In this document: in pieces, positions 1-64,000 of the stretch
Layout of the letters: every line of letters begins with the position of its first letter
How positions within the stretch are numbered: the stretch's first letter is position 1
Source of the DNA: Halobacterium sp. R2-5
GTDB taxonomy: Archaea; Halobacteriota; Halobacteria; Halobacteriales; Halobacteriaceae
DNA length: 64,000 nt
Assembly (NCBI RefSeq): GCF_011734195.1
Contig: NZ_JAANTH010000001.1
Coordinates: 1,426,001-1,490,000, forward strand
Direction: 5' to 3'
Translations under genes and position numbers: made by a program
The notes under the pieces: model-generated
What the model saw: only the letters and a program-made list of their open reading frames with translations
Told to the model about the DNA's origin: nothing
The model's database searches: none

Positions 1-1437
1 TTCGAGCCCCACGACCCCGAGGACGTCCTCGTGTACACGTGCGGGCTCACCGTCTCCGACGACTCCCACCTCGGTCACGCTCGCCTGTGGGTGCAGTCGG
101 ACGTGATGTCCCGGTGGCTCTCCCACGTCGGCTACGACGTCCGTCACGTCCAGAACTTCACGGACGTCAACGAGAAGATCGTCGCGCGCACCGGCGAGGA
201 CGGCCTCGGCGACACCGAGGCGACGGTCGCCCGCCACTACATCGACTCCGTCATCGAGGACATGCGCGACCTCAACCTCGAACGGGCGGAGGTGTACCCG
301 CGGGTCTCCGAGCACGTCCCCGAGATCATCGACCTCGTGGAGACGCTCGTCGAGGAGGGGTACGCCTACGAGTCGAACGGCTCGGTCTACTTCGACGTCA
401 CGTCCTTCGAGGACTACGGGAAACTCTCCGGCCAGCAGGTCGACGAGGTCGAAGCCCAGGGCCCCGAGTCCGAGCAGTCCGAGAAGCGCCACCCCGCGGA
501 CTTCGCGCTCTGGAAGGCGGGCGCCGTCGCCCCCGAGGACGCCAACCAGCACCGCAGCGACGACCTGCCGCCGCTCGAAGAGCCCGCGGGCCAGACGTGG
601 GAGTCGCCGTGGAGCGAGGGGCGGCCGGGCTGGCACATCGAGTGCTCGGCGATGAGCACGACTCACCTCGACGACCACATCGACGTCCACGTCGGCGGAC
701 AGGACCTCGTCTTCCCCCACCACGAGAACGAGGTCGCGCAGAGCGAGGCCGCGGCGGGCGGCCCGTTCGCGAAGTACTGGCTGCACGTCCGCCTGCTGGA
801 GACGGAGGGCGAGAAGATGAGCTCCAGCCTGGGGAACTTCTTCACGACGAAGAACGCCATCGAGGAGTTCGGGCCGAACGTCGTCCGGATGTTCCTCGTC
901 TCTACCTCCTACACGCAGCGCCAGACGTACTCCGAGGAGACCATCTCGGAGGCCGAGCAGCGCTGGGAGCGCCTCCAGCGGGCGTACGAGCGCGCGACCG
1001 ACGCCGCGGACAGCCCGGACGCGTACGCGAAAGTCGCGGACGACGACCTCCGGCAGGCGGTTCGGGACGCCCGCGAGGGCTTCGAGTCCGCGATGAACGA
1101 CGACTTCAACACGCGCGCGGCGGTGAGCGCGCTGCTCGAACTCGCCTCCAGCGTTCACAAGTACGTCGACGGCGCCGAGCGCTACGACTACCGCGCGCTC
1201 GTCGACGCGGTCGAACTCTTCGAGGAGTTCGGCGGCGACGTGCTCGGCTTCCAGTTCGGCACCGCCGACGGCGGGGACGCCGCGCTCGCCGACGACCTCG
1301 TCGAACTCGTCCTGGACATCCGAGAAGAAGCGCGGGACGCGGGCAACTACGAGCGCGCCGACCAGCTCCGCGACCGCCTCGAGTCGCTCGGCGTCACCGT
1401 CGAGGACACCGACGACGGAGCGACCTTCCGGCGCTGA
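1..1437 (+). CDS. cysS: cysteinyl-tRNA synthetase, 5'-truncated by window edge
   Basis: This class I aminoacyl-tRNA synthetase charges tRNA-Cys with cysteine in the cytoplasm. The reading frame is open to base 1 (FEPHDPEDVLVYTCG), so the true start lies upstream and 478 residues are visible. YTCG supplies the first zinc-binding Cys, and the HxGH signature reads HLGH at nt 67-78. The further zinc ligands lie in HIECSAM and HHENE, and the KMSKS loop reads KMSSS at nt 814-828. The C-terminal part is the helical tRNA-binding region with a DALR-like fold. The length fits the family once a short N-terminus is added. Confidence 0.97.
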   Translation, partial: FEPHDPEDVLVYTCGLTVSDDSHLGHARLWVQSDVMSRWLSHVGYDVRHVQNFTDVNEKIVARTGEDGLGDTEATVARHYIDSVIEDMRDLNLERAEVYPRVSEHVPEIIDLVETLVEEGYAYESNGSVYFDVTSFEDYGKLSGQQVDEVEAQGPESEQSEKRHPADFALWKAGAVAPEDANQHRSDDLPPLEEPAGQTWESPWSEGRPGWHIECSAMSTTHLDDHIDVHVGGQDLVFPHHENEVAQSEAAAGGPFAKYWLHVRLLETEGEKMSSSLGNFFTTKNAIEEFGPNVVRMFLVSTSYTQRQTYSEETISEAEQRWERLQRAYERATDAADSPDAYAKVADDDLRQAVRDAREGFESAMNDDFNTRAAVSALLELASSVHKYVDGAERYDYRALVDAVELFEEFGGDVLGFQFGTADGGDAALADDLVELVLDIREEARDAGNYERADQLRDRLESLGVTVEDTDDGATFRR

Positions 1438-1484
1438 ATCCTCTGTAACCGCGGAGTTGAGCGTCTGACACGACGAGCCACCAA

Positions 1485-1491
1485 GCTTATT
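1485..1491 (+). promoter_or_regulatory. TATA-like box of the lipoprotein gene
   Basis: GCTTATT lies 25-31 nt before the ATG at 1516, the expected spacing for a leaderless haloarchaeal transcript. Confidence 0.4.
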
Positions 1492-1515
1492 CCCGCCGGC
1501 TGGTTCCACTCGCCC

Positions 1516-2148
1516 ATGCAACGACGAACGGTAGTCGCCGTCGCGGTCGCCGCCCTGCTCGCGACTAGCGGCTGTCTCGGTGTTCTCGGCGGCGACGGCG
1601 TGGAGGTCTCGGCCTCGCAGGCGACCGTCTCCGACAGCGCGCTCGAAGAGAGCGGCTACGAGGAAGTGAGCGTGAACGAGTCGGAGGTCACACGGGAGTT
1701 CTCCGCGGCCGGCCAGTCCCGGAACGTCACGGTGACGAACTGGGTGGCGATGTACGAGCGCACGGTCAGCGTGCCCCTCGTCGGCGAGCAGCGCGCCGCC
1801 GTCTTCGGCGCGTTCGCCAGTCCCGAGGTGGGCGTGCTCGGGCAGTCGTTCAACCCCATCAGCGACTACTCCGACCGCGAGCTCGCGGCGCTCGCCCAGC
1901 AGCAGTACGACGGCCTCAGCATCGGCGAGGCGGTCGGCACGCGGAACGCGACCGTCCTCGGCGAGTCCACGGAAGTCACGAAGTTCGACGGCACCGCCAG
2001 CATCGGCGGCCAGGAGGTCGACGTCTACGTCCACGTCACGAAAGTCAAGCACGACGGCGACTACGTGGTCGCCGTCGCCATCTACCCGCAGGCTCTCGAC
2101 GGCGAGCAGGACCGCGTCGACACGCTCCTCGACGGCCTCGAACACTGA
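1516..2148 (+). CDS. DUF6517-like secreted lipoprotein
   Basis: This 210-residue protein has a short charged N-terminus, a hydrophobic stretch and the lipobox LATSGC with Cys at residue 20. It should therefore be lipid-anchored on the outer face of the membrane. The mature part is acidic, rich in Val, Ser and Asn, and has no catalytic motif that I recognise. Its pattern (an NWVAMYER segment, SFNPISDYS, then a beta-rich C-terminus) matches what I remember of the haloarchaeal DUF6517 family, whose function is unknown. It stands alone between cysS and an AT-rich spacer. Confidence 0.75.
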   Translation: MQRRTVVAVAVAALLATSGCLGVLGGDGVEVSASQATVSDSALEESGYEEVSVNESEVTREFSAAGQSRNVTVTNWVAMYERTVSVPLVGEQRAAVFGAFASPEVGVLGQSFNPISDYSDRELAALAQQQYDGLSIGEAVGTRNATVLGESTEVTKFDGTASIGGQEVDVYVHVTKVKHDGDYVVAVAIYPQALDGEQDRVDTLLDGLEH

Positions 2149-2219
2149 CGCGCCGGCCGTGGCTCCCGCTTCTCGACGCGCTGTCGAAACGTGTGTCCAG
2201 ATCGAGGAGTGGCGAGTCG

Positions 2220-2340
2220 CGGAGCGATTGTTAAATTCGACAATTTCGGATATAATTGGTCGTTCGTTTTCTAATATCTGGATACAGGTGTCGTTCTAGC
2301 ACTATCTATGCCCTAAATCAGTATTATGGGCAGACTTACG
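2220..2340. promoter_or_regulatory. AT-rich spacer with two inverted repeats
   Basis: This stretch is much richer in A+T than its surroundings. It holds ATTGT-N8-ACAAT (2227-2244) and TGCCC-N14-GGGCA (2309-2332), and precedes the 48-residue zinc-ribbon gene. It is probably the upstream control region of that gene. No reading frame is supported here. Confidence 0.4.
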
Positions 2341-2365
2341 GTAGCGTTCTTTGGTAACTAGGTAC

Positions 2366-2512
2366 ATGGTCCGAACTGACCCGTACACGCCCCCCGAGAC
2401 GAACCGCTACGAGTGCACCAACTGCCTCGGGCGCTTCGAGAGCGAGCACCACCTCGTGAACTGCCCCGACTGCGGCGAAGCAGTCCGGAACGTGGCGGTC
2501 CCGCGGGAGTGA
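2366..2512 (+). CDS. rubrerythrin-like zinc-ribbon miniprotein
   Basis: This is a 48-residue ORF beginning MVRTDPYTPPETNRYEC. Two CxxC knuckles (Cys17/Cys20 and Cys33/Cys36) would bind one zinc or iron ion as in the rubredoxin/rubrerythrin knuckle. Haloarchaeal genomes carry many such 45-50 residue proteins, annotated as rubrerythrin-like domain proteins (DUF7129-type). Their role is unknown. The start is the only ATG in frame and the high third-position GC supports coding. Confidence 0.8.
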   Translation: MVRTDPYTPPETNRYECTNCLGRFESEHHLVNCPDCGEAVRNVAVPRE

Positions 2513-2554
2513 CCGCGAGCTACGACTGGGTCATGGTTCTCGTTAGCAAGGCAC

Positions 2555-2562
2555 TTTTTATA
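2555..2562 (+). promoter_or_regulatory. TATA box of the five-DUF1508 gene
   Basis: TTTTTATA sits 23-30 nt before the ATG at 2585. This supports that ATG as a leaderless start over the in-frame GTG at 2573. Confidence 0.55.
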
Positions 2563-2584
2563 GCTGGTCTGCGTGGTGGCGGCC

Positions 2585-4087
2585 ATGTCGACAACTGGCC
2601 GCGGCGGTGGCGTGACTGAGTTCTACGAGCGACAGATCGGGCGAGCCGAGACCGAAGACGAGGTCTACGGCTACCTCGTGTTCGTCGCCGGTCTGGTGCT
2701 CGGTATCGTCGGAATCCTGCTGTTCCTGCCCAGCGAGTCCGCCGGCTCGATGCGAGAGTACAGCGTCGCGCTCGGGGCGGCCGGGTTCGCGCTGCTCATC
2801 GCCGGCCCCGTCATCCGGCTGCCGCTGCGACGGACCGCGACGACGGCCGTCTACCTCGGGTTGTTGCTGTGCGCGGCCGCAATCGCGTGGTTCCTCGCGG
2901 TGTTCCCGAACCAGTGGCAGACCGCGAGCGGCCACCAGGGCGTCATCACGCTGTACGTCGCTGGCGTCGCCGTCATCGGCGCGGGTGCCGTGCTCGTGCC
3001 GCTGCTCACGTCCACCCGGTCGACGCAGGAGACCGCGGCCGCGCGAGCGGAGAGTCAGGAGCGCGAGCGCCGCGTCGGGGAAGTCGAGAGCGAGCTCGAA
3101 GCCGCCGAACGCGCCCGCGACGAGCTCGAAGGTGAGCTCGCGTCCGTCCGGTCGAGTCAGGCGCAGTTCGAGCTCTACGAGGACAAGGCCGGGCAGTACC
3201 GCTGGCGGCTCCGCCACCGCAACGGCAACGTCGTCGCGGACGGCGGACAGGGGTACACCCGGAAGCACAACGCCCAGAAGGGCATGCAGAGCGTGCGTCG
3301 GAACGCGCTCGGCGCGGCGGCGATCCACGCCGAACCCGCCGCCGTCGACGAGGAAGCGGACCTCGACGAGCTCCCGATGCTCTCCGAGGAACCCGAGGAG
3401 AGCCGGGCGACCTTCGAAGTGTTCGAGGACAGCGGCGGCGAGTACCGCTGGCGACTCGTCCACGACAACGGCAACGTGCTCGCGGACAGCGGCGAGGGCT
3501 ACACGCGGCGCCGCGACGCCCGCCGCGCCGTCGAAGGCGTCCAGACCAACGTCGGGCCCGCGGAGTACCTCACGTTCGACCCGGCGTCGTTCGAAATCTA
3601 CCGCGACGTCGCGGGCGAGTGGCGGTGGCGGCTCGTCCACGAGAACGGGAACATCCTCGCGGACAGCGGCGAAGGGTACACGCGACGCCGCGACGCCCGC
3701 CGCGCCGTCGACCGCCTGCAGGACCGCGTCGGGGACGCCGAGTTCGACGTCTACGAGGACGCCGCCGACGAGTACCGCTGGCGGCTCACCGCGGAGAACG
3801 GCAACGTCGTCGCGGACAGCGGCGAGGGCTACACGCGCCGCGACGAGGCCGAGAACGCCGTCGAGCGCCTCCGGGAGTACGCGCCGGACGCCGACGCGCT
3901 CGACGTCGGGTTCGCGGTGTTCGAGGTGTTCGAGGACAGCGGCGGCGAGTACCGCTGGCGGCTCCGCCACCGCAACGGGAACATCATCGCCGACGGCGGC
4001 GAGGGCTACAGTTCGCGGTCGAAGGCCCGCGCCGGCATCGAGAGCGTGAAGCGCAACGCCCCCGGTGCGGACGTCGGCAGCGAGTGA
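2585..4087 (+). CDS. membrane protein with five tandem DUF1508 domains
   Basis: This 500-residue protein has three parts. Residues about 25-140 hold four transmembrane helices. Residues about 150-190 form a charged coiled coil with repeated ERE and ELE patterns. Five DUF1508 (YegP/HVO_2922-type) modules then start near residues 194, 275, 334, 385 and 444. Each module reads roughly F-x-V-F/Y-E-D ... YRWRL ... NGN-hydrophobic-hydrophobic-AD ... GEGYTRR ... ending in a helix. Single and double DUF1508 proteins are common and small; five on a membrane anchor is unusual. The soluble part probably faces the cytoplasm. Function is unknown, and a ligand-binding or stress-linked role would be inference only. 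A second DUF1508 protein lies at 61735-62247. Confidence 0.85.
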   Translation: MSTTGRGGGVTEFYERQIGRAETEDEVYGYLVFVAGLVLGIVGILLFLPSESAGSMREYSVALGAAGFALLIAGPVIRLPLRRTATTAVYLGLLLCAAAIAWFLAVFPNQWQTASGHQGVITLYVAGVAVIGAGAVLVPLLTSTRSTQETAAARAESQERERRVGEVESELEAAERARDELEGELASVRSSQAQFELYEDKAGQYRWRLRHRNGNVVADGGQGYTRKHNAQKGMQSVRRNALGAAAIHAEPAAVDEEADLDELPMLSEEPEESRATFEVFEDSGGEYRWRLVHDNGNVLADSGEGYTRRRDARRAVEGVQTNVGPAEYLTFDPASFEIYRDVAGEWRWRLVHENGNILADSGEGYTRRRDARRAVDRLQDRVGDAEFDVYEDAADEYRWRLTAENGNVVADSGEGYTRRDEAENAVERLREYAPDADALDVGFAVFEVFEDSGGEYRWRLRHRNGNIIADGGEGYSSRSKARAGIESVKRNAPGADVGSE

Positions 4088-4163
4088 CGGCAGGCCAGCC
4101 GACCGCTCTTTTGCGAACGTGTTCGGGCAATAGGTTTGGGTGCCCGTAGCGCGAAATGCGGAC

Positions 4164-4481
4164 GTGACAGACGACACTCCAGCCGTCGAACTCGCGGACG
4201 TTGACGCGCTGACCGAGACGCCCCACGCCGAGGTGTTCGAGACGCGCGACCCCCGGACCGTCCGGCTCGCCCTCGACGAGGGCGAAGAAGTGGCCGCCCA
4301 CCAGCACCCCGACTCGATGGTCGTCCTCTACGTGCTGTCGGGCGCCCTCGAACTCGGGCTCGGCGACGACACGTACGACCTCGACGCCGGTGACGGCGTC
4401 CGGTTCGACGGCGAGCAGGACGTCGCGCCGCGCGCCGTCGCGGACGCCGAGGCGCTGGTCGTGTTCGCGCCGAAGAGCTAG
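4164..4481 (+). CDS. single-domain cupin protein
   Basis: This 105-residue protein has the cupin double-stranded beta-helix pattern. The first motif is an EGEEVAAHQHP segment with two His, followed by a hydrophobic VLSGALELGLGD strand pair and DAGDGVRFDGEQDVAPRA as the second motif. Some metal ligands of the second motif are not obvious, so metal binding is uncertain and the substrate cannot be predicted. The start is the GTG at 4164; a GTG at 4140 in the same frame is the alternative. The 3' end overlaps the convergent TctA-like gene by 4 nt. Confidence 0.75.
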   Translation: MTDDTPAVELADVDALTETPHAEVFETRDPRTVRLALDEGEEVAAHQHPDSMVVLYVLSGALELGLGDDTYDLDAGDGVRFDGEQDVAPRAVADAEALVVFAPKS

Positions 4482-5713
4482 TTCAACGCGAGCGGCACGA
4501 GCAGCACAGCCATCAGGTGGACGCGGCGCGCGCCGAAGTACGGCGGAATCAGTCCGATTAGCGTCGCTACGAGGAGCAGCACGACGCCGATCTGTCCCGC
4601 GAACACCCACGCGAGCACCGCCAGCAGCCCGCAGACGCCGGCCGTGAGGCGGCGGTGGTCGACGCCGCGTACGAGTCGGAAGTACCGGTCGCCGAGCACG
4701 GGCACGAGGACGGCGCCCGCGCAGGCCGCGAGCGCGACGCTCGCGAGCAGCAGCGGCAGCGTCTTCGGTAATGCGGCGCGTTCGAACGCGACGAGTACGC
4801 CCGTGTGGGCGTTCCCGAGCGCGAGTAGCGCGTAGAGGGCGAACACCGTGTTCGCGGTGTTGACGCCGGAGAGCGCCGCGATGAACGCGCGGTCGCCGTC
4901 CGCGCGCGTCGCCTCGACGGCGAACACCGCGGCGATGGCGCCGGACATCCCGGGGACGTACGCGACTGCGGCGCCGGCGAGGCTGCCCGCGAACCCCGGA
5001 CCCGCGACCGAGCGCGGGCCGCCGGCGACCGCTGGGTCGTCCTGCTCGGGGACGCCGGCGCCACGGAAGGCCTCGATGAGGACGGGCGTGCCGAACAGTC
5101 CGGCGAACAGCGGCGCGAGCACGTCCCCGGTCGGCATCACGCTATCGGGACGCATCGGGAGCGCGAGGACGCCGAGCGCGCCGCTCGCAGCGACCGCCAG
5201 AACGGCACCGAGACGCGAGCGTCGCGTCGGTTCGCGAGCGAGCAGGACGACGAGGAGCGCGACGACCACGACGGAGAGGTGCTCGTAGACGAGCGGCGCG
5301 ACGACCGTCGCGGCCACAGTGACCGGGATTCCGAGTGCGAACGCGACGGCCACGGCGACGCCGCTGCCGAGCGCGGAGACGCGCAGCGCCTCCCGGCCGC
5401 GGCCGCCCATCACGAGCCGGTGGCCGGGGAGCGCGCTCACCGCCATTGCGGGGTCCGGAACGCCGAGCGCGAGCGTCGGCACGACGTCCAGGAACGAGTG
5501 TGTGACGCCGGCCGCGAGCATCGCGGCACCGACGAGCTGCGGCGGCCCTGGAACGCTGGGCGCGGCCGCAGCGAGCAGTAGCGCCAGCGAGTTCACGTGG
5601 AGGCCGGGGACGAGCCCCGAGCACGTCCCGAGGAAGACGCCGGCCGCAACTGCCGCCAGCGCCGCCGCTGACGAACCCGGAGCGACGAGCACGCGCACGC
5701 CGGCGACGTCCAT
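4478..5713 (-). CDS. TctA-like tripartite tricarboxylate transporter permease (DUF112)
   Basis: This 411-residue protein is almost wholly hydrophobic, with about ten membrane spans. It carries the paired TctA features GLVPGLHVNSLA near the N-terminus and YVPGMSGAIAAVFA in the second half, which mark the large permease of the tripartite tricarboxylate transporter family. Archaeal homologues occur without the bacterial TctB and TctC subunits, and none is seen nearby here. The substrate, and whether it acts as a transporter alone, are unknown. It is transcribed towards the cupin gene and ends inside that gene's last codons. Confidence 0.8.
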   Translation of the reverse strand: MDVAGVRVLVAPGSSAAALAAVAAGVFLGTCSGLVPGLHVNSLALLLAAAAPSVPGPPQLVGAAMLAAGVTHSFLDVVPTLALGVPDPAMAVSALPGHRLVMGGRGREALRVSALGSGVAVAVAFALGIPVTVAATVVAPLVYEHLSVVVVALLVVLLAREPTRRSRLGAVLAVAASGALGVLALPMRPDSVMPTGDVLAPLFAGLFGTPVLIEAFRGAGVPEQDDPAVAGGPRSVAGPGFAGSLAGAAVAYVPGMSGAIAAVFAVEATRADGDRAFIAALSGVNTANTVFALYALLALGNAHTGVLVAFERAALPKTLPLLLASVALAACAGAVLVPVLGDRYFRLVRGVDHRRLTAGVCGLLAVLAWVFAGQIGVVLLLVATLIGLIPPYFGARRVHLMAVLLVPLALN

Positions 5714-5803
5714 CGCGGCGAGTTGGTCCCGCTCCCGTACTTCAAGCTACGGACGAACGCAGCGAGCGGGCGGCGAGCCGGCGGCTGTTCGGCGTTGCGC
5801 GCG

Positions 5804-5812
5804 AAAGAAAAA
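5804..5812 (-). terminator. oligo-T terminator of the L1-L10-L12 operon
   Basis: On the minus strand TTTTTCTTT lies about 20 nt beyond the L12 stop codon. T-rich tracts like this end archaeal transcripts. Confidence 0.5.
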
Positions 5813-5832
5813 CGGCTGGTCGTGGAACCGGA

Positions 5833-6174
5833 TTACCCGAAGAGGTCGCCGAGGCCTTCGCCGCTGGCCTCCTCGTCCTCGTCGTCGCCGGCTTCCTCGG
5901 CTTCGTCGGCTTCGGCCTCTTCTTCGGCCTCGGCCTCCTCGTCCGCTTCCTCGGCTTCGTCGCCGCCAGCGGCGCCCGCGGCGGGCGCGGCCGGAGCGGC
6001 GGCAGCCTCGGCGACGGCCTCCTCGATGTCGACGTCCTCGAGGGCCGCGACGAGCGCCTTGACGCGGGACTCCTCGACGTCGACACCGGCGGCCTCGAGG
6101 ACGCCGGTGATGTTCTCTTCGTTGATCTCTTCGCCAGACTCGTTCAGGATGAGTGCTGCGTAAACGTACTCCAT
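5833..6174 (-). CDS. rpl12: ribosomal protein P1/L12 (archaeal stalk)
   Basis: This is the archaeal P1-type stalk protein (113 residues), which binds L10 as dimers and recruits translation factors to the large subunit. The N-terminal dimerisation domain starts [21 protein letters not shown]. An Ala/Gly hinge and a very acidic stretch follow, and the C-terminal peptide ends GLGDLFG, the factor-binding tail. It is the last gene of the L1-L10-L12 operon, with 2 nt between it and the L10 stop codon. Confidence 0.98.
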
Positions 6175-6176
6175 TG

Positions 6177-7223
6177 TTATCCGAACATCTCCCCGAGGCC
6201 TTCGGCGCCGTCGCCTCCGTCTTCGTCGTCGTCGGAGTCGTCGGCGTCTGCCTCGGAATCAGTGGGTTGGTCGTCGCTCTGTTCGTCTTCGCTGTCCTCC
6301 TCGGGCTCCGCCGCCGCTGCGGCGGGCGCCTCGACGCCGCGGAGCTCCTCGGGGAGCGCCTCCTCGTCGTCGATCTGCGCGGCGAGCGCGCGCACCTGCG
6401 CGTCCGCCTTGCTGACGAGGTCGTCCGCGAGGTCCGGGCTCTCGATGGACGCCTGCAGGCCGAGGCTCTTCGCCTCGCCCTGGGCCTTCCGGATGAGGGT
6501 CGGCGCGGTCTGCGACGTCGGGTACTCCGCGTTCACGGAGAGGTTCCGTGCGGACGCGGCCGCGGACTGGATGTCCGCGCGGTACTCCTCGACGTCGATC
6601 TCGAGTTCCTCGGGCGTGAACAGGACGCCCTCGGAGTAGACGCCGCGGAGGTCCAGGCCGACTTCCTTCGGCTCGATGCCGAGCTCGGCGAGGACGTTCG
6701 CGACGTCCGTGGAGACGGTGTCTCCCTCCTCGACGACGACGGAGTCCTCCATCACCTTGATGGAGCCCTCCTGGATGCGCGCGTTCGCGCCGATCTGCTG
6801 GAGTTCGCCGACGAACGGACCCGGGTCGATGCCGGTGTCGCCCTCGGGGACGACGATGTCGTTCGGCGCGACCTCGCCAGCGTTGATGGGCGCGGGCGTC
6901 TTCGACTCCTCGAGCTGCTGGAAGAGCCCGAACGGGTTGTCGTTCGTGGCGACCAGGCCGACCTCGCCCGAGACGTACTGGGTGAGGTCTTCGAGGCCGT
7001 CGTCGACCTCTTCGAGCGCACGGACGAGCAGCGTGTTCCGGCTCATGCGGAGCGCGGCGCTGCCGTGCAGGCCGCGGCGCATGTCCTGGAGCTGGCGGCT
7101 CGGGATGCCCGTGACGCTCACGACGCCGACGCTGTCGTGGTTCTCGAGCAGGTCGACGAGCTCGTCGACTTCCTCGCGCTTCCACTCGGGGATGGTGTCT
7201 GTGGTGCGTTCCTCGGCGGACAT
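6177..7223 (-). CDS. rpl10: ribosomal protein uL10 (P0)
   Basis: This 348-residue protein is the stalk base. Its N-terminal domain binds 23S rRNA near L11 ([14 protein letters not shown], then [16 protein letters not shown]). The archaeal/eukaryotic insertion domain lies in the middle, and the C-terminal spine helices bind L12 dimers. The tail is highly acidic and ends GLGEMFG, closely matching the L12 tail, as in other archaeal P0 proteins. One nt separates it from the L1 stop upstream and 2 nt from L12 downstream, so the three are co-transcribed. Confidence 0.98.
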
Positions 7224-7224
7224 C

Positions 7225-7863
7225 TCAAGCCACCTCCACGGCGGGCCCCATCGTCGTCTTCACGTAGACCGCGTCGACGTTGAGGGGACCCTTCTCGAGG
7301 TCCGCGTGCAGGCGGCGCAGGATCACGTCGATGTTGTCCGCGATGTCCTCGGCGGACATGTCCTCCGCGCCGACGCGCGTGTGGAACGTGCGCCGGTCGC
7401 GGCTGCGAAGCTGCACGGTGTTTTTCATTCGGTTGACTGTCTCGACGACGTCGTCGTCGGGCTGGAGCGGCGTCGGCATCTTGCCGCGCGGACCGAGCAC
7501 TTGACCGAGCGCACCCGCGATGTCCTGCATCATGGATGCTTCGGCCACGAAGAAGTCCGTCGCGTCAGCGAGGTCCTTCGCGGCGTCGGTGTCGTCGGCG
7601 AGGTCGGCGACTTCGTCGCCACCGTAGACCTCGTCCGCGACTTCCTCGGCTCGAACTGCGGTCTCGCCCTCTGCGAAGACCACAATCTGTGTCTCCTGTC
7701 CGGTGCCCGACGGCAGTACGACGCCCTCGTCGACACGATTCGACGGGTCGTTGAGGTCGAGGTCGCGCAGATTGATCGCGAGGTCCACCGTCTCACGGAA
7801 ATTCCGCTCTGGGGCCTCCTCGAGTGCGCGAGTTACGGCCTCTTCAATGTCGTTGTCTGCCAT
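7225..7863 (-). CDS. rpl1: ribosomal protein uL1
   Basis: This 212-residue protein builds the L1 stalk at the ribosomal E site and, in archaea and bacteria, can repress its own mRNA. The diagnostic [12 protein letters not shown] segment and the [16 protein letters not shown]-binding part are present. The start ATG at 7863 is preceded by a strong Shine-Dalgarno sequence (GGAGGTG), unlike the leaderless genes around it. That fits a long structured leader, annotated separately. It is the first gene of the L1-L10-L12 operon. Confidence 0.98.
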
Positions 7864-7942
7864 CTTTCACCTCCGTAGTGCATTGACCCTGTGAAGGTCG
7901 GATCTCCTACGGGTCAGTGAAACAGGCGAAGCCTGTCTCGCT
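7864..7942 (-). promoter_or_regulatory. structured 5' leader of rpl1 with likely L1-binding site
   Basis: The minus strand from about 7942 to 7864 would be a leader of roughly 79 nt. It contains the perfect hairpin ACAGGC-TTC-GCCTGT (7922-7936). Downstream is a branched element in which GACCC (7915-7911) can pair with GGGTC (7889-7885), and GTAG (7910-7907) with CTAC (7877-7874). The GGAGGTG Shine-Dalgarno follows. Halobacterial L1 leaders are known to mimic the 23S rRNA site for L1; that this element does so is inferred from position and folding potential. Confidence 0.6.
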
Positions 7943-7962
7943 TCGAGAGAGGGGCAACGCGT

Positions 7963-7970
7963 CCTTAAAA
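7963..7970 (-). promoter_or_regulatory. TATA box of the rpl1 operon
   Basis: TTTTAAGG on the minus strand would place transcription start near 7942, giving the long leader described above. Confidence 0.5.
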
Positions 7971-8079
7971 CCGTCGAACCACGATTCCGGCGCGAGCGGC
8001 GCTGAGAGCGGTCGCTCCGCTAGGAATCGGGAACAGCGACGGCACGCGAGAACCACGAACCGAAGTCGAGAATTCCAGT

Positions 8080-8571
8080 TTACGCTGCCGCTTCTTCCGC
8101 ACCCAGCACGTCGTCGTAGTCGCCGTCCGCGACGCGCTGCTTGAACGTCCGCGCGTCCTCGCCCTCGATGGTGACGCCCATGGAGGCGCAGGTGCCGGCG
8201 ACCTCCTTGGCGGCGTTGCGCGTGTCGTACGCGAGGAGGTCGGGCTTCTTCTGCTCCGCGATGGTCTTCAGCTGCTCGATGGAGATGTCCGCGACGAAGT
8301 CCTCGTTGGGCTCGCCGGAACCGGTCTCGAAGCCGGCCTCGTCTTTCACGAGAGCGGCCGTCGGCGGGACGCCGACTTCGATGCTGAACGACCCGTCCTC
8401 CTCGTACTCGACGGTGACCGGCACTTCCGTGCCGTCGAACGCTTCGGTCTGGTCGTTGATCTCCTGTACGACGGCCTGCACGTCGACGGGCGTCGGTCCG
8501 AGTTCGGGACCGAGCGGCGGCCCGGGGTCGGCCTGACCGCCAGCCACGAGTACTTCGATCGTCTCAGCCAT
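8080..8571 (-). CDS. rpl11: ribosomal protein uL11
   Basis: This 163-residue protein binds the GTPase-associated centre of 23S rRNA. The start MAETIEVLVAGGQADPGPPLG is the conserved archaeal N-terminus. The PGPPLGPELGP region and the C-terminal RNA-binding domain (AAKEVAGTCASMGVTIEG) are clear. I chose the ATG at 8571 because TTTAAA lies 25 nt upstream, making it leaderless; an upstream ATG at 8604 would add an untypical extension. It is separated from rpl1 by 216 nt and probably has its own transcript, as known in Halobacterium. Confidence 0.98.
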   Translation of the reverse strand: MAETIEVLVAGGQADPGPPLGPELGPTPVDVQAVVQEINDQTEAFDGTEVPVTVEYEEDGSFSIEVGVPPTAALVKDEAGFETGSGEPNEDFVADISIEQLKTIAEQKKPDLLAYDTRNAAKEVAGTCASMGVTIEGEDARTFKQRVADGDYDDVLGAEEAAA

Positions 8572-8595
8572 ACCCGGACGAACCGTCGCCGCGGC

Positions 8596-8601
8596 TTTAA
8601 A
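8596..8601 (-). promoter_or_regulatory. TATA box of rpl11
   Basis: TTTAAA lies 25-30 nt upstream of the rpl11 ATG at 8571. Confidence 0.55.
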
Positions 8602-8666
8602 CATATTGATAGCAGATTCTCCGCAGGCGCGCGGACCGACGGCGGGACGCGGAAGCCGCCGGCAGA

Positions 8667-10232
8667 TTACCGACGGCGGCCAGCGAGGTAGGCGAGCAGG
8701 AACACCGCCGCGAGGGCGAGCGCCGGCACCTCGTAGGGCCGGGCGTGGAGCGTGAACACCGACCCGGCGACGGTCAGTGCGCCAGCGAGGACCGCGTACC
8801 CGAGCGGCGGGTCGCGTGACTCCCCGCGGTCGGCCGGCTCCGTTCGAACCACGAGCTCGCCGCGTTCGAGCTGGCCGAGCGCCCGGTCGAACCGCGCGGG
8901 GACGCGCGTCAGTGCGGGCAACGACCGGCTGACGTCCCCCCAGACCTCTTCGACGACCGCCCCGAGTTCGCTCTCGATGAACCCCTCCTCGACGAGGAAC
9001 GAGCGGACGGCCGCGAGGAAGTCGAACTCGGGGTCGAGCTGGCGGCAGACGCCCTCGCCGACGGTGCCGACCCGGACGAGCAGCATCACGTCCGGCGGAA
9101 TGCGGAACGGGAACGCCCGCAGCGTCGACGTCAGCTCCGTGATGATCGCCCGCCAGGTGACCGCCGACCGGCCCTCCAGGTTCTCGATGACGAGTTCGAG
9201 GACGCGACGCACTTCGGCGCGGTCGACGCTCGCTTCGAGGACGTCGAGCGCGACGAGCGCGTCGACGAGCGCGTCGACATCGCGCCGCACCAGCGCGCGG
9301 TACAGGCCGACGATGTCCGCCTGCACGGACGGCGGGAGCCGCTCGCTCATCCCGAAGTCGTAGACGAGCAGCCGTCCCTCGTCCGTGACGGCGAGGTTCC
9401 CCGGGTGGGGGTCGGCGTGGAACACGCCGTCGACGAGCCCCATCTCCAGGTAGACCTTCGTGATGCGGGTCGCCATCTCGCGCGGGCCAACGTCGACGCC
9501 CTCGAACGCGTCGTCGTCGGTTATCTTCCGGCCGGTACGGTACTCCATGGCCAGCACGCGCTCGGACGAGAGGTCGTCGTAGACGCCGGGGATGGCGACG
9601 CGGTCGTCGTCCGCGAAGTTCTCCCCGATTTCGGCCATGATCGCTCGCTCCCGGTCGAAGTCGAGCTCCGCGAGGATGATCTCCTCGAAGTCGTCGGCTG
9701 CGTTCCGGACGGAGTACTGCTGGCGTTCCGGGAGGAAGACGCCGACGACCGGGAGCAGCCCGCGGATGACCCGGAGGTCCCGCTCGATGACGGGCTCGAC
9801 GCCCGGCCGCCGGACTTTCAGCGCGATCCGCTCCCCGCCGTGGACGACGGTGTACACGAACGCGAGCGAGCCGCCGGCGACCGGCTCCAGCGTCGAGAGG
9901 TCGAGGTCGTCGCCGATCTCCTCGCGAAGGACCTCCTGCGGGTCGCCGCCGGTCCCCTCCGGAATCTGGTCCTGGAGCGTCCGGAACACGTCGGTGTACG
10001 TCGGCGGCACGATGTCGGGCCGCGTCGAGAGCACCTGTCCGACCTTGATGAACGCGGGACCGAGGTCCAGCATCGTGTCGCGCATGCGTTCGGCCCGCCG
10101 CCTGTGGGTCTCCTCGCCGACCTGCCGCGGCGGGCCGAACGCGAGGAACCGGCGCCGGTCGCGGAGGAACGCGACGGCGAACGGGAGGAACCGGACGACG
10201 ACCGAGAGATATCGACGAACGAAGCCGCTCAT
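8667..10232 (-). CDS. ABC1/UbiB-family atypical kinase with C-terminal membrane anchor
   Basis: This 521-residue protein belongs to the AarF/UbiB/ADCK family of atypical kinases or ATPases, linked in other organisms to quinone and isoprenoid lipid metabolism. It shows AFIKVGQ (the KxGQ motif of the family), the ATP-binding lysine in IALKVRRPG, the catalytic-loop HADPHPGN and the metal-binding YDFGMS. Two hydrophobic helices at about residues 475-520 anchor it to the membrane. The ATG at 10232 gives the natural N-terminus; the longer upstream frame is out of character. The archaeal substrate is unknown. Confidence 0.93.
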   Translation of the reverse strand: MSGFVRRYLSVVVRFLPFAVAFLRDRRRFLAFGPPRQVGEETHRRRAERMRDTMLDLGPAFIKVGQVLSTRPDIVPPTYTDVFRTLQDQIPEGTGGDPQEVLREEIGDDLDLSTLEPVAGGSLAFVYTVVHGGERIALKVRRPGVEPVIERDLRVIRGLLPVVGVFLPERQQYSVRNAADDFEEIILAELDFDRERAIMAEIGENFADDDRVAIPGVYDDLSSERVLAMEYRTGRKITDDDAFEGVDVGPREMATRITKVYLEMGLVDGVFHADPHPGNLAVTDEGRLLVYDFGMSERLPPSVQADIVGLYRALVRRDVDALVDALVALDVLEASVDRAEVRRVLELVIENLEGRSAVTWRAIITELTSTLRAFPFRIPPDVMLLVRVGTVGEGVCRQLDPEFDFLAAVRSFLVEEGFIESELGAVVEEVWGDVSRSLPALTRVPARFDRALGQLERGELVVRTEPADRGESRDPPLGYAVLAGALTVAGSVFTLHARPYEVPALALAAVFLLAYLAGRRR

Positions 10233-10392
10233 CTCTCTTCTAGGCGGGACGGGGTTCGCTGGCGAGTCATACGCTCTCTTCGGACACGGGTCACATATAC
10301 GTAGGTACGCCGAGGAGACGCGGCCGTGCCCCGACGCCCAAAGAGTCATGAATCGGTCCCGCGATGTCCCGCCAACCGGTGGCCCTCGACCA

Positions 10393-11079
10393 ATGAACGG
10401 CGTCGCGGTCGGCGCGGTGGTCGCCCTCTTCGCCTCCCTCGTTGCGGTGCTCGCCCTCGCAGTTCGCCGCCAGAACGGCGCGGCCGTCGTCAACGCGGTC
10501 GTCTCGCTGGCCGTTGCGGCCGTCGCGGTCGCGGGCGCCGCCCAGTTCCGGCTCGGCGCGAGCGGGCTGGTCGTCCCGGAGCTCGCGCTGTGGGCGGCCG
10601 CGGCCGGTCTCCTGCACTCCGTCGGGATGCTCGGGCCGTACGACTCGGTCTGGTGGTGGGACCACCTCACGCACACCGTCTCCGCGGCGCTCCTCGCGGC
10701 GCTCGTGTACGCTGGTGTCTCGGTCGCCGCGGGCGACGCGTGGTCGTCGGCCGCGGTCGCCGCCGCGACCGTCGCCTACACCGCGGTCGGGGGCGTGTTC
10801 TGGGAGGTCGTCGAACTCGTCGCGCGCGCTCTCGGCGAGCGGTACGACATCGAGCCCGTGCTGGTCCACTACGGGTGGCGGGACACCGCCTACGACCTCC
10901 TGTTCGACGTCGTCGGCGCCGTGGCCGTGGTCGTCCTCGACGTCCGGGTGTTCGTCCCGCTCGCCGCCGACGCCCCGGCGACGACGCGGCTCGTCCTCGT
11001 CGTGACGGTCGTCGTCCTCCTCGGAGTGTCGGTGCTGGCGGGCGCGCTCCTCGTCGTTCGTTCCGTGGAGCCAGCGTAG
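10393..11079 (+). CDS. multi-spanning membrane protein, YjdF/DUF2238-like
   Basis: This 228-residue protein has about six membrane spans. Two motif regions recall the YjdF/DUF2238 family: WWWDHLTHTVSA in the middle and GGVFWEVVELVA, followed by a TAYDLLFDVVGA segment. His, Asp and Glu inside the membrane suggest a metal or ligand site, but no function is established. The start could be ATG 10393 or ATG 10348, which adds 15 residues; I chose the one directly before the first helix. It is divergent from the UbiB-like gene. Confidence 0.7.
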   Translation: MNGVAVGAVVALFASLVAVLALAVRRQNGAAVVNAVVSLAVAAVAVAGAAQFRLGASGLVVPELALWAAAAGLLHSVGMLGPYDSVWWWDHLTHTVSAALLAALVYAGVSVAAGDAWSSAAVAAATVAYTAVGGVFWEVVELVARALGERYDIEPVLVHYGWRDTAYDLLFDVVGAVAVVVLDVRVFVPLAADAPATTRLVLVVTVVVLLGVSVLAGALLVVRSVEPA

Positions 11080-11161
11080 GACAGTTTCTCGGCGGGACGT
11101 GGAGAGCGAGCACGCGGCCCCGTCGAAACGGCCCGGGGTCCGGTGTCGGGCGCGATTCAGT

Positions 11162-11362
11162 TCAGGGGACGTTCACGCCCTGCCGCGCGAGGTAGTCGCC
11201 GACCTCCTTGATGACGACGGGGCTGCCGATGATGCGGACGACGCCGTCCTGTTCGAGGAAGCTGACGGTGAACTCCTCTTCGATGTCCTCGCGGACGCCC
11301 TCCAGCGTCGACGCGGGGAGCACGATCTGCGTGCTGTCGCGCAGCCTGGAGGGGTCGGGCAT
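11162..11362 (-). CDS. small conserved haloarchaeal protein, VNG_1110C-like
   Basis: This 66-residue protein starts MPDPSRLRDSTQIVLP and continues with an alpha/beta pattern (VREDIEEEFTVSFLEQDG, then VRIIGSPVVIKEV). It resembles a compact KH-like or ACT-like fold, but that is a guess. I recall a near-identical family named after Halobacterium VNG_1110C, in the same place between the L11 region and the DRG GTPase gene. It is divergent from the GTPase gene. Function is unknown. Confidence 0.75.
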   Translation of the reverse strand: MPDPSRLRDSTQIVLPASTLEGVREDIEEEFTVSFLEQDGVVRIIGSPVVIKEVGDYLARQGVNVP

Positions 11363-11432
11363 CACCGGTGACTCTCTTGAGACGGAGTATGAACGTGTCG
11401 AAACCAATCCCGGTCGGGCGTGAGGGAAAGCG

Positions 11433-11438
11433 CTTAAC
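11433..11438 (+). promoter_or_regulatory. TATA-like box of the DRG GTPase gene
   Basis: CTTAAC lies 26-31 nt upstream of the ATG at 11464. Confidence 0.45.
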
Positions 11439-11463
11439 GGCGGCACCAGCCTATCCCACGCTA

Positions 11464-12576
11464 ATGGGTCTGGAGGAGGAAATCGAATCGCTCGAAGAAG
11501 AAATCTCGGAAACGCCGTACAACAAGTCGACGGAGGCCCACATCGGCCGGCTGAAGGCGAAGCTCGCGGAGAAGAAGGAGAAGCTGGAGGCCCAGCAGTC
11601 CGGCGGCAGCGGCGGCGGGGGCTACGCCGTCGAGCAGCACGGCGACGCGACGGTGGCGCTCGTCGGGTTCCCCTCCGTGGGGAAGTCCTCGCTCATCAAC
11701 GCGATGACGAACGCGGACAGCGAGGTCGGCTCCTACGAGTTCACCACCCTCAACGTCAACCCCGGCATGCTGGAGTACCGCGGCGCGAACATCCAGCTAC
11801 TGGACGTGCCGGGGCTCATCGAGGGCGCGGCGGGCGGCCGCGGCGGCGGCAAGGAGATTCTCTCGGTGATCCGGGCCGCGGACCTGGTCATCTTCATGCT
11901 GTCCGCGTTCGAGATCGAGCAGTACGAGCGCCTCGCCGAGGAGCTCTACAACGTGAACATCCGCGTGGACGAGGAGCCCCCGTCGGTGACCGTCCGCCGG
12001 AAGGGCAAGGACGGCATCGACGTCAACACCTCCGGCGACCTCGACCTCGACCACGACACAGTCAAGGAGATTCTGCGCGAGCGCGGGTTCATCAACGCCG
12101 ACGTCACCATCCGCGGGAACCCCTCCGTGGACGAACTCATCGACGGCGTGATGGACAACCGCGTCTACATGCCGTCGCTGGTCGCGGTGAACAAGGTCGA
12201 CCTCATCGAGCCGTCGTACGCGGAGACGATGAAGGCGGACCTCCGCGAGCAGGGCATCGACCCCGAGGAGGCCATCTTCATCTCCGCTGAGGAGGAGAAA
12301 GGGCTCGACTCGCTCAAGGAGCAGATGTGGGAGGACCTCGGCCTCATCCGCGTCTACATGGACAAGCCCGGCCGCGGCGTCGACTACGAGGAGCCGCTCA
12401 TCGTCCGCGAGGGCGACACCGTCGACGACGCCCTCCAGAAGCTCGGCGGCACGCTCGACGAGCGCTTCCGGTTCGCGCGCGTCACCGGGCCGTCGGCGAA
12501 ACACGACGAACAGCAGGTCGGCCGCGACCACGTCCTCGAAGACGAGGACGTCATGCGCGTCGTCGCGCGGCGGTAG
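11464..12576 (+). CDS. DRG-family (Rbg1/Obg-like) GTPase
   Basis: This 370-residue GTPase belongs to the developmentally regulated GTP-binding protein branch of the Obg family, linked to ribosomes and translation. An N-terminal helical coiled coil (residues 1-45) comes first. The G domain has G1 GFPSVGKSS, G2 around TTLNVNP, G3 DVPGLIEGA, the NKVD motif for guanine and SAEE as G5. A middle S5D2L-like insertion and a C-terminal TGS domain (VDYEEPLIVREGDTVDDALQ onward) complete the archaeal DRG architecture. It probably shares a transcript with the membrane protein one base downstream. Confidence 0.95.
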   Translation: MGLEEEIESLEEEISETPYNKSTEAHIGRLKAKLAEKKEKLEAQQSGGSGGGGYAVEQHGDATVALVGFPSVGKSSLINAMTNADSEVGSYEFTTLNVNPGMLEYRGANIQLLDVPGLIEGAAGGRGGGKEILSVIRAADLVIFMLSAFEIEQYERLAEELYNVNIRVDEEPPSVTVRRKGKDGIDVNTSGDLDLDHDTVKEILRERGFINADVTIRGNPSVDELIDGVMDNRVYMPSLVAVNKVDLIEPSYAETMKADLREQGIDPEEAIFISAEEEKGLDSLKEQMWEDLGLIRVYMDKPGRGVDYEEPLIVREGDTVDDALQKLGGTLDERFRFARVTGPSAKHDEQQVGRDHVLEDEDVMRVVARR

Positions 12577-12577
12577 C

Positions 12578-13000
12578 GTGGCCGCTTCGTCACGTCGGCT
12601 CGCGGCGGTGCTGCTCGCGGGACTACTCCCGTGGGTCGTCGTCACGTTCGACGGCGGCTGGTACGCGGTCTTCTCGGTCGGCTTCCTCCACCTCGACCCG
12701 TTCTCGTTCACGTCGCTCCCGGAGTACGTCTCCCGCGTCGCGAGCGTTCCGCCCCGACTGACCGCGTGGCCGACGGCGACGCTGCTGTACGCGGCGGCGC
12801 TCGCGACAGCCGTCTTCGACCACGTCTCTGATCTCGACTCGCGCGTGCCCGCCGGCCTGCTCTTCCTCGCGGGCGTCGACGTGGGGCTGCTCGCGCTCTC
12901 GCTGTCCCGTCAGCCCACGATTCTCGCGATTCCCGTGGGCGCGCTCTGGCTGTGGGTGGCCGTCTGGGTTGGGTACGGCGACGACCTGCTGGGGGAGTGA
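12578..13000 (+). CDS. four-helix membrane protein, TIGR04206-like
   Basis: This 140-residue hydrophobic protein has about four spans and an aromatic-rich loop after the first (VVTFDGGWYAVFSVGFLHLDP). It resembles the haloarchaeal TIGR04206 family, which has no known function. The GTG at 12578 lies one base after the GTPase stop codon, which points to translational coupling. The gene may be functionally tied to the GTPase, but this is inferred from spacing only. Confidence 0.7.
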   Translation: MAASSRRLAAVLLAGLLPWVVVTFDGGWYAVFSVGFLHLDPFSFTSLPEYVSRVASVPPRLTAWPTATLLYAAALATAVFDHVSDLDSRVPAGLLFLAGVDVGLLALSLSRQPTILAIPVGALWLWVAVWVGYGDDLLGE

Positions 13001-13054
13001 ACGATCGGTTCCGCGTTCGGTACGCTTTTCGACGCGCCAACCCATCCCCCTGAC

Positions 13055-13840
13055 ATGAGCGAATTCGTACTCGACCACGTGATGATGCGCGTCGGCGACC
13101 TCGACGAATCCCTGGACTGGTACCAGTCGCACCTCGATTACGTCGAATACGGCCGCTGGGAGGCGGACACGTTCACCATCGTCTACCTCGGCCCCGAGGA
13201 CGTCCACGAGGAGGGCGCGCTCCTCGAGCTCACGCACAACCACGACACCGACGAGTACGACCTCGGTGACGCGTGGGGCCACATCGCCGTGCGCGTCGAG
13301 GACGTCTACGACGCCTACGAGGAACTCATGGACGAGGGCGTCGAGGACTACCGCGACCCGGACTCCTGCGGCGGGTCGTACGCGTTCGTGAAGGACCCGG
13401 ACGGCCACGAGGTCGAAATCGTCGAGCGCGACCACGGCGCGAAGTGGAGCCTCGACCACACGATGGTGCGCGTCGCGGACGCCGACGAGCACCTCGGCTT
13501 CTGGACGCGGAAGTTCGAGTACGAGCACACGGGCCGCTGGGAGGCCGACACGTTCGCGAACTACTTCGTGAAGCCCGAGGGGAGCGCCGAGGAGGCGATG
13601 GCCGTCGAGCTCACGTACAACTACGACGGCCGCTCGTACGAGTTCGGCGACGCGTGGGGCCACCTCGCGGTGCGCACGGCCGACCTCGTGGGCGACTGGG
13701 AGACGCTGATGGAACGCGAGGCCGAAGACTACCGCGACCCCGAGTCCTGCGACTTCGACTACGCGTTCACGGAGGACCCGGACGGCCACGAGATAGAGAT
13801 TCTGAACCCCGCAGAGTCGCCGGTCGACCGCGAGGACTGA
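13055..13840 (+). CDS. two-domain VOC (glyoxalase I-like) protein
   Basis: This 261-residue protein contains two VOC modules in tandem, residues about 4-128 and 133-255. Each module keeps a full set of candidate metal ligands. In the first these are His in LDHVMMRV, Glu in LLELTHN, His in AWGHIAV and Glu in HEVEIVE; in the second, His in LDHTMVRV, Glu in AVELTYN, His in AWGHLAV and Glu in HEIEIL. The fold and ligands match glyoxalase I (lactoylglutathione lyase). Haloarchaea use other thiols than glutathione, so the real substrate is open. It stands as a single gene. Confidence 0.88.
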   Translation: MSEFVLDHVMMRVGDLDESLDWYQSHLDYVEYGRWEADTFTIVYLGPEDVHEEGALLELTHNHDTDEYDLGDAWGHIAVRVEDVYDAYEELMDEGVEDYRDPDSCGGSYAFVKDPDGHEVEIVERDHGAKWSLDHTMVRVADADEHLGFWTRKFEYEHTGRWEADTFANYFVKPEGSAEEAMAVELTYNYDGRSYEFGDAWGHLAVRTADLVGDWETLMEREAEDYRDPESCDFDYAFTEDPDGHEIEILNPAESPVDRED

Positions 13841-13871
13841 CGTTCCCGCGACGCGGGTCCGTGCCCGCCCG

Positions 13872-13876
13872 TTTTT
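13872..13876 (+). promoter_or_regulatory. T-rich element before trmO
   Basis: TTTTT lies 25-29 nt before the ATG at 13901. It may serve both as trmO core promoter and as terminator of the VOC gene. Confidence 0.35.
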
Positions 13877-13900
13877 CTCCGCTCGCTCGGTAGCGTCGGT

Positions 13901-14305
13901 ATGGAGTGTGAGCCAATCGGTCGCGTCGAGACGCCGTTCGCGTCCCGCGACGACGCGCCCCGGCAGGGGTTTCTCGGCGACGCCTCGGGCACCGTCTACG
14001 TCGACGAACAGTACCGCGCGGGGCTGGCGGGTCTCGAGGCCGGCCACTCCGTGCTCGTCGTCTGGTGGGCCGACGACGCCGACCGCTCCGTGCTGCGGGT
14101 TCGCGACGGCGACCGCGGCGTGTTCACGACGCGCTCGCCCGCCCGACCGAACCCGGTCTGCGTGACGACCTGCGACGTGCTCGACGCGGACCCCGAGGCG
14201 GGGACGCTGGACGTCGACGGCGTCGACATGGTCGACGGCAGTCCCGTCACCGACCTCAAGTACGTCATCGAGGGCGTCGGCGAGGGCGCGCCGCCCGAGA
14301 ACTAG
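13901..14305 (+). CDS. trmO: tRNA t6A37 N6-methyltransferase TrmO
   Basis: This 134-residue UPF0066/TsaA protein uses S-adenosylmethionine to methylate N6 of t6A at position 37 of certain tRNAs. The family signature FTTRSPARPNPVCVTTC is present. The compact beta-barrel part starts MECEPIGRVETPF, and the VDMVDGSPVTDLKYVI stretch is typical of the C-terminal half. It is shorter than E. coli TrmO, as archaeal members are. Its end overlaps the convergent dph5 gene by 4 nt. Confidence 0.92.
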   Translation: MECEPIGRVETPFASRDDAPRQGFLGDASGTVYVDEQYRAGLAGLEAGHSVLVVWWADDADRSVLRVRDGDRGVFTTRSPARPNPVCVTTCDVLDADPEAGTLDVDGVDMVDGSPVTDLKYVIEGVGEGAPPEN

Positions 14306-15099
14306 TCGCGGTACTCGTCCAGTACGTCCGCGGGCGCGTCCGCGAGCCCCGCGAGCGCATCTGCCTCCACGTGGTGGAGGTCCCCCGGGACCACGAGCAG
14401 GTGCAGCGGGTCGCCGAAGTCCACCTCGGCGAGCGCGCCGAGGCGGTCCGCGCGCACCCTCGCATCCGGTGCGCCGGCGCGCGCGACGACGACGCCGAGC
14501 GCGTCCGCGTCCCAGTGTTCGGCGAGCAGGCCGGCGGCGTGGCTCGCGGTCATGTACTCGTCGCCGTCGACGCGCGGGTGGTCGACTTTGATGTCGAGAT
14601 AGCAGAGCGTGTGCAGGCCGCGCTCGCGGTTCGCTTCGACCGTTTCGACGACCGAACTCGGCACGCCGTCGGCGCCGTGCGCCCACTCGAACGGCAGCGT
14701 CGTCGCCTTCCCGAAGCGGTAGTTCTGGAGGCCCGTGAGACTCGACGCCGCGGACTCGGCGGTCGGCGCGTGAATCACGCGCGTGTCGACGCCGCGCTCC
14801 TCGGCGCGCAGCCGGAGGTCGACGTGGGTCGTCGAAATCATCGTGTCCCCGGCGGTGAGGAAGACCGCGTCGCCGGACTCGGCGGCCGACAGAATCGGCT
14901 CGGGGTCCTGTTCGACGCCCGCGCGGTCCCGAACCTCGATGTCGGTGCCGTGGTAGGCTTCGAGGTCGGCAACGTCCGCGCCGACGAGCTTGCTGGTGTA
15001 GAACTCCGCGAACGCGCGGTCGGCGTCGGCGACGGCGTCGGCGCCCGCGACGGTGACCGAGCGCTCGTCGTAGAGGCCGAGCCCGACGAACGTGAGCAT
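14302..15099 (-). CDS. dph5: diphthine synthase
   Basis: This 265-residue class III SAM methyltransferase methylates the modified His of elongation factor 2 during diphthamide synthesis. The N-terminus MLTFVGLGLYDERSVTV, the EFYTSKL segment, VFLTAGDTMISTTH and the LQNYRFGKATTLPF motif are characteristic. It is divergent from the Trm5-like gene and overlaps trmO tail to tail. The neighbourhood therefore groups three translation-modifying enzymes. Confidence 0.97.
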   Translation of the reverse strand: MLTFVGLGLYDERSVTVAGADAVADADRAFAEFYTSKLVGADVADLEAYHGTDIEVRDRAGVEQDPEPILSAAESGDAVFLTAGDTMISTTHVDLRLRAEERGVDTRVIHAPTAESAASSLTGLQNYRFGKATTLPFEWAHGADGVPSSVVETVEANRERGLHTLCYLDIKVDHPRVDGDEYMTASHAAGLLAEHWDADALGVVVARAGAPDARVRADRLGALAEVDFGDPLHLLVVPGDLHHVEADALAGLADAPADVLDEYRD

Positions 15100-15181
15100 A
15101 CGCCCCGTAGCCCCCGGGCCGCCCTATGGGTTTCGAGACGAGAGCGACACGGGTAAGGCCGCGCCCGCCCGACTCCCGGCC

Positions 15182-16165
15182 ATGCCAGTGCCGTGCGTCC
15201 GCGTCCCCACCGAGGACGGCGAAGCCACGCGCCGCAGACTCGCGGACGACGACCTCGTCGTCGACGAGTACGCCATCACGGCCAGCGACGGCGACCTCTA
15301 CATCCCCGTCAGCGACCCCGAAGCGGTCCCTGAAGGCCTCGACGTCGAGGACTTCGACGCGCCCGAGCGCGAGACGCCGACGACGCCCGCCGAACTGCTC
15401 GGCTTCGAGCCGACGTACGAGCGCCTCGGCGACGTCGTCATCCTCGACGAGGACGACCCGGAGCGCGCCCGCGAGATCGCCGCGGCGGTGATGGAGTCGG
15501 ACGTCCGCGCGGAGACGGTCGTCAACCGCGCGTCGAAGATCAAGGGCACCGAGAGAACCCGCGACTGGGACGTCGTCGCCGGCGAGAGCACGGAGACGGT
15601 TCACACGGAGTACGGCTGCGAGTTCGAACTCGACCTCGCCGAGGTGTACTTCTCGCCGCGGCTCGCGACCGAGCGCCACCGCGTCGTCGAACAGGTCGAA
15701 GACGGCGAACACGCCTTCGACATGTTCGCGGGCGTCGGCCCCTACGCCGTTCCGATGGCGAAAGCCGGCGCGGAGGTCGTCGCGACCGACATCAACGAGA
15801 CGGCAATCGAGTACCTCCGGCGGAACGCCGAGCGAAATGACGTGAGCGAGCGCGTGACGGCTATCGCGGGTGACGTCCGGGAGACCGCTGAGGACTACGA
15901 GGACTGGGCGGACCGCATCGTGATGAACCTCCCGCACACCGCCGACGAGTTCCTCGACACCGCCGTCGCGCTCGCGGGCGACGACTGCGTGATTCACTTC
16001 TACGACATCCAGCACGAGGACGACCTCTACGACCCCGGTGAGGCCGCTATCCGCGAGGCCGCCGAGCCCGAGTACGAGGTCACGGTCGAGAACGAGCGCA
16101 CGGTACGGTCGTACGCGCCCCACGAACTCAACGTCGTCGTGGACGCCCGCCTCACGCGCCGGTGA
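15182..16165 (+). CDS. Trm5/Taw2-like tRNA(G37) SAM methyltransferase
   Basis: This 327-residue protein carries the small N-terminal D1 domain of Trm5 enzymes (starting MPVPCVRVPTEDGE). A linker and a class I SAM domain follow, with motif I FDMFAGVGPYAVPMAK, motif II ATDINETA and the NLPHTADEF catalytic motif. Trm5 makes m1G37; the related Taw2 transfers aminocarboxypropyl in wyosine synthesis. NLPH is compatible with Trm5, which I favour, but paralogues are hard to separate by eye. I took the ATG at 15182; the frame upstream is not coding-like. Confidence 0.87.
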   Translation: MPVPCVRVPTEDGEATRRRLADDDLVVDEYAITASDGDLYIPVSDPEAVPEGLDVEDFDAPERETPTTPAELLGFEPTYERLGDVVILDEDDPERAREIAAAVMESDVRAETVVNRASKIKGTERTRDWDVVAGESTETVHTEYGCEFELDLAEVYFSPRLATERHRVVEQVEDGEHAFDMFAGVGPYAVPMAKAGAEVVATDINETAIEYLRRNAERNDVSERVTAIAGDVRETAEDYEDWADRIVMNLPHTADEFLDTAVALAGDDCVIHFYDIQHEDDLYDPGEAAIREAAEPEYEVTVENERTVRSYAPHELNVVVDARLTRR

Positions 16166-16273
16166 TTCGCAAGGCTTATTTCTCGAATCCGGCTACGGAG
16201 TAGTGCACGCGTAGTGCCGGTGTCCTACCGGGCGCAACGAGGTAGGGTGCGGCGCGCGAGTGACGCGAAGCGC

Positions 16274-16347
16274 GCCGGTATAGCTCAGACTGGTAGAGCG
16301 ATTCCTTCGTAAGGAATAGGCCGAGGGTTCAAATCCCTCTACCGGCT
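16274..16347 (+). tRNA. tRNA-Thr (CGU anticodon)
   Basis: The acceptor stem GCCGGTA pairs perfectly with TACCGGC, with T as discriminator base. The D-stem is GCTC/GAGC. The anticodon stem ATTCC/GGAAT encloses the loop TTCGTAA, giving anticodon CGT, which reads ACG threonine codons. The T-arm is GAGGG-TTCAAAT-CCCTC. No intron and no encoded CCA are seen. Confidence 0.97.
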
Positions 16348-16431
16348 TACTTCTGCGACGACCGTCGCTTCGGGCGAGTTCGATACTGGCTCGTTCACCC
16401 AACCGTTTCGTCGGTCGTCCCACCGAACTGG

Positions 16432-17451
16432 TCACGACTTGATGACGAACGGCCCGGCGCCGGCGGTTCGTCTGGCAACCGTCGCCACCCGGAGCATGTA
16501 CGAGGTCAGCACGATGAACGGGGCCAGCGCAATCACCAGCGAGAGGGCCACGAACGTCAGCAGCGGCGGGAGCCCCAACATCCAGATGTCCGGCAGTAGG
16601 TGAGCGTTGATCGCGAGAATCGTCGACGCCGTCACCACGATCGCCGGTAGCGAGACGAGCAGGAGCGTCCGCGAGAGCTCTGAGATCTCGAGCGTGTAGT
16701 ACAGCGTTTTGAAGTACTCCCGTCCGGTGGCGAACAGCTCCAGCGCTTCGATCAAATTCTCGAAATGGTCGGTTCCCGTCTCGGAGAGGTCGTTTCCGTA
16801 CCGCGAGGTGATCTCCCGGGACCGGTTCACCATCGGGCCGTAATCCGTTTCGAGCCCGAGCCACAGGACGCCGAACTTGCCGCCACTCCCCTCAGTGATC
16901 GAGTGTTCGAGGCGCTCAGTGGTTTCGGTGATCTGAGAGACGTACTCCTTCAACTCCTCGGCGAACTCTTCGTCGGTCTCCTCGACCTCGGCCAACAGCT
17001 CGTTGGCCTCCCTTCGGATCGTGTTGGCCATCGCGTTGAGGAAACTGTGCGGCTCCGTCGGGGTCACCTTATTACTCGTGATTTGGCCGAGCCGGTGTCG
17101 GAAGTCCATCATCCCCTCGATGCGGTCCTCCTGCGTGTCGACGTGGGTGATATCGTAGGAGAGGACGATGGAGTTGATCGAGACGACGATCGACACCAGT
17201 AGAATGATTCCGCTCAGGAGGCTGTTGAGTATCGTTTGGACGGCCTGGGTTTCGGTGAGGAGCTGACTCATCTCGAAGGTCCACAGTGATCCGAGAGCGA
17301 TGATCGAGAGGAACGTCAGTGTCAGGAGCGCCCCGGTGACGGCGTGGCGGTGCCCTTCGAGCAGCAGCCATCGGACCAAGTCGAACCCGTGGTCGTCGGT
17401 CGGGACGGGAAACCAGCTCCGCCAACTCCCGAAGTAGTTAGAGAGAGACAT
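16432..17451 (-). CDS. orphan four-helix membrane protein
   Basis: This 339-residue protein is not one I recognise. It has two N-terminal membrane helices (about 40-63 and 73-98), then a long, mostly helical, acidic soluble domain of about 150 residues, and two C-terminal helices (about 258-283 and 292-318). The soluble part looks like an oligomerising or sensing domain. Its codons include more A- and T-ending forms than neighbouring genes, and its amino acid mix (many Ile, Thr and Asn) is less halophile-biased. It is convergent with the tRNA-Thr gene. I chose the ATG at 17451. Confidence 0.6.
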   Translation of the reverse strand: MSLSNYFGSWRSWFPVPTDDHGFDLVRWLLLEGHRHAVTGALLTLTFLSIIALGSLWTFEMSQLLTETQAVQTILNSLLSGIILLVSIVVSINSIVLSYDITHVDTQEDRIEGMMDFRHRLGQITSNKVTPTEPHSFLNAMANTIRREANELLAEVEETDEEFAEELKEYVSQITETTERLEHSITEGSGGKFGVLWLGLETDYGPMVNRSREITSRYGNDLSETGTDHFENLIEALELFATGREYFKTLYYTLEISELSRTLLLVSLPAIVVTASTILAINAHLLPDIWMLGLPPLLTFVALSLVIALAPFIVLTSYMLRVATVARRTAGAGPFVIKS

Positions 17452-17454
17452 CAA

Positions 17455-17590
17455 GTAGTACGACGTGATCGGCAGCGCGGCCCTGTTCGAACGCCCTCGA
17501 AGCGGACGACTTCGAACGCCCTCGACTTGCTGTGGCCGTTGCTGCTGGAGTTGCTACAGCCAGCGAGTCCGGCCGCGAAGCTAGCCTCCG
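17455..17590. repeat. gene-free scar with short direct repeats
   Basis: No coding frame is supported here. TTCGAACGCCCTCGA occurs twice, at 17486-17500 and 17511-17525, with a 25-nt period. A GCTAGC-CTCC-GCTAGC inverted repeat follows near 17580. I looked for a copy of the tRNA-Thr 3' end as an att site and did not find one. Confidence 0.4.
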
Positions 17591-17866
17591 CTAGCGTGAG
17601 GTCGTAGCGGCGACGCATACACCACTAGTCGGGCGAATTATACTAAGTCGTATGCGTGAGTTGGCTCTCGAGTGGTTACCACATAATTCCGGCCCCGACT
17701 TCGACGTCTGCCCGCGGTCGGCTTCGTCGGCCCACTCGGAGAACCACGCTTCCGCGCGCTCGGGGTCGTCGGCGAGCGTGTCGCCGCCAAGGTTCTCGGC
17801 GGCGTCGACGTCGATGCCGTCCAGCCCCTTCACGGGGGAGACGCGCAGCCGTTCGACTCGTGGCAT
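17591..17866 (-). pseudogene. remnant of a MOSC-domain protein
   Basis: The minus-strand frame starts MPRVERLRVSPVKGLDGIDV, the typical N-terminus of haloarchaeal MOSC beta-barrel proteins (molybdenum-cofactor sulfurase-like). After residue 31 the sequence jumps to DDPERAEAWFSEW, which resembles a later part of that domain. After about residue 58 it no longer resembles the family, and it stops at residue 91. Full-length members have about 260 residues including the MOSC core with its Cys, absent here. It therefore looks like an internally deleted, 3'-truncated pseudogene, 59 nt downstream of the HTTM gene. Confidence 0.65.
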
Positions 17867-17925
17867 CACGGTGAGAGACGCACGGGTGATTCGGTGTTCG
17901 TCCGAATCCGTCCGCGTGCCGCGGT

Positions 17926-19389
17926 CTACGCCGAGCAGCTGACGTTCGCCAGCGTGACGCGGTCGGTCGGCGGCGGGTCGTCGCTGCGCACGTCCTGTTC
18001 GACCACGAACACCGACACGGACCGCAGTTCGTCCTCGCTCCGCTCGTTCCAGCGCGTGCAGAGGTAGCCGGCGAACGCGTCGGGGACCGACTGGTCGTCG
18101 GCGCTCCGGACGTTCGCGACGTACTTCCGCCAGCGCGAGCTCGGGTAGCTCCCCGCGACGTCGGGCGGCTCCGACCACTGGACGGGGCCGCCGTGGAACG
18201 CGTCCACACTGCCGCCCGAGTCGAGTCGGCCGGGCGCGACGACCCAGTAGTCGGTGCCGACGGGCGTCGGTGCGAACATCGACCACCGCGGCTCCGGCTG
18301 GCCGTCGACGGGGCCGGCCTCCGGCACGTCCACGGCGCCGACCGTCGCGGCGTTCCAGACGAGCAACCCCGCGAGGAGCACGGCGAGCAGCGCCGGGGCG
18401 ACGCGGTTCTTCCACCGCACTACGACGGCGGGTAGCGCCGGCAGCGCGAGAACTGGGAGCGCGTGCTCGACCCTGTGTGCGTACTCGGAGAGGGGGAACG
18501 TGCGGAGGGCGGGGACCGCTCGCCAGCCGGGCAGTCGGTCCCAGACCTTCGCCGGGAGGAACGGCAGCAGCGCCGCGATCGAGACGAGCGGGAACACCGC
18601 GAGCTGCATCGAGACCAGCATGCCGGCGTGCATCGCGGCGAACAGCGCGGCGAAGCCCGCGCGCAGCCACCCGGTCGAGACCACGAGGAACACGGACGCC
18701 GTCAGCATCGCGAGCCACAGCCGGTCGAACGCGACGACCACGGCCGGGTACTCCGAGAGCATCTCGCCGAGCAGGACCGTGAACATGTCGAGTTCGAGGA
18801 CCTGTCTGACCGCCTCGCCGGACAGCCAGAGCTCCCCGCGGAGCTTCAGGACGGCGTTGACGGTGTACACGACGACCACCTGGAGGAGCAGCCCGGCCGT
18901 CGCGACGCCGAGCACGCGCTCTCTCGCATCGCTGTCGCTCCGGAGCGCGTCCACCGACCACCGTTCGCCCAGCGGGGCGAAGATGGCCCAGAGGAACAGC
19001 ATCCGGAGGAGCGTGTCGCCGCTGTTCAGCACGAGCGGGTTCCGGTAGTGCAGCGACCCGACCAGCAGTCCCGTCGCGAGGGTCGCGAGCGTCGTCCGGT
19101 AGCCCGCGAGCATCGCCAGCGCGGCCGCCGCAGTCGCGAGGAAGAGCAGGGCCTGCACCCACGCCGCGCCGGAGAGCGCGTGCACGGAGAGTCGGGCGAG
19201 CGAGCCGTACTGCTCGACGAGTAGCGACCGCGGGTAGACGCCGGCGTCCGTGTAGAACGCGGCGAGGTAGCGCGTGCGCAGCGCGAGGTCCACGAGCACG
19301 ATGCCCGCCAGCGCCACCCGGAGGGCTGCGAGCGCCCGCGCGTCGACGCCGAGCCGGCGCGCGACGGCGGCGCGGAGACGTCCCGTCAC
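17926..19389 (-). CDS. HTTM-domain membrane protein
   Basis: This 487-residue protein carries an HTTM domain (horizontally transferred transmembrane domain, related to vitamin K-dependent gamma-carboxylase). There are about eight membrane spans in residues 20-350, with family-like segments AFYTDAGVYPRSLL, NSGDTLLRMLFLWAIF and VYTVNAVLKLRGELW. The C-terminal part is soluble and has a Pro/Gly-rich WSMFAPTPVGTDYW stretch. Haloarchaeal HTTM proteins have no proven activity, and a gamma-carboxylase reaction cannot be assumed. The start at 19389 leads directly into the first helix. Confidence 0.85.
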   Translation of the reverse strand: MTGRLRAAVARRLGVDARALAALRVALAGIVLVDLALRTRYLAAFYTDAGVYPRSLLVEQYGSLARLSVHALSGAAWVQALLFLATAAAALAMLAGYRTTLATLATGLLVGSLHYRNPLVLNSGDTLLRMLFLWAIFAPLGERWSVDALRSDSDARERVLGVATAGLLLQVVVVYTVNAVLKLRGELWLSGEAVRQVLELDMFTVLLGEMLSEYPAVVVAFDRLWLAMLTASVFLVVSTGWLRAGFAALFAAMHAGMLVSMQLAVFPLVSIAALLPFLPAKVWDRLPGWRAVPALRTFPLSEYAHRVEHALPVLALPALPAVVVRWKNRVAPALLAVLLAGLLVWNAATVGAVDVPEAGPVDGQPEPRWSMFAPTPVGTDYWVVAPGRLDSGGSVDAFHGGPVQWSEPPDVAGSYPSSRWRKYVANVRSADDQSVPDAFAGYLCTRWNERSEDELRSVSVFVVEQDVRSDDPPPTDRVTLANVSCSA

Positions 19390-19435
19390 GTCCCCGACTG
19401 CCGGCCCGCGGAGAATAAGCCTTCCGTGGCCGGGG

Positions 19436-19981
19436 TCAGCTCGCGCACGCCCAGAGCCCGGTCTCGTCGCCCCGCGCCCGCTGCTCGACGGCGGCGTAGT
19501 CGTCGCGCTGCGTGAACTCGCTGTCGTAGAGGCGGGCGTACCCCTCGGAGAGCAGCGCGCGGTTGAACGACTGGTTCTCGACGTAGATGTACGCGAGCAG
19601 CCGGTCGTAGCCGCCGCGGCGGTCGCTCTCCGCGTCGAAACGCACCGTCACGTCCTCGCCGGCGAGCCTGTCGGCGGCGTACTCGCTGGCGCGCTCGCCC
19701 CACGTCCGCAGACAAGAGCGACCGACCTCGGTGTCCGGGACGCCCTCGAACTCGCCGGGCGTCACGTCCGCGTGGGTCTCGGGGGTGTCCACGCCCAGCA
19801 GTCGGATTCGGTCCTCGCTCCCGTCTGCGAATCGCACGTCCACGGTGTCGCCGTCCACGACGTGGACGACGGTGGCGTTCCGGCTGTCCGCGCGTTCCCG
19901 ATTGCCAGTCAGTGGCCCCGCACAGCCCGCGGTGGCGAGGAGCGCGACGACCGCGAGCGCGGCGAGTGCGCGTCGGTTCAC
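19436..19981 (-). CDS. thermonuclease-family (SNase) lipoprotein
   Basis: This 181-residue protein has a lipobox (LLATAGC, Cys20) and so should sit on the cell exterior. The mature part is a staphylococcal-nuclease-like OB fold. VVHVVDGDTVDV holds the calcium-binding Asp, RIRLLGVDTPE holds the catalytic Arg and Glu, and the second catalytic Arg is in GGYDRLLAYIYV. All key residues are present, so Ca-dependent cleavage of DNA or RNA is expected. Two extra Cys (SCL and WAC) might form a disulfide. It lies downstream of the HExxH surface protein. Confidence 0.92.
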   Translation of the reverse strand: MNRRALAALAVVALLATAGCAGPLTGNRERADSRNATVVHVVDGDTVDVRFADGSEDRIRLLGVDTPETHADVTPGEFEGVPDTEVGRSCLRTWGERASEYAADRLAGEDVTVRFDAESDRRGGYDRLLAYIYVENQSFNRALLSEGYARLYDSEFTQRDDYAAVEQRARGDETGLWACAS

Positions 19982-20014
19982 GGGTGGACCTCTCGCTCCA
20001 TCGTGTTTAAACTG

Positions 20015-22024
20015 TCAGGCGTCGCGGCCGGCGCGACTGGCGAGCACTGCGGCCAGCAGCACGGCGACGAGCGCGATCGGGACGCCGAAGCCGGGGATGC
20101 CCAAGCCCGTTTCGTTCTCGCCGACTCCGACGGTCACGGACTGGTCGCCCGCGGCAATCGTGTACTGGCCGGCGTCAGCGAGCGTCACCGTCACAGTCCG
20201 AGTCGTGGACTCGCCGGGCGCGAGCGCGGCGTCGACGGTCGCGACCTCCTCGCCGTCGACGGTGACTGCGACGGGGCCCGTCGCGGGCACGTCGTTCGGG
20301 TTCGACAGCGTCACGGTGGCTTCCACGGAACCCCCCGGTCGGACGCTAGACTCGTTCACAGTGAGGTCGCTGACGGAGACGTTCGCGGGCTCGCGGACGT
20401 CGAGTCCCACGGTGGTCCGTCCTCCGGTCACGTTGTACGTCCCGGCGGCGCCGACCTCCTCGCGGAGCGCGACCTCCGCGGACTCCCCGGGTTCGAGCTC
20501 GCCGCGGGCCTCCGAGAGCACGCCGCCCTCGAATCCGACAGTGGCGACGTACTCGCCGGTCTGGCCGCCCTCGTTGGTGACAGAGCCGACGACGGTCACC
20601 GTCTCGCCGACGTACAGCGTCGGCGGACGCGCGAACGTCTCGTTGCGGAACGGCCCCGAGACGCGGTACTCGCGGACCTCGAACGCCACGCGCGCGGGCT
20701 CCGTGCCGAACGCCTCGGCGTGCTCGCCGCGCGTCCACATCTCCGGGGTCTCCCGGGTGTTCGTGTACTGGTTCGCGAGCTCTTCGACCTCCGGCGAGGA
20801 GACGTCGAGGACGGCTTCCAGGAACATCGCGCTCGTCACGGGGTCGGCGAGCTGGTTCAGCCGGTAGAGGACGTCCGACATCGTCTCGGTGCTGTCCGTC
20901 GCGAGACGCACCTGGCGGTCGATCTCTCCCCAGACGAGGGGGCCCTTCACGTAGTTCGCGCCGGAGGGCCACGTCCCCGGCTGAGAGAGGACGGCGTCCC
21001 GCCACGGGCTGCGCTCGCCGTACGAGAGGTGCGTCTCGAACGCGCCGAAGGTCACGTAGTCGGTGCGCAGGCTCAGCAGCGACGCGTAGTACTCCGCGGC
21101 GGCCTCCATCGTCCACCGGCCGCTCTCCGCGGTGCGGTAGTCCTGTCTGGTGTGGACGTACTCGTGGAACCAGACGTTGCTCGCCCTGTCGAGGCGCGCG
21201 TCCGCGACCACCCACGCGTCGCTGCCGCCGTACTCGACGCCGCGCACGCCCCAGTCCGCGTCCGTCGGCGCGGCGGCGAACCACACGTCGTCGTCGCGCG
21301 CGCCGACGTGGAGTTTCCCGGACGCGGCGTCGAGCGCGTCCAGGACCGCCTCCGGTGACGCCGCCAGCGAGGCGTGCTCGGGGACCGCGAGCGTGAACGT
21401 CTGACCGTTGGCGGTGCGCGTGTGTTCCTCGACGGGACCGAGGTACGCGATTTCGCCGCCCGTCGACCCCTGGCCGGCGATCGTGACGTCCTCGGCGATG
21501 GTCACCTCACCCCCGCTCGACCGGTAGCTCCACCGGCTTCGGAGCTGCGGCACGGTGACGAGCGCCCACTCGCCGACGTCCACGAACGAGTAGTCGCCGT
21601 CGACCTCGCCCCCGGGACTACGCGGTCCCGTGGCGGTCTGGTTCGCGGGCAGCGTGAACGCGATTGACGCGGGGTCGGTCGTGCCGTCCCACTCGTAGCC
21701 GTCGGGCGTCTGCGTGAACGAGTCGGAGTCGACGTTCCGGGCGTCGGCGGGGACGTTCACGCGCAGCGACGTCACCGAGTCCGGGACGTCGTACGTGGCG
21801 GTGACGCCGATGGCGCCCGGTTCGTCGGGCGTGAGGCGGAGTTCGATGTCCTTCCGAATCGTCGCGGACTGCGCGCTCCCGGCGGCGAGTGTACGCTCCG
21901 AGGCAGTCACGCTGGTCTCCGCGGGAGCGTCCGCGTCCGCAGTCACGGGCGCCTGTACGGCGGCAGCGCCCGCGACCTGTGTCGCGAGGAGGACCACGAC
22001 GGTGGCGACAGCGACACGTCTCAT
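20015..22024 (-). CDS. secreted HExxH metalloprotease-like protein with CARDB-type repeats and PGF-CTERM tail
   Basis: This 669-residue protein has a Sec signal peptide (residues 1-23). A beta-rich N-terminal domain comes next, then a gluzincin-like region with HEYVHTRQ near residue 285. A downstream Glu in TMEAAAEYYASL, about 20 residues on, could be the third zinc ligand. The order recalls M61 glycyl-aminopeptidase-like proteins. Two Ig-like CARDB-type domains follow (around 465-550 and 560-640). The end reads GIPGFGVPIALVAVLL plus Arg, a PGF-CTERM archaeosortase signal for lipid anchoring at the cell surface. The substrate is unknown. Confidence 0.8.
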   Translation of the reverse strand: MRRVAVATVVVLLATQVAGAAAVQAPVTADADAPAETSVTASERTLAAGSAQSATIRKDIELRLTPDEPGAIGVTATYDVPDSVTSLRVNVPADARNVDSDSFTQTPDGYEWDGTTDPASIAFTLPANQTATGPRSPGGEVDGDYSFVDVGEWALVTVPQLRSRWSYRSSGGEVTIAEDVTIAGQGSTGGEIAYLGPVEEHTRTANGQTFTLAVPEHASLAASPEAVLDALDAASGKLHVGARDDDVWFAAAPTDADWGVRGVEYGGSDAWVVADARLDRASNVWFHEYVHTRQDYRTAESGRWTMEAAAEYYASLLSLRTDYVTFGAFETHLSYGERSPWRDAVLSQPGTWPSGANYVKGPLVWGEIDRQVRLATDSTETMSDVLYRLNQLADPVTSAMFLEAVLDVSSPEVEELANQYTNTRETPEMWTRGEHAEAFGTEPARVAFEVREYRVSGPFRNETFARPPTLYVGETVTVVGSVTNEGGQTGEYVATVGFEGGVLSEARGELEPGESAEVALREEVGAAGTYNVTGGRTTVGLDVREPANVSVSDLTVNESSVRPGGSVEATVTLSNPNDVPATGPVAVTVDGEEVATVDAALAPGESTTRTVTVTLADAGQYTIAAGDQSVTVGVGENETGLGIPGFGVPIALVAVLLAAVLASRAGRDA

Positions 22025-22082
22025 AGCTGGGCCTGCGAGTGCAACGTACAAAGGGAACTCGGCCGCGGCACGCGCCGCGGAC

Positions 22083-23282
22083 TCACCCGCCGTCGGCGAC
22101 CGCGAACGCCTCCGTCTGCGCGTCGAGCGCCGCGAGCGCGGCCGCCAGCGCGTCCAGTTCCACTCGCGCGCCGCTAGCGGGTCGCGCGCCTTCGCCGACG
22201 ACGACTGTCGCGTCGGCGACACCCCGGAGTCGCTCGTTGACGCCCAGCGAGGCCGCTGCATCTGGAACGACGACGGCGTCCGCGTCGGCGACGAGCTCGC
22301 GTGCGCGAGCGACGGCGTCCTCGCCGGGCGTCGCGAACGGCGGGACAGTGACGGCGTCGACGCCGAACCGCGTGGCCGTCTCCTCGTCGACCGAGCCCTC
22401 CGCGACGGGCCCGACCGTGACCGTCGCGTCGGTGTCGGCGAGGGCCCGCAAAACGGGCGTCGCCGCGTCCCCGCCGCCGAGCACGTGGACGCGCTCGTCG
22501 AGGCCGCCCTCGGCGTCCGGGAGCGGCGTCACTGTTGGCTCGCCGGTCGCGGGGTCGGTGCCGACCGCGACGCGTGCGTCGAACGCTTCCCGCACCTGTT
22601 CGGGCGTGAGGACGTCCGCCGGGCGGCCGGAGTCGAGCACGCGGCCGTCAGCGACGAGCACGAGTTCGTCGCAGTACCGCGCCGCCAGGTCGAGGTCGTG
22701 GATGGCGGCGACGACGGTGCGGTCGGCGTCGTCGGCGAGCCCCCGAACGAGTTCGAGCGTGCGCACCTGGTGGTTGACGTCGAGGCTCGCGGTCGGCTCG
22801 TCCAGCAGGAGGACGGGCGCCTGCTGGGCGAGCGCGCGCGCCAGCAGCACGCGCTGCTTCTCGCCGCCCGAGAGCGACGTGACGTCGCGGTCGGCGAACT
22901 GTGCGACCTCCGCGCGCTCCATCGCGTGCTCGACCGCGTCCGGGTCCGGGTCGGCGCCGAACCGCGGGACGTGGGCGTGCCGGCCCATCTCGACGGTCTC
23001 GCGGACGCTGAAGTCGAAGCCGAGGCTCGTGTCCTGCGGGACGCTCGCGATGCGGCGGCTCGCCGCCTTCGACGGGAGCTCGTGGACGGCCTCGTCGTCG
23101 ACGAGCACGGTCCCCGAGACGGGTTCGACGACGCCGTTCATCGCGCGCAGCAGCGTCGACTTCCCCGCGCCGTTCGGCCCGACGACGCCCACGAGGCGGC
23201 CGTCCCCGACGGTTGCGCTCACGGCGTCCAGAATCTGCGTGCCGCCGAGCTCCACGTCCACGTCGCGGACGTCGAGGGTCAC
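22083..23282 (-). CDS. btuD: cobalamin ABC importer ATPase BtuD with C-terminal extension
   Basis: This 399-residue protein has a complete ABC domain: Walker [11 protein letters not shown]-loop VPQDT, signature LSGGEKQR, Walker [13 protein letters not shown] and switch His in AIHD. It powers uptake of vitamin B12 or a related chelate through BtuC. After about residue 255 there is an extra domain of about 140 residues with a Rossmann-like alternation ([17 protein letters not shown]), absent from bacterial BtuD. The GTG start at 23282 overlaps the BtuC stop by 4 nt. Halobacterium BtuCDF has been shown to import cobalamin. Confidence 0.93.
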
Positions 23283-24382
23283 AGCGCGTGCACCTCCCGG
23301 TTGCGGAGCAGGTAGAGGAAGAACGGCGCGCCGACGAACGCCGTCACGATGCCCACGGGGAGTTCGGCGGGGCCGGCGCGCGCGAACGTGTCCGCGGCGA
23401 CGAGGAACGCGCCGCCCGCGAACGCCGACGTCGGGAGGAGGACGCGGTGGTCGGGCCCGACGAGCAGGCGCATCACGTGCGGGACGACGAGCCCGACGAA
23501 CCCGATGACGCCCGCGACCGAGACGGCGGCGGCGGTGACGACGCTGGACACCGCGAGCAGCACGCGCTTCGTGCGCTCGACTTCCACGCCGAGCGTGTGG
23601 GCGTCCTCCTCGCCCGCGAGCAGGACGTTCAGGTCGCGGGCGTACGCCAGCAGCACGACGCTGCCCACGAGGACGACGGGGAGCGTGAGCTCCACGTCCG
23701 ACCAGTTGGCGAGGTGGAGGTGGCCCATCAGCCAGTACATCGCCTCGCGGATGCTGTCCCCGGAGTGGACGATGACGTAGGAGGTAATCGCACCGAGGAA
23801 CGTCTGGACGGCGACCCCGGCGAGCAGCAGCGTCGCGACGGGCGTGCGGCCGCCCTCCGTGGCGAGCAGGTAGACGCCGAACGCGGCGACGAGCGCGCCC
23901 GCGAACGCCGAGACCTGGATGCCGAACGGGAGGAACAGCGGGAACGCGATGGCGGTGACCGCGCCGACCGCGGCGCCCGAGGAGACGCCGATGATGGAGG
24001 GGTCGGCCATCGGGTTCCGGAAGAACCCCTGCATCACGGTGCCGGCGACGGCGAGCGCGGCGCCGACGACCGCGCCGAGCACGATTCGGGGGAGCCGGAT
24101 TTCGCCGACGATGAGCTGCTGCTGGTCGGGGACCGCGAAGTCGAGCGGGGAGGAGTAGACGAGGTCCACGGTGAGCCACGGGAGGTCGCCGACCGCGGGC
24201 ACGGCGACGGACGTGACGTAGAACGTCGCTGCCGTGGGGACCGCGAAGGCGTCCAGCGCCGCGAGCGCGACCCGGTCGAGGGGAATCCGGACCGGACCGA
24301 TGGTGGCGCTGGTGAGCATGACGGCGACGAGCGCGAGGAACGTGCCGGCGGTCCACGCGCTCGCCCGGGTGTAGGCTCGCAT
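23279..24382 (-). CDS. btuC: cobalamin ABC importer permease BtuC (FecCD family)
   Basis: This 367-residue permease has about ten membrane spans. It carries the FecCD hallmarks [36 protein letters not shown] and, near the end, [20 protein letters not shown], which forms the coupling helix for BtuD. The start is the ATG at 24382; an upstream TTG at 24409 would add a charged tail. It is divergent from btuF across a short AT-rich promoter region, a common arrangement of this importer. Confidence 0.94.
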
Positions 24383-24440
24383 CTGAACAACCGTAGTTTC
24401 TTTAGGCAAATACTTATTGCGTTAACTCCCTCCTCCGCAC
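24383..24440. promoter_or_regulatory. btuC/btuF divergent promoter region
   Basis: This 58-nt spacer is AT-rich (ACTTATTGCGTTAAC around 24411-24425) and must hold both core promoters. No cobalamin riboswitch is present or would fit. Confidence 0.45.
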
Positions 24441-25580
24441 ATGCGACAGGCCACAATCGTACTTGGTGTAGTCCTACTGCTGTTGTCCGCTGTGGCGCCG
24501 GCGGCCGGGGTCGCCGCGCCCGCGAGCGACGCGGCGGCGAGCGCGGACGCGCAGGAACCGGACTGCGAGTTCCCGACCACGCAGAGCGACGCTACCGACT
24601 ACGACGTCACCGTCGAGGAAGAACCCGAGCGCGTCGTCACGCTCAATCCGAGCGCCGCACAGACCATGTGGGAGATCGGCGCCAGCGACAAAGTCGTCGG
24701 CGTCTCCCAGTTCGCCGACTTCCTCGACGGTGCCCAAGACCGCGAGGTCGTGACCTCCGGCTACCCGTCCTCCGTCGACGTCGAGCAGGTCATCAGCCTC
24801 GACCCCGACCTCGTGCTCGCGCCGAACACCATCAACAACGAGACGGTGGCCCAACTCCGGGACGCCAACCTCACCGTCTACCGCTTCGAGAAGGCGACGT
24901 CCATCGAGGACATCTACCAGAAGACCCAGGTCATCGGCCGGCTGTCCGGCGAGTGCGAGGGCGCCGAGTCGACGGTCACCGAGATGCGTGACGAGGTCGA
25001 GACCGTCGAAGCCGCCGTCGAGGGCGAAGACGAGCCGACCGTCCTCTACGACATGGGCGACCGCTACACGGCCGGCCCGAACACCTTCATCGGCCAGGTC
25101 ATCGACCGCGCCGGCGGCGACAACATCGCCGCGAACGCGAACTCCTCGATGCTCTACCCGCAGCTCTCCGCGGAGTTCATCGTCGAGCAGGACCCCGAAT
25201 TCCTCGTCGTGAGCGCGCAGCCCGACCAGCTCGGCAACGAGAGCGAGACGTACGTCGCCGAGGACTCGGTTCTCCGGAACACCACCGCCTTCGAGGAGGG
25301 GAACGTCGTCGTCGTCGACACCAACCACATCAGCCAGCCCGCGCCCCGCGTCGTCGAACCGATGACGCAGTTGGCGCAGGCGTTCCACCCGGACGCGTAC
25401 GCCGAAGCGAACACCACGACCCGGGCCACTACGCAGGAGACGACCGCGGCACCGACCACGACTGCGGGTGACACCACGACCGACGGCGAATCCAGCGGTA
25501 CCACCGTCCCCGGCTTCGGAATCCCGGTCGCGCTCGTCGCCGTTCTCGGCGCCGCCCTACTCTCGCGCCGCCGGCTGTAA
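24441..25580 (+). CDS. btuF: cobalamin-binding protein BtuF with PGF-CTERM anchor
   Basis: This 379-residue protein is the extracellular substrate-binding component. It has a Sec signal peptide (about 1-25) without a lipobox Cys. Two periplasmic-binding-protein lobes of the BtuF/FecB type follow, with family phrases ERVVTLNPSAAQTMWEIGA and VISLDPDLVLAPNT. A Thr-rich linker (about 320-352) probably carries glycans in the surface layer. The C-terminus GTTVPGFGIPVALVAVLGAALL plus RRR is a PGF-CTERM sorting tail, so archaeosortase anchoring replaces lipidation at Cys. Confidence 0.94.
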   Translation: MRQATIVLGVVLLLLSAVAPAAGVAAPASDAAASADAQEPDCEFPTTQSDATDYDVTVEEEPERVVTLNPSAAQTMWEIGASDKVVGVSQFADFLDGAQDREVVTSGYPSSVDVEQVISLDPDLVLAPNTINNETVAQLRDANLTVYRFEKATSIEDIYQKTQVIGRLSGECEGAESTVTEMRDEVETVEAAVEGEDEPTVLYDMGDRYTAGPNTFIGQVIDRAGGDNIAANANSSMLYPQLSAEFIVEQDPEFLVVSAQPDQLGNESETYVAEDSVLRNTTAFEEGNVVVVDTNHISQPAPRVVEPMTQLAQAFHPDAYAEANTTTRATTQETTAAPTTTAGDTTTDGESSGTTVPGFGIPVALVAVLGAALLSRRRL

Positions 25581-25596
25581 CGGCTGAGACGCTCCG

Positions 25597-25605
25597 TTTC
25601 TTTTT
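25597..25605 (+). terminator. oligo-T terminator after btuF
   Basis: TTTCTTTTT begins 17 nt after the btuF stop codon. Confidence 0.5.
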
Positions 25606-25610
25606 CGTTG

Positions 25611-25735
25611 CACGCGGCTCACGGGTCGCTTCGCTCCCCGCTCGCGTTAACGTGGCCTCCCTTCGGTCGGCCACGCGGCTCACGGGTCGCTCCCCTCCCC
25701 GTTCGCACAAGCGTGCTCTCCCGCGGTCGAGCACG
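25611..25735. repeat. intergenic direct repeats and hairpins
   Basis: CACGCGGCTCACGGGTCGCT occurs at 25611-25630 and again at 25672-25691, a 61-nt period. Two hairpins lie within: GTGGCC...GGCCAC (about 25652-25674) and CGTGCTC...GAGCACG (about 25711-25735). No coding frame is supported. Confidence 0.55.
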
Positions 25736-25747
25736 CGTCCGATACCG

Positions 25748-25753
25748 TTTAAG
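25748..25753 (+). promoter_or_regulatory. TATA box of srp19
   Basis: TTTAAG lies 23-28 nt before the ATG at 25776. Confidence 0.5.
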
Positions 25754-25775
25754 GCCCCGAACCGCTACCGGGAGT

Positions 25776-26057
25776 ATGGTCGAGAACGTCATCTGGCCCG
25801 CGTACTTCGACGCGACGCTGTCGCGTCGCGAGGGCCGCCGCGTCCCCGAGTCTCTCTCCGTCGACGAACCGACGGTCGACGAGGTCGCGACCGCCGTCCA
25901 GCAGGTCGGCTACGACGCCGTCGTCGAACGCGACGTCGCGTACCCGCGTCGCCCCTGGGAGGACTCCGGGCGCGTGCTCGTGCAGGGTGCCGACGACGCC
26001 GGAAAGTCTGACCTCCTGCAGGCCGTCGGCGCCTACGTGACGGCGCTGCGCGAATAA
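25776..26057 (+). CDS. srp19: signal recognition particle protein SRP19
   Basis: This 93-residue RNA-binding protein bridges helices 6 and 8 of 7S RNA and lets SRP54 bind. The family features [20 protein letters not shown] at the start and [15 protein letters not shown] in the middle are clear. It is acidic, as expected in a haloarchaeon. Its stop codon shares one base with the gar1 start (TAATG), so the two are translationally coupled. Confidence 0.95.
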
Positions 26058-26284
26058 TGGAGCGCGCCGGCGACGTCGTCCGCACCGCACAGAACGTCGC
26101 AGTCGTGCGCTGCGAGAGCGACGGCCACCCCGACATCGGGGACAGCGTCGTCGACCAGAACCTCGACGAGGTCGGGCGCGTCGTCGACGTCTTCGGACCA
26201 GTCGAGCGCCCGTACCTCTCGGTGACGCCGAACGGCGGCGTCCACCTCCCGTCGCTGGTCGGGCAGACGCTGTACGTCCGGTGA
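26057..26284 (+). CDS. gar1: H/ACA RNP protein Gar1
   Basis: This 75-residue small beta-barrel protein binds Cbf5 and assists RNA-guided pseudouridylation of rRNA. The pattern IGDSVVDQNLDEVGRVVDVFGPVERPYLSV is the Gar1/Naf1 core. Pairing with srp19 in one operon is common in haloarchaea and groups two RNA-binding RNP proteins. The ATG overlaps the srp19 stop. Confidence 0.93.
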   Translation: MERAGDVVRTAQNVAVVRCESDGHPDIGDSVVDQNLDEVGRVVDVFGPVERPYLSVTPNGGVHLPSLVGQTLYVR

Positions 26285-26327
26285 CGGAGTCGCAAGGTCA
26301 AAGCCGGGGCGGGACGACGCCCCGGCT

Positions 26328-27287
26328 ATGAAGGACTCGCTGCGCGGCGTCCCGGTCGTCCTCGGCGTCGTCGCGCTGTTCCTCGTCGTGCAGTTCGGCA
26401 CGCTCGCGCTCCTCGAACCGTTCGAGAGCGCCGGCCTCCAGTCCACGGAGAACCCACAGGACCCCACGAACAGCATCCTCTACGTCGGCCTGCTGCTGGT
26501 GGCGACGGCCGGAATCCTGCTGGTCATCAAGTACGACCAGCAGTGGGTGCTGCGCGCGTTCATCCTGTTCACGAGCGGCTTCATCGCGTCGTACGTCTTC
26601 GCGGTCGTGTTGCCCGCCGTCGACGTCGGTGGCGTGAACGCCGCCGCGTACGCGCCGGCCGCGGCGCTCGTCGCGGCGCTGTACTTCTACCCCGAGTGGT
26701 GGGTCGTCGACGCCGCGGGCGTCATCCTCGGGATGGGCGCGGCGGCGCTGTTCGGCATCAGCTTCGGGGTGCTCCCCGCGCTCGTGCTGCTGTCGGCGCT
26801 GGCGGTCTACGACGCCATCAGCGTCTACGGCACCGAGCACATGCTCACGCTCGCGTCCGGCGTGATGGAGCTCCGGCTCCCCATCGTGCTCGTGGTGCCG
26901 GCGACGCGCGGCTACTCGTTCCTCGAGGAGGCCGAAGAGACCGCGGCGGCCGCCGAGGACGACGAGATGGAGGACACAGAAGGCGAGGAGGGCGAACGCG
27001 GCGCGTACTTCATCGGACTGGGCGACGCCGTGATGCCGACGATTCTCGTCGCGAGCGCGGCGCACTTCCTCGACACCCCGCCGGTGTTCGGCGTGGAGCT
27101 GGCGGCGCTGACCGCAATCGTCGGGACGCTCCTCGGGCTGGTGGTCCTGATGCGGATGGTGTTCGCGGGCCGCGCGCACGCCGGGCTGCCGCTGCTGAAC
27201 GGCGGCGCCATCGCGGGCTACCTCGTGGGGGCGCTCGCGGCGGGCATCCCGCTCGTGGAGGCGCTCGGACTCGCGCCGTACCTCTGA
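26328..27287 (+). CDS. presenilin-family intramembrane aspartyl protease (A22)
   Basis: This 319-residue protein has about nine membrane spans. The first catalytic Asp is in AVYDAISVYGT (YD motif, near residue 165). The second is in GLGDAVMP (GxGD motif, near residue 227). The third family motif, usually PAL, reads PLL in GLPLLNGGA. An acidic loop of about 40 residues separates the two catalytic helices. The architecture fits archaeal presenilin/signal-peptide-peptidase homologues, which cut transmembrane peptides. It lies 43 nt after gar1 and could share that transcript. Confidence 0.92.
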   Translation: MKDSLRGVPVVLGVVALFLVVQFGTLALLEPFESAGLQSTENPQDPTNSILYVGLLLVATAGILLVIKYDQQWVLRAFILFTSGFIASYVFAVVLPAVDVGGVNAAAYAPAAALVAALYFYPEWWVVDAAGVILGMGAAALFGISFGVLPALVLLSALAVYDAISVYGTEHMLTLASGVMELRLPIVLVVPATRGYSFLEEAEETAAAAEDDEMEDTEGEEGERGAYFIGLGDAVMPTILVASAAHFLDTPPVFGVELAALTAIVGTLLGLVVLMRMVFAGRAHAGLPLLNGGAIAGYLVGALAAGIPLVEALGLAPYL

Positions 27288-27405
27288 GGGCGAACAGGCG
27301 GCGAATCGAGTCGCGGAGCGGGCCGCCGCGCTCCCGCGAGACCGCTCCGCGCGAGTCGTCAGGTCACGGGACGGCGTGGTCCCGCTCTCGTACTTGAAGG
27401 TTCGG

Positions 27406-28404
27406 CTACTCGCCGGTGAGCGCCTCGCTCGCGGGCGCGAACTCGAGTTCGGTGCCGAGCCCCCGTTCTTCTGCGCGCTCGTAGAGCATGTGCGCGGCAG
27501 CGGCCGTCTCGATGCCGGTGCCGCCGCTGTCGAAGACGGTGACGTCGTCGGGCGACCGGCGGCCGGGCGCGTTCCCGGCGACGACGTCGCCGAGTTCCGC
27601 GTGGACGTGGGCCTCCGTGACGGCGCCCTCGTCGAGGGCGTTGATGAACGAGCCGGCGTCCTGCGTGACGCGCTCGCGGAGGTCGGGGACGTAGACCGCG
27701 CGCTCGATGGTCGCCGCCTCCAGTTCGTGCTTCCCCGGGTGGTACTGACCCATCGCGGTGACGTGCGCGCCGTCCGCGAGGTCGTCGTCGTCGAAGACGG
27801 GTTCGCTGGCGTTCGTCGCGGTGACGACGACGTCCGCACCCGCGACGGCGTCGCCGCTGGAGTCGACCGCTTCGACCGCGGCGTCGAGGTGGTCGTCCAC
27901 GTCGTCGGCGAACGCCTCGCGGTTGGCTTCCGTGGGCGAGTACACGCGCACAGTCTCGAAGTCGCGGACGGTCGCGGTGGCGCGGAGCTGGCCGCGGGCC
28001 TGCGCGCCGCTCCCGATGACCGCGAGCGTGCTGGCGTCCTCGCGAGCGAGCGCGTCGACGCCGACGGCGCCAGTCGCGCCGGTTTTGAACGGGTTCATGC
28101 GCGCGCCGTCGAGGACGGCGAGCGGCTCGCCCGTGTCGGCGTCGAACAGCGGCGTGACGAACCACGCGTCGGCGTCCTCGAACCCCGCGCTGTACATGTA
28201 TCCGCCCATCGCGCCCGTCTCGGGGAGGACTGCGGCGTAGGCGGTGAACATGCCGGGCGGCGACTCGTTGAGGAGCTTCGTCCGGGGTTTCGCGGGCGCG
28301 CCCTCGCCGCGCTGGCGGTACGCGTCGCGGACGGCGTCGACGTAGTCGGCCGGGTCGGCGAGCCCCGCGACGTCGTCGTCGGAGAGGAACAGTGTCTCGG
28401 TCAC
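27406..28404 (-). CDS. ornithine cyclodeaminase / mu-crystallin family protein
   Basis: This 332-residue NAD(P)-dependent enzyme belongs to the OCD/AlaDH-2 family. The dinucleotide site reads LAVIGSGAQARGQLRA (about residues 126-141). The RMNPFKTGATGAVG stretch and the KPRTKLLNE segment with a substrate Lys match the family. Members act as ornithine cyclodeaminase, alanine dehydrogenase, or reductases of cyclic imines, and the sequence alone does not separate these. It is transcribed alone, on the strand opposite the protease gene. Confidence 0.9.
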   Translation of the reverse strand: MTETLFLSDDDVAGLADPADYVDAVRDAYRQRGEGAPAKPRTKLLNESPPGMFTAYAAVLPETGAMGGYMYSAGFEDADAWFVTPLFDADTGEPLAVLDGARMNPFKTGATGAVGVDALAREDASTLAVIGSGAQARGQLRATATVRDFETVRVYSPTEANREAFADDVDDHLDAAVEAVDSSGDAVAGADVVVTATNASEPVFDDDDLADGAHVTAMGQYHPGKHELEAATIERAVYVPDLRERVTQDAGSFINALDEGAVTEAHVHAELGDVVAGNAPGRRSPDDVTVFDSGGTGIETAAAAHMLYERAEERGLGTELEFAPASEALTGE

Positions 28405-28444
28405 GGCCGGAAGTTCGGCGGGCGCGAAGAAAAGACCCGGGGAG

Positions 28445-28657
28445 TCAGTCCGCGGACTCGTAGCTGGCGTCGGCGCGCTGGTCGGGGACGTCCGTGGGGT
28501 CGTTGACGAACAGCCCGTGGGCGGTCAGCGCGAGCGCGGCGAGACCGCCCGCGGTGAGCGCCAGGGTGGGGCCGATGCCGGCGGCGTAGAGGCCGCCAGC
28601 GAGCCCGACGAGGGCGAGGGGAACGGCGGCGAGGAGGGCGTCGTAGTAGCCGGCCAT
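28445..28657 (-). CDS. two-helix small membrane protein
   Basis: This 70-residue protein has two hydrophobic helices (about 8-28 and 32-50) and a polar acidic tail. I do not recognise the family. It lies 40 nt upstream of the cyclodeaminase gene on the same strand, and an AATATATC element sits just before its ATG. It may be the leading gene of a short operon. Confidence 0.6.
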   Translation of the reverse strand: MAGYYDALLAAVPLALVGLAGGLYAAGIGPTLALTAGGLAALALTAHGLFVNDPTDVPDQRADASYESAD

Positions 28658-28763
28658 AGCTAGATGATATATTCACACGCACCCACATAATAGTTTGGTG
28701 GTGGTTCTGAATATAATCTCTGTAAGTTATGAGCCGGGCCGTCGTGTCTGCCGGAGGCCACAC

Positions 28764-28771
28764 GTCTATAA
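28764..28771 (+). promoter_or_regulatory. TATA box of the MFS gene
   Basis: GTCTATAA lies about 22-29 nt upstream of the GTG at 28793 and supports that codon as leaderless start. Confidence 0.45.
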
Positions 28772-28792
28772 CGCTGTCAGTCCACCCTCTAA

Positions 28793-30031
28793 GTGACTAC
28801 CGTGAACCGGAACGACCGCTCTATCGTCGGGCTCGTGGCGCTCGCGCACGCCATGGTCCACACGTACGAACTCTCTATCCCTATCCTCATCCCGCTGTGG
28901 CTGGAGGCGTTCCCGGTCGGGTCGGGCACGATCGGCCTCGTCGTCGGCGCAGGGTACGCGCTGTTCGGCCTCGGCGCGCTCCCGGGCGGCATCCTCTCGG
29001 ACACCGTCGGGTCGCGGCGGCTCATCGCGGGCTGCCTGTTCGGCATGGCCGCGTCGTTCCTCCTGCTGTCGGCCGCGCCGTCCATCGCAATCGTCGCGCT
29101 CGCGCTCGTCTGCTGGGGCATCGCCGCCAGCGTCTACCACCCGTCCGGGCTGTCGCTCATCTCCACGGGCGTCGAGGAGCGCGGGAACGCGTTCGCGTAC
29201 CACGGCATCGCCGGCAACGTCGGCACGGCGCTCGGTCCGCTCGCGGTCGCCGTGCTGTTGCTGTTCGCGGACTGGCGGGTCGTCACGGCGCTCCTCGCCG
29301 TGCCGGCCGTGATCGCAGGCGTGGTCGCCCTCCGCGTGCGCTTCGACGAGCGCGCCGCCGTCACCGCCACCGACGGCGGCGACTCGAAGGCCAGCGTCGG
29401 CATCTCCTCGGTCGGCGAGTTCCTCTCGGAGTCGAAACTGCTGTTCGTCGGGCCGTTCGTCGCCGTCTTCGTGCTCGTCATGCTGAGCGGGCTCTACTAC
29501 CGCGGCATCCTCACGTTCCTCCCGGACCTGCTCTCCGAGATGCCCGCGTTCGCGCCCGTCGAGTTCGCCGGCCGCGAGATGGAGCCGTACCGCTACGCGT
29601 ACTCCGGGCTGCTGATGGTGGGCGTGCTCGGCCAGTACGCCGGCGGGAAGCTCACCGAGCGCTTCCGCACGGAGCGCGCCATCGCCGCCGTGTTCACCGC
29701 GCTCGCGGCGCTCGCGCTCGTCTTCCTCCCGGCCGCGAACGCCGGCCTCGCCCCGCTACTCGTGGTCGGCGCGCTGCTCGGGTTCACGCTGTTCGTCATC
29801 CAGCCGCTGTACCAGGCGACCGTCGCGCTGTACACGCCTTCGGGGACGCGCGGGCTCTCCTACGGCTACACGTACCTCGGCGTGTTCGGCGTCGGGTCCG
29901 CGGGCTCGGCGCTCGCCGGCTCCATCCTCGAGTACTCGACGGTCACCGTGCTGTTCGGCGTGCTCGCCGCACTGGCGTTCGCTGGCGCCGTCGTCGCGGC
30001 CGTGCTCACGTCGCGCCAGCCTACCCCCTGA
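28793..30031 (+). CDS. major facilitator superfamily transporter
   Basis: This 412-residue protein has 12 membrane spans in two halves. The MFS loop 2-3 motif is recognisable as GGILSDTVGSRR and its partner in the second half as GGKLTERFRTER. The general look (AHAMVHTYELSIPILIPLW at the start) recalls the fosmidomycin-resistance-like MFS subgroup, but the substrate cannot be predicted. The last 11 nt overlap the convergent DUF3054 gene. Confidence 0.9.
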   Translation: MTTVNRNDRSIVGLVALAHAMVHTYELSIPILIPLWLEAFPVGSGTIGLVVGAGYALFGLGALPGGILSDTVGSRRLIAGCLFGMAASFLLLSAAPSIAIVALALVCWGIAASVYHPSGLSLISTGVEERGNAFAYHGIAGNVGTALGPLAVAVLLLFADWRVVTALLAVPAVIAGVVALRVRFDERAAVTATDGGDSKASVGISSVGEFLSESKLLFVGPFVAVFVLVMLSGLYYRGILTFLPDLLSEMPAFAPVEFAGREMEPYRYAYSGLLMVGVLGQYAGGKLTERFRTERAIAAVFTALAALALVFLPAANAGLAPLLVVGALLGFTLFVIQPLYQATVALYTPSGTRGLSYGYTYLGVFGVGSAGSALAGSILEYSTVTVLFGVLAALAFAGAVVAAVLTSRQPTP

Positions 30032-30419
30032 AGTCGACGACGACGAGCGTCGCGAACCGCGCGACGACGAGCGCGACCGTGCCAACGGCGAGCGCCACGA
30101 GGAAGAACTGCGGGTCGGCGTTCCCCGGGAAGAACGGCGTCCCGCGCATCAGCTGCGCGAGGAAGTCCGCGCCGAGCCAGGACGCGACGGCGTACAGCAG
30201 CGCCGCGCGGGTCGATTCCAGGACGCGGGTGTCGTAGCCCCCGGCGAACGGCGCGACGACGATCCAGCCGACGACGAACGGCAGCAGTACGCCGGCGTAC
30301 CGCTGGGCGGTCAGCGACCCGTGGGAGAGCGTGCCCGCGAGCACGAACGCGGAGATGGCGAGCAGGTCACCCGGCAGGAATCGGACGACTGCGCGCGGGT
30401 CGGCGTCGTAGAGTTCCAT
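30021..30419 (-). CDS. DUF3054 membrane protein
   Basis: This 132-residue protein has four membrane helices. The phrase GTLSHGSL after the first helix, GWIVVAPFAGGYDTR, and RGTPFFPGNADPQFFLVAL are DUF3054-like. Function is unknown. It follows the methyltransferase gene on the same strand after 24 nt. Confidence 0.82.
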   Translation of the reverse strand: MELYDADPRAVVRFLPGDLLAISAFVLAGTLSHGSLTAQRYAGVLLPFVVGWIVVAPFAGGYDTRVLESTRAALLYAVASWLGADFLAQLMRGTPFFPGNADPQFFLVALAVGTVALVVARFATLVVVDFRG

Positions 30420-30443
30420 ACGCGGGGCGTTCGCAGCGGGGGA

Positions 30444-31037
30444 TTAAGGCGGTCCCGGTTCGACGCCGACGACGGTTGACGCGAACCCGCGTTCGAGGAC
30501 GGTCGCGTCCAGTCCCGCGCGCTCCATTCTCGCGGCGAGGTCGTCCGGCGCGTCGAACGCGGACTGGAAGCGGATCGCGTGCTCCGCCGCGACGAGCAGC
30601 CGGCCGCGCAGCGTCTCCGGGTCGAAGTCCCGCACGACGAGCACGCCGCCGGGACGCAGCACGCGCGCGGCTTCCGCGAGCGCGCCGTCCCGGTCGGGGA
30701 AGTGGTGGAGCGCGTCCACGACGGTGACCGCGTCGACGCTGTCGTCGCGGAACGGGAGGCCGGCGGCGTCGCCCTGGACGACCGGAAGCCCGCTCTCGCG
30801 CGCTTCCTTGAGCATCTCCGCGCTCGCGTCGACGACCGTCACGTCCCGGCCCGCGACCTCTCTGGTGTCCTCGGCGAGCGCGCGAGCCGCCCGCCCCGTG
30901 CCGCCGCCGACGTCCAGCACGCGTTTCACTGGTCGCTCGGCGGCCGCCAGCCCCGCCGCGAGGTCGCCGCGGTCCGCGGCTGGCATCCCGAGGTCGTAGA
31001 ATCGCGCGAACCGCTCGAAGTACCGAACGTCGTGCAT
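30444..31037 (-). CDS. class I SAM-dependent methyltransferase (UbiE-like)
   Basis: This 197-residue methyltransferase has motif I VLDVGGGTGRAARALA, an acidic motif II end (VVDASAEML), QGDAAGLPFRDDSVDAV and the post-motif ALHHFPDRDGALAEAARVLRPGG. The N-terminus RYFERFARFYDLGMP resembles menaquinone or ubiquinone C-methyltransferases and related small-molecule enzymes. The substrate is unassigned. It is probably co-transcribed with the DUF3054 gene. Confidence 0.88.
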   Translation of the reverse strand: MHDVRYFERFARFYDLGMPAADRGDLAAGLAAAERPVKRVLDVGGGTGRAARALAEDTREVAGRDVTVVDASAEMLKEARESGLPVVQGDAAGLPFRDDSVDAVTVVDALHHFPDRDGALAEAARVLRPGGVLVVRDFDPETLRGRLLVAAEHAIRFQSAFDAPDDLAARMERAGLDATVLERGFASTVVGVEPGPP

Positions 31038-31096
31038 ACCCGGACGTACGACCCGGAGGCACGCAACTCTTTGCCCGCGGCGTCCTACCGGCGGGC

Positions 31097-31684
31097 GTGC
31101 AGTACGCGGTACTCGGCGACCCCCAGGACGGCCCGACGCTCCGGCTGGACTGGCGGGCGTTCAGCTACGCCGGGAAGTTCGTGATGTCGAACACCGGGAA
31201 AGCCGTGGCTTACGAGGGGGAACCGCTGGCCGAGCGCGAGGACTGGCCGCCGGACGCCCGCGACGCGGACGGTTCTGTGGAAGACGTCGTCGGCGCCGTC
31301 TCGTTCAACGACGACCGGACGGACGCCGAAACCGCGTGGCTGCGGTACGTCACCGTCCGACAGAACCGCCGCGGCGACGGAATCGGCGCGCGCCTCTGCG
31401 CGTTCGCGGCCGAACACCTGCTCGCGGACCGCGAGCGCGTGCGAATCGCGGTGAACAACCCCTTCGCGTACGAGGCCCTCCACAAGGCCGGGTTCGGGTT
31501 CACCGGCGAGGAGACCGGTATCGCCGAACTGGTGCTTGAGCGGCCCCGTTCGGACCGTGGCGCGCGCTACCAGGACGGCCTCGACGTCTACCGCCAACGT
31601 GACCTCTCCGAGGCGGAAGCGGCGTTCCTCGAACGGAAGCTAGGTGGCGGGCCGCCCGCCGTGCTTCCCGGCGTCGATAGCTGA
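31097..31684 (+). CDS. GNAT-family N-acetyltransferase
   Basis: This 195-residue protein has a GNAT core. The acetyl-CoA binding motif A reads [19 protein letters not shown] (around residues 90-108), and the [19 protein letters not shown] segment is the motif B region. An N-terminal stretch of about 60 residues and a C-terminal helix extend the fold. The start is GTG 31097. The substrate is not predictable. It ends 34 nt before fen1. Confidence 0.87.
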
Positions 31685-31687
31685 ACC

Positions 31688-31693
31688 GTTAAG
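31688..31693 (+). promoter_or_regulatory. TATA-like box of fen1
   Basis: GTTAAG lies 26-31 nt before the ATG at 31719. Confidence 0.4.
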
Positions 31694-31718
31694 CCCCGGG
31701 GACGCCTACCGGCGGGTG

Positions 31719-32702
31719 ATGGGTAACGCGGACCTCCGCCAGCTCGCGGTCATCGAGGAGGTCCCCTTCGCGGAGCTACAGGGGGACGTGGTGGCCGTCG
31801 ACGCGCACAACTGGCTGTACAAGTACCTCACGACGACCGTCCAGTGGACCCGCGAGGACGTCTACACGACCAGCGACGGCACCGAGGTCGCGAACCTCGT
31901 GGGCATCGTGCAGGGGCTCCCGAAGTTCTTCGAACACGATCTGACCCCCGTGTTCGTCTGGGACGGCGGCGTCACCGAGCTCAAGGACGACGAAGTGGAG
32001 GCGCGCCGCGAGCAGCGCGAGCGCTACGAGGAGCAACTGGAGGAGGCCCGCGAGGCCGGCGACGGCATCGAAGCCGCGCGGCTGGAAGCCCGCACCCAGC
32101 GGCTCACCGACACCATCCACGAGACGTCCCGCGAGCTGTTCGACCTGCTCGGCGTCCCGCAGATCGAGGCGCCCGCGGAGGGCGAGGCGCAGGCCGCGTA
32201 CATGGCGCGCGTCGACGGCGACGTCGACTACGCGGGCAGCGACGACTACGACTGCCTGCTGCTCGGGTCGCCGCTGACGCTCCGCCAGCTCACGAGCAAG
32301 GGCGACCCCGAGCGCATGGACTTCGAGGCGACCCTGGAGAAACACGACCTGACCTGGGAGCAGCTCGTCGACGTCGGCATCCTCTGCGGCACCGACTTCA
32401 ACGACGGCCTCACCGGGTTCGGACCGAAGACCGCGCTGAAAGCCGTCCGCGAGCACGGCGACCTCTGGGGCGTCCTCGACGCCGAGGGCGAGCACGTCGA
32501 GTTCGCCGACCGCATCCGCGGGCTGTTCTTGAACCCGGACGTGACCGACGACTACGACCTCGACCTCGACCGCTCGCCGGACGTCGACGCCGCCCGCGAG
32601 TACGTCACCGAAGAGTGGGGGGTCGACGCCGACGAACTGGAGCGCGGCTTCTCCCGCATCGAGGACGGCGCCGCGCAGACCGGCCTCGACCAGTGGACCT
32701 GA
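31719..32702 (+). CDS. fen1: flap endonuclease FEN-1
   Basis: This 327-residue structure-specific nuclease removes 5' flaps in replication and repair. The N-terminal MGNADLRQL leads to the metal ligand Asp in [12 protein letters not shown], then TPVFVWDGG. The I-domain is [15 protein letters not shown] with [14 protein letters not shown], and the H3TH region is [21 protein letters not shown]. The expected PCNA-binding C-terminus ends TGLDQW-T, compatible with a PIP-box-like QTGLDQW. Length and motifs are complete. Confidence 0.96.
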
Positions 32703-32741
32703 TACCGCGGGCTTTTCTCGTCGGCTCACCCAACGAGGGGT

Positions 32742-33002
32742 ATGGACCTGACGTTCGCGGACATCGAAGCCATCATCGAGGAGGAGATTCCGGACGCCGA
32801 GGCGACGGTCACGCGGATGCGCGGCGAGCACGACGACGACCACCTCGCCGCCACCGTCGTCTCGCCCGCGTTCGAGGGCGAGCGCCTCGTCCAGCAGCAC
32901 GAGTTCGTCTACGACGCCCTCGACGAGCACATGACCGAGGAGATTCACGCGCTGGAGCTGTCGACGTACACGCCCGAGGAGTACGCCGAGCGGTCGGAGT
33001 GA
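32742..33002 (+). CDS. BolA-family protein
   Basis: This 86-residue protein matches the BolA/IbaG fold: helix, beta hairpin, helix and a C-terminal strand, with LVQQHEFVYDALDEHMTEEIHALELSTYTPEEY as the conserved part. BolA proteins work with monothiol glutaredoxins in iron-sulfur cluster handling or regulate stress responses. The conserved His of the family may be that in QQHEFV. It stands alone after fen1. Confidence 0.85.
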   Translation: MDLTFADIEAIIEEEIPDAEATVTRMRGEHDDDHLAATVVSPAFEGERLVQQHEFVYDALDEHMTEEIHALELSTYTPEEYAERSE

Positions 33003-33054
33003 GCGGACGGATGCGAAGGAATTAGTGGGGCGTCGTCGAATCTCTGACTCGGAT

Positions 33055-34323
33055 ATGAGTACTGGTTCTGACGAGCTCGCCGCCGAGTACGTCCCGAAGC
33101 TCCGGCGGAACCTCGAAGACGTCGTCCTCGACTTCTGGCTGCCGCGGTGTCTCGACGAGGACCACGGCGGCTACCTCCTGAGCTACGACGCCGAGGGTGA
33201 GTTCGCGGGCAACGACCACAAGATGATCGTGACGCAGTCCCGGATGGTGTGGCTGTTCTCGCGGCTCTCCCGGTCCGACGTCGTCGACGCCGACTACATC
33301 GAGGAGGCCGAACTGGGCTACGAGTTCCTGCGCGACGAGATGCGCGACGACGAACACGGCGGCTACTACTGGGAGGTCGACCGCTCGGGCGAGGTGCTGA
33401 AGCCCCGCAAACACCTCTACGGCCAGTCGTTCGCCCTCTACGGGCTCTCGGAGTACTACCGCGCGACCGGCGACGAGGAGGCCCGCGAGCTCGCCGTCGA
33501 CCTCTTCGAGACCATCGACGACGCCGGGAAGGACCACGAGAACGGCGGCTACCGGGAGTACTTCGAGGCCGACTGGGAGCAGGTCACGGAGGGGACGACG
33601 TACCTCGCGAACATCGAGCCGGACTGGTCGCCCAAAGAGTCCGGCGAGTCGGTGCTGGACCCGACGCTGAAGCTGATGAACACCCACCTCCACCTGCTGG
33701 AGGCGTTCACCACCTTCCACCGCGCGACCGGCCACGACACCGCCCGCGAGCGCCTCCACGAACTCCTGGACGTGCTCACGAACACCGTCGTCCGCAAGGA
33801 CTTGACGGCGTGCACGGACAAGTACGACCCCGACTGGACGCCGCGGCTGGACGACGAGGACTTCCGCGTCGTCTCCTACGGCCACGACCTCGAATCGGTC
33901 TGGCTGACGATAGAGGCCGCGGACGCCCTGGACGTCTCCACGCGGCTGTTCACGGACCTCTACGAGGAGCTGTTCGAGTTCTCCCTCGCCCACGGCTACG
34001 ACGACGACCGCGGCGGCTTCTACTTCTTCGGCCCGCTCGACGGCGACGCCACGAACCGCATCAAGGCGTGGTGGGTGCAGGCCGAGTGCATGACCGCCGC
34101 GCTCCGGATGTACGAGCACACGGGCGACGAGACGTACCGCGACGTGTTCGCGGAGACCTACGACTTCGTCGAGGACTACCACGTCGACGACGAGCACGGC
34201 GAGTGGCACTCCGGGGTCGACGACGACCTGAACCCGGTCGGCCGGAAGGGCGCGATGTACAAGGGCGCGTACCACAACGGCCGCGCGCTCCTGGAGTGCA
34301 TCGAGACCCTGGAATCCCTATAA
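33055..34323 (+). CDS. AGE-family sugar epimerase/isomerase
   Basis: This 422-residue protein is an (alpha/alpha)6 barrel of the N-acylglucosamine 2-epimerase family, whose members interconvert sugars such as GlcNAc/ManNAc, mannose/fructose or cellobiose. Typical elements are FWLPRCLDEDHGGYLLSYD, QSRMVWLFSRLSR, HLYGQSFALYGLSEYYRATGD, NTHLHLLEAF, and KAWWVQAECMTAALRMYEHTGD. His in VVSYGHDLESVW and in the late GEWHSGV are candidate catalytic bases. The ATG at 33055 is chosen. Its place next to a sugar ABC importer suggests it processes imported sugar. Confidence 0.9.
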   Translation: MSTGSDELAAEYVPKLRRNLEDVVLDFWLPRCLDEDHGGYLLSYDAEGEFAGNDHKMIVTQSRMVWLFSRLSRSDVVDADYIEEAELGYEFLRDEMRDDEHGGYYWEVDRSGEVLKPRKHLYGQSFALYGLSEYYRATGDEEARELAVDLFETIDDAGKDHENGGYREYFEADWEQVTEGTTYLANIEPDWSPKESGESVLDPTLKLMNTHLHLLEAFTTFHRATGHDTARERLHELLDVLTNTVVRKDLTACTDKYDPDWTPRLDDEDFRVVSYGHDLESVWLTIEAADALDVSTRLFTDLYEELFEFSLAHGYDDDRGGFYFFGPLDGDATNRIKAWWVQAECMTAALRMYEHTGDETYRDVFAETYDFVEDYHVDDEHGEWHSGVDDDLNPVGRKGAMYKGAYHNGRALLECIETLESL

Positions 34324-34995
34324 GTCGCCGGCGACGTCCGGGAGCGCGCGACTGACGCCGCGCGCCCAGAACGCCACCGCGACCAGTTCCGCGTAGAACG
34401 CCACGAAGAACCCGACCGCGATTGCGGTGGTGAAGCCCGCGACGACGAGCAGCAGGCCGCCCGCGACGAGGCCGACGGTGACGTCGTAGAAGTACGCGGC
34501 GTGGGTCGCCGCGCGCGTCAGCACGTCCACGTCGACGGCGCCCCGGAGCTGACCGGTCGCGAGGTAGTTCGCGAGCGCAGCGGGCAGCAGGTAGAAGAAC
34601 GCCACCGCGAGCAGCAGCGACGTCGTCGACCCGAGCACGAACCCCACGGACGTGCCGATGGTCACGTCTCCCGGGGACAGCGAGAGCTGCGAGACGCCCG
34701 CGACGGTCACGACTAACACCACGGCCGCGGGCAGCAGGAACGCCGCAACGACGGTGGCGCCGCCGACGCCCGTCCGGACGATGCGGCGGACGTCAGCGAA
34801 CGCCGGCAGAACGTCGTAGCGGTCGTCGCTGCCTCGGCTCGCGGTCTCGCCGAACACGACGAGGAGGTAGCCGAGCGCGACGACCAGCGGCACGACGGGG
34901 ACGTAGACGCTCAAGAGGTGGAGGCCGCCGCCGGCGAGTAGCGCGTCGACGCGTCGCTCGCCGCGGAACGGGTACGAGAGGGGCGCCGGAACCAT
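34318..34995 (-). CDS. DUF4013 membrane protein
   Basis: This 225-residue protein has five or six membrane helices, beginning with the amphipathic APLSYPFRGERRVDALLAGGGLHLL typical of DUF4013. A short loop with the DUF4013-like DVLPAFADVRRIVRTG segment lies between helices. Function is unknown. It lies 48 nt downstream of the sugar ABC ATPase on the same strand and overlaps the epimerase end by 6 nt. Confidence 0.8.
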   Translation of the reverse strand: MVPAPLSYPFRGERRVDALLAGGGLHLLSVYVPVVPLVVALGYLLVVFGETASRGSDDRYDVLPAFADVRRIVRTGVGGATVVAAFLLPAAVVLVVTVAGVSQLSLSPGDVTIGTSVGFVLGSTTSLLLAVAFFYLLPAALANYLATGQLRGAVDVDVLTRAATHAAYFYDVTVGLVAGGLLLVVAGFTTAIAVGFFVAFYAELVAVAFWARGVSRALPDVAGDL

Positions 34996-35043
34996 CCTGT
35001 TCGGTCGAATCCACCGGGAACGCAAGTGCGTTCCGGGACGCCG

Positions 35044-36189
35044 CTACAGGACGGGCTCGACGTCCTCGGCGGTGTCCAGCGAGCGGTTCAGCACCGCCTC
35101 GCCGGAGCGCGCGTCGAAGAAGTGAATCGCCTCCGGCGGGAACAGCGCGGTCACGGTGTCGCCCGCCTCGACGCGGCGCAGGCCCTCGATGGTCGCGGTG
35201 AACGTCTCGGGCTGCTCGTAGTCCGCGTCGAAGGTCATGTGGACGTAGTTCTCGTCGCCCTTCGGCTCGACGACGTCGACGGTGACCTCGTAGGCGTGGG
35301 CCTCGTCGGCGTCGCCGCCGACCTCGATGTCCTCGGGGCGGACGCCGAAGACGATGCGGTCGTGGCCGCCGACGGCGTCGAGGTGGCGCTCGGAGAGCGC
35401 GTACTCGAACTGGTCGGCGACGAACCGGCCGTCCTCGACGCGGCCCTCGAAGGTGTTCATCGAGGGTTCGCCGATGAACCCCGCGACGAAGAGGTTCGCG
35501 GGCTCGTGGTAGCACTCCAGCGGCGTGCCGACCTGCTGGAGCTCGCCGTCGTCGAGGATGGCGATGCGGTCGCCCATCGTCATCGCCTCCGTCTGGTCGT
35601 GCGTGACGTAGACGGTGGTGACGCCGAGGTCCTCCTGGAGGCGCTGGAGCTCCGTGCGCATCTGCGCGCGGAGCTTCGCGTCGAGGTTCGCGAGCGGCTC
35701 GTCCATCAGGAACGCCGCGGGGTTGCGGACGATCGCGCGCCCGAGCGCGACCCGCTGCTGCTGGCCGCCCGAGAGCTCGCCGGGCTTGCGGTCCAGGAGG
35801 TCCGCGATGCCCATCATCTCGGCGGCCTCCGTGACGCGCTCGTCGATCTCGGCGTCCGAGAGGTCCGTCGACTCCTCGAGGCCGAACGCCATGTTGCCGC
35901 GCACCGTCATGTGCGGGTACAGCGCGTACGACTGGAACACCATCGCGGTGTTGCGCTCCTGGGGGCGCTTGTCGTTGATGGCCTCGTCGCCGAGGCGGAT
36001 CTCGCCGTCGGTGATGGTCTCGAGGCCCGCGATGGTCCGCAGGGTCGTCGATTTGCCGCAGCCGGACGGCCCGACGAGCACGAGGAATTCGCCGTCCTCG
36101 ATGTCGATGGACACGTCGTCGACTGCGACGATTTCGTCGCCTCCGTCGTCGAACGTCTTCGTGATGTGGTCGAGTGTTAGTTCTGCCAT
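35044..36189 (-). CDS. carbohydrate ABC importer ATPase (MalK/UgpC type)
   Basis: This 381-residue ATPase has Walker A GPSGCGKSTT, Q-loop VFQSYALYPHMTV, signature LSGGQQQR, Walker B FLMDEPLANLD and switch VTHDQTEAM. The C-terminal MalK-type OB domains follow (FVAGFIGEPSMNTFEG and GVRPEDIEVG). It would energise sugar uptake by the two permeases upstream. The ATG at 36189 is preferred; GTG 36198 overlaps the permease stop. It is the last transporter gene of the four-gene operon. Confidence 0.95.
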   Translation of the reverse strand: MAELTLDHITKTFDDGGDEIVAVDDVSIDIEDGEFLVLVGPSGCGKSTTLRTIAGLETITDGEIRLGDEAINDKRPQERNTAMVFQSYALYPHMTVRGNMAFGLEESTDLSDAEIDERVTEAAEMMGIADLLDRKPGELSGGQQQRVALGRAIVRNPAAFLMDEPLANLDAKLRAQMRTELQRLQEDLGVTTVYVTHDQTEAMTMGDRIAILDDGELQQVGTPLECYHEPANLFVAGFIGEPSMNTFEGRVEDGRFVADQFEYALSERHLDAVGGHDRIVFGVRPEDIEVGGDADEAHAYEVTVDVVEPKGDENYVHMTFDADYEQPETFTATIEGLRRVEAGDTVTALFPPEAIHFFDARSGEAVLNRSLDTAEDVEPVL

Positions 36190-36190
36190 G

Positions 36191-37066
36191 TTAGGCACCT
36201 CCGCCGGCGACTCCCTCGGCGAACTGCTCGCCGAAGAAGATGTACACGAGTAGGGTGGGCAGCGCCGTGATGAACGCGCCCGCCATCTGTAGGTTGTACT
36301 GGCTCACCATCGACCCCTGGAGCGAGGTCAACGAGATCGTCACCACGTCGTTGCTCGGGTTCTGGACGAGCACGAGCGCGAACAGCAGGTCGTTCCAGAT
36401 GTTCGTGAACTGGTAGATGAGCGCCACCGCGAACATCGGAATCGACAGCGGCAACACGATTCGCGTGTAGATCCTCCGGATCGTCGCGCCGTCCAGCCGC
36501 GCGGCCTCCAGCATCGAGTCGTCCAGCGACTGGTAGTGCGCGCGGAACAAAAGCGTCGTGATGGGGATGCCGTACGCGGTGTGGGTGACCGCGAGCGCGA
36601 GCAGCCCCGAGTGGTTCGCGACCGGCGGCAGCCACGAGAAGACGCTCGCCGGGTCGACGATGGCCCAGAACCGCGACAGCGGCACGAGCACGGACTGGTA
36701 CGGGATGAAGATGCCCGCGATGAGCAACACCAGCACGAACGCCTGTCCGCGCCACTTCGTGTTCGTCAGGCCGTACGCGACGAGGCTGCCGAACGTCGCC
36801 GACAGCAGCGTCGCCGGGACCGTGAACAGGATGCTGTTCACGAGCCCGCTGCGGAGCCGGTCGAACGCCTGCCCCCACGCGTCGAGTGTGAACGTCGACG
36901 CTCCCGGCGGGGCGATGGGCGACGTCTCGAAGAACCCGGTCTGGGTCTTGAACGCCGTCATGATCGCGCTCTCTAGCGGCGACAGGTAGAACGCCACGAG
37001 CGCGAGCAGCGCCGCGTACAGGCCGATGCGGTTCCACGGGAGACTCGAGGAGCGGTTGGCAGCCAT
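36191..37066 (-). CDS. carbohydrate ABC permease, MalG type
   Basis: This 291-residue protein has six membrane spans and the EAA coupling loop EAARLDGATIRRIYTRIVLP that docks on the ATPase. The N-terminus RIGLYAALLALVAFYLSPL and the end GGGA are typical of the second permease (MalG/UgpE type). It starts in the last bases of the first permease gene. Confidence 0.94.
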   Translation of the reverse strand: MAANRSSSLPWNRIGLYAALLALVAFYLSPLESAIMTAFKTQTGFFETSPIAPPGASTFTLDAWGQAFDRLRSGLVNSILFTVPATLLSATFGSLVAYGLTNTKWRGQAFVLVLLIAGIFIPYQSVLVPLSRFWAIVDPASVFSWLPPVANHSGLLALAVTHTAYGIPITTLLFRAHYQSLDDSMLEAARLDGATIRRIYTRIVLPLSIPMFAVALIYQFTNIWNDLLFALVLVQNPSNDVVTISLTSLQGSMVSQYNLQMAGAFITALPTLLVYIFFGEQFAEGVAGGGA

Positions 37067-38109
37067 CAGAGTTCACCTCGCTTGAACTGCAGGTAGAGGT
37101 ACGGCGCGATGACGCCGAGCGCGAGCGCGAACAGGATCATCGCGATCGCGGAGCCGTACGCCCAGTTGGTCGTGCCGAACGACTCCCGGTACATCATCAT
37201 CGCGAGGATGTCCGCGGACGGCCCCGGACGCGTGCCGAACATCACGTAGAGGAAGTCGAACGCCTTCAGCGCGAACACCATCAGCACGACGGCGGCGCTG
37301 GTCGTCGACGCGCGCAGCTGCGGGATGATGGTCCGCCGGTACATCGTCACGAGGCTCGCGCCGTCGACCTTCGCGGCCTCGTACTGTTCGGTCGGAATCG
37401 CGCGCAGCCCCGCGAGGTAGACGACCATCGCGTAGCCGCTGAACTGCCAAACCAAGGCGAACATCACCGCGAACAGCTTGAACTGCGGGTCGCTGATCCA
37501 CTGCTGGGTGAACCCGCCGAGCCCGACCAGGCGCATCCCCTCGTTTATCAGCCCGGTAGTGGGGTTGTACATCCACGCCCAGAAGATGGCGGTCACGACG
37601 AACGACAGGCTCATCGGCAGCAGGTAGATGGTGCGGAACGTGTTCTCGAAGCGGATGTCGCGGTCGACGAGGATCGCCAGCAGCAGGCCGACGACGAGCG
37701 CCGCCACGGTGAACACGATCAGCAGGACGAACGTGTTCCGGAGCGCCCAGTACTCCTGGGGCCCGGAGAGCAGCCCGCCCTGGAACACGGCCTCGAAGAA
37801 CCGCGTGTACATATCGAAGTCGAAGGAGTCGTACGTCGGCGTTCTGAGGCCCTGCCAGTCCGTCAGGGAGATGAGGAAGTTCCAGCCGATGGCGCCGTAG
37901 ACGAACAGCCCGACGAGCAGGCCCGCGGGCAGCCAGAACGGCAGCGACTGCACGAACTCGCTGCCGAGCAGTCGGCCGGCCCGCGACTGCGAGTCCGTCG
38001 ACGCGGCGTCGCCGGTCGCCGTGCCGCCGTCTGTACGGACGGCGGGCTGGTCGGCGTCCGAGTCGTCTTCGTCGTCCGCACCGAGCAACCGAAAAATTCG
38101 TGAACGCAT
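37066..38109 (-). CDS. carbohydrate ABC permease, MalF type
   Basis: This 347-residue permease has an acidic N-terminal tail of about 45 residues and six to seven spans. The EAA loop is EAAKVDGASLVTMYRRTIIPQL. Long periplasmic-side loop 1 (TDWQGLRTPTYDSFDFDMY) resembles UgpA and haloarchaeal sugar permeases. It follows the binding-protein gene after 9 nt. Confidence 0.94.
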   Translation of the reverse strand: MRSRIFRLLGADDEDDSDADQPAVRTDGGTATGDAASTDSQSRAGRLLGSEFVQSLPFWLPAGLLVGLFVYGAIGWNFLISLTDWQGLRTPTYDSFDFDMYTRFFEAVFQGGLLSGPQEYWALRNTFVLLIVFTVAALVVGLLLAILVDRDIRFENTFRTIYLLPMSLSFVVTAIFWAWMYNPTTGLINEGMRLVGLGGFTQQWISDPQFKLFAVMFALVWQFSGYAMVVYLAGLRAIPTEQYEAAKVDGASLVTMYRRTIIPQLRASTTSAAVVLMVFALKAFDFLYVMFGTRPGPSADILAMMMYRESFGTTNWAYGSAIAMILFALALGVIAPYLYLQFKRGEL

Positions 38110-38118
38110 TTCCGGGGT

Positions 38119-39471
38119 CTAGAACGCGTTCGTGAGCCCGTCGTACGCGCTGTCGACGTTCCAACTGCCGTTGAACGACGAGAACACGCCCTCGACGTTG
38201 CTCTTGACTTCCGGGGTGACGCCCGTGCCGTGCGCGATAGACGGCGGCTGCGCGTCGGAGTTGTTGAAGTCCTCGCGCTGCGTCGTGAGGAACGGCCCGA
38301 ACTCGTCGTTCGGCACGTCCGTGCGGGGCGGGATCGAGCCCTTCACGGGGTTGAATCGCTCCTGGCCGTCGACGGAGCCGCAGTAGCTCAGCCACTTCTC
38401 GGTGGCTTCCGGGGACGGGTTCGACGTCGGCATCACGAACGAGTCCGTGACGACGTGGTAGACGCCCTCGGTGCCCGGGAACGGCACGTAGTCCCAGTCG
38501 GACTCGTACTCGAAGTCCTCGGCGGCCTGGTACTGGCCGGCCGCCCAGTCGCCCTGGTGGAGGAACGCGGCGTTCCCCTGGATGACGCCGTTGTTCGCCT
38601 GGTCCCACGCGACGGAGCCGGCGTCGTCGTTGAAGTACTCGCTGTAGTCGGCGACCAGCTGGAGCGACTCGCGGACGGCGTCCTCGTTGGCCGAGACGTT
38701 CCCGTCGATGACGTCGTTGTACGTGTCGACGCCCGCGACGCCGATGAGGACGCTCTCCCAGAGCTGGAGCGTCGACCACGGGGCCTGCGTCTGGTGGGCC
38801 ATCGGCGTGGCGTCGGTCTCCGAGTCGATGGTCTGCATCGCTTCGAGGACCGCGGACGGCGAGTCGATGGACGCGGGGTCGACGCCGGCGTCCTCGAGGA
38901 CGGAGACGTTGTAGAAGAGGTTGTTGAGGCGGTGGATGTTCAGCGGCACCGCGACGTAGTCGCCGGCCGGCTGGGACATCTGCTTGACGCCGTCGAGGTA
39001 GGCGTCGCGCATCTCCTCGTCCCAGACGCTGTCACCGATGTCCTCGAGGACTTCGGACTCCGTGTACGTGTTCAGCGCCTTCCCCGGCCAGATCTGGAAC
39101 GTGCTCGGCGGGTTCTCGTTCAGGATGCGGCTCTGGATCTCGGTGTCAAGGGCGCTCCCGGCGCCGCCGGGCGCGGGGTTGTTGTTGACCGTGACCTCGG
39201 GGTACTCCTCCTCGAAGCCCTCGACGAGGGCGTTGAGGGCTTGCTCCTCCCCGCCGGCCGTCCACCAGTGGACGATCTCGAGTTCCTGACCGTCCGACGA
39301 CGACGTGGTACCGTCGCCGCTGGCCGTCGTGCCGCCGTCGCTGTCGCCGTCACCGCTGCCGTCGCCGTCGCCGCCGGCACAGCCGGCCACCAGGATGGCG
39401 CCACCGGCGGCGCCACCGGCTTTCAGGTACTGTCGCCGCGTCAGACTGTCGTTGTTGGTGTCAGATGTCAT
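38119..39471 (-). CDS. Tat-exported lipoprotein sugar-binding protein
   Basis: This 450-residue protein is an extracellular solute-binding protein of family 1. It has a Tat signal (LTRRQYLKAGG) followed by a lipobox ILVAGC, so it is folded before export and then lipid-anchored. A Gly/Asp/Ser linker (about 35-60) precedes the two lobes. Family phrases include ELEIVHWWTAGGEEQALNAL and GNAAFLHQGDWAAGQY. The sugar is unknown. It is the first gene of the transporter operon and should be the most expressed. Confidence 0.94.
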   Translation of the reverse strand: MTSDTNNDSLTRRQYLKAGGAAGGAILVAGCAGGDGDGSGDGDSDGGTTASGDGTTSSSDGQELEIVHWWTAGGEEQALNALVEGFEEEYPEVTVNNNPAPGGAGSALDTEIQSRILNENPPSTFQIWPGKALNTYTESEVLEDIGDSVWDEEMRDAYLDGVKQMSQPAGDYVAVPLNIHRLNNLFYNVSVLEDAGVDPASIDSPSAVLEAMQTIDSETDATPMAHQTQAPWSTLQLWESVLIGVAGVDTYNDVIDGNVSANEDAVRESLQLVADYSEYFNDDAGSVAWDQANNGVIQGNAAFLHQGDWAAGQYQAAEDFEYESDWDYVPFPGTEGVYHVVTDSFVMPTSNPSPEATEKWLSYCGSVDGQERFNPVKGSIPPRTDVPNDEFGPFLTTQREDFNNSDAQPPSIAHGTGVTPEVKSNVEGVFSSFNGSWNVDSAYDGLTNAF

Positions 39472-39605
39472 GATTGGAACCGTGTGCGAAACCTACTCAG
39501 AGGATTACCAGCGCCGCACTTAATTGTTACTGATATTTAATCCAGAATCGAGTAAAGGTGTCTCTGGTAGCCGGACGCTACCGGCCGGGCGACCGATTCG
39601 GTGGG
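39472..39605. promoter_or_regulatory. promoter/operator region between sugar importer and fumC
   Basis: This is an AT-rich spacer. On the minus strand ATTAAAT (about 39534-39540) and AATTAAG (39519-39525) are TATA candidates for the importer operon. TTACT (39527-39531) and AGTAA (39551-39555) form an inverted repeat with a 19-nt spacer that covers the first candidate. A repressor or activator site is possible. Confidence 0.45.
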
Positions 39606-39611
39606 TTTTAC
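39606..39611 (+). promoter_or_regulatory. TATA-like box of fumC
   Basis: TTTTAC lies 26-31 nt before the ATG at 39637. Confidence 0.4.
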
Positions 39612-39636
39612 GCGCCCCCACTTCGATGCTTCGAGT

Positions 39637-41046
39637 ATGGGAGACGACTACCGAACCGAACAGGACAGCCTCGGCGAGATCCAGGTGCCCGCGGACGCCT
39701 ACTGGGGCGCACAGACCCAGCGCGCCGTCGAGAACTTCCCGATTTCCGACGCTACGTTCGGGCGGCGCTTCGTGCGCGCGCTCGGCGTCGTCAAGAAAGC
39801 CGCCGCCCAAGCCAACAACGACCTCGGCCTCGTCGACGACGAGAAGGCCGACGCCATCGTCGAGGCCGCCGACGAAGTCATCGCCGGCGAGCACGACGAC
39901 CAGTTCCCGGTGGACGTCTTCCAGACCGGCAGCGGGACGTCCTCGAACATGAACGCCAACGAGGTCATCGCGAACCGCGCCGCCGAGATTCTCGGCGAAG
40001 ACGTCGGTAACCGCGTCGTCCACCCGAACGACCACGTCAACTACGGCCAGTCCAGCAACGACGTCATCCCGACCGCGATGCACGTCGCCGCCCTCGAAGC
40101 CGTCGAGAAGGACGTCGAGCCCGCGCTCGAAACGCTCCGCGACGCCCTCGACGAGAAGGCCGAAGAGTTCGACGGCGTCGTCAAGACCGGCCGCACCCAC
40201 CTCCAGGACGCCACGCCCGTCCGCCTTGGCCAGGAGTTCGGCGGCTACCGCACCCAGGTCGAGAAGGGCATCCAGCGCGTGCGCGACGTGAAGAGCCGCC
40301 TCTCGGAGCTCGCGCTCGGCGGCACCGCGGTCGGCACCGGCCTCAACACTCACCCCGAGTTCCCGGAGAAGGCCGCGTCGTACATCTCCGAGGAGACCGG
40401 CGTCGCCTTCCGCGAGGCCGACGACCACTTCGAGGCGCAGGCCGCCCACGACGCGATGAACGAAGCCCACGGCGCGCTCCGGACGGTCGCGGGCTCGCTG
40501 AACAAGATCGCCAACGACCTCCGGCTGCTCGCCTCCGGCCCGCGCAACGGCCTCGGCGAAATCGAGCAGCCCGAGAACCAGCCCGGCTCCTCCATCATGC
40601 CGGGGAAGATCAACCCCGTCGTCGCGGAAGCCGTCAATCAGGTCCACAAGCAGGTCGTCGGCAACGACGCCGCCGTGAACGCGGGCGCCGTCGAGGGCCA
40701 GCTCGACCTCAACCTCTACAAGCCCGTCATCGCGTACAACTTCCTCGAATCAGCGGACATCCTCTCGAACGCGAGCGTGGCGTTCGCCGAGAAGTTCGTC
40801 GCGAAGCTCGAAGCCAACGAGGCTCACTGCGAGGAGCAGGTCGAGCGCTCGATGGCGCTGGCGACCGCGCTCAACCCCGCAATCGGCTACGACAAGGCCA
40901 GCGAGGTCGCGAAGGCCGCCCTCAAGGAGGGCAAGTCGGTCAAGGAGGTCGTCGTCGAGAAGGGGTACCTCAGCGAGGACGAAGCCGAGGACGCCCTCGA
41001 CCCCGAGAAGATGACCCACCGCGGCATCCTCTCCGGCGACGACTGA
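39637..41046 (+). CDS. fumC: fumarate hydratase class II
   Basis: This 469-residue enzyme interconverts fumarate and malate in the citric acid cycle. The superfamily signature GSSIMPGKINPV is present, as are SGTSSNMNANEVIANRA, HPNDHVNYGQSSNDV and GRTHLQDATPVRLGQEF, which form the active site of the tetramer. It is full length and oxygen-stable (no iron-sulfur cluster). It stands alone. Aspartase is an alternative family member, but the overall pattern favours fumarase. Confidence 0.95.
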   Translation: MGDDYRTEQDSLGEIQVPADAYWGAQTQRAVENFPISDATFGRRFVRALGVVKKAAAQANNDLGLVDDEKADAIVEAADEVIAGEHDDQFPVDVFQTGSGTSSNMNANEVIANRAAEILGEDVGNRVVHPNDHVNYGQSSNDVIPTAMHVAALEAVEKDVEPALETLRDALDEKAEEFDGVVKTGRTHLQDATPVRLGQEFGGYRTQVEKGIQRVRDVKSRLSELALGGTAVGTGLNTHPEFPEKAASYISEETGVAFREADDHFEAQAAHDAMNEAHGALRTVAGSLNKIANDLRLLASGPRNGLGEIEQPENQPGSSIMPGKINPVVAEAVNQVHKQVVGNDAAVNAGAVEGQLDLNLYKPVIAYNFLESADILSNASVAFAEKFVAKLEANEAHCEEQVERSMALATALNPAIGYDKASEVAKAALKEGKSVKEVVVEKGYLSEDEAEDALDPEKMTHRGILSGDD

Positions 41047-41107
41047 CGCTCTCGCGTCCGGCGACGCCCCGCCCACCTTCTTGTACCAGGGTTTCGATGA
41101 CTGAGGC

Positions 41108-41593
41108 ATGGAACGTCTCGACTCTCGCGTGCGCGTCATCTGGCTCTTCCGCGTGCTCGTCGGTGCTGCTTTCGTCGGCGGCATCGCCGCCGTCCTGACC
41201 GGTTTCCTCGACCGGATTTCGCTCTCCCCGACGCTCGCCGGCGGCGGCGTGTTCGCCGTTCTCCTCGTGCTCGGCACTATCCACGTCGTCCTCCGGTACC
41301 GCGCGTGGGCGTTCGAAGTCCGTGAGGACACGCTCTACATCGAGCGCGGCGTGCTCGTGAACGTCCGCACGGTCGTGCCGTTCGTACGCGTCCAGCACGT
41401 CGACTCCCGGCAGGGGCCGCTCCAGCGGCTGCTCGGCCTCGGGAGCGTCGTCGTCTACACCGCGGGCTCGCGGGGCGCGGACGTCGCGATTCCCGGGCTG
41501 GTCGCGGGGCGCGCCGACGACGTCCAGGAGTCGCTGCGGCGGCTCGCAATCGAGAGCGAACCCGAGACCGGCGACGCCGGGGATGCGGTGTGA
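41108..41593 (+). CDS. bacterial-PH-domain membrane protein (YdbS-like)
   Basis: This 161-residue protein has two N-terminal helices and one bPH2 (DUF304) domain, LYIERGVLVNVRTVVPFVRVQHVDSRQGPLQRLLGLGSVVV. The phrase V-P-x-x-R-V-Q-x-V-D is the family hallmark. Homologues in Bacillus (YdbS/YdbT) sit in the membrane; their function is poorly known, though they affect sensitivity to certain bacteriocins. It overlaps the next gene by 4 nt. Confidence 0.88.
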   Translation: MERLDSRVRVIWLFRVLVGAAFVGGIAAVLTGFLDRISLSPTLAGGGVFAVLLVLGTIHVVLRYRAWAFEVREDTLYIERGVLVNVRTVVPFVRVQHVDSRQGPLQRLLGLGSVVVYTAGSRGADVAIPGLVAGRADDVQESLRRLAIESEPETGDAGDAV

Positions 41594-43065
41594 AGCTCCA
41601 CCCGCTGTCGATCCCCCTCCGCGTCGTCTCGCGCGCGGTCGGTCTCGCGTGGGTGTTCATCTTCGGTGGGTTCGCGCTCGCGGGCGGCGACCCCGTGGTG
41701 GTCAGCGCGGTCGTCGTGCTCGCGGTGGTCGCGCTCGCCGCCGTCACCGCCTACGAGGTGGCGTACTACCGGCGCTTCGAGTACGTGCTCACCGAGGACA
41801 GCCTCGACATCGGCTCCGGCGTGTTCTCCCGGCGGGAGCGCGAGATTCCGCTGCGGCGCGTCCAGAACGTCGACGTCACGCGGTCGTTCGTCGCGCGCCT
41901 GCTCGGCATCGCGGTCGTCGACGTCGAGACCGCGGGCGGCGGCGGCACCGAGGCGAACCTCCGGTTCGTCGGCCGCGAGGAAGGCAACCGCCTCCAGGAG
42001 GAGATCCGGGAGAAGCGCGCCGCGCTCCAGCGCGAGGGGCGGACGGAAACCGGCGAATCGACCGAGGGCGAGGCCGCCGGGGTGGAGGGCGAGACGCTGT
42101 TCGAGCTCTCGGACCGCGACCTGCTGCTGTACGGCGCGCTCTCTTTCGACCCGCGGCTGGCGTCGGGCGTCGTCGCGTTCGCGCCGTTCGTCGCGCCGCT
42201 GCTCGGCGACCGCGTCACCATCTCGGGGCTCGGATTCGCCGTGCTCGCCGCGTTCGCGGTCGTCGCGTTCGTCGCGCTCTGGGCTGCCTCGGCCGCCGCG
42301 CGCATCGTCCAGTTCTACGGGTTCCGGCTGCGGCGCGTCGGCGACGACCTGCGCTACGAGCGCGGCCTGCTCTCGCGGCGCGACGGCACCATCCCGCTGT
42401 CGAAGCTCCAGACGGTCGCCGTCGAGGAGAACCTCCTGATGCGCCGGTTCGGGTTCGCGTCGCTGGCCGTCGAGACCGCGGGCTACGCCCCCGGCAGCAC
42501 GCCCAGCGGCGGCTCGGAAGCCGCCATCCCTATCGCGCCGCGCGAGGACGTGCTGTCGCTCGCGCGCACGCTCGAACCGTTCCACGACTTCGAGGTCGCG
42601 AAGCCGCCCGAGCGAGCCCGGAAGCGGTACGTCCGCCGGTACCTCATCGTCGGGCTCGCGGTGCTCGGCGCGGGCGCGCTCGTGAACGCGCTCCTCGTGG
42701 ACATCCCGTGGTACGGCGCGGTCGTCGTGCTCCCGCTGGCGTGGCCGGCCGCGCGGCTCGCGCACCGCCACCGCGGCTACGAGCTCGGCCCGGACCACGC
42801 CGTCACGCGCGCGGGGTTCTGGAACCGCAGCACGCGCATCGTGCCGTACCGCCGCGTCCAGACGGTCATCCAGCGCCAGACCGTCTTCCAGAAGCGCTGG
42901 AGCCTCTCGACGGTCATCTTCGACACCGCGGGGTCGCGCTCGATCTCCGCGGGCGACGCGTCGGCGCTCGACCGGGACGCCGAGCAGGCCGACGCCATCG
43001 CCGCGGACGTCCAGGAGCGCGTGCTCGACGTCGTCTACGAGGGCGAGCGCGAGCACCGAGACTGA
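41590..43065 (+). CDS. large bacterial-PH-domain membrane protein (YdbT-like, three PH modules)
   Basis: This 491-residue partner of the preceding gene has three bPH2 modules, each after a pair of membrane helices. They are marked by IPLRRVQNVDVTRSFVARLLG, IPLSKLQTVAVEENLLMRRFG and VPYRRVQTVIQRQTVFQKRW. The GTG start overlaps the upstream stop (GTGA), so the two are translated together and probably form one complex. The Glu-rich insertion near residues 145-165 is acidic and disordered. Confidence 0.88.
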   Translation: MKLHPLSIPLRVVSRAVGLAWVFIFGGFALAGGDPVVVSAVVVLAVVALAAVTAYEVAYYRRFEYVLTEDSLDIGSGVFSRREREIPLRRVQNVDVTRSFVARLLGIAVVDVETAGGGGTEANLRFVGREEGNRLQEEIREKRAALQREGRTETGESTEGEAAGVEGETLFELSDRDLLLYGALSFDPRLASGVVAFAPFVAPLLGDRVTISGLGFAVLAAFAVVAFVALWAASAAARIVQFYGFRLRRVGDDLRYERGLLSRRDGTIPLSKLQTVAVEENLLMRRFGFASLAVETAGYAPGSTPSGGSEAAIPIAPREDVLSLARTLEPFHDFEVAKPPERARKRYVRRYLIVGLAVLGAGALVNALLVDIPWYGAVVVLPLAWPAARLAHRHRGYELGPDHAVTRAGFWNRSTRIVPYRRVQTVIQRQTVFQKRWSLSTVIFDTAGSRSISAGDASALDRDAEQADAIAADVQERVLDVVYEGEREHRD

Positions 43066-43082
43066 ACGGTTTTTTACCGTTC
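43064..43082 (+). terminator. hairpin GAACGGT-T5-ACCGTTC, terminator and gatE TATA
   Basis: A perfect 7-bp inverted repeat with a T5 loop begins inside the stop codon of the PH gene. Its T-rich centre (TTTTTA, 43071-43076) is also 26-31 nt before the gatE ATG, so the same bases may act as terminator and core promoter. Confidence 0.45.
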
Positions 43083-43101
43083 GCCCGCACACCTCCACGT
43101 A

Positions 43102-44970
43102 ATGACCGAGTTCGACTACGACGAGCTGGGGCTCGTCGCCGGGCTGGAGATCCACCAGCAGCTGGACACGGCGACGAAGCTGTTCTGCGAGTGCCCGACG
43201 GAGCTCCGGGAGCCCGAGGCGGCCGAGCGGTCGTTCACGCGCTACCTCCACCCGACGCGCTCGGAGCTCGGGGAGATCGACGAGGCCGCCCTCGAGGAGA
43301 GCAGGGTCGAACGCGAGTTCGAGTACCTCGCGTACGACACGACGTGTCTGGTCGAGGAGGACGACGAGCCGCCCCATCGCCTCGACGGGGAGGCGCTGGA
43401 CGCGGCGCTGGAGATCACGCAGCTGCTGGACATGGAGCCGGTCGACCGCGCGCACGTGATGCGGAAGGTCGTCATCGACGGGTCGAACACGTCGGGGTTC
43501 CAGCGGTCGACGCTGATCGCTCACGACGGCGAGATCGAGACCAGCGAGGGCCCCGTGGGCATCGAGGACCTGATGCTCGAGGAGGAGTCCGCCCAGCGCG
43601 TCGAGGAGCGCGAGGGCGGCGTGCAGTTCTCGCTGGACCGCCTCGGCATCCCGCTGGTGGAGATCGGCACGGACCCGGACATCTCGACGCCCGAGCAGGC
43701 CCGGGAGGCCGCCGAGCGCATCGGCATGCTGCTGCGCTCGACGGGGAAAGTCAAGCGCGGGCTCGGGACGATTCGCCAGGACGTCAACGTCTCCATCGCG
43801 GACGGCGCGCGCGTGGAGATGAAGGGCGTCCAGAGCCTCGACGACATCGACGACCTCGTGCGCGAGGAGGTCCGCCGGCAGGTCGAGCTCGTCGACATCG
43901 CCGAGGAGCTCCAGAGCAGGGACGCGAACGTCGGCGAGACGCAGGACGTCACGGACGTCTTCGCGGACACTGACTCCGGCGTCATTCGGGGCGCACTCGA
44001 CGCAGATGGCGTCGTGCACGCGGTGCCGCTGTACGGCTTCGACGGGCTGGTCGGCCGCGAGCTCCAGGACGACCGCCGGCTCGGCACGGAGTTCTCCGAC
44101 CACGCGAAGCGCCACGGCGCGGGCGGCATCTTCCACACGGACGAGCTCCCGGCGTACGGCGTCACCGACGAGGAGGTCGAAGCGCTCCGCGAGGCGGTCG
44201 GCGCGGGCGACGAGGACGCTGTCGCCATCGTCGCGGACGAGCCCGGGGTCGCGGTCGGCGCCATCGACGCGGTCGCCGAGCGCGCCCGCACCGCAATCGA
44301 GGGCGTCCCGGAAGAGACCCGCGGCGCGAACGACGACGGGACCTCGGAGTACCTGCGCCCGCTGCCGGGCGCGGCGCGGATGTACCCCGAGACGGACGTG
44401 CCACCGGTCGACCCCGACCCGTCGGAGGTCGAGACACCCGAACTTCTGACGGAGAAGACCGAGCGCTACCGGGACGACTTCGGCCTCGACGCGGGACTCG
44501 CCGAGCAGGTGGCGTACGGACGTCGCTGGCCGCTGTTCGAGGAGACGGTCGAGGCGGGCGTGGACGCCACGCTGGCCGCGCAGACGCTGGAGTCGACCGT
44601 TACTGAGCTACGCCGCGACGACGTGCCCGTCGAGAACCTCGCCGACGACCACTTCCGCGGCGTGCTCGATCTGGTCGCCGAGGGCGAACTCGCGCAGGAG
44701 GGCGTCCCCGAACTGCTGGCGGCGCTCGCCGAACGGCCCGACCGCGAGGCCGGCGAGCTCGCCGAGGAGCTCGGACTCGGCTCCGCGGGCGAGGACGAGG
44801 TCCGCGAGGCGGTCGTGGACGTCGTCGAGCGGAACAGCGAGCAGGTCGAAGAAGAGGGCATGGGCGCGTTCTCCGGCCTGATGGGCGAGTGCATGGGCGC
44901 GCTCCGCGGGAAGGCGGACGGCGACCTCGTCAGCGAGGTGCTGCGCGAGGAGATCCAGAAGCGCGCCTAA
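43102..44970 (+). CDS. gatE: Glu-tRNA(Gln) amidotransferase subunit E
   Basis: This 622-residue protein binds mischarged Glu-tRNA(Gln) and activates it for amidation with ammonia from GatD, the archaeal route to Gln-tRNA. The GatB/GatE cradle starts GLVAGLEIHQQLDTATKLFCECPT. The RKVVIDGSNTSGFQRS and GIPLVEIGTDPDI signatures follow, and then the AspRS-like insertion unique to GatE (about 280-400). A C-terminal YqeY-like tail ends the protein. GatD is not in the window. Confidence 0.97.
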   Translation: MTEFDYDELGLVAGLEIHQQLDTATKLFCECPTELREPEAAERSFTRYLHPTRSELGEIDEAALEESRVEREFEYLAYDTTCLVEEDDEPPHRLDGEALDAALEITQLLDMEPVDRAHVMRKVVIDGSNTSGFQRSTLIAHDGEIETSEGPVGIEDLMLEEESAQRVEEREGGVQFSLDRLGIPLVEIGTDPDISTPEQAREAAERIGMLLRSTGKVKRGLGTIRQDVNVSIADGARVEMKGVQSLDDIDDLVREEVRRQVELVDIAEELQSRDANVGETQDVTDVFADTDSGVIRGALDADGVVHAVPLYGFDGLVGRELQDDRRLGTEFSDHAKRHGAGGIFHTDELPAYGVTDEEVEALREAVGAGDEDAVAIVADEPGVAVGAIDAVAERARTAIEGVPEETRGANDDGTSEYLRPLPGAARMYPETDVPPVDPDPSEVETPELLTEKTERYRDDFGLDAGLAEQVAYGRRWPLFEETVEAGVDATLAAQTLESTVTELRRDDVPVENLADDHFRGVLDLVAEGELAQEGVPELLAALAERPDREAGELAEELGLGSAGEDEVREAVVDVVERNSEQVEEEGMGAFSGLMGECMGALRGKADGDLVSEVLREEIQKRA

Positions 44971-45456
44971 CTACTCGTCCGCCAGCTCTTCGAGCAGCGT
45001 CTCCAGGTCGTAGCTCTGGAGCGGGCGGGCGGTGTCCTTCTGCCGGGCGATGACGAACGTGGAGTTCGTGCGGTCGACCTCGGGGATGGCCTCGAAGTCC
45101 GAGATGAGCCGCTCGACGTCGTCGGAGTGCGGGAGCCGTGCGAGCACCATGAAGTCCGTCTCCCCCATCGTGAAGAACGTCTGCGTGACGCCCTCGACGT
45201 CGCTGATCTTCTCGCCGACGTCCTCGTAGCTGCCCTCGTAGGACGTGAGGACTTCGAGGACGACGGTGACGCCGAGGCCGAGTTCGTCGAGGTCGAGGTC
45301 GTAGAGGTCGTTCTCGACGACGCCCTGTTCGCGGAGGTTGTTCAGCCGGTAGTGGATCGTGGAGACGGGGATGTCGGTTTCCTCGTGGAGTTCCTCCGGG
45401 CTCCCGGTGCCCAGGTCCGAGATGGCCTTCAGGAGGCGCACGTCGCGTTCGTCCAT
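44971..45456 (-). CDS. Lrp/AsnC-family transcriptional regulator
   Basis: This 161-residue regulator has an N-terminal winged helix (DVRLLKAISDLGTGSPEELHEETDIPVSTIHYRLNNLREQGVV) and a C-terminal RAM/ACT-like domain (TVVLEVLTSYEG, TGETDFMVLAR-like MGETDFMVLARLP). Lrp proteins form octamers and sense amino acids or related ligands. It is divergent from the EamA exporter gene, which is a plausible target. Its stop codon abuts the gatE stop. Confidence 0.93.
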   Translation of the reverse strand: MDERDVRLLKAISDLGTGSPEELHEETDIPVSTIHYRLNNLREQGVVENDLYDLDLDELGLGVTVVLEVLTSYEGSYEDVGEKISDVEGVTQTFFTMGETDFMVLARLPHSDDVERLISDFEAIPEVDRTNSTFVIARQKDTARPLQSYDLETLLEELADE

Positions 45457-45625
45457 GCGTCACAGCATCGACGGTGGCGAGGATAAGCCTGTGGGAGTCG
45501 GCTACAACGTCTCCGCGAGAAAATTGTCTGCGACACCAATGAAAGAACGTTATATTGTTCTCCAATCCAGTGGCAGCAGATTCTTTGAAGAAAACTCTAA
45601 TATATCTCTGGCTGTTTGTAGAAAT
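45457..45625. promoter_or_regulatory. Lrp/EamA divergent control region
   Basis: The half near the EamA gene is strongly AT-rich. It holds AGAAC-N8-GTTCT around 45545-45563 and a TAATATAT core (about 45597-45604), 22-29 nt before the ATG at 45626. The inverted repeat is a candidate Lrp site. Confidence 0.45.
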
Positions 45626-46558
45626 ATGAGCTACCGACGCCCCCGGTTGGGCGTTTCCCCCGCGGCCGTGATGTTCCTCGCGCTCGCCGCCATCTGGGGG
45701 ACCTCGTTCCCAGCCATCGAAATCGGGCTGCACACCGTCCCAGCCCTGTCGTTCGCCGCCATCAGGTACAGCGCCGCCGGCCTCATCATCCTCGGGTACG
45801 CCGCCCACGTCACCGACCGCTGGCGGCCCCGCGGCACCGAGGAGTGGCTGGCCGTCAGCGTCGCCGGCCTCCTCGTCATCGCCGTCTACCACGGCCTCCT
45901 CTACCTCGGGGAGCTCCGCGTCTCCGGCGCCATCGCCGCCATCGTCGTCAGCCTCTCGCCCGTCCTCACCGCCGGGCTGGCGAGCGTCCTCCTCGACACC
46001 GACGTCGACCTCGTCGAGGGGCTCGGCCTGCTCGCCGGGTTCGCGGGCGTCTTCATCGTCGCCTCCCCGGGCGGCGGCGGCACCGACCTGCTCGGCGTCG
46101 CGCTCGTCTTCGGCGGCGCCGTCGCGTTCGCGCTCGGCGCCGTCCTCGCGCGCCCGCTGTCGACGGACCTCCCGGTCGAGACGATGGAGGCGTGGGCGAT
46201 GCTGCTCGGCTCCGGCGTGCTCTGGATCGGCGCGGGCGCCCGCGGCGAGTCCCTCGTCGGCGTCGAGTGGACGCTCCCCGCGCTCGCCAGCCTCGCGTAC
46301 CTCACACTCGTCGCGGGCTGTCTCGGCTTCCTGCTGTACTTCGAGCTGCTCGACCGCATCGGCGCCGCCGAGCTCCACCTCGTCGGCTACCTCGAGCCCG
46401 TCGTCGCCGCGCTGATGGCGTGGGCGCTGCTCGGGCAGGTCGTCGGCTCGCAGGCGCTGGCCGGCTTCGCCGCCATCTTCCTCGGGTTCGCGCTGCTCGA
46501 ACGCGACGTCCTCTTCGAGGCCGCCGTCACCACCGCCGACGCCGTCCGCTCCCACTAG
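45626..46558 (+). CDS. EamA/DMT-family transporter
   Basis: This 310-residue protein has ten membrane helices in two EamA repeats. WGTSFPAIEIGL in helix 1 and the second repeat starting LLGVALVFGGAVAFALGAVLAR are typical. EamA proteins export amino acids, metabolites or drugs. The divergent Lrp gene suggests amino-acid export, which is inference. The true start is the ATG at 45626, and the frame upstream lacks coding character. Confidence 0.92.
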   Translation: MSYRRPRLGVSPAAVMFLALAAIWGTSFPAIEIGLHTVPALSFAAIRYSAAGLIILGYAAHVTDRWRPRGTEEWLAVSVAGLLVIAVYHGLLYLGELRVSGAIAAIVVSLSPVLTAGLASVLLDTDVDLVEGLGLLAGFAGVFIVASPGGGGTDLLGVALVFGGAVAFALGAVLARPLSTDLPVETMEAWAMLLGSGVLWIGAGARGESLVGVEWTLPALASLAYLTLVAGCLGFLLYFELLDRIGAAELHLVGYLEPVVAALMAWALLGQVVGSQALAGFAAIFLGFALLERDVLFEAAVTTADAVRSH

Positions 46559-46606
46559 GCGGGACCGTCCCCTACAGTTAACGCGGTCCGTTTCGAACCC
46601 CTCGAC

Positions 46607-47059
46607 GTGACCGTCTACTTCGAAGATCTCGACGAGGGCGACGTCCTGGAGTTCGGGACGTACGACGTCACCGAGGCCGAAATCGTGGAGTTCGCCGAGC
46701 GGTACGACCCGCAGTGGTTCCACACCCAGCCCGAGCGCGCTCGCGAGGAGTCGCACTTCGGCGACCTCGCGGCCTCCGGCTGGCACACCGCCGCGATGGC
46801 GATGCGGCTCGTCGTCGACGGCCACTACAGCGAAGCCGCCGGGCTCGGCGCGCTCGGCATCGAACGCCTGCGCTGGCCGAACCCCACGGTGCCCGGCGAC
46901 TCGCTGTCCGTCACCGTCGAGATCGTCGAGACCCGACGCTCCGAGAGCGACCCCAGCCGCGGGCTCGTCACCCTCGACCACGTCGTCACGAACCAGGACG
47001 GCGAAGTCAAACTGGAGATGTGTCCCACCGTGATGTACGCCTGCCGGAACGTCGAGTGA
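46607..47059 (+). CDS. MaoC-like hot-dog dehydratase
   Basis: This 150-residue protein has the hot-dog fold of MaoC/(R)-specific enoyl-CoA hydratases. YFEDLDEGDVLEFGTYDVTEAEIVEFAERYDPQWFH ends in the Asp and His of the active site, and FGDLAASGWHTAAMAMRL is the second helix region. Substrates are CoA thioesters of short acids, but the exact one is unknown. The start at 46607 is a GTG. Confidence 0.9.
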   Translation: MTVYFEDLDEGDVLEFGTYDVTEAEIVEFAERYDPQWFHTQPERAREESHFGDLAASGWHTAAMAMRLVVDGHYSEAAGLGALGIERLRWPNPTVPGDSLSVTVEIVETRRSESDPSRGLVTLDHVVTNQDGEVKLEMCPTVMYACRNVE

Positions 47060-47140
47060 GACCGCATCCGGGCGAGGATAGCTACAATAGGCTGAATAGC
47101 TTCCTCTCACCGAACGGTCCTCCGCCGCCAGCGGCGCGGA

Positions 47141-47165
47141 CGTCTCGGGGAGTCTGGCCGAGACG
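47141..47165 (+). promoter_or_regulatory. hairpin upstream of the MinD-like gene
   Basis: CGTCTCGG (47141-47148) and CCGAGACG (47158-47165) form a perfect 8-bp inverted repeat with a 9-nt loop, in the 156-nt spacer between the MaoC and MinD-like genes. It could be an operator or a terminator. Confidence 0.35.
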
Positions 47166-47215
47166 CGACGACGACGCCCCGACGTTCAAGTGAGAAGACG
47201 CGACCACTCCGTCGC

Positions 47216-47824
47216 GTGCTGGCAGTCGTCGGCGGGAAGGGGGGCAGCGGGAAGACCACCACCGCGCTCGGGGTCGCGGGCGCGCTCGTCGAGCGGCGGC
47301 GCCGACCGCTCGTCGTGGACTGCGACCTCGACGCGCCGAACCTCCACCTGCGCGCGGGCGTCCCGCGGGACCCGGGCGTGGACGCCGCCGAAGCCGGGGC
47401 CCCCAGCCACGAGTCGCCCGTCGTGCCCGGTGCGGACGTGCTCCCCGCGGGGAGTGCGGACGGCGACGACCTCGACCGCGCGCTCGCCTCGCTGCCCGAG
47501 CATCGGCCGGTACTGCTCGACTGCCCCGCGGGCGCCAGTGAGGCCGCCGTGCGTCCGCTGCGCGCGGCCGACGCCTGCCTCGTCGTCGCGACCGACAGCC
47601 GCGAGGGCGTCGAGGACGCGGTCAAGACGACGGCGATGGCGCGCGCCGTGAACACGCCAGTGCGGGCGGTCGCCGTCTCGCAGTCGCCGAGGGTCCCCGA
47701 CGGCCTCGCGGACGCGACTGTCGCGGACGTAATCCCGGTTCCAGCGGCCGGTTCCCCGCTCAGCGCCCGCGAGACGTCCGCTGCGTACGCGACGCTCGCC
47801 GGCTACGCGGAGCCCAATACTTAA
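47216..47824 (+). CDS. MinD/ParA-like ATPase
   Basis: This 202-residue P-loop protein has the deviant Walker A GGKGGSGKTT of the MinD/ParA/SIMIBI class. The switch region is VVDCDLDAPNLHLR, then VLLDCPAG and VATDSREGVEDAV. It is shorter than true MinD (about 260 residues) and lacks an evident C-terminal amphipathic membrane-targeting helix. The role could be partitioning, cell positioning or regulation of its partner. It is followed after 27 nt by a RecA-fold protein. Confidence 0.85.
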   Translation: MLAVVGGKGGSGKTTTALGVAGALVERRRRPLVVDCDLDAPNLHLRAGVPRDPGVDAAEAGAPSHESPVVPGADVLPAGSADGDDLDRALASLPEHRPVLLDCPAGASEAAVRPLRAADACLVVATDSREGVEDAVKTTAMARAVNTPVRAVAVSQSPRVPDGLADATVADVIPVPAAGSPLSARETSAAYATLAGYAEPNT

Positions 47825-47851
47825 CCTCCGTCCGGCCCCAACGGTGGACGC

Positions 47852-48478
47852 ATGCGCGAGCGGCTCTCCACGGGGGTGGACGTCCTCGACCGGGAACTCG
47901 GCGGCGGGGTTCCGGCCGGGACGGTGGTGGCCTACGAGGCCCCGCCGGCGAGTCAGGGAGAGCTGCTGCTGTACGAACTCACGCGCCCGCGGCCCACGCT
48001 GTACCTCACCACGAACCGCACCGAGCAGGCCGTCCGCGACGCGTTCGAGGCGACCGACGCCCCGACCGGCGACCCGGAAGTCGGCTACATCCCGGGCGCG
48101 GACGCCATCGAGAACGCGCGCCGCGCGTTCCGCAGCGTCCCCCCGGAGTCGACCGTCATCATCGACCCCGCGGACGCTCTCGAACGAGCGGACCGCGGGC
48201 GCTACGAGAACTTCCTCAACGAGCTCGGCAACCACATGCGGAACGTCGGCGGCATCGCCGTCCTCCACTGTCTCCACACCGACGACGACCCCGGCCTCCG
48301 CGGCACCACCGAGCACATGGCTGACGTCGTGTTCCGGCTGCGCGTCGAGGAGGACAACGACGAACTGGAGACGCGGCTGACCGTCCCGAAGTTCCGCGGC
48401 GGGAGCGCGCTCGACTCCTCGATAAAGCTGAACCTGGGCGAGCGCGTGCAGGTCGACACCAGCCGCGACATCGCGTAG
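47852..48478 (+). CDS. RAD55/KaiC-like RecA-fold protein with degenerate Walker A
   Basis: This 208-residue protein resembles the haloarchaeal HTR-like/RAD55 group of RecA-superfamily proteins. The opening STGVDVLDRELGGGVPAGTVV is the KaiC/RadA-like start. The P-loop position reads APPASQGELL and lacks the GK[ST] needed to bind phosphate. A Walker B-like strand VIIDPADAL and HMADVVFRLR are present. It may bind a partner rather than hydrolyse ATP. The pairing with a MinD-like ATPase suggests a two-part system; function is unknown. Confidence 0.8.
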   Translation: MRERLSTGVDVLDRELGGGVPAGTVVAYEAPPASQGELLLYELTRPRPTLYLTTNRTEQAVRDAFEATDAPTGDPEVGYIPGADAIENARRAFRSVPPESTVIIDPADALERADRGRYENFLNELGNHMRNVGGIAVLHCLHTDDDPGLRGTTEHMADVVFRLRVEEDNDELETRLTVPKFRGGSALDSSIKLNLGERVQVDTSRDIA

Positions 48479-48526
48479 CACGAGGCCGAGCGGCCGGGTC
48501 GTCGCTACGAACCGCGAGAACCGAGC

Positions 48527-49450
48527 TTACTCCTCGTCGACGTCGAGCTCTTCGACGATCTCCTCGGCGTCGACGTCGGCGTCTTCGAGGGCGTCCTCGA
48601 CGTCGCCGAGGTCCTCACCGCCCATACCGCCCATGCCGCCGCCCATCATGCCGGGCATGCCAGCGGGCTGGCCGTCGATGATCTCCTGGACGATGACGCG
48701 GTCGATCTCCAGCATGTCGATGATCTGGTTGAGGATCTGGTCCTTGCCCATCATCCACTGCTGGTTGAACTGGAGCTGCGGGGACTGCTCGATGTAGAGC
48801 GTCTCCTTCTCGACGGTCTCCGCGGTGGTCTCCGTCTCGCCGTCCTCGCCCTCCTCGGTGACTTCCTCCTCGACCTCGTCGGTCTCGAGGTGCATGTCGA
48901 GTTCCGCGTCGAAGTACATCTTCAGGAGGCCGCGGGCCTTCTCGACGGTGTCCTCGACCTCGTCGAGAATCTCGTACTCGTACTCGACGTCCTCGCCGGC
49001 GAGCGGGTGGTTGAAGTCGACGCGCGCGCGGCCGCCGATGACGGCCTCGACGTGGCCGTGCTCGCCCTCGATGTCGACGTGAGCGCCCGGATAGCGGTCG
49101 TCCTCGGGAATCTTGTTCGCGGAGATCGTGCGAACCTCCTCGTCGTCGTACTCCCCGAACGCCTGCTCGACGACGACCTCGCCGGTGTCGCCGACCTCCT
49201 TGCCGACGAGGTCGTCCTCGACGTCCTCGAAGATGTGGCCCTCACCGATGACGATGGTGCGCGGGGAGAAGTCCTGCTCGTCGGTGTCGACGCCCTCCTC
49301 CTCGGCGACCTCCTCGTCGGTCGTGTCGACGAGTTCACCGCTGTCGACCGTGTAGGCGGTGTAGGCGAGTTCGACGAAGTCGCCCTCCTGGAGTCCGCCC
49401 TGTTCTGCCTCGGATTCGTCGGCCGTCTCGGCCTCACTTTCGTCGCTCAT
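48527..49450 (-). CDS. SlyD-type FKBP peptidyl-prolyl isomerase
   Basis: This 307-residue protein has an acidic leader, then an FKBP domain (DFVELAYTAYTVDSGELVDTT) with an inserted-in-flap chaperone domain of the SlyD kind (VDIEGEHGHVEAVIGGRARVDFNHPLAG). A long C-terminal extension is specific to archaeal long-type FKBPs. Near its end is a Met/Gly-rich stretch (MPGMMGGGMGGMGG), then an acidic tail. The enzyme speeds proline isomerisation and assists folding. CTTAAG at 49475-49480 is a fitting TATA box for the ATG at 49450. Confidence 0.93.
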   Translation of the reverse strand: MSDESEAETADESEAEQGGLQEGDFVELAYTAYTVDSGELVDTTDEEVAEEEGVDTDEQDFSPRTIVIGEGHIFEDVEDDLVGKEVGDTGEVVVEQAFGEYDDEEVRTISANKIPEDDRYPGAHVDIEGEHGHVEAVIGGRARVDFNHPLAGEDVEYEYEILDEVEDTVEKARGLLKMYFDAELDMHLETDEVEEEVTEEGEDGETETTAETVEKETLYIEQSPQLQFNQQWMMGKDQILNQIIDMLEIDRVIVQEIIDGQPAGMPGMMGGGMGGMGGEDLGDVEDALEDADVDAEEIVEELDVDEE

Positions 49451-49474
49451 ACCAGTACGCACTCCCGTTCCACC

Positions 49475-49480
49475 CTTAAG
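49475..49480 (-). promoter_or_regulatory. TATA-like box of the FKBP gene
   Basis: CTTAAG lies 25-30 nt upstream of the start at 49450. Confidence 0.45.
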
Positions 49481-49630
49481 AATCACGTTTCGCCGACGCG
49501 AGCGGCGGCGAGGCTGGTGCGGTCACCGATTCTCCGTTAAGGACACGAGGGCGTCGTGTCCGGTGAGACGAATCGCTTCGAAGTGGAACGCGTCCGGCCG
49601 TACTCCCATCGAGTGGTGGGAAGCGCGACG

Positions 49631-49635
49631 TTTTT
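49631..49635 (+). promoter_or_regulatory. T-rich core promoter of the CYTH gene
   Basis: TTTTT lies 26-30 nt before the ATG at 49661, supporting that start over the longer frame from 49556. Confidence 0.4.
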
Positions 49636-49660
49636 CCGGGGCGGCCGCGAGCACTCGGCC

Positions 49661-50278
49661 ATGTACGAAGTGGAAGTGAAGGTGCCTGCGAGCCACGACG
49701 CCGTCCGCGCGGCGCTCGCGGACGCCGGCGCCGAGCCTGCGGGCACGGTCGCGCAGGCGGACACGTACTTCGACGCGCCACACCGCGAGTTCGCGGAGAC
49801 CGACGAGGCGCTGCGCGTGCGTCGCGTCGCGAACGCTGCCGAGTCCTTCGAGCGAGACCCGGGCGAGAATCTCGGAACAGCTATCGACGCGGTGCTGGAC
49901 GGCGAGTACCGCGCTGACGGAGAGTCCCGAGTGACGTACAAGGGCCCGCTGCTGGAGGCCGAGTCGAAGACCCGCGAGGAGTTCGAGACGAGCGTCGCCA
50001 GCGGCGCCGAGATGCGGGACATCCTCGACCGGCTCGGGTTCGCGCCCGCTGCCACGGTACGCAAGCTCCGCGAGACCCACCACGTGGACGGGTTCGAGGT
50101 GCTGCTCGACGCCGTCGAGGACGTCGGCGAGTACGTCGAAGTGGAGACCGAAGTCGAGACGGACGCGGACGTCGAGGCCGCGCGCGAGGACGCGTACGCT
50201 CTCCTCCGGGAACTCGGCCTCGACCCCGCGGACCAGATTCGCACCTCCTACCTCGGGCTCAAGCTCGACGGCGCCTGA
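49661..50278 (+). CDS. CYTH-domain protein (CyaB/thiamine-triphosphatase superfamily)
   Basis: This 205-residue protein starts with the CYTH signature MYEVEVKVPA (the ExExK motif). Its beta-strands line a tunnel that binds triphosphate and metal, marked by ALRVRRV, RVTYKGP, REEFE, VRKLRETHH and YVEVETEVE. Family members include CyaB-type adenylate cyclases and inorganic triphosphatases. Archaeal ones are of uncertain substrate, and I would not claim cAMP synthesis. Confidence 0.9.
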   Translation: MYEVEVKVPASHDAVRAALADAGAEPAGTVAQADTYFDAPHREFAETDEALRVRRVANAAESFERDPGENLGTAIDAVLDGEYRADGESRVTYKGPLLEAESKTREEFETSVASGAEMRDILDRLGFAPAATVRKLRETHHVDGFEVLLDAVEDVGEYVEVETEVETDADVEAAREDAYALLRELGLDPADQIRTSYLGLKLDGA

Positions 50279-50323
50279 CGGTATGCGCGTAGAGCATATT
50301 CTCTCTCCCCGTTCTTTTCGCAA

Positions 50324-50332
50324 GTTATAGAA
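50324..50332 (+). promoter_or_regulatory. TATA box of mat
   Basis: AGTTATAGA lies 25-33 nt before the ATG at 50357. Confidence 0.45.
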
Positions 50333-50356
50333 GCGGAGGCGGGCAACACTTGCGCA

Positions 50357-51577
50357 ATGACCGAGCGGAACATCCAAGTGCAGTCTCTCGACCGCGGCGC
50401 GGTCGAGGACGAGGAAGTCGAAATCGTCGAGCGAAAAGGGCTCGGCCACCCGGACTCCATCTGCGACGGCATCGCCGAACACGTCTGCGAGCGGCTCGCC
50501 CGCGAGTACCTCGACCGCGTCGGCGAAGTCCTCCACTTCAACACCGACGAGACCCAGCTCGTCGCCGGCACCGCCGCGCCAGCGTTCGGTGGCGGCGAAG
50601 TCATCGACCCCATCTACATCCTCGTCGTCGGACGTGCGACCAGCCACTACGTCGCCGACGACGGCACCGAGTACAACGTCCCCGTCGAATCCATCGCGCT
50701 CGACGCAGCCCGCGACTACCTCCGCGAGAACTTCCCGAACCTCGACCTCGAAACCGACGTCATCGTCGACGTCAAACTCGGCGAAGGCTCTGGCGACCTC
50801 CAGGAAGTGTTCGTCGAGGACGGCCCCGCCGTCCCGATGGCCAACGACACCAGCTTCGGGGTCGGCCACGCCCCCCTCACGGAGACCGAGCAGGTCGTCT
50901 ACGAGACCGAACAGTCCCTCAACGGCGACTACGGCGACGCCCACCCCGCCATCGGCGAGGACGTCAAAGTCATGGGGAAACGCGAGGGCGACCACATCGA
51001 CATCACCGTCGCCGCCGCGCTCGTCGACGCCTACGTCGACGACCTCGAGGACTACAAGGCCGAAGTCGCGGGCGTCCGCGAGCACGTCCACGACCTCGCC
51101 ACCGACCTCACCGACCGCGACGTCACCGTCCACGTCAACACCGCCGACGACTACGGCGCCGGCTCCATCTACCTCACCACCACGGGTACGAGCGCCGAAC
51201 AGGGCGACGACGGCAGCGTCGGCCGCGGCAACCGCGCCAACGGCCTCATCACCCCGAACCGCTCGATGAGCATGGAAGCCACCTCCGGGAAGAACCCCGT
51301 CAACCACATCGGGAAGATCTACAACCTCGTCTCCACCGAAATCGCCGAGAGCATCGTCGACGACGTCGACGGTATCCGCGACCTCCGCGTCCGCCTACTC
51401 TCCCAGATCGGCCGCCCCATCGACCAGCCCCACGTCGCCGACGTCCACGTTGTCACCGAAGACGGCCTCGACGTCGCCGACGTCGAGCTCGACATTCAGG
51501 CCATCGTCGACGACGAACTCGCCGCCATCACAGACATCACCCAGCGCGTCATCGACGGCAAACTCGATACCTTCTAA
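50357..51577 (+). CDS. mat: archaeal S-adenosylmethionine synthetase
   Basis: This 406-residue enzyme makes S-adenosylmethionine from methionine and ATP. It is of the archaeal type, which diverged strongly from bacterial Met[21 protein letters not shown] at the start, [24 protein letters not shown] and [35 protein letters not shown]. The product feeds several methyltransferases in this window (TrmO, Dph5, Trm5-like, UbiE-like). Confidence 0.97.
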
Positions 51578-51962
51578 ACGACCTTTTGCGCTGCGCGAGC
51601 GGCCTTCGGCCGCTCGCTCGGCAAAAGCTCGGCCAAAAGCACTCCTTCTTCGCTCCACTGCGTTCCGCTCAGTCGTCGGCCTGCGCTCACTCGCTTCGCT
51701 CGTTCGCGCAGCGAACCGCTCGCCTCGGGCTCGTTCGAGCCACTCGGCTCGCGGATGCCAGTCCTTCGGCTGCGTAGGTTCAAGTACCAGAACGGAACCA
51801 ACCATGCGCGTGACTTGACGACTGGCGCGAGTCCGGCCGAGACGGGAGCGCGGCGAGCCGGCTCGCACTGCGGAGCCGCCTGCTCGAATCCACCCCGGTC
51901 TGCGAGTGTTCCAGCCGCCGGCAGGCGATAGGTGTTTACTGTCGGGTCGGTTTGCTTCGACC
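51578..51962. other. 385-nt gene-free spacer with strong palindromes
   Basis: No gene is supported here. GCGAGCGGCC (51595-51604) and GGCCGCTCGC (51608-51617) form a perfect 10-bp stem with a TTC loop. The outer CTTTTGC (51582-51588) and GCAAAAG (51621-51627) extend it, so it may be the mat terminator. Beyond it the sequence is made of short inverted GCTCG/CGAGC units. A tRNA-like TCGAATCC near 51885 does not belong to a foldable tRNA. Confidence 0.5.
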
Positions 51963-53141
51963 ATGTTACCGCCCGGTGCGGACGCCGTCGTCGTCCGGCA
52001 CGGCGACGTCGGCGTGAAGTCGAGTTCGGTGCAGGCCGACATGGAGCGCCGGCTCCGCGACAACCTCGAAGCCATCCTCGACGACCGCGGGATTCCGGGC
52101 GACGTCGAACGCGAGTGGGGGCGACTGCTCGTCCGGACGCCCGAGCCCGACGCTGCCGCCGACGCCGCCGCGGACACGTTCGGCGTCGTGTCCGCGAGCC
52201 CCGCGGTCTCCGTGCCCGCCGAGATGCGGTCGATTCGCGGTGCGCTCGCGCTGACCGCCCGCGAGTGCTACGACGGCGGGGCGTACGCCGTCGACGCCCG
52301 CCGCGTCGGTGACCACGAGTTCACCAGCCACGACGTCAACCGCCTGGGCGGCGACGCGGTCTGGTACGCCGTCGAAGGCGACGTCCGCCCCGAGGTCGAC
52401 CTCGACGACCCCGACGTCACGTTCTTCGTCGAGGTCCGCGACGACGAGGCGTTCGTCTTCGTGGAGAAGCGCGACGGCGCGGGCGGCCTGCCGCTGGGCA
52501 GCCAGAAGCCGCTGGTCGCGCTCGTCTCCGGCGGCATCGACTCCCCGGTCGCGGCGTGGGAGGCGATGAAGCGCGGGTCGCCGGTCGTGCCGCTGTACCT
52601 CGACCTCGGGCCGTACGGCGGCCCCGACCACCGCGCCCGCGCCGAGGAGACCGCGCGGCGGCTGTCGGCGTACGCGCCGAACTACGACCTCCGGCTGCGC
52701 GTCGCGCCCGCCGGCGACGCGGTCGCGCGCCTCGGCGAGGAAGTCGGTCGCACGCGGATGCTCTCCTACCGCCGGTTCATGTACCGGGTCGCCGAACGTC
52801 TCGCCGAGCGCGTCGGCGCGGTCGGCGTCGTCACCGGCGAGTCTCTCGGCCAGAAGTCCAGCCAAACAGCGGGGAACTTCGCGGTCGTCGACCGCGTGAC
52901 CGACCTTCCGATTCACCGGCCGCTGTTCGCGCTCGACAAACAGGAGATAGTCGCTCGCGCCCGCGACATCGGGACGTACCGGGACTCCACGCTCGACGTC
53001 GGCTGCGACCGGCTGGCACCGAGCCAGCCGTTGACGTCGGCGTCGATGGAGAGCGTGCTCGCCGACGAGCCCGACGACCTCTTCGAGTGGGCGCGCGAGG
53101 CCGCCGACGCCGTCGAGGTCGCTGGGGAGGTGCCGGCGTGA
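51963..53141 (+). CDS. thiI: tRNA 4-thiouridine synthase ThiI
   Basis: This 392-residue enzyme transfers sulfur to uridine 8 of tRNA. An N-terminal ferredoxin-like region and THUMP domain (residues about 60-165) bind tRNA. The PP-loop is VALVSGGIDSPVAAW, and the GESLGQKSSQTAGN and HRPLFALDKQEIV segments complete the adenylation site. No rhodanese domain follows, as in other archaeal ThiI, so sulfur comes from another donor. Its stop codon overlaps the next gene's GTG by 4 nt. Confidence 0.96.
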   Translation: MLPPGADAVVVRHGDVGVKSSSVQADMERRLRDNLEAILDDRGIPGDVEREWGRLLVRTPEPDAAADAAADTFGVVSASPAVSVPAEMRSIRGALALTARECYDGGAYAVDARRVGDHEFTSHDVNRLGGDAVWYAVEGDVRPEVDLDDPDVTFFVEVRDDEAFVFVEKRDGAGGLPLGSQKPLVALVSGGIDSPVAAWEAMKRGSPVVPLYLDLGPYGGPDHRARAEETARRLSAYAPNYDLRLRVAPAGDAVARLGEEVGRTRMLSYRRFMYRVAERLAERVGAVGVVTGESLGQKSSQTAGNFAVVDRVTDLPIHRPLFALDKQEIVARARDIGTYRDSTLDVGCDRLAPSQPLTSASMESVLADEPDDLFEWAREAADAVEVAGEVPA

Positions 53142-53590
53142 CCCGCGTCTGCATCGTCGGCAGCGACGGCGTCGACCTCCGCACGGACCTGTTCTCGTAC
53201 GAGACCGCGCGCCAGGCGCTCGCGACCTACGACATCCAGTCGCCGTACGAGAACACGGTCGCCGTCGACACCGTGAGCCTCGGCGCTGCGGTGTCGCTGC
53301 TGAACGACCTGAACTGGTATCTCGTTCGGCTCGCCGAGGAGGCGTTCGTCCTCGAACCGTCCGTGGCCGACGACGAGTGGCTCTCCCGGGACCTCGCGGC
53401 GGCGGTGCGGGACGGTGACGTGCGCGCGGCCGAGACGGACGCGCGCCTGAAAGTCTACGGCGTCGAGGACGGCGCGCTCGTCGAGCCGATGTATGTCACG
53501 CGCGTACAGGGCGAGCGCCCGGACTACGACCTCCGGGACGTCGAGGAGACGGTCGTCGTGCGCGTGACCGACGAGGAGTTCGAGGCGTAG
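53138..53590 (+). CDS. DUF5804-like small protein coupled to thiI
   Basis: This 150-residue acidic protein begins VTRVCIVGSDGVDLRTDLF with a Cys in the first strand. A conserved-looking DTVSLGAAVSLLNDLNWYLVRL helix and beta-rich C-terminus follow. I recall this as the haloarchaeal DUF5804 family, function unknown. The GTG start overlaps the thiI stop. This tight coupling suggests a role with ThiI in tRNA thiolation, which is inference only. Confidence 0.75.
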   Translation: MTRVCIVGSDGVDLRTDLFSYETARQALATYDIQSPYENTVAVDTVSLGAAVSLLNDLNWYLVRLAEEAFVLEPSVADDEWLSRDLAAAVRDGDVRAAETDARLKVYGVEDGALVEPMYVTRVQGERPDYDLRDVEETVVVRVTDEEFEA

Positions 53591-54592
53591 TCAGGCGTCG
53601 AAGACGCCCGCCGAGAGGTAGCGCTCGCCGGAGTCCGGGAACACCGTGACGACCAGCGGGCAGTCGTCGTACTCCGGCGACCCGCCGTCCGCGAGCGCGT
53701 CCTCGTCGAGGCCGGCGTCCGCGAGGTCGGCCGCATCGAACTCCACGTCCGGGCAGTTCAGCCCGGGTTCGGCGATGCGTTCGGCGACGCGCTCGGCGGC
53801 GATGGCGGCGGCGCCGCTGGACTGCCCGACGAGGATGCCCTGCTCGCGGGCGAGCTCGCGGACGCGGGCTTCGGCGTCCTCGACAGCTACGGTCTCGACG
53901 GTGTCGACGAGGTCGCGGTCGAGGAGGTCGCTGACGAAGCCCGGCCCCATCCCCTGGAAGTCGTCGTCGCCGGATTCGCCGGTGGAGAGCACGGCGTTGC
54001 CCTCGGGTTCGATGGCGACGACCTCCATGTCCGGGTACTCCTCCTTGAGTCGCGTGGCGGTGCCCGTGATAGTACCACCAGTACCGACGCCAGCGACGAA
54101 CGCGTCGATCTCTCGGCCTTCGACCTGTTCGATGATCTCCGGGGCGGTCGTCCGGTAGTGCGCGCGCGGGTTCGCGGGGTTCTCGAACTGGGAGACGCGG
54201 AATCCGCCGTCCTCGGCGGCGATGCGGTCGGCGCGCTCGTTGGCGGTCTCCATGCCTCCCTCGACGAGTTCGAGGTCGGCGCCGTACGCGCGCAGGAGAC
54301 GGCGGCGCTCCTCGGACATCGACGCGGGCATGACGATGGTGAGGTCGTAGCCGCGCGCGGCGGCGACGACGGCGAGGCCGATGCCGGTGTTCCCGCTGGT
54401 GGCTTCCACGAGACGGTCGCCGGGCGAGACGTGCCCCTCGCGTTCGGCGGCGAGCACCATCTCGCGGGCCGGCCGGTCTTTCGCGGACCCGCCGGGGTTG
54501 AACGCCTCGAGTTTCACCGCGATCGTCGCGCCCTCGGGAGACGGAACGCGGACGAGCGGTGACCCGATGGCCTCGAGGATGCTGTCCTTCAT
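53591..54592 (-). CDS. cysK: cysteine synthase (PLP-dependent)
   Basis: This 333-residue fold-type II PLP enzyme makes cysteine from O-acetylserine (or O-phosphoserine) and sulfide. The PLP lysine is in FNPGGSAKDRPA, the substrate loop is EATSGNTGIGLAVVAAARG, and the phosphate-binding loop is GVGTGGTITG. The ending is slightly longer than in bacterial CysK. Cystathionine beta-synthase lacking the CBS domain is an alternative. Its stop is adjacent to the DUF5804-like stop, convergent. Confidence 0.93.
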   Translation of the reverse strand: MKDSILEAIGSPLVRVPSPEGATIAVKLEAFNPGGSAKDRPAREMVLAAEREGHVSPGDRLVEATSGNTGIGLAVVAAARGYDLTIVMPASMSEERRRLLRAYGADLELVEGGMETANERADRIAAEDGGFRVSQFENPANPRAHYRTTAPEIIEQVEGREIDAFVAGVGTGGTITGTATRLKEEYPDMEVVAIEPEGNAVLSTGESGDDDFQGMGPGFVSDLLDRDLVDTVETVAVEDAEARVRELAREQGILVGQSSGAAAIAAERVAERIAEPGLNCPDVEFDAADLADAGLDEDALADGGSPEYDDCPLVVTVFPDSGERYLSAGVFDA

Positions 54593-54667
54593 TGCCGTAC
54601 TGTAGGAGTCCCCGCAGTAAACCAGTAACGGGACGCGACAGACGCTGCCGGGTTCTCCGCGAGGCGG

Positions 54668-56101
54668 TCAGCCGGCGGCGTAGACGGCCGCCCAGCGCGG
54701 TCCGGCGCGTTCGGCGAGCCACGCGCCGACTGCTGCGAGGGCGACGCTCGCAGCGACGAGACTGATGGCGTGAGCGAGCGGGAGCGGGCCCGACGCCGCG
54801 GCGAACGAGACCAGCAGGACGGGGACCACGGGGACGGCGACGCCGACGGTGAACAGCGCGAACCGCCCGGCGTCGAAGAGGAACTCGTTCGGGTCGAAGC
54901 CCGCGAGCGCGACGGTGAGCCCGAACAGGTACAGCGATAGGCCGGCGAGCAGCGCGAGGCCGGCAACGGCGTCGGCGGCCGACACGTCGTAGACCGCGAG
55001 CACGACCGCGTAGGCGGCTACCGCCGTGGGGAGGCCGGTCAGCAGGAACGCGGTGCGTTTCGCGCGGAACACGTCGAGGACAGCCACCGGCAGCAGCAGG
55101 TACTCGCCGACGCCGTCGAACTGCGTGAGCCAGTTGTACGTGGTGAACGCGCTGAGCGCGAGTATCGCGCCGAAGAAGATACCGGGACGGGGCGCGACGC
55201 CGACGATTCGCGCGGCGACGTCGACGAGGAACGCGGCGAGCGCGAGCAGGACGCCCGCGGAGACGACCGGCTTGAGAACGCCGCCGCTGGAGCGCGCGAG
55301 GTCGAGGAGGGTGCGCGCGACGAGACCGTCGTCGTCGCGCACGGCGTCGGCGAGCGGCCCGAACTGGTTCGAGCGGGTCGCGGCGGACTCGCGGTGCGTC
55401 GGGTCGTAGGCGGCGAGCGCGGCAGCGCCGACGGTGAGCGCGGCTGCGAGCACGAGGAACGCGTGCGCGGGCTCGGTCGCGACGACCGCGTTCCACGCCG
55501 CGGCGGCGTTCCCCGTGGCCCAGAGCGCGCCGAGACTGACGGCGACGGTGAGCGCGAGCGCCCACGCCGGGACGCCACGCGTGCGTGCGGCGATGGCCGC
55601 GAACGTGGCGACCATGCCGGCCGCGAACGCGACCAGCAGGGACACCCACAGCGAGAGGAGTGCCGCCGGAGCGAGCGCGCCGGTCGCGACGAGCGGCGCG
55701 AAGCCGACGCAGACGGGCAGCAGGAAGAAGCCGGCGTAGAAGCCGGCGTCCTTCACGAGGAACGCGCCGAGGAGCTGGCGCCGGGAGAGCGGGAGGTAGC
55801 CCGCCGCCGAGAGCAGGACGTCGACGTCGCCGAGCGCGCGCTCCAGCAGGTCGTCGCCGACGAGGCCCGCGGTCCCCGTGTAGAGCCCGAAGCCCAGCAC
55901 GAGCACGCGTGCGCCGTCCGCAATCGCCGCGGGAGCCGTGCCGGTGAACCGGAGCGCGGCGACCGTGGCGGCAGTCGCGACGGCGACGAAGACGGGCATC
56001 GCGCCGAAGCGCCGGCCGCCGAACAGCGCGGCGTGCAGGCGGTGCTCCTCGCGGCCCATCGCGCGCAACACCAGCCACGTGGTCGACGCCACCTCAGTCA
56101 C
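54668..56101 (-). CDS. ABC transporter permease, about 12 spans
   Basis: This 477-residue hydrophobic protein has about 12 membrane helices and little sequence outside the membrane. It follows an ABC ATPase with an 8-nt overlap, so it should be that ATPase's membrane partner, probably forming an ABC-2-like exporter. The family is not clear to me, and no canonical import motif (EAA loop) is present. The start at 56101 gives MTEVASTTWLVLRAMGREE, a plausible cytoplasmic N-terminus. Confidence 0.8.
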   Translation of the reverse strand: MTEVASTTWLVLRAMGREEHRLHAALFGGRRFGAMPVFVAVATAATVAALRFTGTAPAAIADGARVLVLGFGLYTGTAGLVGDDLLERALGDVDVLLSAAGYLPLSRRQLLGAFLVKDAGFYAGFFLLPVCVGFAPLVATGALAPAALLSLWVSLLVAFAAGMVATFAAIAARTRGVPAWALALTVAVSLGALWATGNAAAAWNAVVATEPAHAFLVLAAALTVGAAALAAYDPTHRESAATRSNQFGPLADAVRDDDGLVARTLLDLARSSGGVLKPVVSAGVLLALAAFLVDVAARIVGVAPRPGIFFGAILALSAFTTYNWLTQFDGVGEYLLLPVAVLDVFRAKRTAFLLTGLPTAVAAYAVVLAVYDVSAADAVAGLALLAGLSLYLFGLTVALAGFDPNEFLFDAGRFALFTVGVAVPVVPVLLVSFAAASGPLPLAHAISLVAASVALAAVGAWLAERAGPRWAAVYAAG

Positions 56102-56837
56102 CCCCAGCCGTGGGCGTGTCCCGCGGGTCGGCGCCGTCCACCTCGTCGAGGAACACGTCGAGCAGACCGGGGCCGGTGGTTTCGACGTCGTGTTCTGCGA
56201 CGATGCGGCCGTTCGCCACGATGCCGACCCGCGAACAGACGTCCTCGGCGACGTCGATGTTGTGCGTCGAGAGGAAGACCGCGTTGCCGTCGCGGGCGTA
56301 CGACTCGACGTGGCGTTTGACCTGTTCCTGGACGATGGGGTCGAGGTTCGCGAGCGGTTCGTCGATGACGACCACGTCCGGCTCGTGGACGAACACCTGC
56401 GTCAGCATCACTTTCTGCTGCTGGCCGCGGGAGAGGTCCGCGCAGAGCGTGTCGAGTTTCGCGGCGAACCCGAGGCGCTGGCTCCACGTCTCGACGCGCT
56501 CGGCGAGCGTCTCGTCGTCGATGTCGCGGACACGCCCGACGAACTCGAAGAACTCTCTCGGGGTGAGGAAGCTCGGCGGCGACTGCTGTTCGGGGAGGAT
56601 TCCGGCCCGACGCCGCGTCTCCACGGGGTCGGTCGTCGGGTCGGTGCCGAGCACGTCGACGCTGCCGGCGTCCGGCCGGAGCTGGCCGGTGAGGATTTCG
56701 ATGGTCGTGGTCTTCCCGGCGCCGTTCGGCCCGAGGAACCCGTACACCTCGCCGCGATCGACGGTGAGACCCAGCCCGTCGACGGCCTGCACGTCCCCGT
56801 AGGCCTTCCGCAGGGAGGCGGCCTCGATGACAGTCAT
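56094..56837 (-). CDS. ABC-2 type transporter ATPase
   Basis: This 247-residue ATPase has Walker A GPNGAGKTT, Q-loop-like LPEQQSPPSF, an ABC signature reading LSRGQQQK instead of LSGGQ, Walker B VVVIDEPLANLD and switch His in LSTHN. The layout is that of drug- or natural-product-export ATPases (ABC-2 type, CcmA-like). The ATG at 56837 is chosen because the family begins MTVIEAASLRKAYG. Paired with the downstream permease. Confidence 0.93.
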   Translation of the reverse strand: MTVIEAASLRKAYGDVQAVDGLGLTVDRGEVYGFLGPNGAGKTTTIEILTGQLRPDAGSVDVLGTDPTTDPVETRRRAGILPEQQSPPSFLTPREFFEFVGRVRDIDDETLAERVETWSQRLGFAAKLDTLCADLSRGQQQKVMLTQVFVHEPDVVVIDEPLANLDPIVQEQVKRHVESYARDGNAVFLSTHNIDVAEDVCSRVGIVANGRIVAEHDVETTGPGLLDVFLDEVDGADPRDTPTAGGD

Positions 56838-56925
56838 CGTCGGGACTGCGCGGGGCTGCCCAATCAGTCTCCCGGTGAGTCGCCGCGAGCGCGAGCCTTT
56901 TGCCCGGGCGCGCCAACAGACGGGT

Positions 56926-57288
56926 ATGAGCCTGAGCACGATGGAGCCGAACCCGGCGTGGGACGCCGAGTCCTACCCGGACGTAGTGGAGACGTTCTCG
57001 AACCTCGACGACGACGTTGTCGTCCGCGTCTGGGGCGCGGACTGGTGCGGTGACTGCCGCGGCCAGCTCCCGGACTTCGCGGCGGCGCTGGAGGCAGCGG
57101 GCGTCGAGAATGTCGAACAGTATCCCGTCGAACGCGAGGACGGCGAGAAGTACGGCCCGGAGGTCGAGGAGTACGACGTCGAACTCATCCCGACCATCGT
57201 CGTCGAGCGCGACGGCGAGGAGCTCGCGCGGTTCGTCGAGGAGGAGGACGTCTCTCCCGCGGTCTACCTCGCCGACCAGCTGGAGTAG
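56926..57288 (+). CDS. thioredoxin-like protein (WCGDC)
   Basis: This 120-residue thioredoxin-fold protein has the active-site motif WCGDC in VWGADWCGDCRGQLPDF, followed by the cis-Pro region VELIPTIVVERDGEELARF. WCGDC differs from thioredoxin WCGPC, and such proteins often act as reductases or shuttle thiols. I took the ATG at 56926 (T-rich element at about 56898); an ATG at 56941 is possible. It is divergent from the ABC ATPase gene. Confidence 0.87.
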   Translation: MSLSTMEPNPAWDAESYPDVVETFSNLDDDVVVRVWGADWCGDCRGQLPDFAAALEAAGVENVEQYPVEREDGEKYGPEVEEYDVELIPTIVVERDGEELARFVEEEDVSPAVYLADQLE

Positions 57289-57360
57289 CCGCGCTGCTGG
57301 TCGCTGTTCTCTCGGACAATCGGACGAGGGGAGGTTGGCTCGACCGCCGAGCGGTCTCCG

Positions 57361-58209
57361 TTAGGAGCTATTCCCGTCAGTCGCGTTCCCGGCTGTTCCG
57401 TTCTCGTCGTCGGGAGCGTTCCCGCCCGTGCCGTTGCCAGCGGTCCCGTTCCCGGCACCGGTGCTCGGTTCGAGGGCTTCGCCGGCGACGTACTCGTTGA
57501 CCCGGTCGATGACTTCCGCCTCGGCGAGCGCCTCGTCGAAGGCGTTCTCGTAGGGCAGGCTGCCGGCGAGCGGGCGGACGACTGCGGCGTGGCGTCCCTC
57601 GACGCTGTGGATGCTGAGCGCCGGCAGGAGCAGCCCCTGGTTCTCGATGAACGGGGCGGCGCCGGCGTACGCGCCGACGCCCGTGTCCTCCAGCTGGGCG
57701 GCGGTCTCGACGAACTCGACCGGGTCTTCGACCGCGGTCCCGAAGTCGAATTCGGGTGCCTCGACGGGAGTCCCGCCGATGTCCTCGATGAGCGACGAGA
57801 GCGCTTCGACGTGGGTCTCCTCGTGGTCACGGATGACGCCGAGTTGCTCGTAGACCTGCGCCTGGAGCGCGTCCGGCGAATCGGCGAGCAGCGAGAGCAC
57901 CTGGGAGTCCGCGCCGAACAGGTCGTCCTGACTGATGTTGTCCAGTGCCTCCCGGTAGAAGGCGGCTTCGAGGTGTTCGAGCGTGAGCGCGTAGTTGAGA
58001 ATCGCGATGTCGCTCTCGAAGTCGGCCTGCGGCGGTTCGCCCTGCGGGCCGCCGTTCCCGCCGTCGCCCTCCTGGGCGAGCACCGACCCGGAGCCGAACG
58101 CGCCGCCGAGGCTGAGCGCGCCGAGGACGCCCGCAGAGCCCGCGAGGAACTTTCGGCGGCCGTCGTCTGTCTGGGGGTTCTCCACTGGTTGCTGGTCGTC
58201 GTGAACCAT
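57361..58209 (-). CDS. Tat-exported ferritin-like domain protein
   Basis: This 282-residue protein has a Tat signal (DGRRKFLAGSAGVLGALSLGGAF). It is followed by a four-helix ferritin-like domain of the Ferritin_2 type: ILNYALTLEHLEAAFYREAL, RDHEETHVEALSSLIEDIGG, then a longer second half. Glu and His in LEHLEAAFY and HEETH would be metal ligands. The C-terminus is an Asn/Gly/Thr-rich, probably glycosylated tail. Related proteins are outside the cell with unknown function, perhaps iron or oxidant handling. Confidence 0.87.
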   Translation of the reverse strand: MVHDDQQPVENPQTDDGRRKFLAGSAGVLGALSLGGAFGSGSVLAQEGDGGNGGPQGEPPQADFESDIAILNYALTLEHLEAAFYREALDNISQDDLFGADSQVLSLLADSPDALQAQVYEQLGVIRDHEETHVEALSSLIEDIGGTPVEAPEFDFGTAVEDPVEFVETAAQLEDTGVGAYAGAAPFIENQGLLLPALSIHSVEGRHAAVVRPLAGSLPYENAFDEALAEAEVIDRVNEYVAGEALEPSTGAGNGTAGNGTGGNAPDDENGTAGNATDGNSS

Positions 58210-58476
58210 ACGAGACCGTACTGCCCTGCCGTGGATTGTTATTGGCCGCATCGCGGCTGCGGCCGGTTCGGAAGTACCCGACCTACGACACGTCTCGTGG
58301 GTCGTGCTTCTGGTGGTAACGGCGACAGTGCGCTCGCGCTGCGAGAAAGGACGGCGTTACTCGACGTAATGGTGCGTTGTCCGAGAGGTCCGATTGCGGG
58401 CGACGATCGTCGAGGCCATCCCCTATCGATCTTCTTGTCCTTTATACGCCTGCACCGCCAACTTCCCCGCGTTCAA

Positions 58477-58716
58477 ATGTGTGCGTCTACGTCGCCCGGC
58501 TCGGGCGAGCCTCACGACCTCCTGCTCGACATCATCGACACGCTGGACGCTCGCGGGCTCGACCCCCGCTCGTTCCAGCTGCACGACTTCGTCGACGTCG
58601 ACGCCCTGGAGCGACTGATCGCGTCTTCCGAGGGCGACGTCGAGGTACGGTTCACCGTCGAGGGGTTCGACCTCGCGGTGACTTCGAACGGCGTCCGCGT
58701 GCTCGACGAGGACTGA
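58477..58716 (+). CDS. HalOD1 output-domain protein (short)
   Basis: This 79-residue protein is close to a bare HalOD1 domain, the haloarchaeal output module often fused to receiver or PAS domains. DLLLDIIDTLDARGLDPRSFQLHDFVDVDALERLI is the helical start and VEVRFTVEGFDLAVTSNGVRVLDED the beta-rich end. I took the ATG at 58477; TTTATA near 58440-58445 would give a short leader. It precedes a second HalOD1 gene. Confidence 0.85.
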   Translation: MCASTSPGSGEPHDLLLDIIDTLDARGLDPRSFQLHDFVDVDALERLIASSEGDVEVRFTVEGFDLAVTSNGVRVLDED

Positions 58717-58724
58717 CGGCGGAG

Positions 58725-58862
58725 CTATCGACGGCCGCTCTTCTCGGATGCTCGGAGTTTGAGGACGACACGCCTGAGCACGGCTATTCCCGACAGTTCG
58801 ACGAGCGTCTGCGTCGCGCCGACCGCGGGCGCGAGCGCGTACTCCGAGGGTTGCGCGAGCAC
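58725..58862 (-). CDS. possible hydrophobic small ORF or remnant
   Basis: The minus-strand frame from a GTG at 58862 encodes 45 residues, with a hydrophobic stretch (AQPSEYALAPAVGATQTLVE) followed by RRVVLKLRASEKSGRR. Third positions are G/C-rich in the first part only. It could be the end of a lost membrane-protein gene. It has no visible ATG or clear promoter. Evidence is weak. Confidence 0.2.
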   Translation of the reverse strand: MLAQPSEYALAPAVGATQTLVELSGIAVLRRVVLKLRASEKSGRR

Positions 58863-58924
58863 GGGCGTCAGTAACGGAACGGTCGGCAGACGCGTACGTT
58901 TGCATCTCTTCGGTCCGGACTGTT

Positions 58925-59284
58925 GTGACGAATCGGGTGAAAAACTGGACGGGTTTTCCGCGGGCGGCCCGAACGGGGAGTGTGGAGTACGAGATTAGCG
59001 CCGACGAGTCGGTGAGTGTTGCCGTGGTGCGCGCGGTGAGTGCGGTCCGCGGCATGAAGCCGGACACGCTCCCGGCGCTGGGGAACGTGCTCGACACGGA
59101 CGCCCTGGACGTCATGTTCGGGCCGCAGAACGACGGCACGCCGCGCACTGGCGGCCGCGTGTCGTTCGTCTACGGCGACTGTCGCGTCGCAGTCGAGCAC
59201 GGCGAGTACCTCTCGCTGGAACCGCTCGACGCCGCGGTCGGCCGCGAGCGAAACCCCGAGCGCTCGGAGGACGGACACACCTGA
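58925..59284 (+). CDS. HalOD1 output-domain protein (second)
   Basis: This 119-residue protein has a HalOD1 domain from about residue 20: VEYEISADESVSVAVVRAVSAVRGMKPDTLPALGNVLDTDALDVMF, then RTGGRVSFVYGDCRVAVEHGEYLSLEPL. The start is uncertain: GTG 58925 or GTG 58982. The latter has a GGTTTTCC element about 27 nt upstream and would give a domain-only protein. It is convergent with the TrmB-type gene next to it. Confidence 0.83.
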   Translation: MTNRVKNWTGFPRAARTGSVEYEISADESVSVAVVRAVSAVRGMKPDTLPALGNVLDTDALDVMFGPQNDGTPRTGGRVSFVYGDCRVAVEHGEYLSLEPLDAAVGRERNPERSEDGHT

Positions 59285-59295
59285 CTCGGAGCGGC

Positions 59296-60099
59296 CTACC
59301 GCCCGGGGTCGTGTTCGAGCAACAGCCCCTGCGCCATGAGCCGCCGCGCGATGACGACGAGGCCGTTGCCGAACCCCTTGCCGAAGATAGCCTGCTCGTC
59401 TTTCGACTCGGGCATGATCGAGCTCAACAGAATCGTCGAACGGTCGACGAGCAGGAGGCGGCCGATAGCCGTGTCGCCCTCGGCCGCGTTCTCGCCGTGC
59501 AGCCACTCGAGCCCGGAGCGGAACGTCGTGGCGTTCGGGATCTCGTCCCGAATCCGGTCCTCCAGCGGCTCCGTCAGCGCGCCGACGAGCAGTTCGATGC
59601 TCGGATCGAGCTCGTTGAGCACGGCGACGAGGTCGTCTGTCAGCAGCTTCTCGTCGCCGAGGACGAGCACTACCTCGTCGGTCGCCTCCGCGATGAGGTC
59701 GTTCGAGCGGTTCTCGACGCTGTCTCTGCCGGACAACGCCCACACCTGCTGGCTGGGCTCGCTCTCGTCCTCCTCGACGATGTCCATGGTTTCGAGGGTG
59801 TCTTCGAGGCGCTCGACGCGGTCCTCGTACTGGTCGCGCAGCGTCTCCATCGCCTCGGACAGCGGCACCGCGCGGAACCGCTGCGGGCTGGAGTGCTGGA
59901 CCTCGACCAGCCCCTGTGCTTCCAGCACTCGTATCGCGTCGTAGACCCGCGTCCGTGGGACTTCCGTCGTATCGCTGAGTTTCTTCGCGGTGCCCGTGTT
60001 CAGCCGCGTGAGTCCGACGAAGCACCGCGCCTCGTACTCTTTCAGTCCGAGTTGCTGGAGGAGTTCGATCGCCTCCTCCGAGTTTTCTGTTTTGCTCAT
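59296..60099 (-). CDS. TrmB-family transcriptional regulator A
   Basis: This 267-residue protein has a TrmB-type winged helix (EAIELLQQLGLKEYEARCFVGLTRLNTGTAKKLSDTTEVPRTRVYDAIRVLEAQGLVEV). A coiled-coil segment (about 85-110) and a C-terminal phospholipase-D-like fold follow (SNDLIAEATDEVVLVLGDEKLLTDDLVAVLNEL). The C-terminal sugar-binding domain of classical TrmB is absent. A second paralogue lies divergently at 60453. Target genes are unknown. Confidence 0.9.
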   Translation of the reverse strand: MSKTENSEEAIELLQQLGLKEYEARCFVGLTRLNTGTAKKLSDTTEVPRTRVYDAIRVLEAQGLVEVQHSSPQRFRAVPLSEAMETLRDQYEDRVERLEDTLETMDIVEEDESEPSQQVWALSGRDSVENRSNDLIAEATDEVVLVLGDEKLLTDDLVAVLNELDPSIELLVGALTEPLEDRIRDEIPNATTFRSGLEWLHGENAAEGDTAIGRLLLVDRSTILLSSIMPESKDEQAIFGKGFGNGLVVIARRLMAQGLLLEHDPGR

Positions 60100-60452
60100 G
60101 TGTCCTGGCCCCCGGCACAACCCGGGTTCTCACTAGTCGTTGAGCCCGGGAACGGATAGGTATTGTCACGGGTACAATCACAGAGGGAGTGGGCGAGATG
60201 TAGAATACACCATCTTCGGGAGTCCTGTACGGCGGATTGTTCTCGCCTATATCGTACTGTTGTGATTAGAGTGACTATAGAACGGAGGGGACTCTGGTGC
60301 ACGCCGGGCCGAGGAACGCCGATTCAGTTTGTTTACCCACTTAATCACAAAAGAGATAATGGTGCGTGGCGGATAGGGGTACCCACTCGTAGGCGGCATC
60401 GGGCGGCAACTCGGCCGTAGCGTCCGACCGCACGCCGGCAGCCACACCACAG
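60100..60452. promoter_or_regulatory. 353-nt AT-richer control region between two TrmB paralogues
   Basis: No gene is supported. It holds ATTGT-N7-ACAAT (60162-60178), 63-79 nt upstream of regulator A. Also present are a CCCGGG pair (60121-60126 and 60145-60150) and several TATAT- or TTAAT-like elements (about 60249 and 60342). Regulators A and B are divergent and both promoters must lie here. Cross- or auto-regulation is plausible. Confidence 0.45.
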
Positions 60453-61235
60453 ATGAGCGAGAACACAACCGAGGACCACCGGTCCGTCGCAATCGAGCAG
60501 CTAGAACGCTTCGGGCTGAGCACGTACGCCGCGCGCACGTTCGTCGCGCTCTCCAGTCTCGGCACGGGCACCGCGAGAGACGTGAGTCAGGTCGCGGAGG
60601 TACCCCGGACCCGAGTGTACGACGCCGTCGAGGAGCTCCACGAGCAGGGACTCGTCGACGTCCAGGAGTCCTCGCCGAAGGAGTTCTGGGCCATCTCCGC
60701 GGAGACGACCAGCCGGTCGCTGGAGAACGACTACCGCCACCACGCAGACCAGTTACGGACCGCGCTGTCCGAACTCGAACCCGAACGGCGCCACACCGAA
60801 CAGCGCGGCGTCTGGACCGTCGACGGCCACTCGTCCGTCTCCGACCGGGTGCTGGAGTTCCTCGCCGACGCCGAGGACGAGATCGTCTACATGACCGTCG
60901 AGGAACTCCTCACCGACGACATCGTGGACGCGCTGAGCGACGCCTGCGACCGCGGCGTCGACATCAAGCTCGGGGGCGTCTCCCCCGAGGTACAGGAGCG
61001 CATCCAGGAGGACATCCCGAACGCGACGATGTTCGAGTCGCTGTGGGTGTGGTCGGACACGCCGGCCGGCCGGCTCATGCTGGTCGACCGGCAGCAGACG
61101 CTCGCGAGCGCGCTCGTGGACGACGAGACCGCCGACCCGCGCTCGGAGACGGCCATCTGGGGCGCGGGCGAGAACAACAGCCTCGTCGCGGTGCTGAACG
61201 CGATATTCGCGTGGCGCCTCGACGACCTCGCGTAG
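60453..61235 (+). CDS. TrmB-family transcriptional regulator B
   Basis: This 260-residue paralogue of regulator A shares its plan: a winged helix with the same PRTRVYDAVEELHEQGLVDVQESSPKEF recognition region, a coiled coil, and a phospholipase-D-like domain with EIVYMTVEELLTDDIVDALS. The sensory half differs enough to expect another signal. It lacks the TrmB sugar-binding domain. The ATG at 60453 follows a spacer full of regulatory-looking repeats. Confidence 0.9.
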   Translation: MSENTTEDHRSVAIEQLERFGLSTYAARTFVALSSLGTGTARDVSQVAEVPRTRVYDAVEELHEQGLVDVQESSPKEFWAISAETTSRSLENDYRHHADQLRTALSELEPERRHTEQRGVWTVDGHSSVSDRVLEFLADAEDEIVYMTVEELLTDDIVDALSDACDRGVDIKLGGVSPEVQERIQEDIPNATMFESLWVWSDTPAGRLMLVDRQQTLASALVDDETADPRSETAIWGAGENNSLVAVLNAIFAWRLDDLA

Positions 61236-61267
61236 CCGACGGCTGCGGGGTGACGGAAGCGGAGCAG

Positions 61268-61597
61268 TCAGTTGTTCGCGGTCGCGGCTTCCTCGGGCAG
61301 CGAGTCGAGGACCGCCTCGACAGTGTCGTCGACGCGATAGCGGACTCGCTGTCGGTCGGGGTCGAAGTCGACGACGCCGTGGTCGTCCAGCTTCGGCAGG
61401 CAGTGGTGGTAGAGCTGACGGACGACGTCCTCGCGGCCGGCCCCGCGACGCGTGAACGCTTCCTCGCGACGCAGCCGCTCGACGAGCTCGTCGACGGTCG
61501 TCTCGGTGTCTGATTCCCGACGTAGCTCCCGGATGACGCGACGCCGGCGCACGTCGGCGACGAGCTCGAGACACGTGTCTAGGCTGTCGTCAGTCAT
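61268..61597 (-). CDS. DUF7344-type winged-helix regulator
   Basis: This 109-residue protein looks like a small winged-helix DNA-binding protein: DTCLELVADVRRRRVIRELR, then the TTVDELVERLRR helix and VVRQLYHHCLPKLDDHGVVDFDPDRQRVRYRVDD wing. The LYHHCLPKLDDHGVV pattern is typical of the DUF7344/haloarchaeal ArsR-like group. I took the ATG at 61597. It is convergent with regulator B. Confidence 0.82.
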   Translation of the reverse strand: MTDDSLDTCLELVADVRRRRVIRELRRESDTETTVDELVERLRREEAFTRRGAGREDVVRQLYHHCLPKLDDHGVVDFDPDRQRVRYRVDDTVEAVLDSLPEEAATANN

Positions 61598-61702
61598 GGT
61601 CAGGTACAGGGCGCTGACACTCATCAAGGGCCGACATTTTCACGACGCCGTTCGTTGTTATTATGTGAGTGAAGCGCCGTGCGCCGCCGCGCTCCGCACC
61701 GA

Positions 61703-61709
61703 CGCTTAA
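61703..61709 (+). promoter_or_regulatory. TATA-like box of the amphi-Trp gene
   Basis: GCTTAAC lies 26-32 nt before the GTG at 61735 and supports that codon as start. Confidence 0.4.
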
Positions 61710-61734
61710 CACGGTTGCCCACCTACTCCGTCGT

Positions 61735-62247
61735 GTGCCCCGAGAATACGACTCCGAACGAACGGCGTCCCGCGAGGACGCGGCGGCAGTACTGGACGGC
61801 GTAGCTGACGGCCTGCGTGCCGGCTTGATACGGCTCGGCGACGGCGCGGACGCGATCACCGTCGACGCGCCCGAGGAACTGGAACTGGAAGTCGAACTGG
61901 AGGAAGAGGACGGCGAACTGGGCCTCGAACTCGAACTGGAGTGGCCCGCGCCGGACGGCGAGGGCGCCCCAATCGAAACGGCCGACGACCTGCCCGAAGA
62001 CGAACGTGACGGGGAAGTGGAAGAACCCGAACTCCCGGTGTCGGTCGGCGCCGCCGATGGCTCGGGAACGCTCGCGCGCTTCGAGGACGTGGCCGGCGAG
62101 TGGCGCTGGCGGCTCCGCCACCGCAACGGCAACGTCATCGCCACCGGCGGCGAGGGGTACACTCGCAAGTACAACGCCAGGAAGGGGCTGCGCAGCGTCG
62201 TAGCGAACGCACCCGGCGCGGACGTCGTCGACGAGTCGCTGGACTGA
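61735..62247 (+). CDS. amphi-Trp / DUF1508 fusion protein
   Basis: This 170-residue protein joins an N-terminal amphi-Trp-type domain (PREYDSERTASREDAAAVLDGVADGL, then acidic strands LELEVELEEEDGELGLELELEW) to one C-terminal DUF1508 module (FEDVAGEWRWRLRHRNGN, ATGGEGYTRKYNARKGLRSV). The start is GTG 61735; the longer frame from 61669 is not coding-like. A 33-nt stretch is identical to part of the five-domain gene at 2585-4087. Function is unknown. Confidence 0.82.
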   Translation: MPREYDSERTASREDAAAVLDGVADGLRAGLIRLGDGADAITVDAPEELELEVELEEEDGELGLELELEWPAPDGEGAPIETADDLPEDERDGEVEEPELPVSVGAADGSGTLARFEDVAGEWRWRLRHRNGNVIATGGEGYTRKYNARKGLRSVVANAPGADVVDESLD

Positions 62248-62396
62248 CGAGAACCCGCGTTAAGCACCGCCTAGGTAGCGATTTTCGCCGCCTCGACCGC
62301 CCGACGACGCCGCACGGCCGAGGCCAGCGGAACGCTCAGTAACGACCGTTACGGAGTATATTACATTGGGGGGCCCGCCGTTTTCTACGCGCATCG

Positions 62397-62576
62397 ATGA
62401 GCTCGACTGCCGGACGCAGCCAGGGCGAACCGCCGATTACCGCGACCGTCGTCACCTACGAAGACCAGGAAGACGAGTGCACGCTCCACCCCGCGAACCC
62501 CGACGAGCACGAGCGCACGACGGCGTGGATCTCGGCGAAGAGCGACTCGTACGTCCCGCTCTCGTCGTGTCGCTGA
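62397..62576 (+). CDS. DUF7511-like miniprotein
   Basis: This 59-residue protein reads MSSTAGRSQGEPPITATVV and then YEDQEDECTLHPANPDEHERTTAWISAK, matching my memory of the haloarchaeal DUF7511 family. It has a single Cys in the core and one near the end. AGTATATTACAT around 62355-62366 is a suitable TATA region. Function is unknown. Confidence 0.7.
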   Translation: MSSTAGRSQGEPPITATVVTYEDQEDECTLHPANPDEHERTTAWISAKSDSYVPLSSCR

Positions 62577-62597
62577 CGCCGCACACGCCGACCGCAG

Positions 62598-64000
62598 TTA
62601 CCGCTTCTCTTCTTCGGCGCCGGTAGCCACGCGGAACTCCGCGAGCCACTCCTCGATGTCGTCGGTCGTCGTTACGGGCGGTGAGCATGCGCGCCGACAG
62701 ACGTAGGCGGCGGGCCCGTCCTCGGCATCCCGCGCCGCCCAGATCGGCGGCGCGTCCGCAATAGCGAGGTCGGCGAGCCACTCGTCCAACTCGGACTCCG
62801 TGCGCGGCCGGACGGACAGCAGGCGATGCGGCAGGTAGGCGCCGCCGACCGTCGCGCGCCACGAGTCCGGGAGCCGCTCCGCGGCGGCCGTGACCTCCAG
62901 CAGGCCGTGGACTCGGGTGTCTGCAGCGAGCGCGAGGGTCGCGTGACTCGTCGGCGTGTTCTCGACGCGACCGCCGTACCGGTCGAGCATCGCGGCCGCC
63001 GCGTCGCCGTACCCCGCCTCGGGGTCGAAGGCGTCCAGCGCGAGCAGCGTCTCCGCGGCGACGCCGACCGGCGACGGCGTCGGGCCGTCCGCGACGTCCT
63101 GCGAGCGCACGTCCACGTCCTCGACGGACTCCGGCGTCTGATAGAGCACGCCGGTCTCGGCGTCGTAGCACTCCGCGAGCAGCGCGTCCGCGAGGTCGAG
63201 CGCGAACCCGAGGTGCGCGCGGTCGCCGGTCGCCTCGTAGGTCGCGAGCGCGCCCGCCGCGAGGTACGCGTAGTCCTCGGCGTACCCCACGCCGGCGACG
63301 TCTCCCCCGATGACGCGCCGCGAGAGCCGCTCGCCGTCCCACAGCGTCTCCCGGACGTACTCGACGGCGTCGGCAGCGCGCTCGGCGTACTGCTCGCCGA
63401 GCGCGAGGCCGGCTTCCGCGTACGCCTCCGCCATCAGGCCGTTCCAGCCCGCGAGCACCTTCTCGTCGCGGGCGGGGCGTGGCCGGTCCTCGCGAGCGAC
63501 GCGTAGGCGCTGTTCGGCGGCCGCGAGCAGGTCGGCGATCTCGTCCTCGGAGCGGTCGAACTCCCCAGCGAGGTCGCTCGGGGTCGCGGAGACGGTGAGC
63601 ACGGTCTGTCCGTCCTCGAAATTGCCCGCGGCGTCGACGCCGTAGCGCGCGCAGAAGAGGTCCGCGAGCGCGTCGTCGGGCGCGTCGGCGGGCGCCTCGG
63701 TGGCGTACTCGCTCACGGCGTCCGCGACTTCCTCGGGCGTCCAGACGTAGAACGCGCCCTCCTCGTGCTCACCGTCCGGCTCCCCGGGCGACGGGCTGCG
63801 CGCGTCCAGCGTCGCGTAGAAGCCGCCCTCGGGGTGGCCGAGTTCGCGGTCGACGAACTCCAGGGTCTCCTCGACCACGTCGGCGTACCGCTGGTCGCCG
63901 AACAGGCGGTAGCCGTCGACGTAGAGCGCGGCGAGCGCCGCCTGGTCGTACAGCATCTTCTCGAAGTGCGGCACCGTCCAGTCGGCGTCCGTGCAGTAGC
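62598..64000 (-). CDS. DUF255 thioredoxin-domain protein (YyaL/SSP411-like), 5' end beyond window
   Basis: The visible 467 codons are the C-terminal part of a large protein (family about 700 residues). It is related to YyaL and mammalian SPATA20, with an N-terminal thioredoxin-like DUF255 domain outside the window and an (alpha/alpha)6 barrel here. YCTDADWTVPHFEKMLYDQAALAALYVDG, GFYATLDARS and DEKVLAGWNGLMAEAYAEAG are family phrases. The frame is open to base 64000. Function is unknown; a link to carbohydrate-like barrels is structural only. Confidence 0.92.
   Translation of the reverse strand, partial: YCTDADWTVPHFEKMLYDQAALAALYVDGYRLFGDQRYADVVEETLEFVDRELGHPEGGFYATLDARSPSPGEPDGEHEEGAFYVWTPEEVADAVSEYATEAPADAPDDALADLFCARYGVDAAGNFEDGQTVLTVSATPSDLAGEFDRSEDEIADLLAAAEQRLRVAREDRPRPARDEKVLAGWNGLMAEAYAEAGLALGEQYAERAADAVEYVRETLWDGERLSRRVIGGDVAGVGYAEDYAYLAAGALATYEATGDRAHLGFALDLADALLAECYDAETGVLYQTPESVEDVDVRSQDVADGPTPSPVGVAAETLLALDAFDPEAGYGDAAAAMLDRYGGRVENTPTSHATLALAADTRVHGLLEVTAAAERLPDSWRATVGGAYLPHRLLSVRPRTESELDEWLADLAIADAPPIWAARDAEDGPAAYVCRRACSPPVTTTDDIEEWLAEFRVATGAEEEKR

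Follow-up and report, generated by a model that had tools for sequence, protein, structure and literature searches.

The window, a 64-kb stretch of Halobacterium DNA analysed as a whole, holds a gene for a protein with a four-helix membrane domain, a coiled-coil helix and five DUF1508 modules (m1 to m5), here termed the array protein (Table 1). A TATA-like box precedes the gene; the pattern TTTATA-N18-26-ATG has a single match in the window, the array gene itself, where 0.03 is expected, and the box is also present in a congener (L096). Since the box lies so close to the ATG, is unique in the window and is conserved in the congener, the array gene is probably transcribed alone and without a leader. 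A small cupin-like ORF follows and adjoins the array in four Halobacterium species; an operon of the two genes is possible. Synteny was seen within the genus only (cysS, cupin and permease in Halobacterium), and a search for recurrent neighbours across genera found none. As neighbours are not conserved between genera, operon context was dropped as a functional clue, and no function is drawn from it.

Table 1. Coordinates of the array gene, its parts and the related ORFs discussed (positions in the window unless a locus is named)
Feature	Position	Strand	Remarks
TATA-like box TTTATA	2557..2562	+	28 nt upstream of array-gene ATG
Array gene	2585..4087	+	ATG 2585 to stop 4087 (stop included), 500 aa
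DUF7139 four-helix membrane domain, aa 11-146	2615..3022	+	Pfam, AlphaFold2, hydropathy
Coiled-coil helix, aa 145-189	3017..3151	+	AlphaFold2, heptad test
DUF1508 module 1, aa 195-241	3167..3307	+	Most basic of the five; Pfam
Acidic variable linker, aa 248-272	3326..3400	+	Net charge -11; mostly pLDDT <50
DUF1508 module 2, aa 277-323	3413..3553	+	Pfam
DUF1508 module 3, aa 336-382	3590..3730	+	59 aa past module 2 in 76/76 homologues
DUF1508 module 4, aa 387-433	3743..3883	+	m3-m4 model resembles two-repeat YegP
DUF1508 module 5, aa 446-492	3920..4060	+	58-59 aa past module 4 in 76/76 homologues
Cupin-like ORF	4140-4481	+	52 nt 3' of array gene
Amphi-Trp domain, then one DUF1508 module	61669-62247	+	Second DUF1508 protein in the window
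One-module ORF	L152:6822-7160	-	3 nt past stop of three-module gene
TnpB-like ORF (by reading)	L216:3198-4454	-	Congener lacking array gene and cupin
Glycosyltransferase family 2 + four DUF1508 modules	L158:5423-7732; L193:292-3468; L194:309-3536		Family scanned for L158, L193

The preliminary description of this DNA had proposed four membrane helices, five DUF1508 repeats and, between them, a coiled coil; each of these was recovered by independent means. Pfam found five DUF1508 stretches (PF07411), all strong, with a total of 276.9 bits (cut-off 22), and the module fold appeared in an AlphaFold2 model. The HVO_2922 profile of NCBIfam (NF041908, an equivalog) likewise matched five stretches, its 391 bits exceeding the cut-off of 90 through the summing of the five modules. 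The array protein (500 aa, membrane helices, five modules) is not the small, soluble, single-module HVO_2922 protein, and automatic naming by this match would mislabel it as one. DUF7139 (PF23600) was matched at aa 11-146 with 91.2 bits (cut-off 30); hydropathy has four peaks (aa 30-48, 61-79, 89-107 and 120-138), and AlphaFold2 predicts membrane helices at aa 24-47, 55-78, 83-106 and 118-141. The only fold relatives proposed for this domain were helical bundles with intermediate scores (LTC4 synthase, BAR domains), which is chance level for such bundles, and they were rejected.

Upstream of module 1 the heptad pattern was significant, being reached by 0/300 shuffles, and the model has a single helix there. 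Among relatives this segment spans 17-106 aa; stepwise change in units of seven was looked for and is absent. The model, built on 57 homologues with a mean pLDDT of 83.7, runs in the order four helices, a 45-residue helix and five beta-beta-beta-alpha modules, and its arrangement of these domains is uncertain because pTM is only 0.41. Separately, the single module of the second DUF1508 protein in the window is closest to module 1 of the array, and fusions resembling it are found elsewhere (L195).

Module number, spacing and split genes

The array had at first been taken for an oddity, a view that the homologues do not support: it belongs to a conserved haloarchaeal family, with a best match at E<=1e-60 in 131/391 Halobacteria genomes and exactly five modules in 76/76 intact homologues among the loci read. 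A few other loci are truncated, split or carry three or four modules; in L146 and L155 the five modules are in frame and the membrane part is out of frame, through decay, a frameshift or an error in sequencing. Of 380 modules, 379 have their nearest counterpart elsewhere at the same array position, from which we conclude that the five-module array formed once and that its members escaped homogenisation. Spacing is equally regular. Besides the fixed m2-m3 distance, m4-m5 spacing is 59 residues in 69 homologues and 58 in 7, m3-m4 spacing is 50-73 (median 51.5) and m1-m2 spacing is 75-137, giving a rule of variable, 59, about 51 and 59 residues to which the window protein conforms.

D6 and R12 are invariant in each of the five modules, and W13, R14, N19, G29 and Y30 are nearly so. 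Conservation is higher in the modules (0.70-0.76) than in the membrane domain (0.57) or the coil (0.36), and in comparisons with four congeners dN/dS was below 0.65 for every module, modules 1 and 3 being lowest. Since all modules keep their core residues and are conserved above anchor and coil, these values argue for five working surfaces.

Six loci (L117, L153, L156, L157, L159 and L167) have an interrupted reading frame at the m3/m4 boundary. A separate ATG-started m4-m5 ORF lies downstream in the last five, with a TATA-like stretch ahead of it in L156, L157, L159 and L167; the two ORFs of L117 lie in different frames and overlap. In L152 a one-module ORF stands in place of the two-module half. 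Recoding at in-frame m3/m4 stops was considered and rejected: stop, spacer and new ATG, with the TATA-like stretch in four loci, make the break read as ordinary gene fission. Some species thus divide the array between a three-module membrane protein and a two-module soluble protein, and offer a natural two-component version of it.

Fixed counts (5 here and 13 in a sister family) and fixed 59-aa spacings would suit a structural spacer, whose length or stiffness depends on how many modules it has and how far apart they stand, and which binds little specifically. Such a ruler would be destroyed by two-gene splits at m3/m4 and blurred by an m1-m2 linker that varies between 75 and 137, and it leaves the conserved, position-specific module surfaces unaccounted for; we consider it the least likely of the readings weighed here.

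Proposed pairing of modules

In the AlphaFold2 model (pTM 0.41), m3-m4 (model residues 330-444) superposes on the entire E. coli YegP (2k8e) with a VIA-align Z of 16.5 over 112 aa at 2.1 A, and module 1 matches HVO_2922 (6q2z) with a Z of 9.3 at 1.0 A over 60 aa; Foldseek agrees with the VIA-align matches. When m4-m5 was modelled alone, it matched single repeats only (YegP, Z 6.3 over 48 residues). The linker between the two modules then had a pLDDT under 50, and the strand at the C terminus of the full model (496-499) was lost. The 59-spaced doublets m2-m3 and m4-m5 had been candidates for YegP-like pairs and were rejected, as the separate m4-m5 model lacks YegP-like pairing and the YegP match of the full model falls on m3-m4. 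Since m3-m4 matches whole YegP and m4-m5 alone matches single repeats, the models make the joint of about 51 residues the YegP-like one and the 59-residue joints something else.

Covariation, a weak signal at 32 effective sequences, points the same way: among the 120 strongest inter-module pairs, 20 join m4 to m3, versus 5, 3 and 2 that join it to the others (3 to m5), and m5 has most of its pairs with m2 (16). This suggests a nested arrangement in which m3 pairs with m4 and m2 with m5, m1 being unpaired. Among solved structures, the one-module entries 6q2z and 2k7i contain two chains and the two-module entries 2k8e and 2k49 contain one. The conserved joints of the array would in this way indicate which modules belong together.

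Distribution, mobility and relatives

The closest named loci (73-83% identity) are in Halobacterium sp. KA-4, H. bonnevillei and Halobacterium sp. CBA1126, followed by four Halosimplex species at 56-57%. Within Halobacterium the gene is present in 9/13 genomes, and in the tree these copies fall in three separate places: the window-type copy near g40/g68, L099 nested in the Halosimplex clade (support 1.00) and L100/L101 next to g30 (support 1.00). A plasmid of Haloarcula marina carries one five-module copy. In genome G319 the upstream flank is shared as far as window position 2513 and is followed by about 2 kb that contain a TnpB-like ORF and stand in for the array gene, the cupin and most of what comes after them. 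On this patchy presence, the tree placements, the plasmid copy and the replacement in G319, the array gene is accessory and has moved between genera as a whole unit; two thirds of genomes lack it, so many species can do without it. At the corresponding site of a congener lacking array gene, cupin and part of the gene after them, a TnpB-like ORF was read (L216). A search for a phage origin in 50,697 phage records returned no match to the array protein.

One or two modules had been called typical, which stands for described proteins and not for haloarchaea, where four- and thirteen-module proteins occur. Among 17 long-array loci (L176-L192), 16 carry 13 modules and one carries 12, so five is not the maximum among haloarchaeal DUF1508 proteins. 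This sister family, which occurs in many haloarchaeal genera, gave matches at E below 1e-100 in 36/145 genomes, the five-module protein being present as well in eight of these 36, and its anchor matched DUF7139 at 130 bits in the one locus tested. In Natrialba magadii a 13-module protein (NMAG_RS19800, plasmid pNMAG02) has a much shortened membrane part. DUF7139 itself is found in 376/391 Halobacteria genomes; most DUF7139 proteins read have a Cys-rich tail, and the two tested match DUF7140.

A near-universal DUF7139 with differing C-terminal parts (DUF7140, 5 DUF1508 or 13 DUF1508) would fit a ligand sensor, in which the modules bind a cytoplasmic signal (nucleotide, cyclic dinucleotide or metabolite) and pass a change through the coil to working DUF7139 helices. 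The glycosyltransferase with four modules after its catalytic part points the same way, as other synthases carry regulatory domains in that place. Against this reading, one or two modules would suffice for a switch, and the membrane domain is conserved less than the modules (0.57 vs 0.70-0.76). We regard the sensor as doubtful, though likelier than the other alternatives.

Proposed role and comparison with known systems

The reading that we favour over ligand sensor, polymer tether and spacer, at a probability of roughly 0.4, is that the array protein is a membrane-tethered, cytoplasm-facing multivalent scaffold, or adaptor, of YegP-type units. The evidence for its anatomy is strong, whereas its role in binding is our inference. 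The four DUF7139 helices would anchor the protein in the membrane, and since arginines sit in the loop joining helices 2 and 3, the positive-inside rule would place that loop, and hence both protein ends, inside the cell. Two or more chains probably associate through the coiled coil, although coil segments of just 17-34 residues in some homologues weaken an essential role for it. The five modules are taken as non-enzymatic beta-beta-beta-alpha units that are dimeric by nature. Within the chain, m3 and m4 would make one YegP-like pair, as modelled; modules 2 and 5, which flank it at a fixed distance, may be a further, nested pair, as the weak covariation hints; and module 1, beside the coil, would be free to pair across chains. 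With each module keeping its own surface, the array would dock its partner, be it a protein, an anionic polymer or a small molecule, in several copies at the inner face of the membrane.

The setting is likely to be stress or envelope physiology, judging by relatives: yegP is a multi-stress hub in E. coli (PMC9501238), yegP-like genes follow the DNA-damage regulators capK-capS in 57 cases (PMC13373217), perchlorate-induced genes are reported to include HVO_2922 (PMC12175516), and modules are fused to glycosyltransferases. The tie of relatives to DNA-damage regulation (PMC13373217) would also agree with a tether in which basic modules tie nucleic acid (DNA or RNA) or polyphosphate to the membrane. 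In acidic proteomes, module 1 has a median net charge of +4, at about the 94th percentile of segments from neighbouring genes, a background that may contain some false ORFs. However, modules 2, 3 and 5 carry almost no net charge, module 4 and every 13-module member are acidic, and no similarity to a nucleic-acid-binding family was seen, which makes the tether very unlikely.

Extending the adaptor reading, we can imagine that haloarchaea use a transferable fixed-count DUF1508 code (5 or 13) on a common DUF7139 anchor, in which nested YegP-type pairs within the chain and an unpaired module build a defined membrane lattice that recruits stress or envelope proteins. This extension is quite unlikely; if true, the fixed-count lattice would be a scaffold class not described so far.

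DUF7139 and DUF1508 are already in Pfam; what is new is the undescribed, conserved, fixed-count array. The preliminary description had set against itself the prospect of many proteins of the same architecture with a published function. Such proteins are indeed many, and the literature searched, most subscription journals lying outside it, yielded no function or ligand for the array protein and no papers on DUF7139 or COG3422. DUF1508/YegP proteins occur in bacteria and archaea, take part in stress responses and have solved structures, and we know of no job for them. Five copies kept in fixed order and spacing, cut at one joint, and a four-module spacing joined to a glycosyltransferase offer a way in to DUF1508 function, and gene-plus and gene-minus species within one genus open it to genetics in tractable haloarchaea.

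Among known systems, the DUF7139-DUF7140 proteins share the membrane domain family with the array protein and differ in having a C-terminal Cys-rich DUF7140 in place of DUF1508. The 13-module proteins (e.g. L176) likewise combine a DUF7139 anchor with a fixed-number DUF1508 array; unlike the array protein, they have more divergent, acidic modules, a short anchor linker and a uniform 56-59 spacing with one variable hinge at m5-m6. The glycosyltransferase fusions (L158, L193 and L194) share a four-module cassette with the array protein, its spacing of 59-53-59 in L193 and L194 matching the m2-m5 rule, but carry it on a membrane glycosyltransferase without DUF7139 or module 1. The HVO_2922/UPF0339 proteins (6q2z, 2k7i, 3bid) have the same module fold, module 5 aligning to 6q2z at E 4.7e-19, whereas they are soluble, 60-65 aa long and of one module, without membrane anchor or coil. 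YegP (2k8e, 2k49), both repeats of which superpose on m3-m4 of the model (Z 16.5), differs in being soluble and anchorless, with exactly two modules and only the spacing type of about 51 aa.
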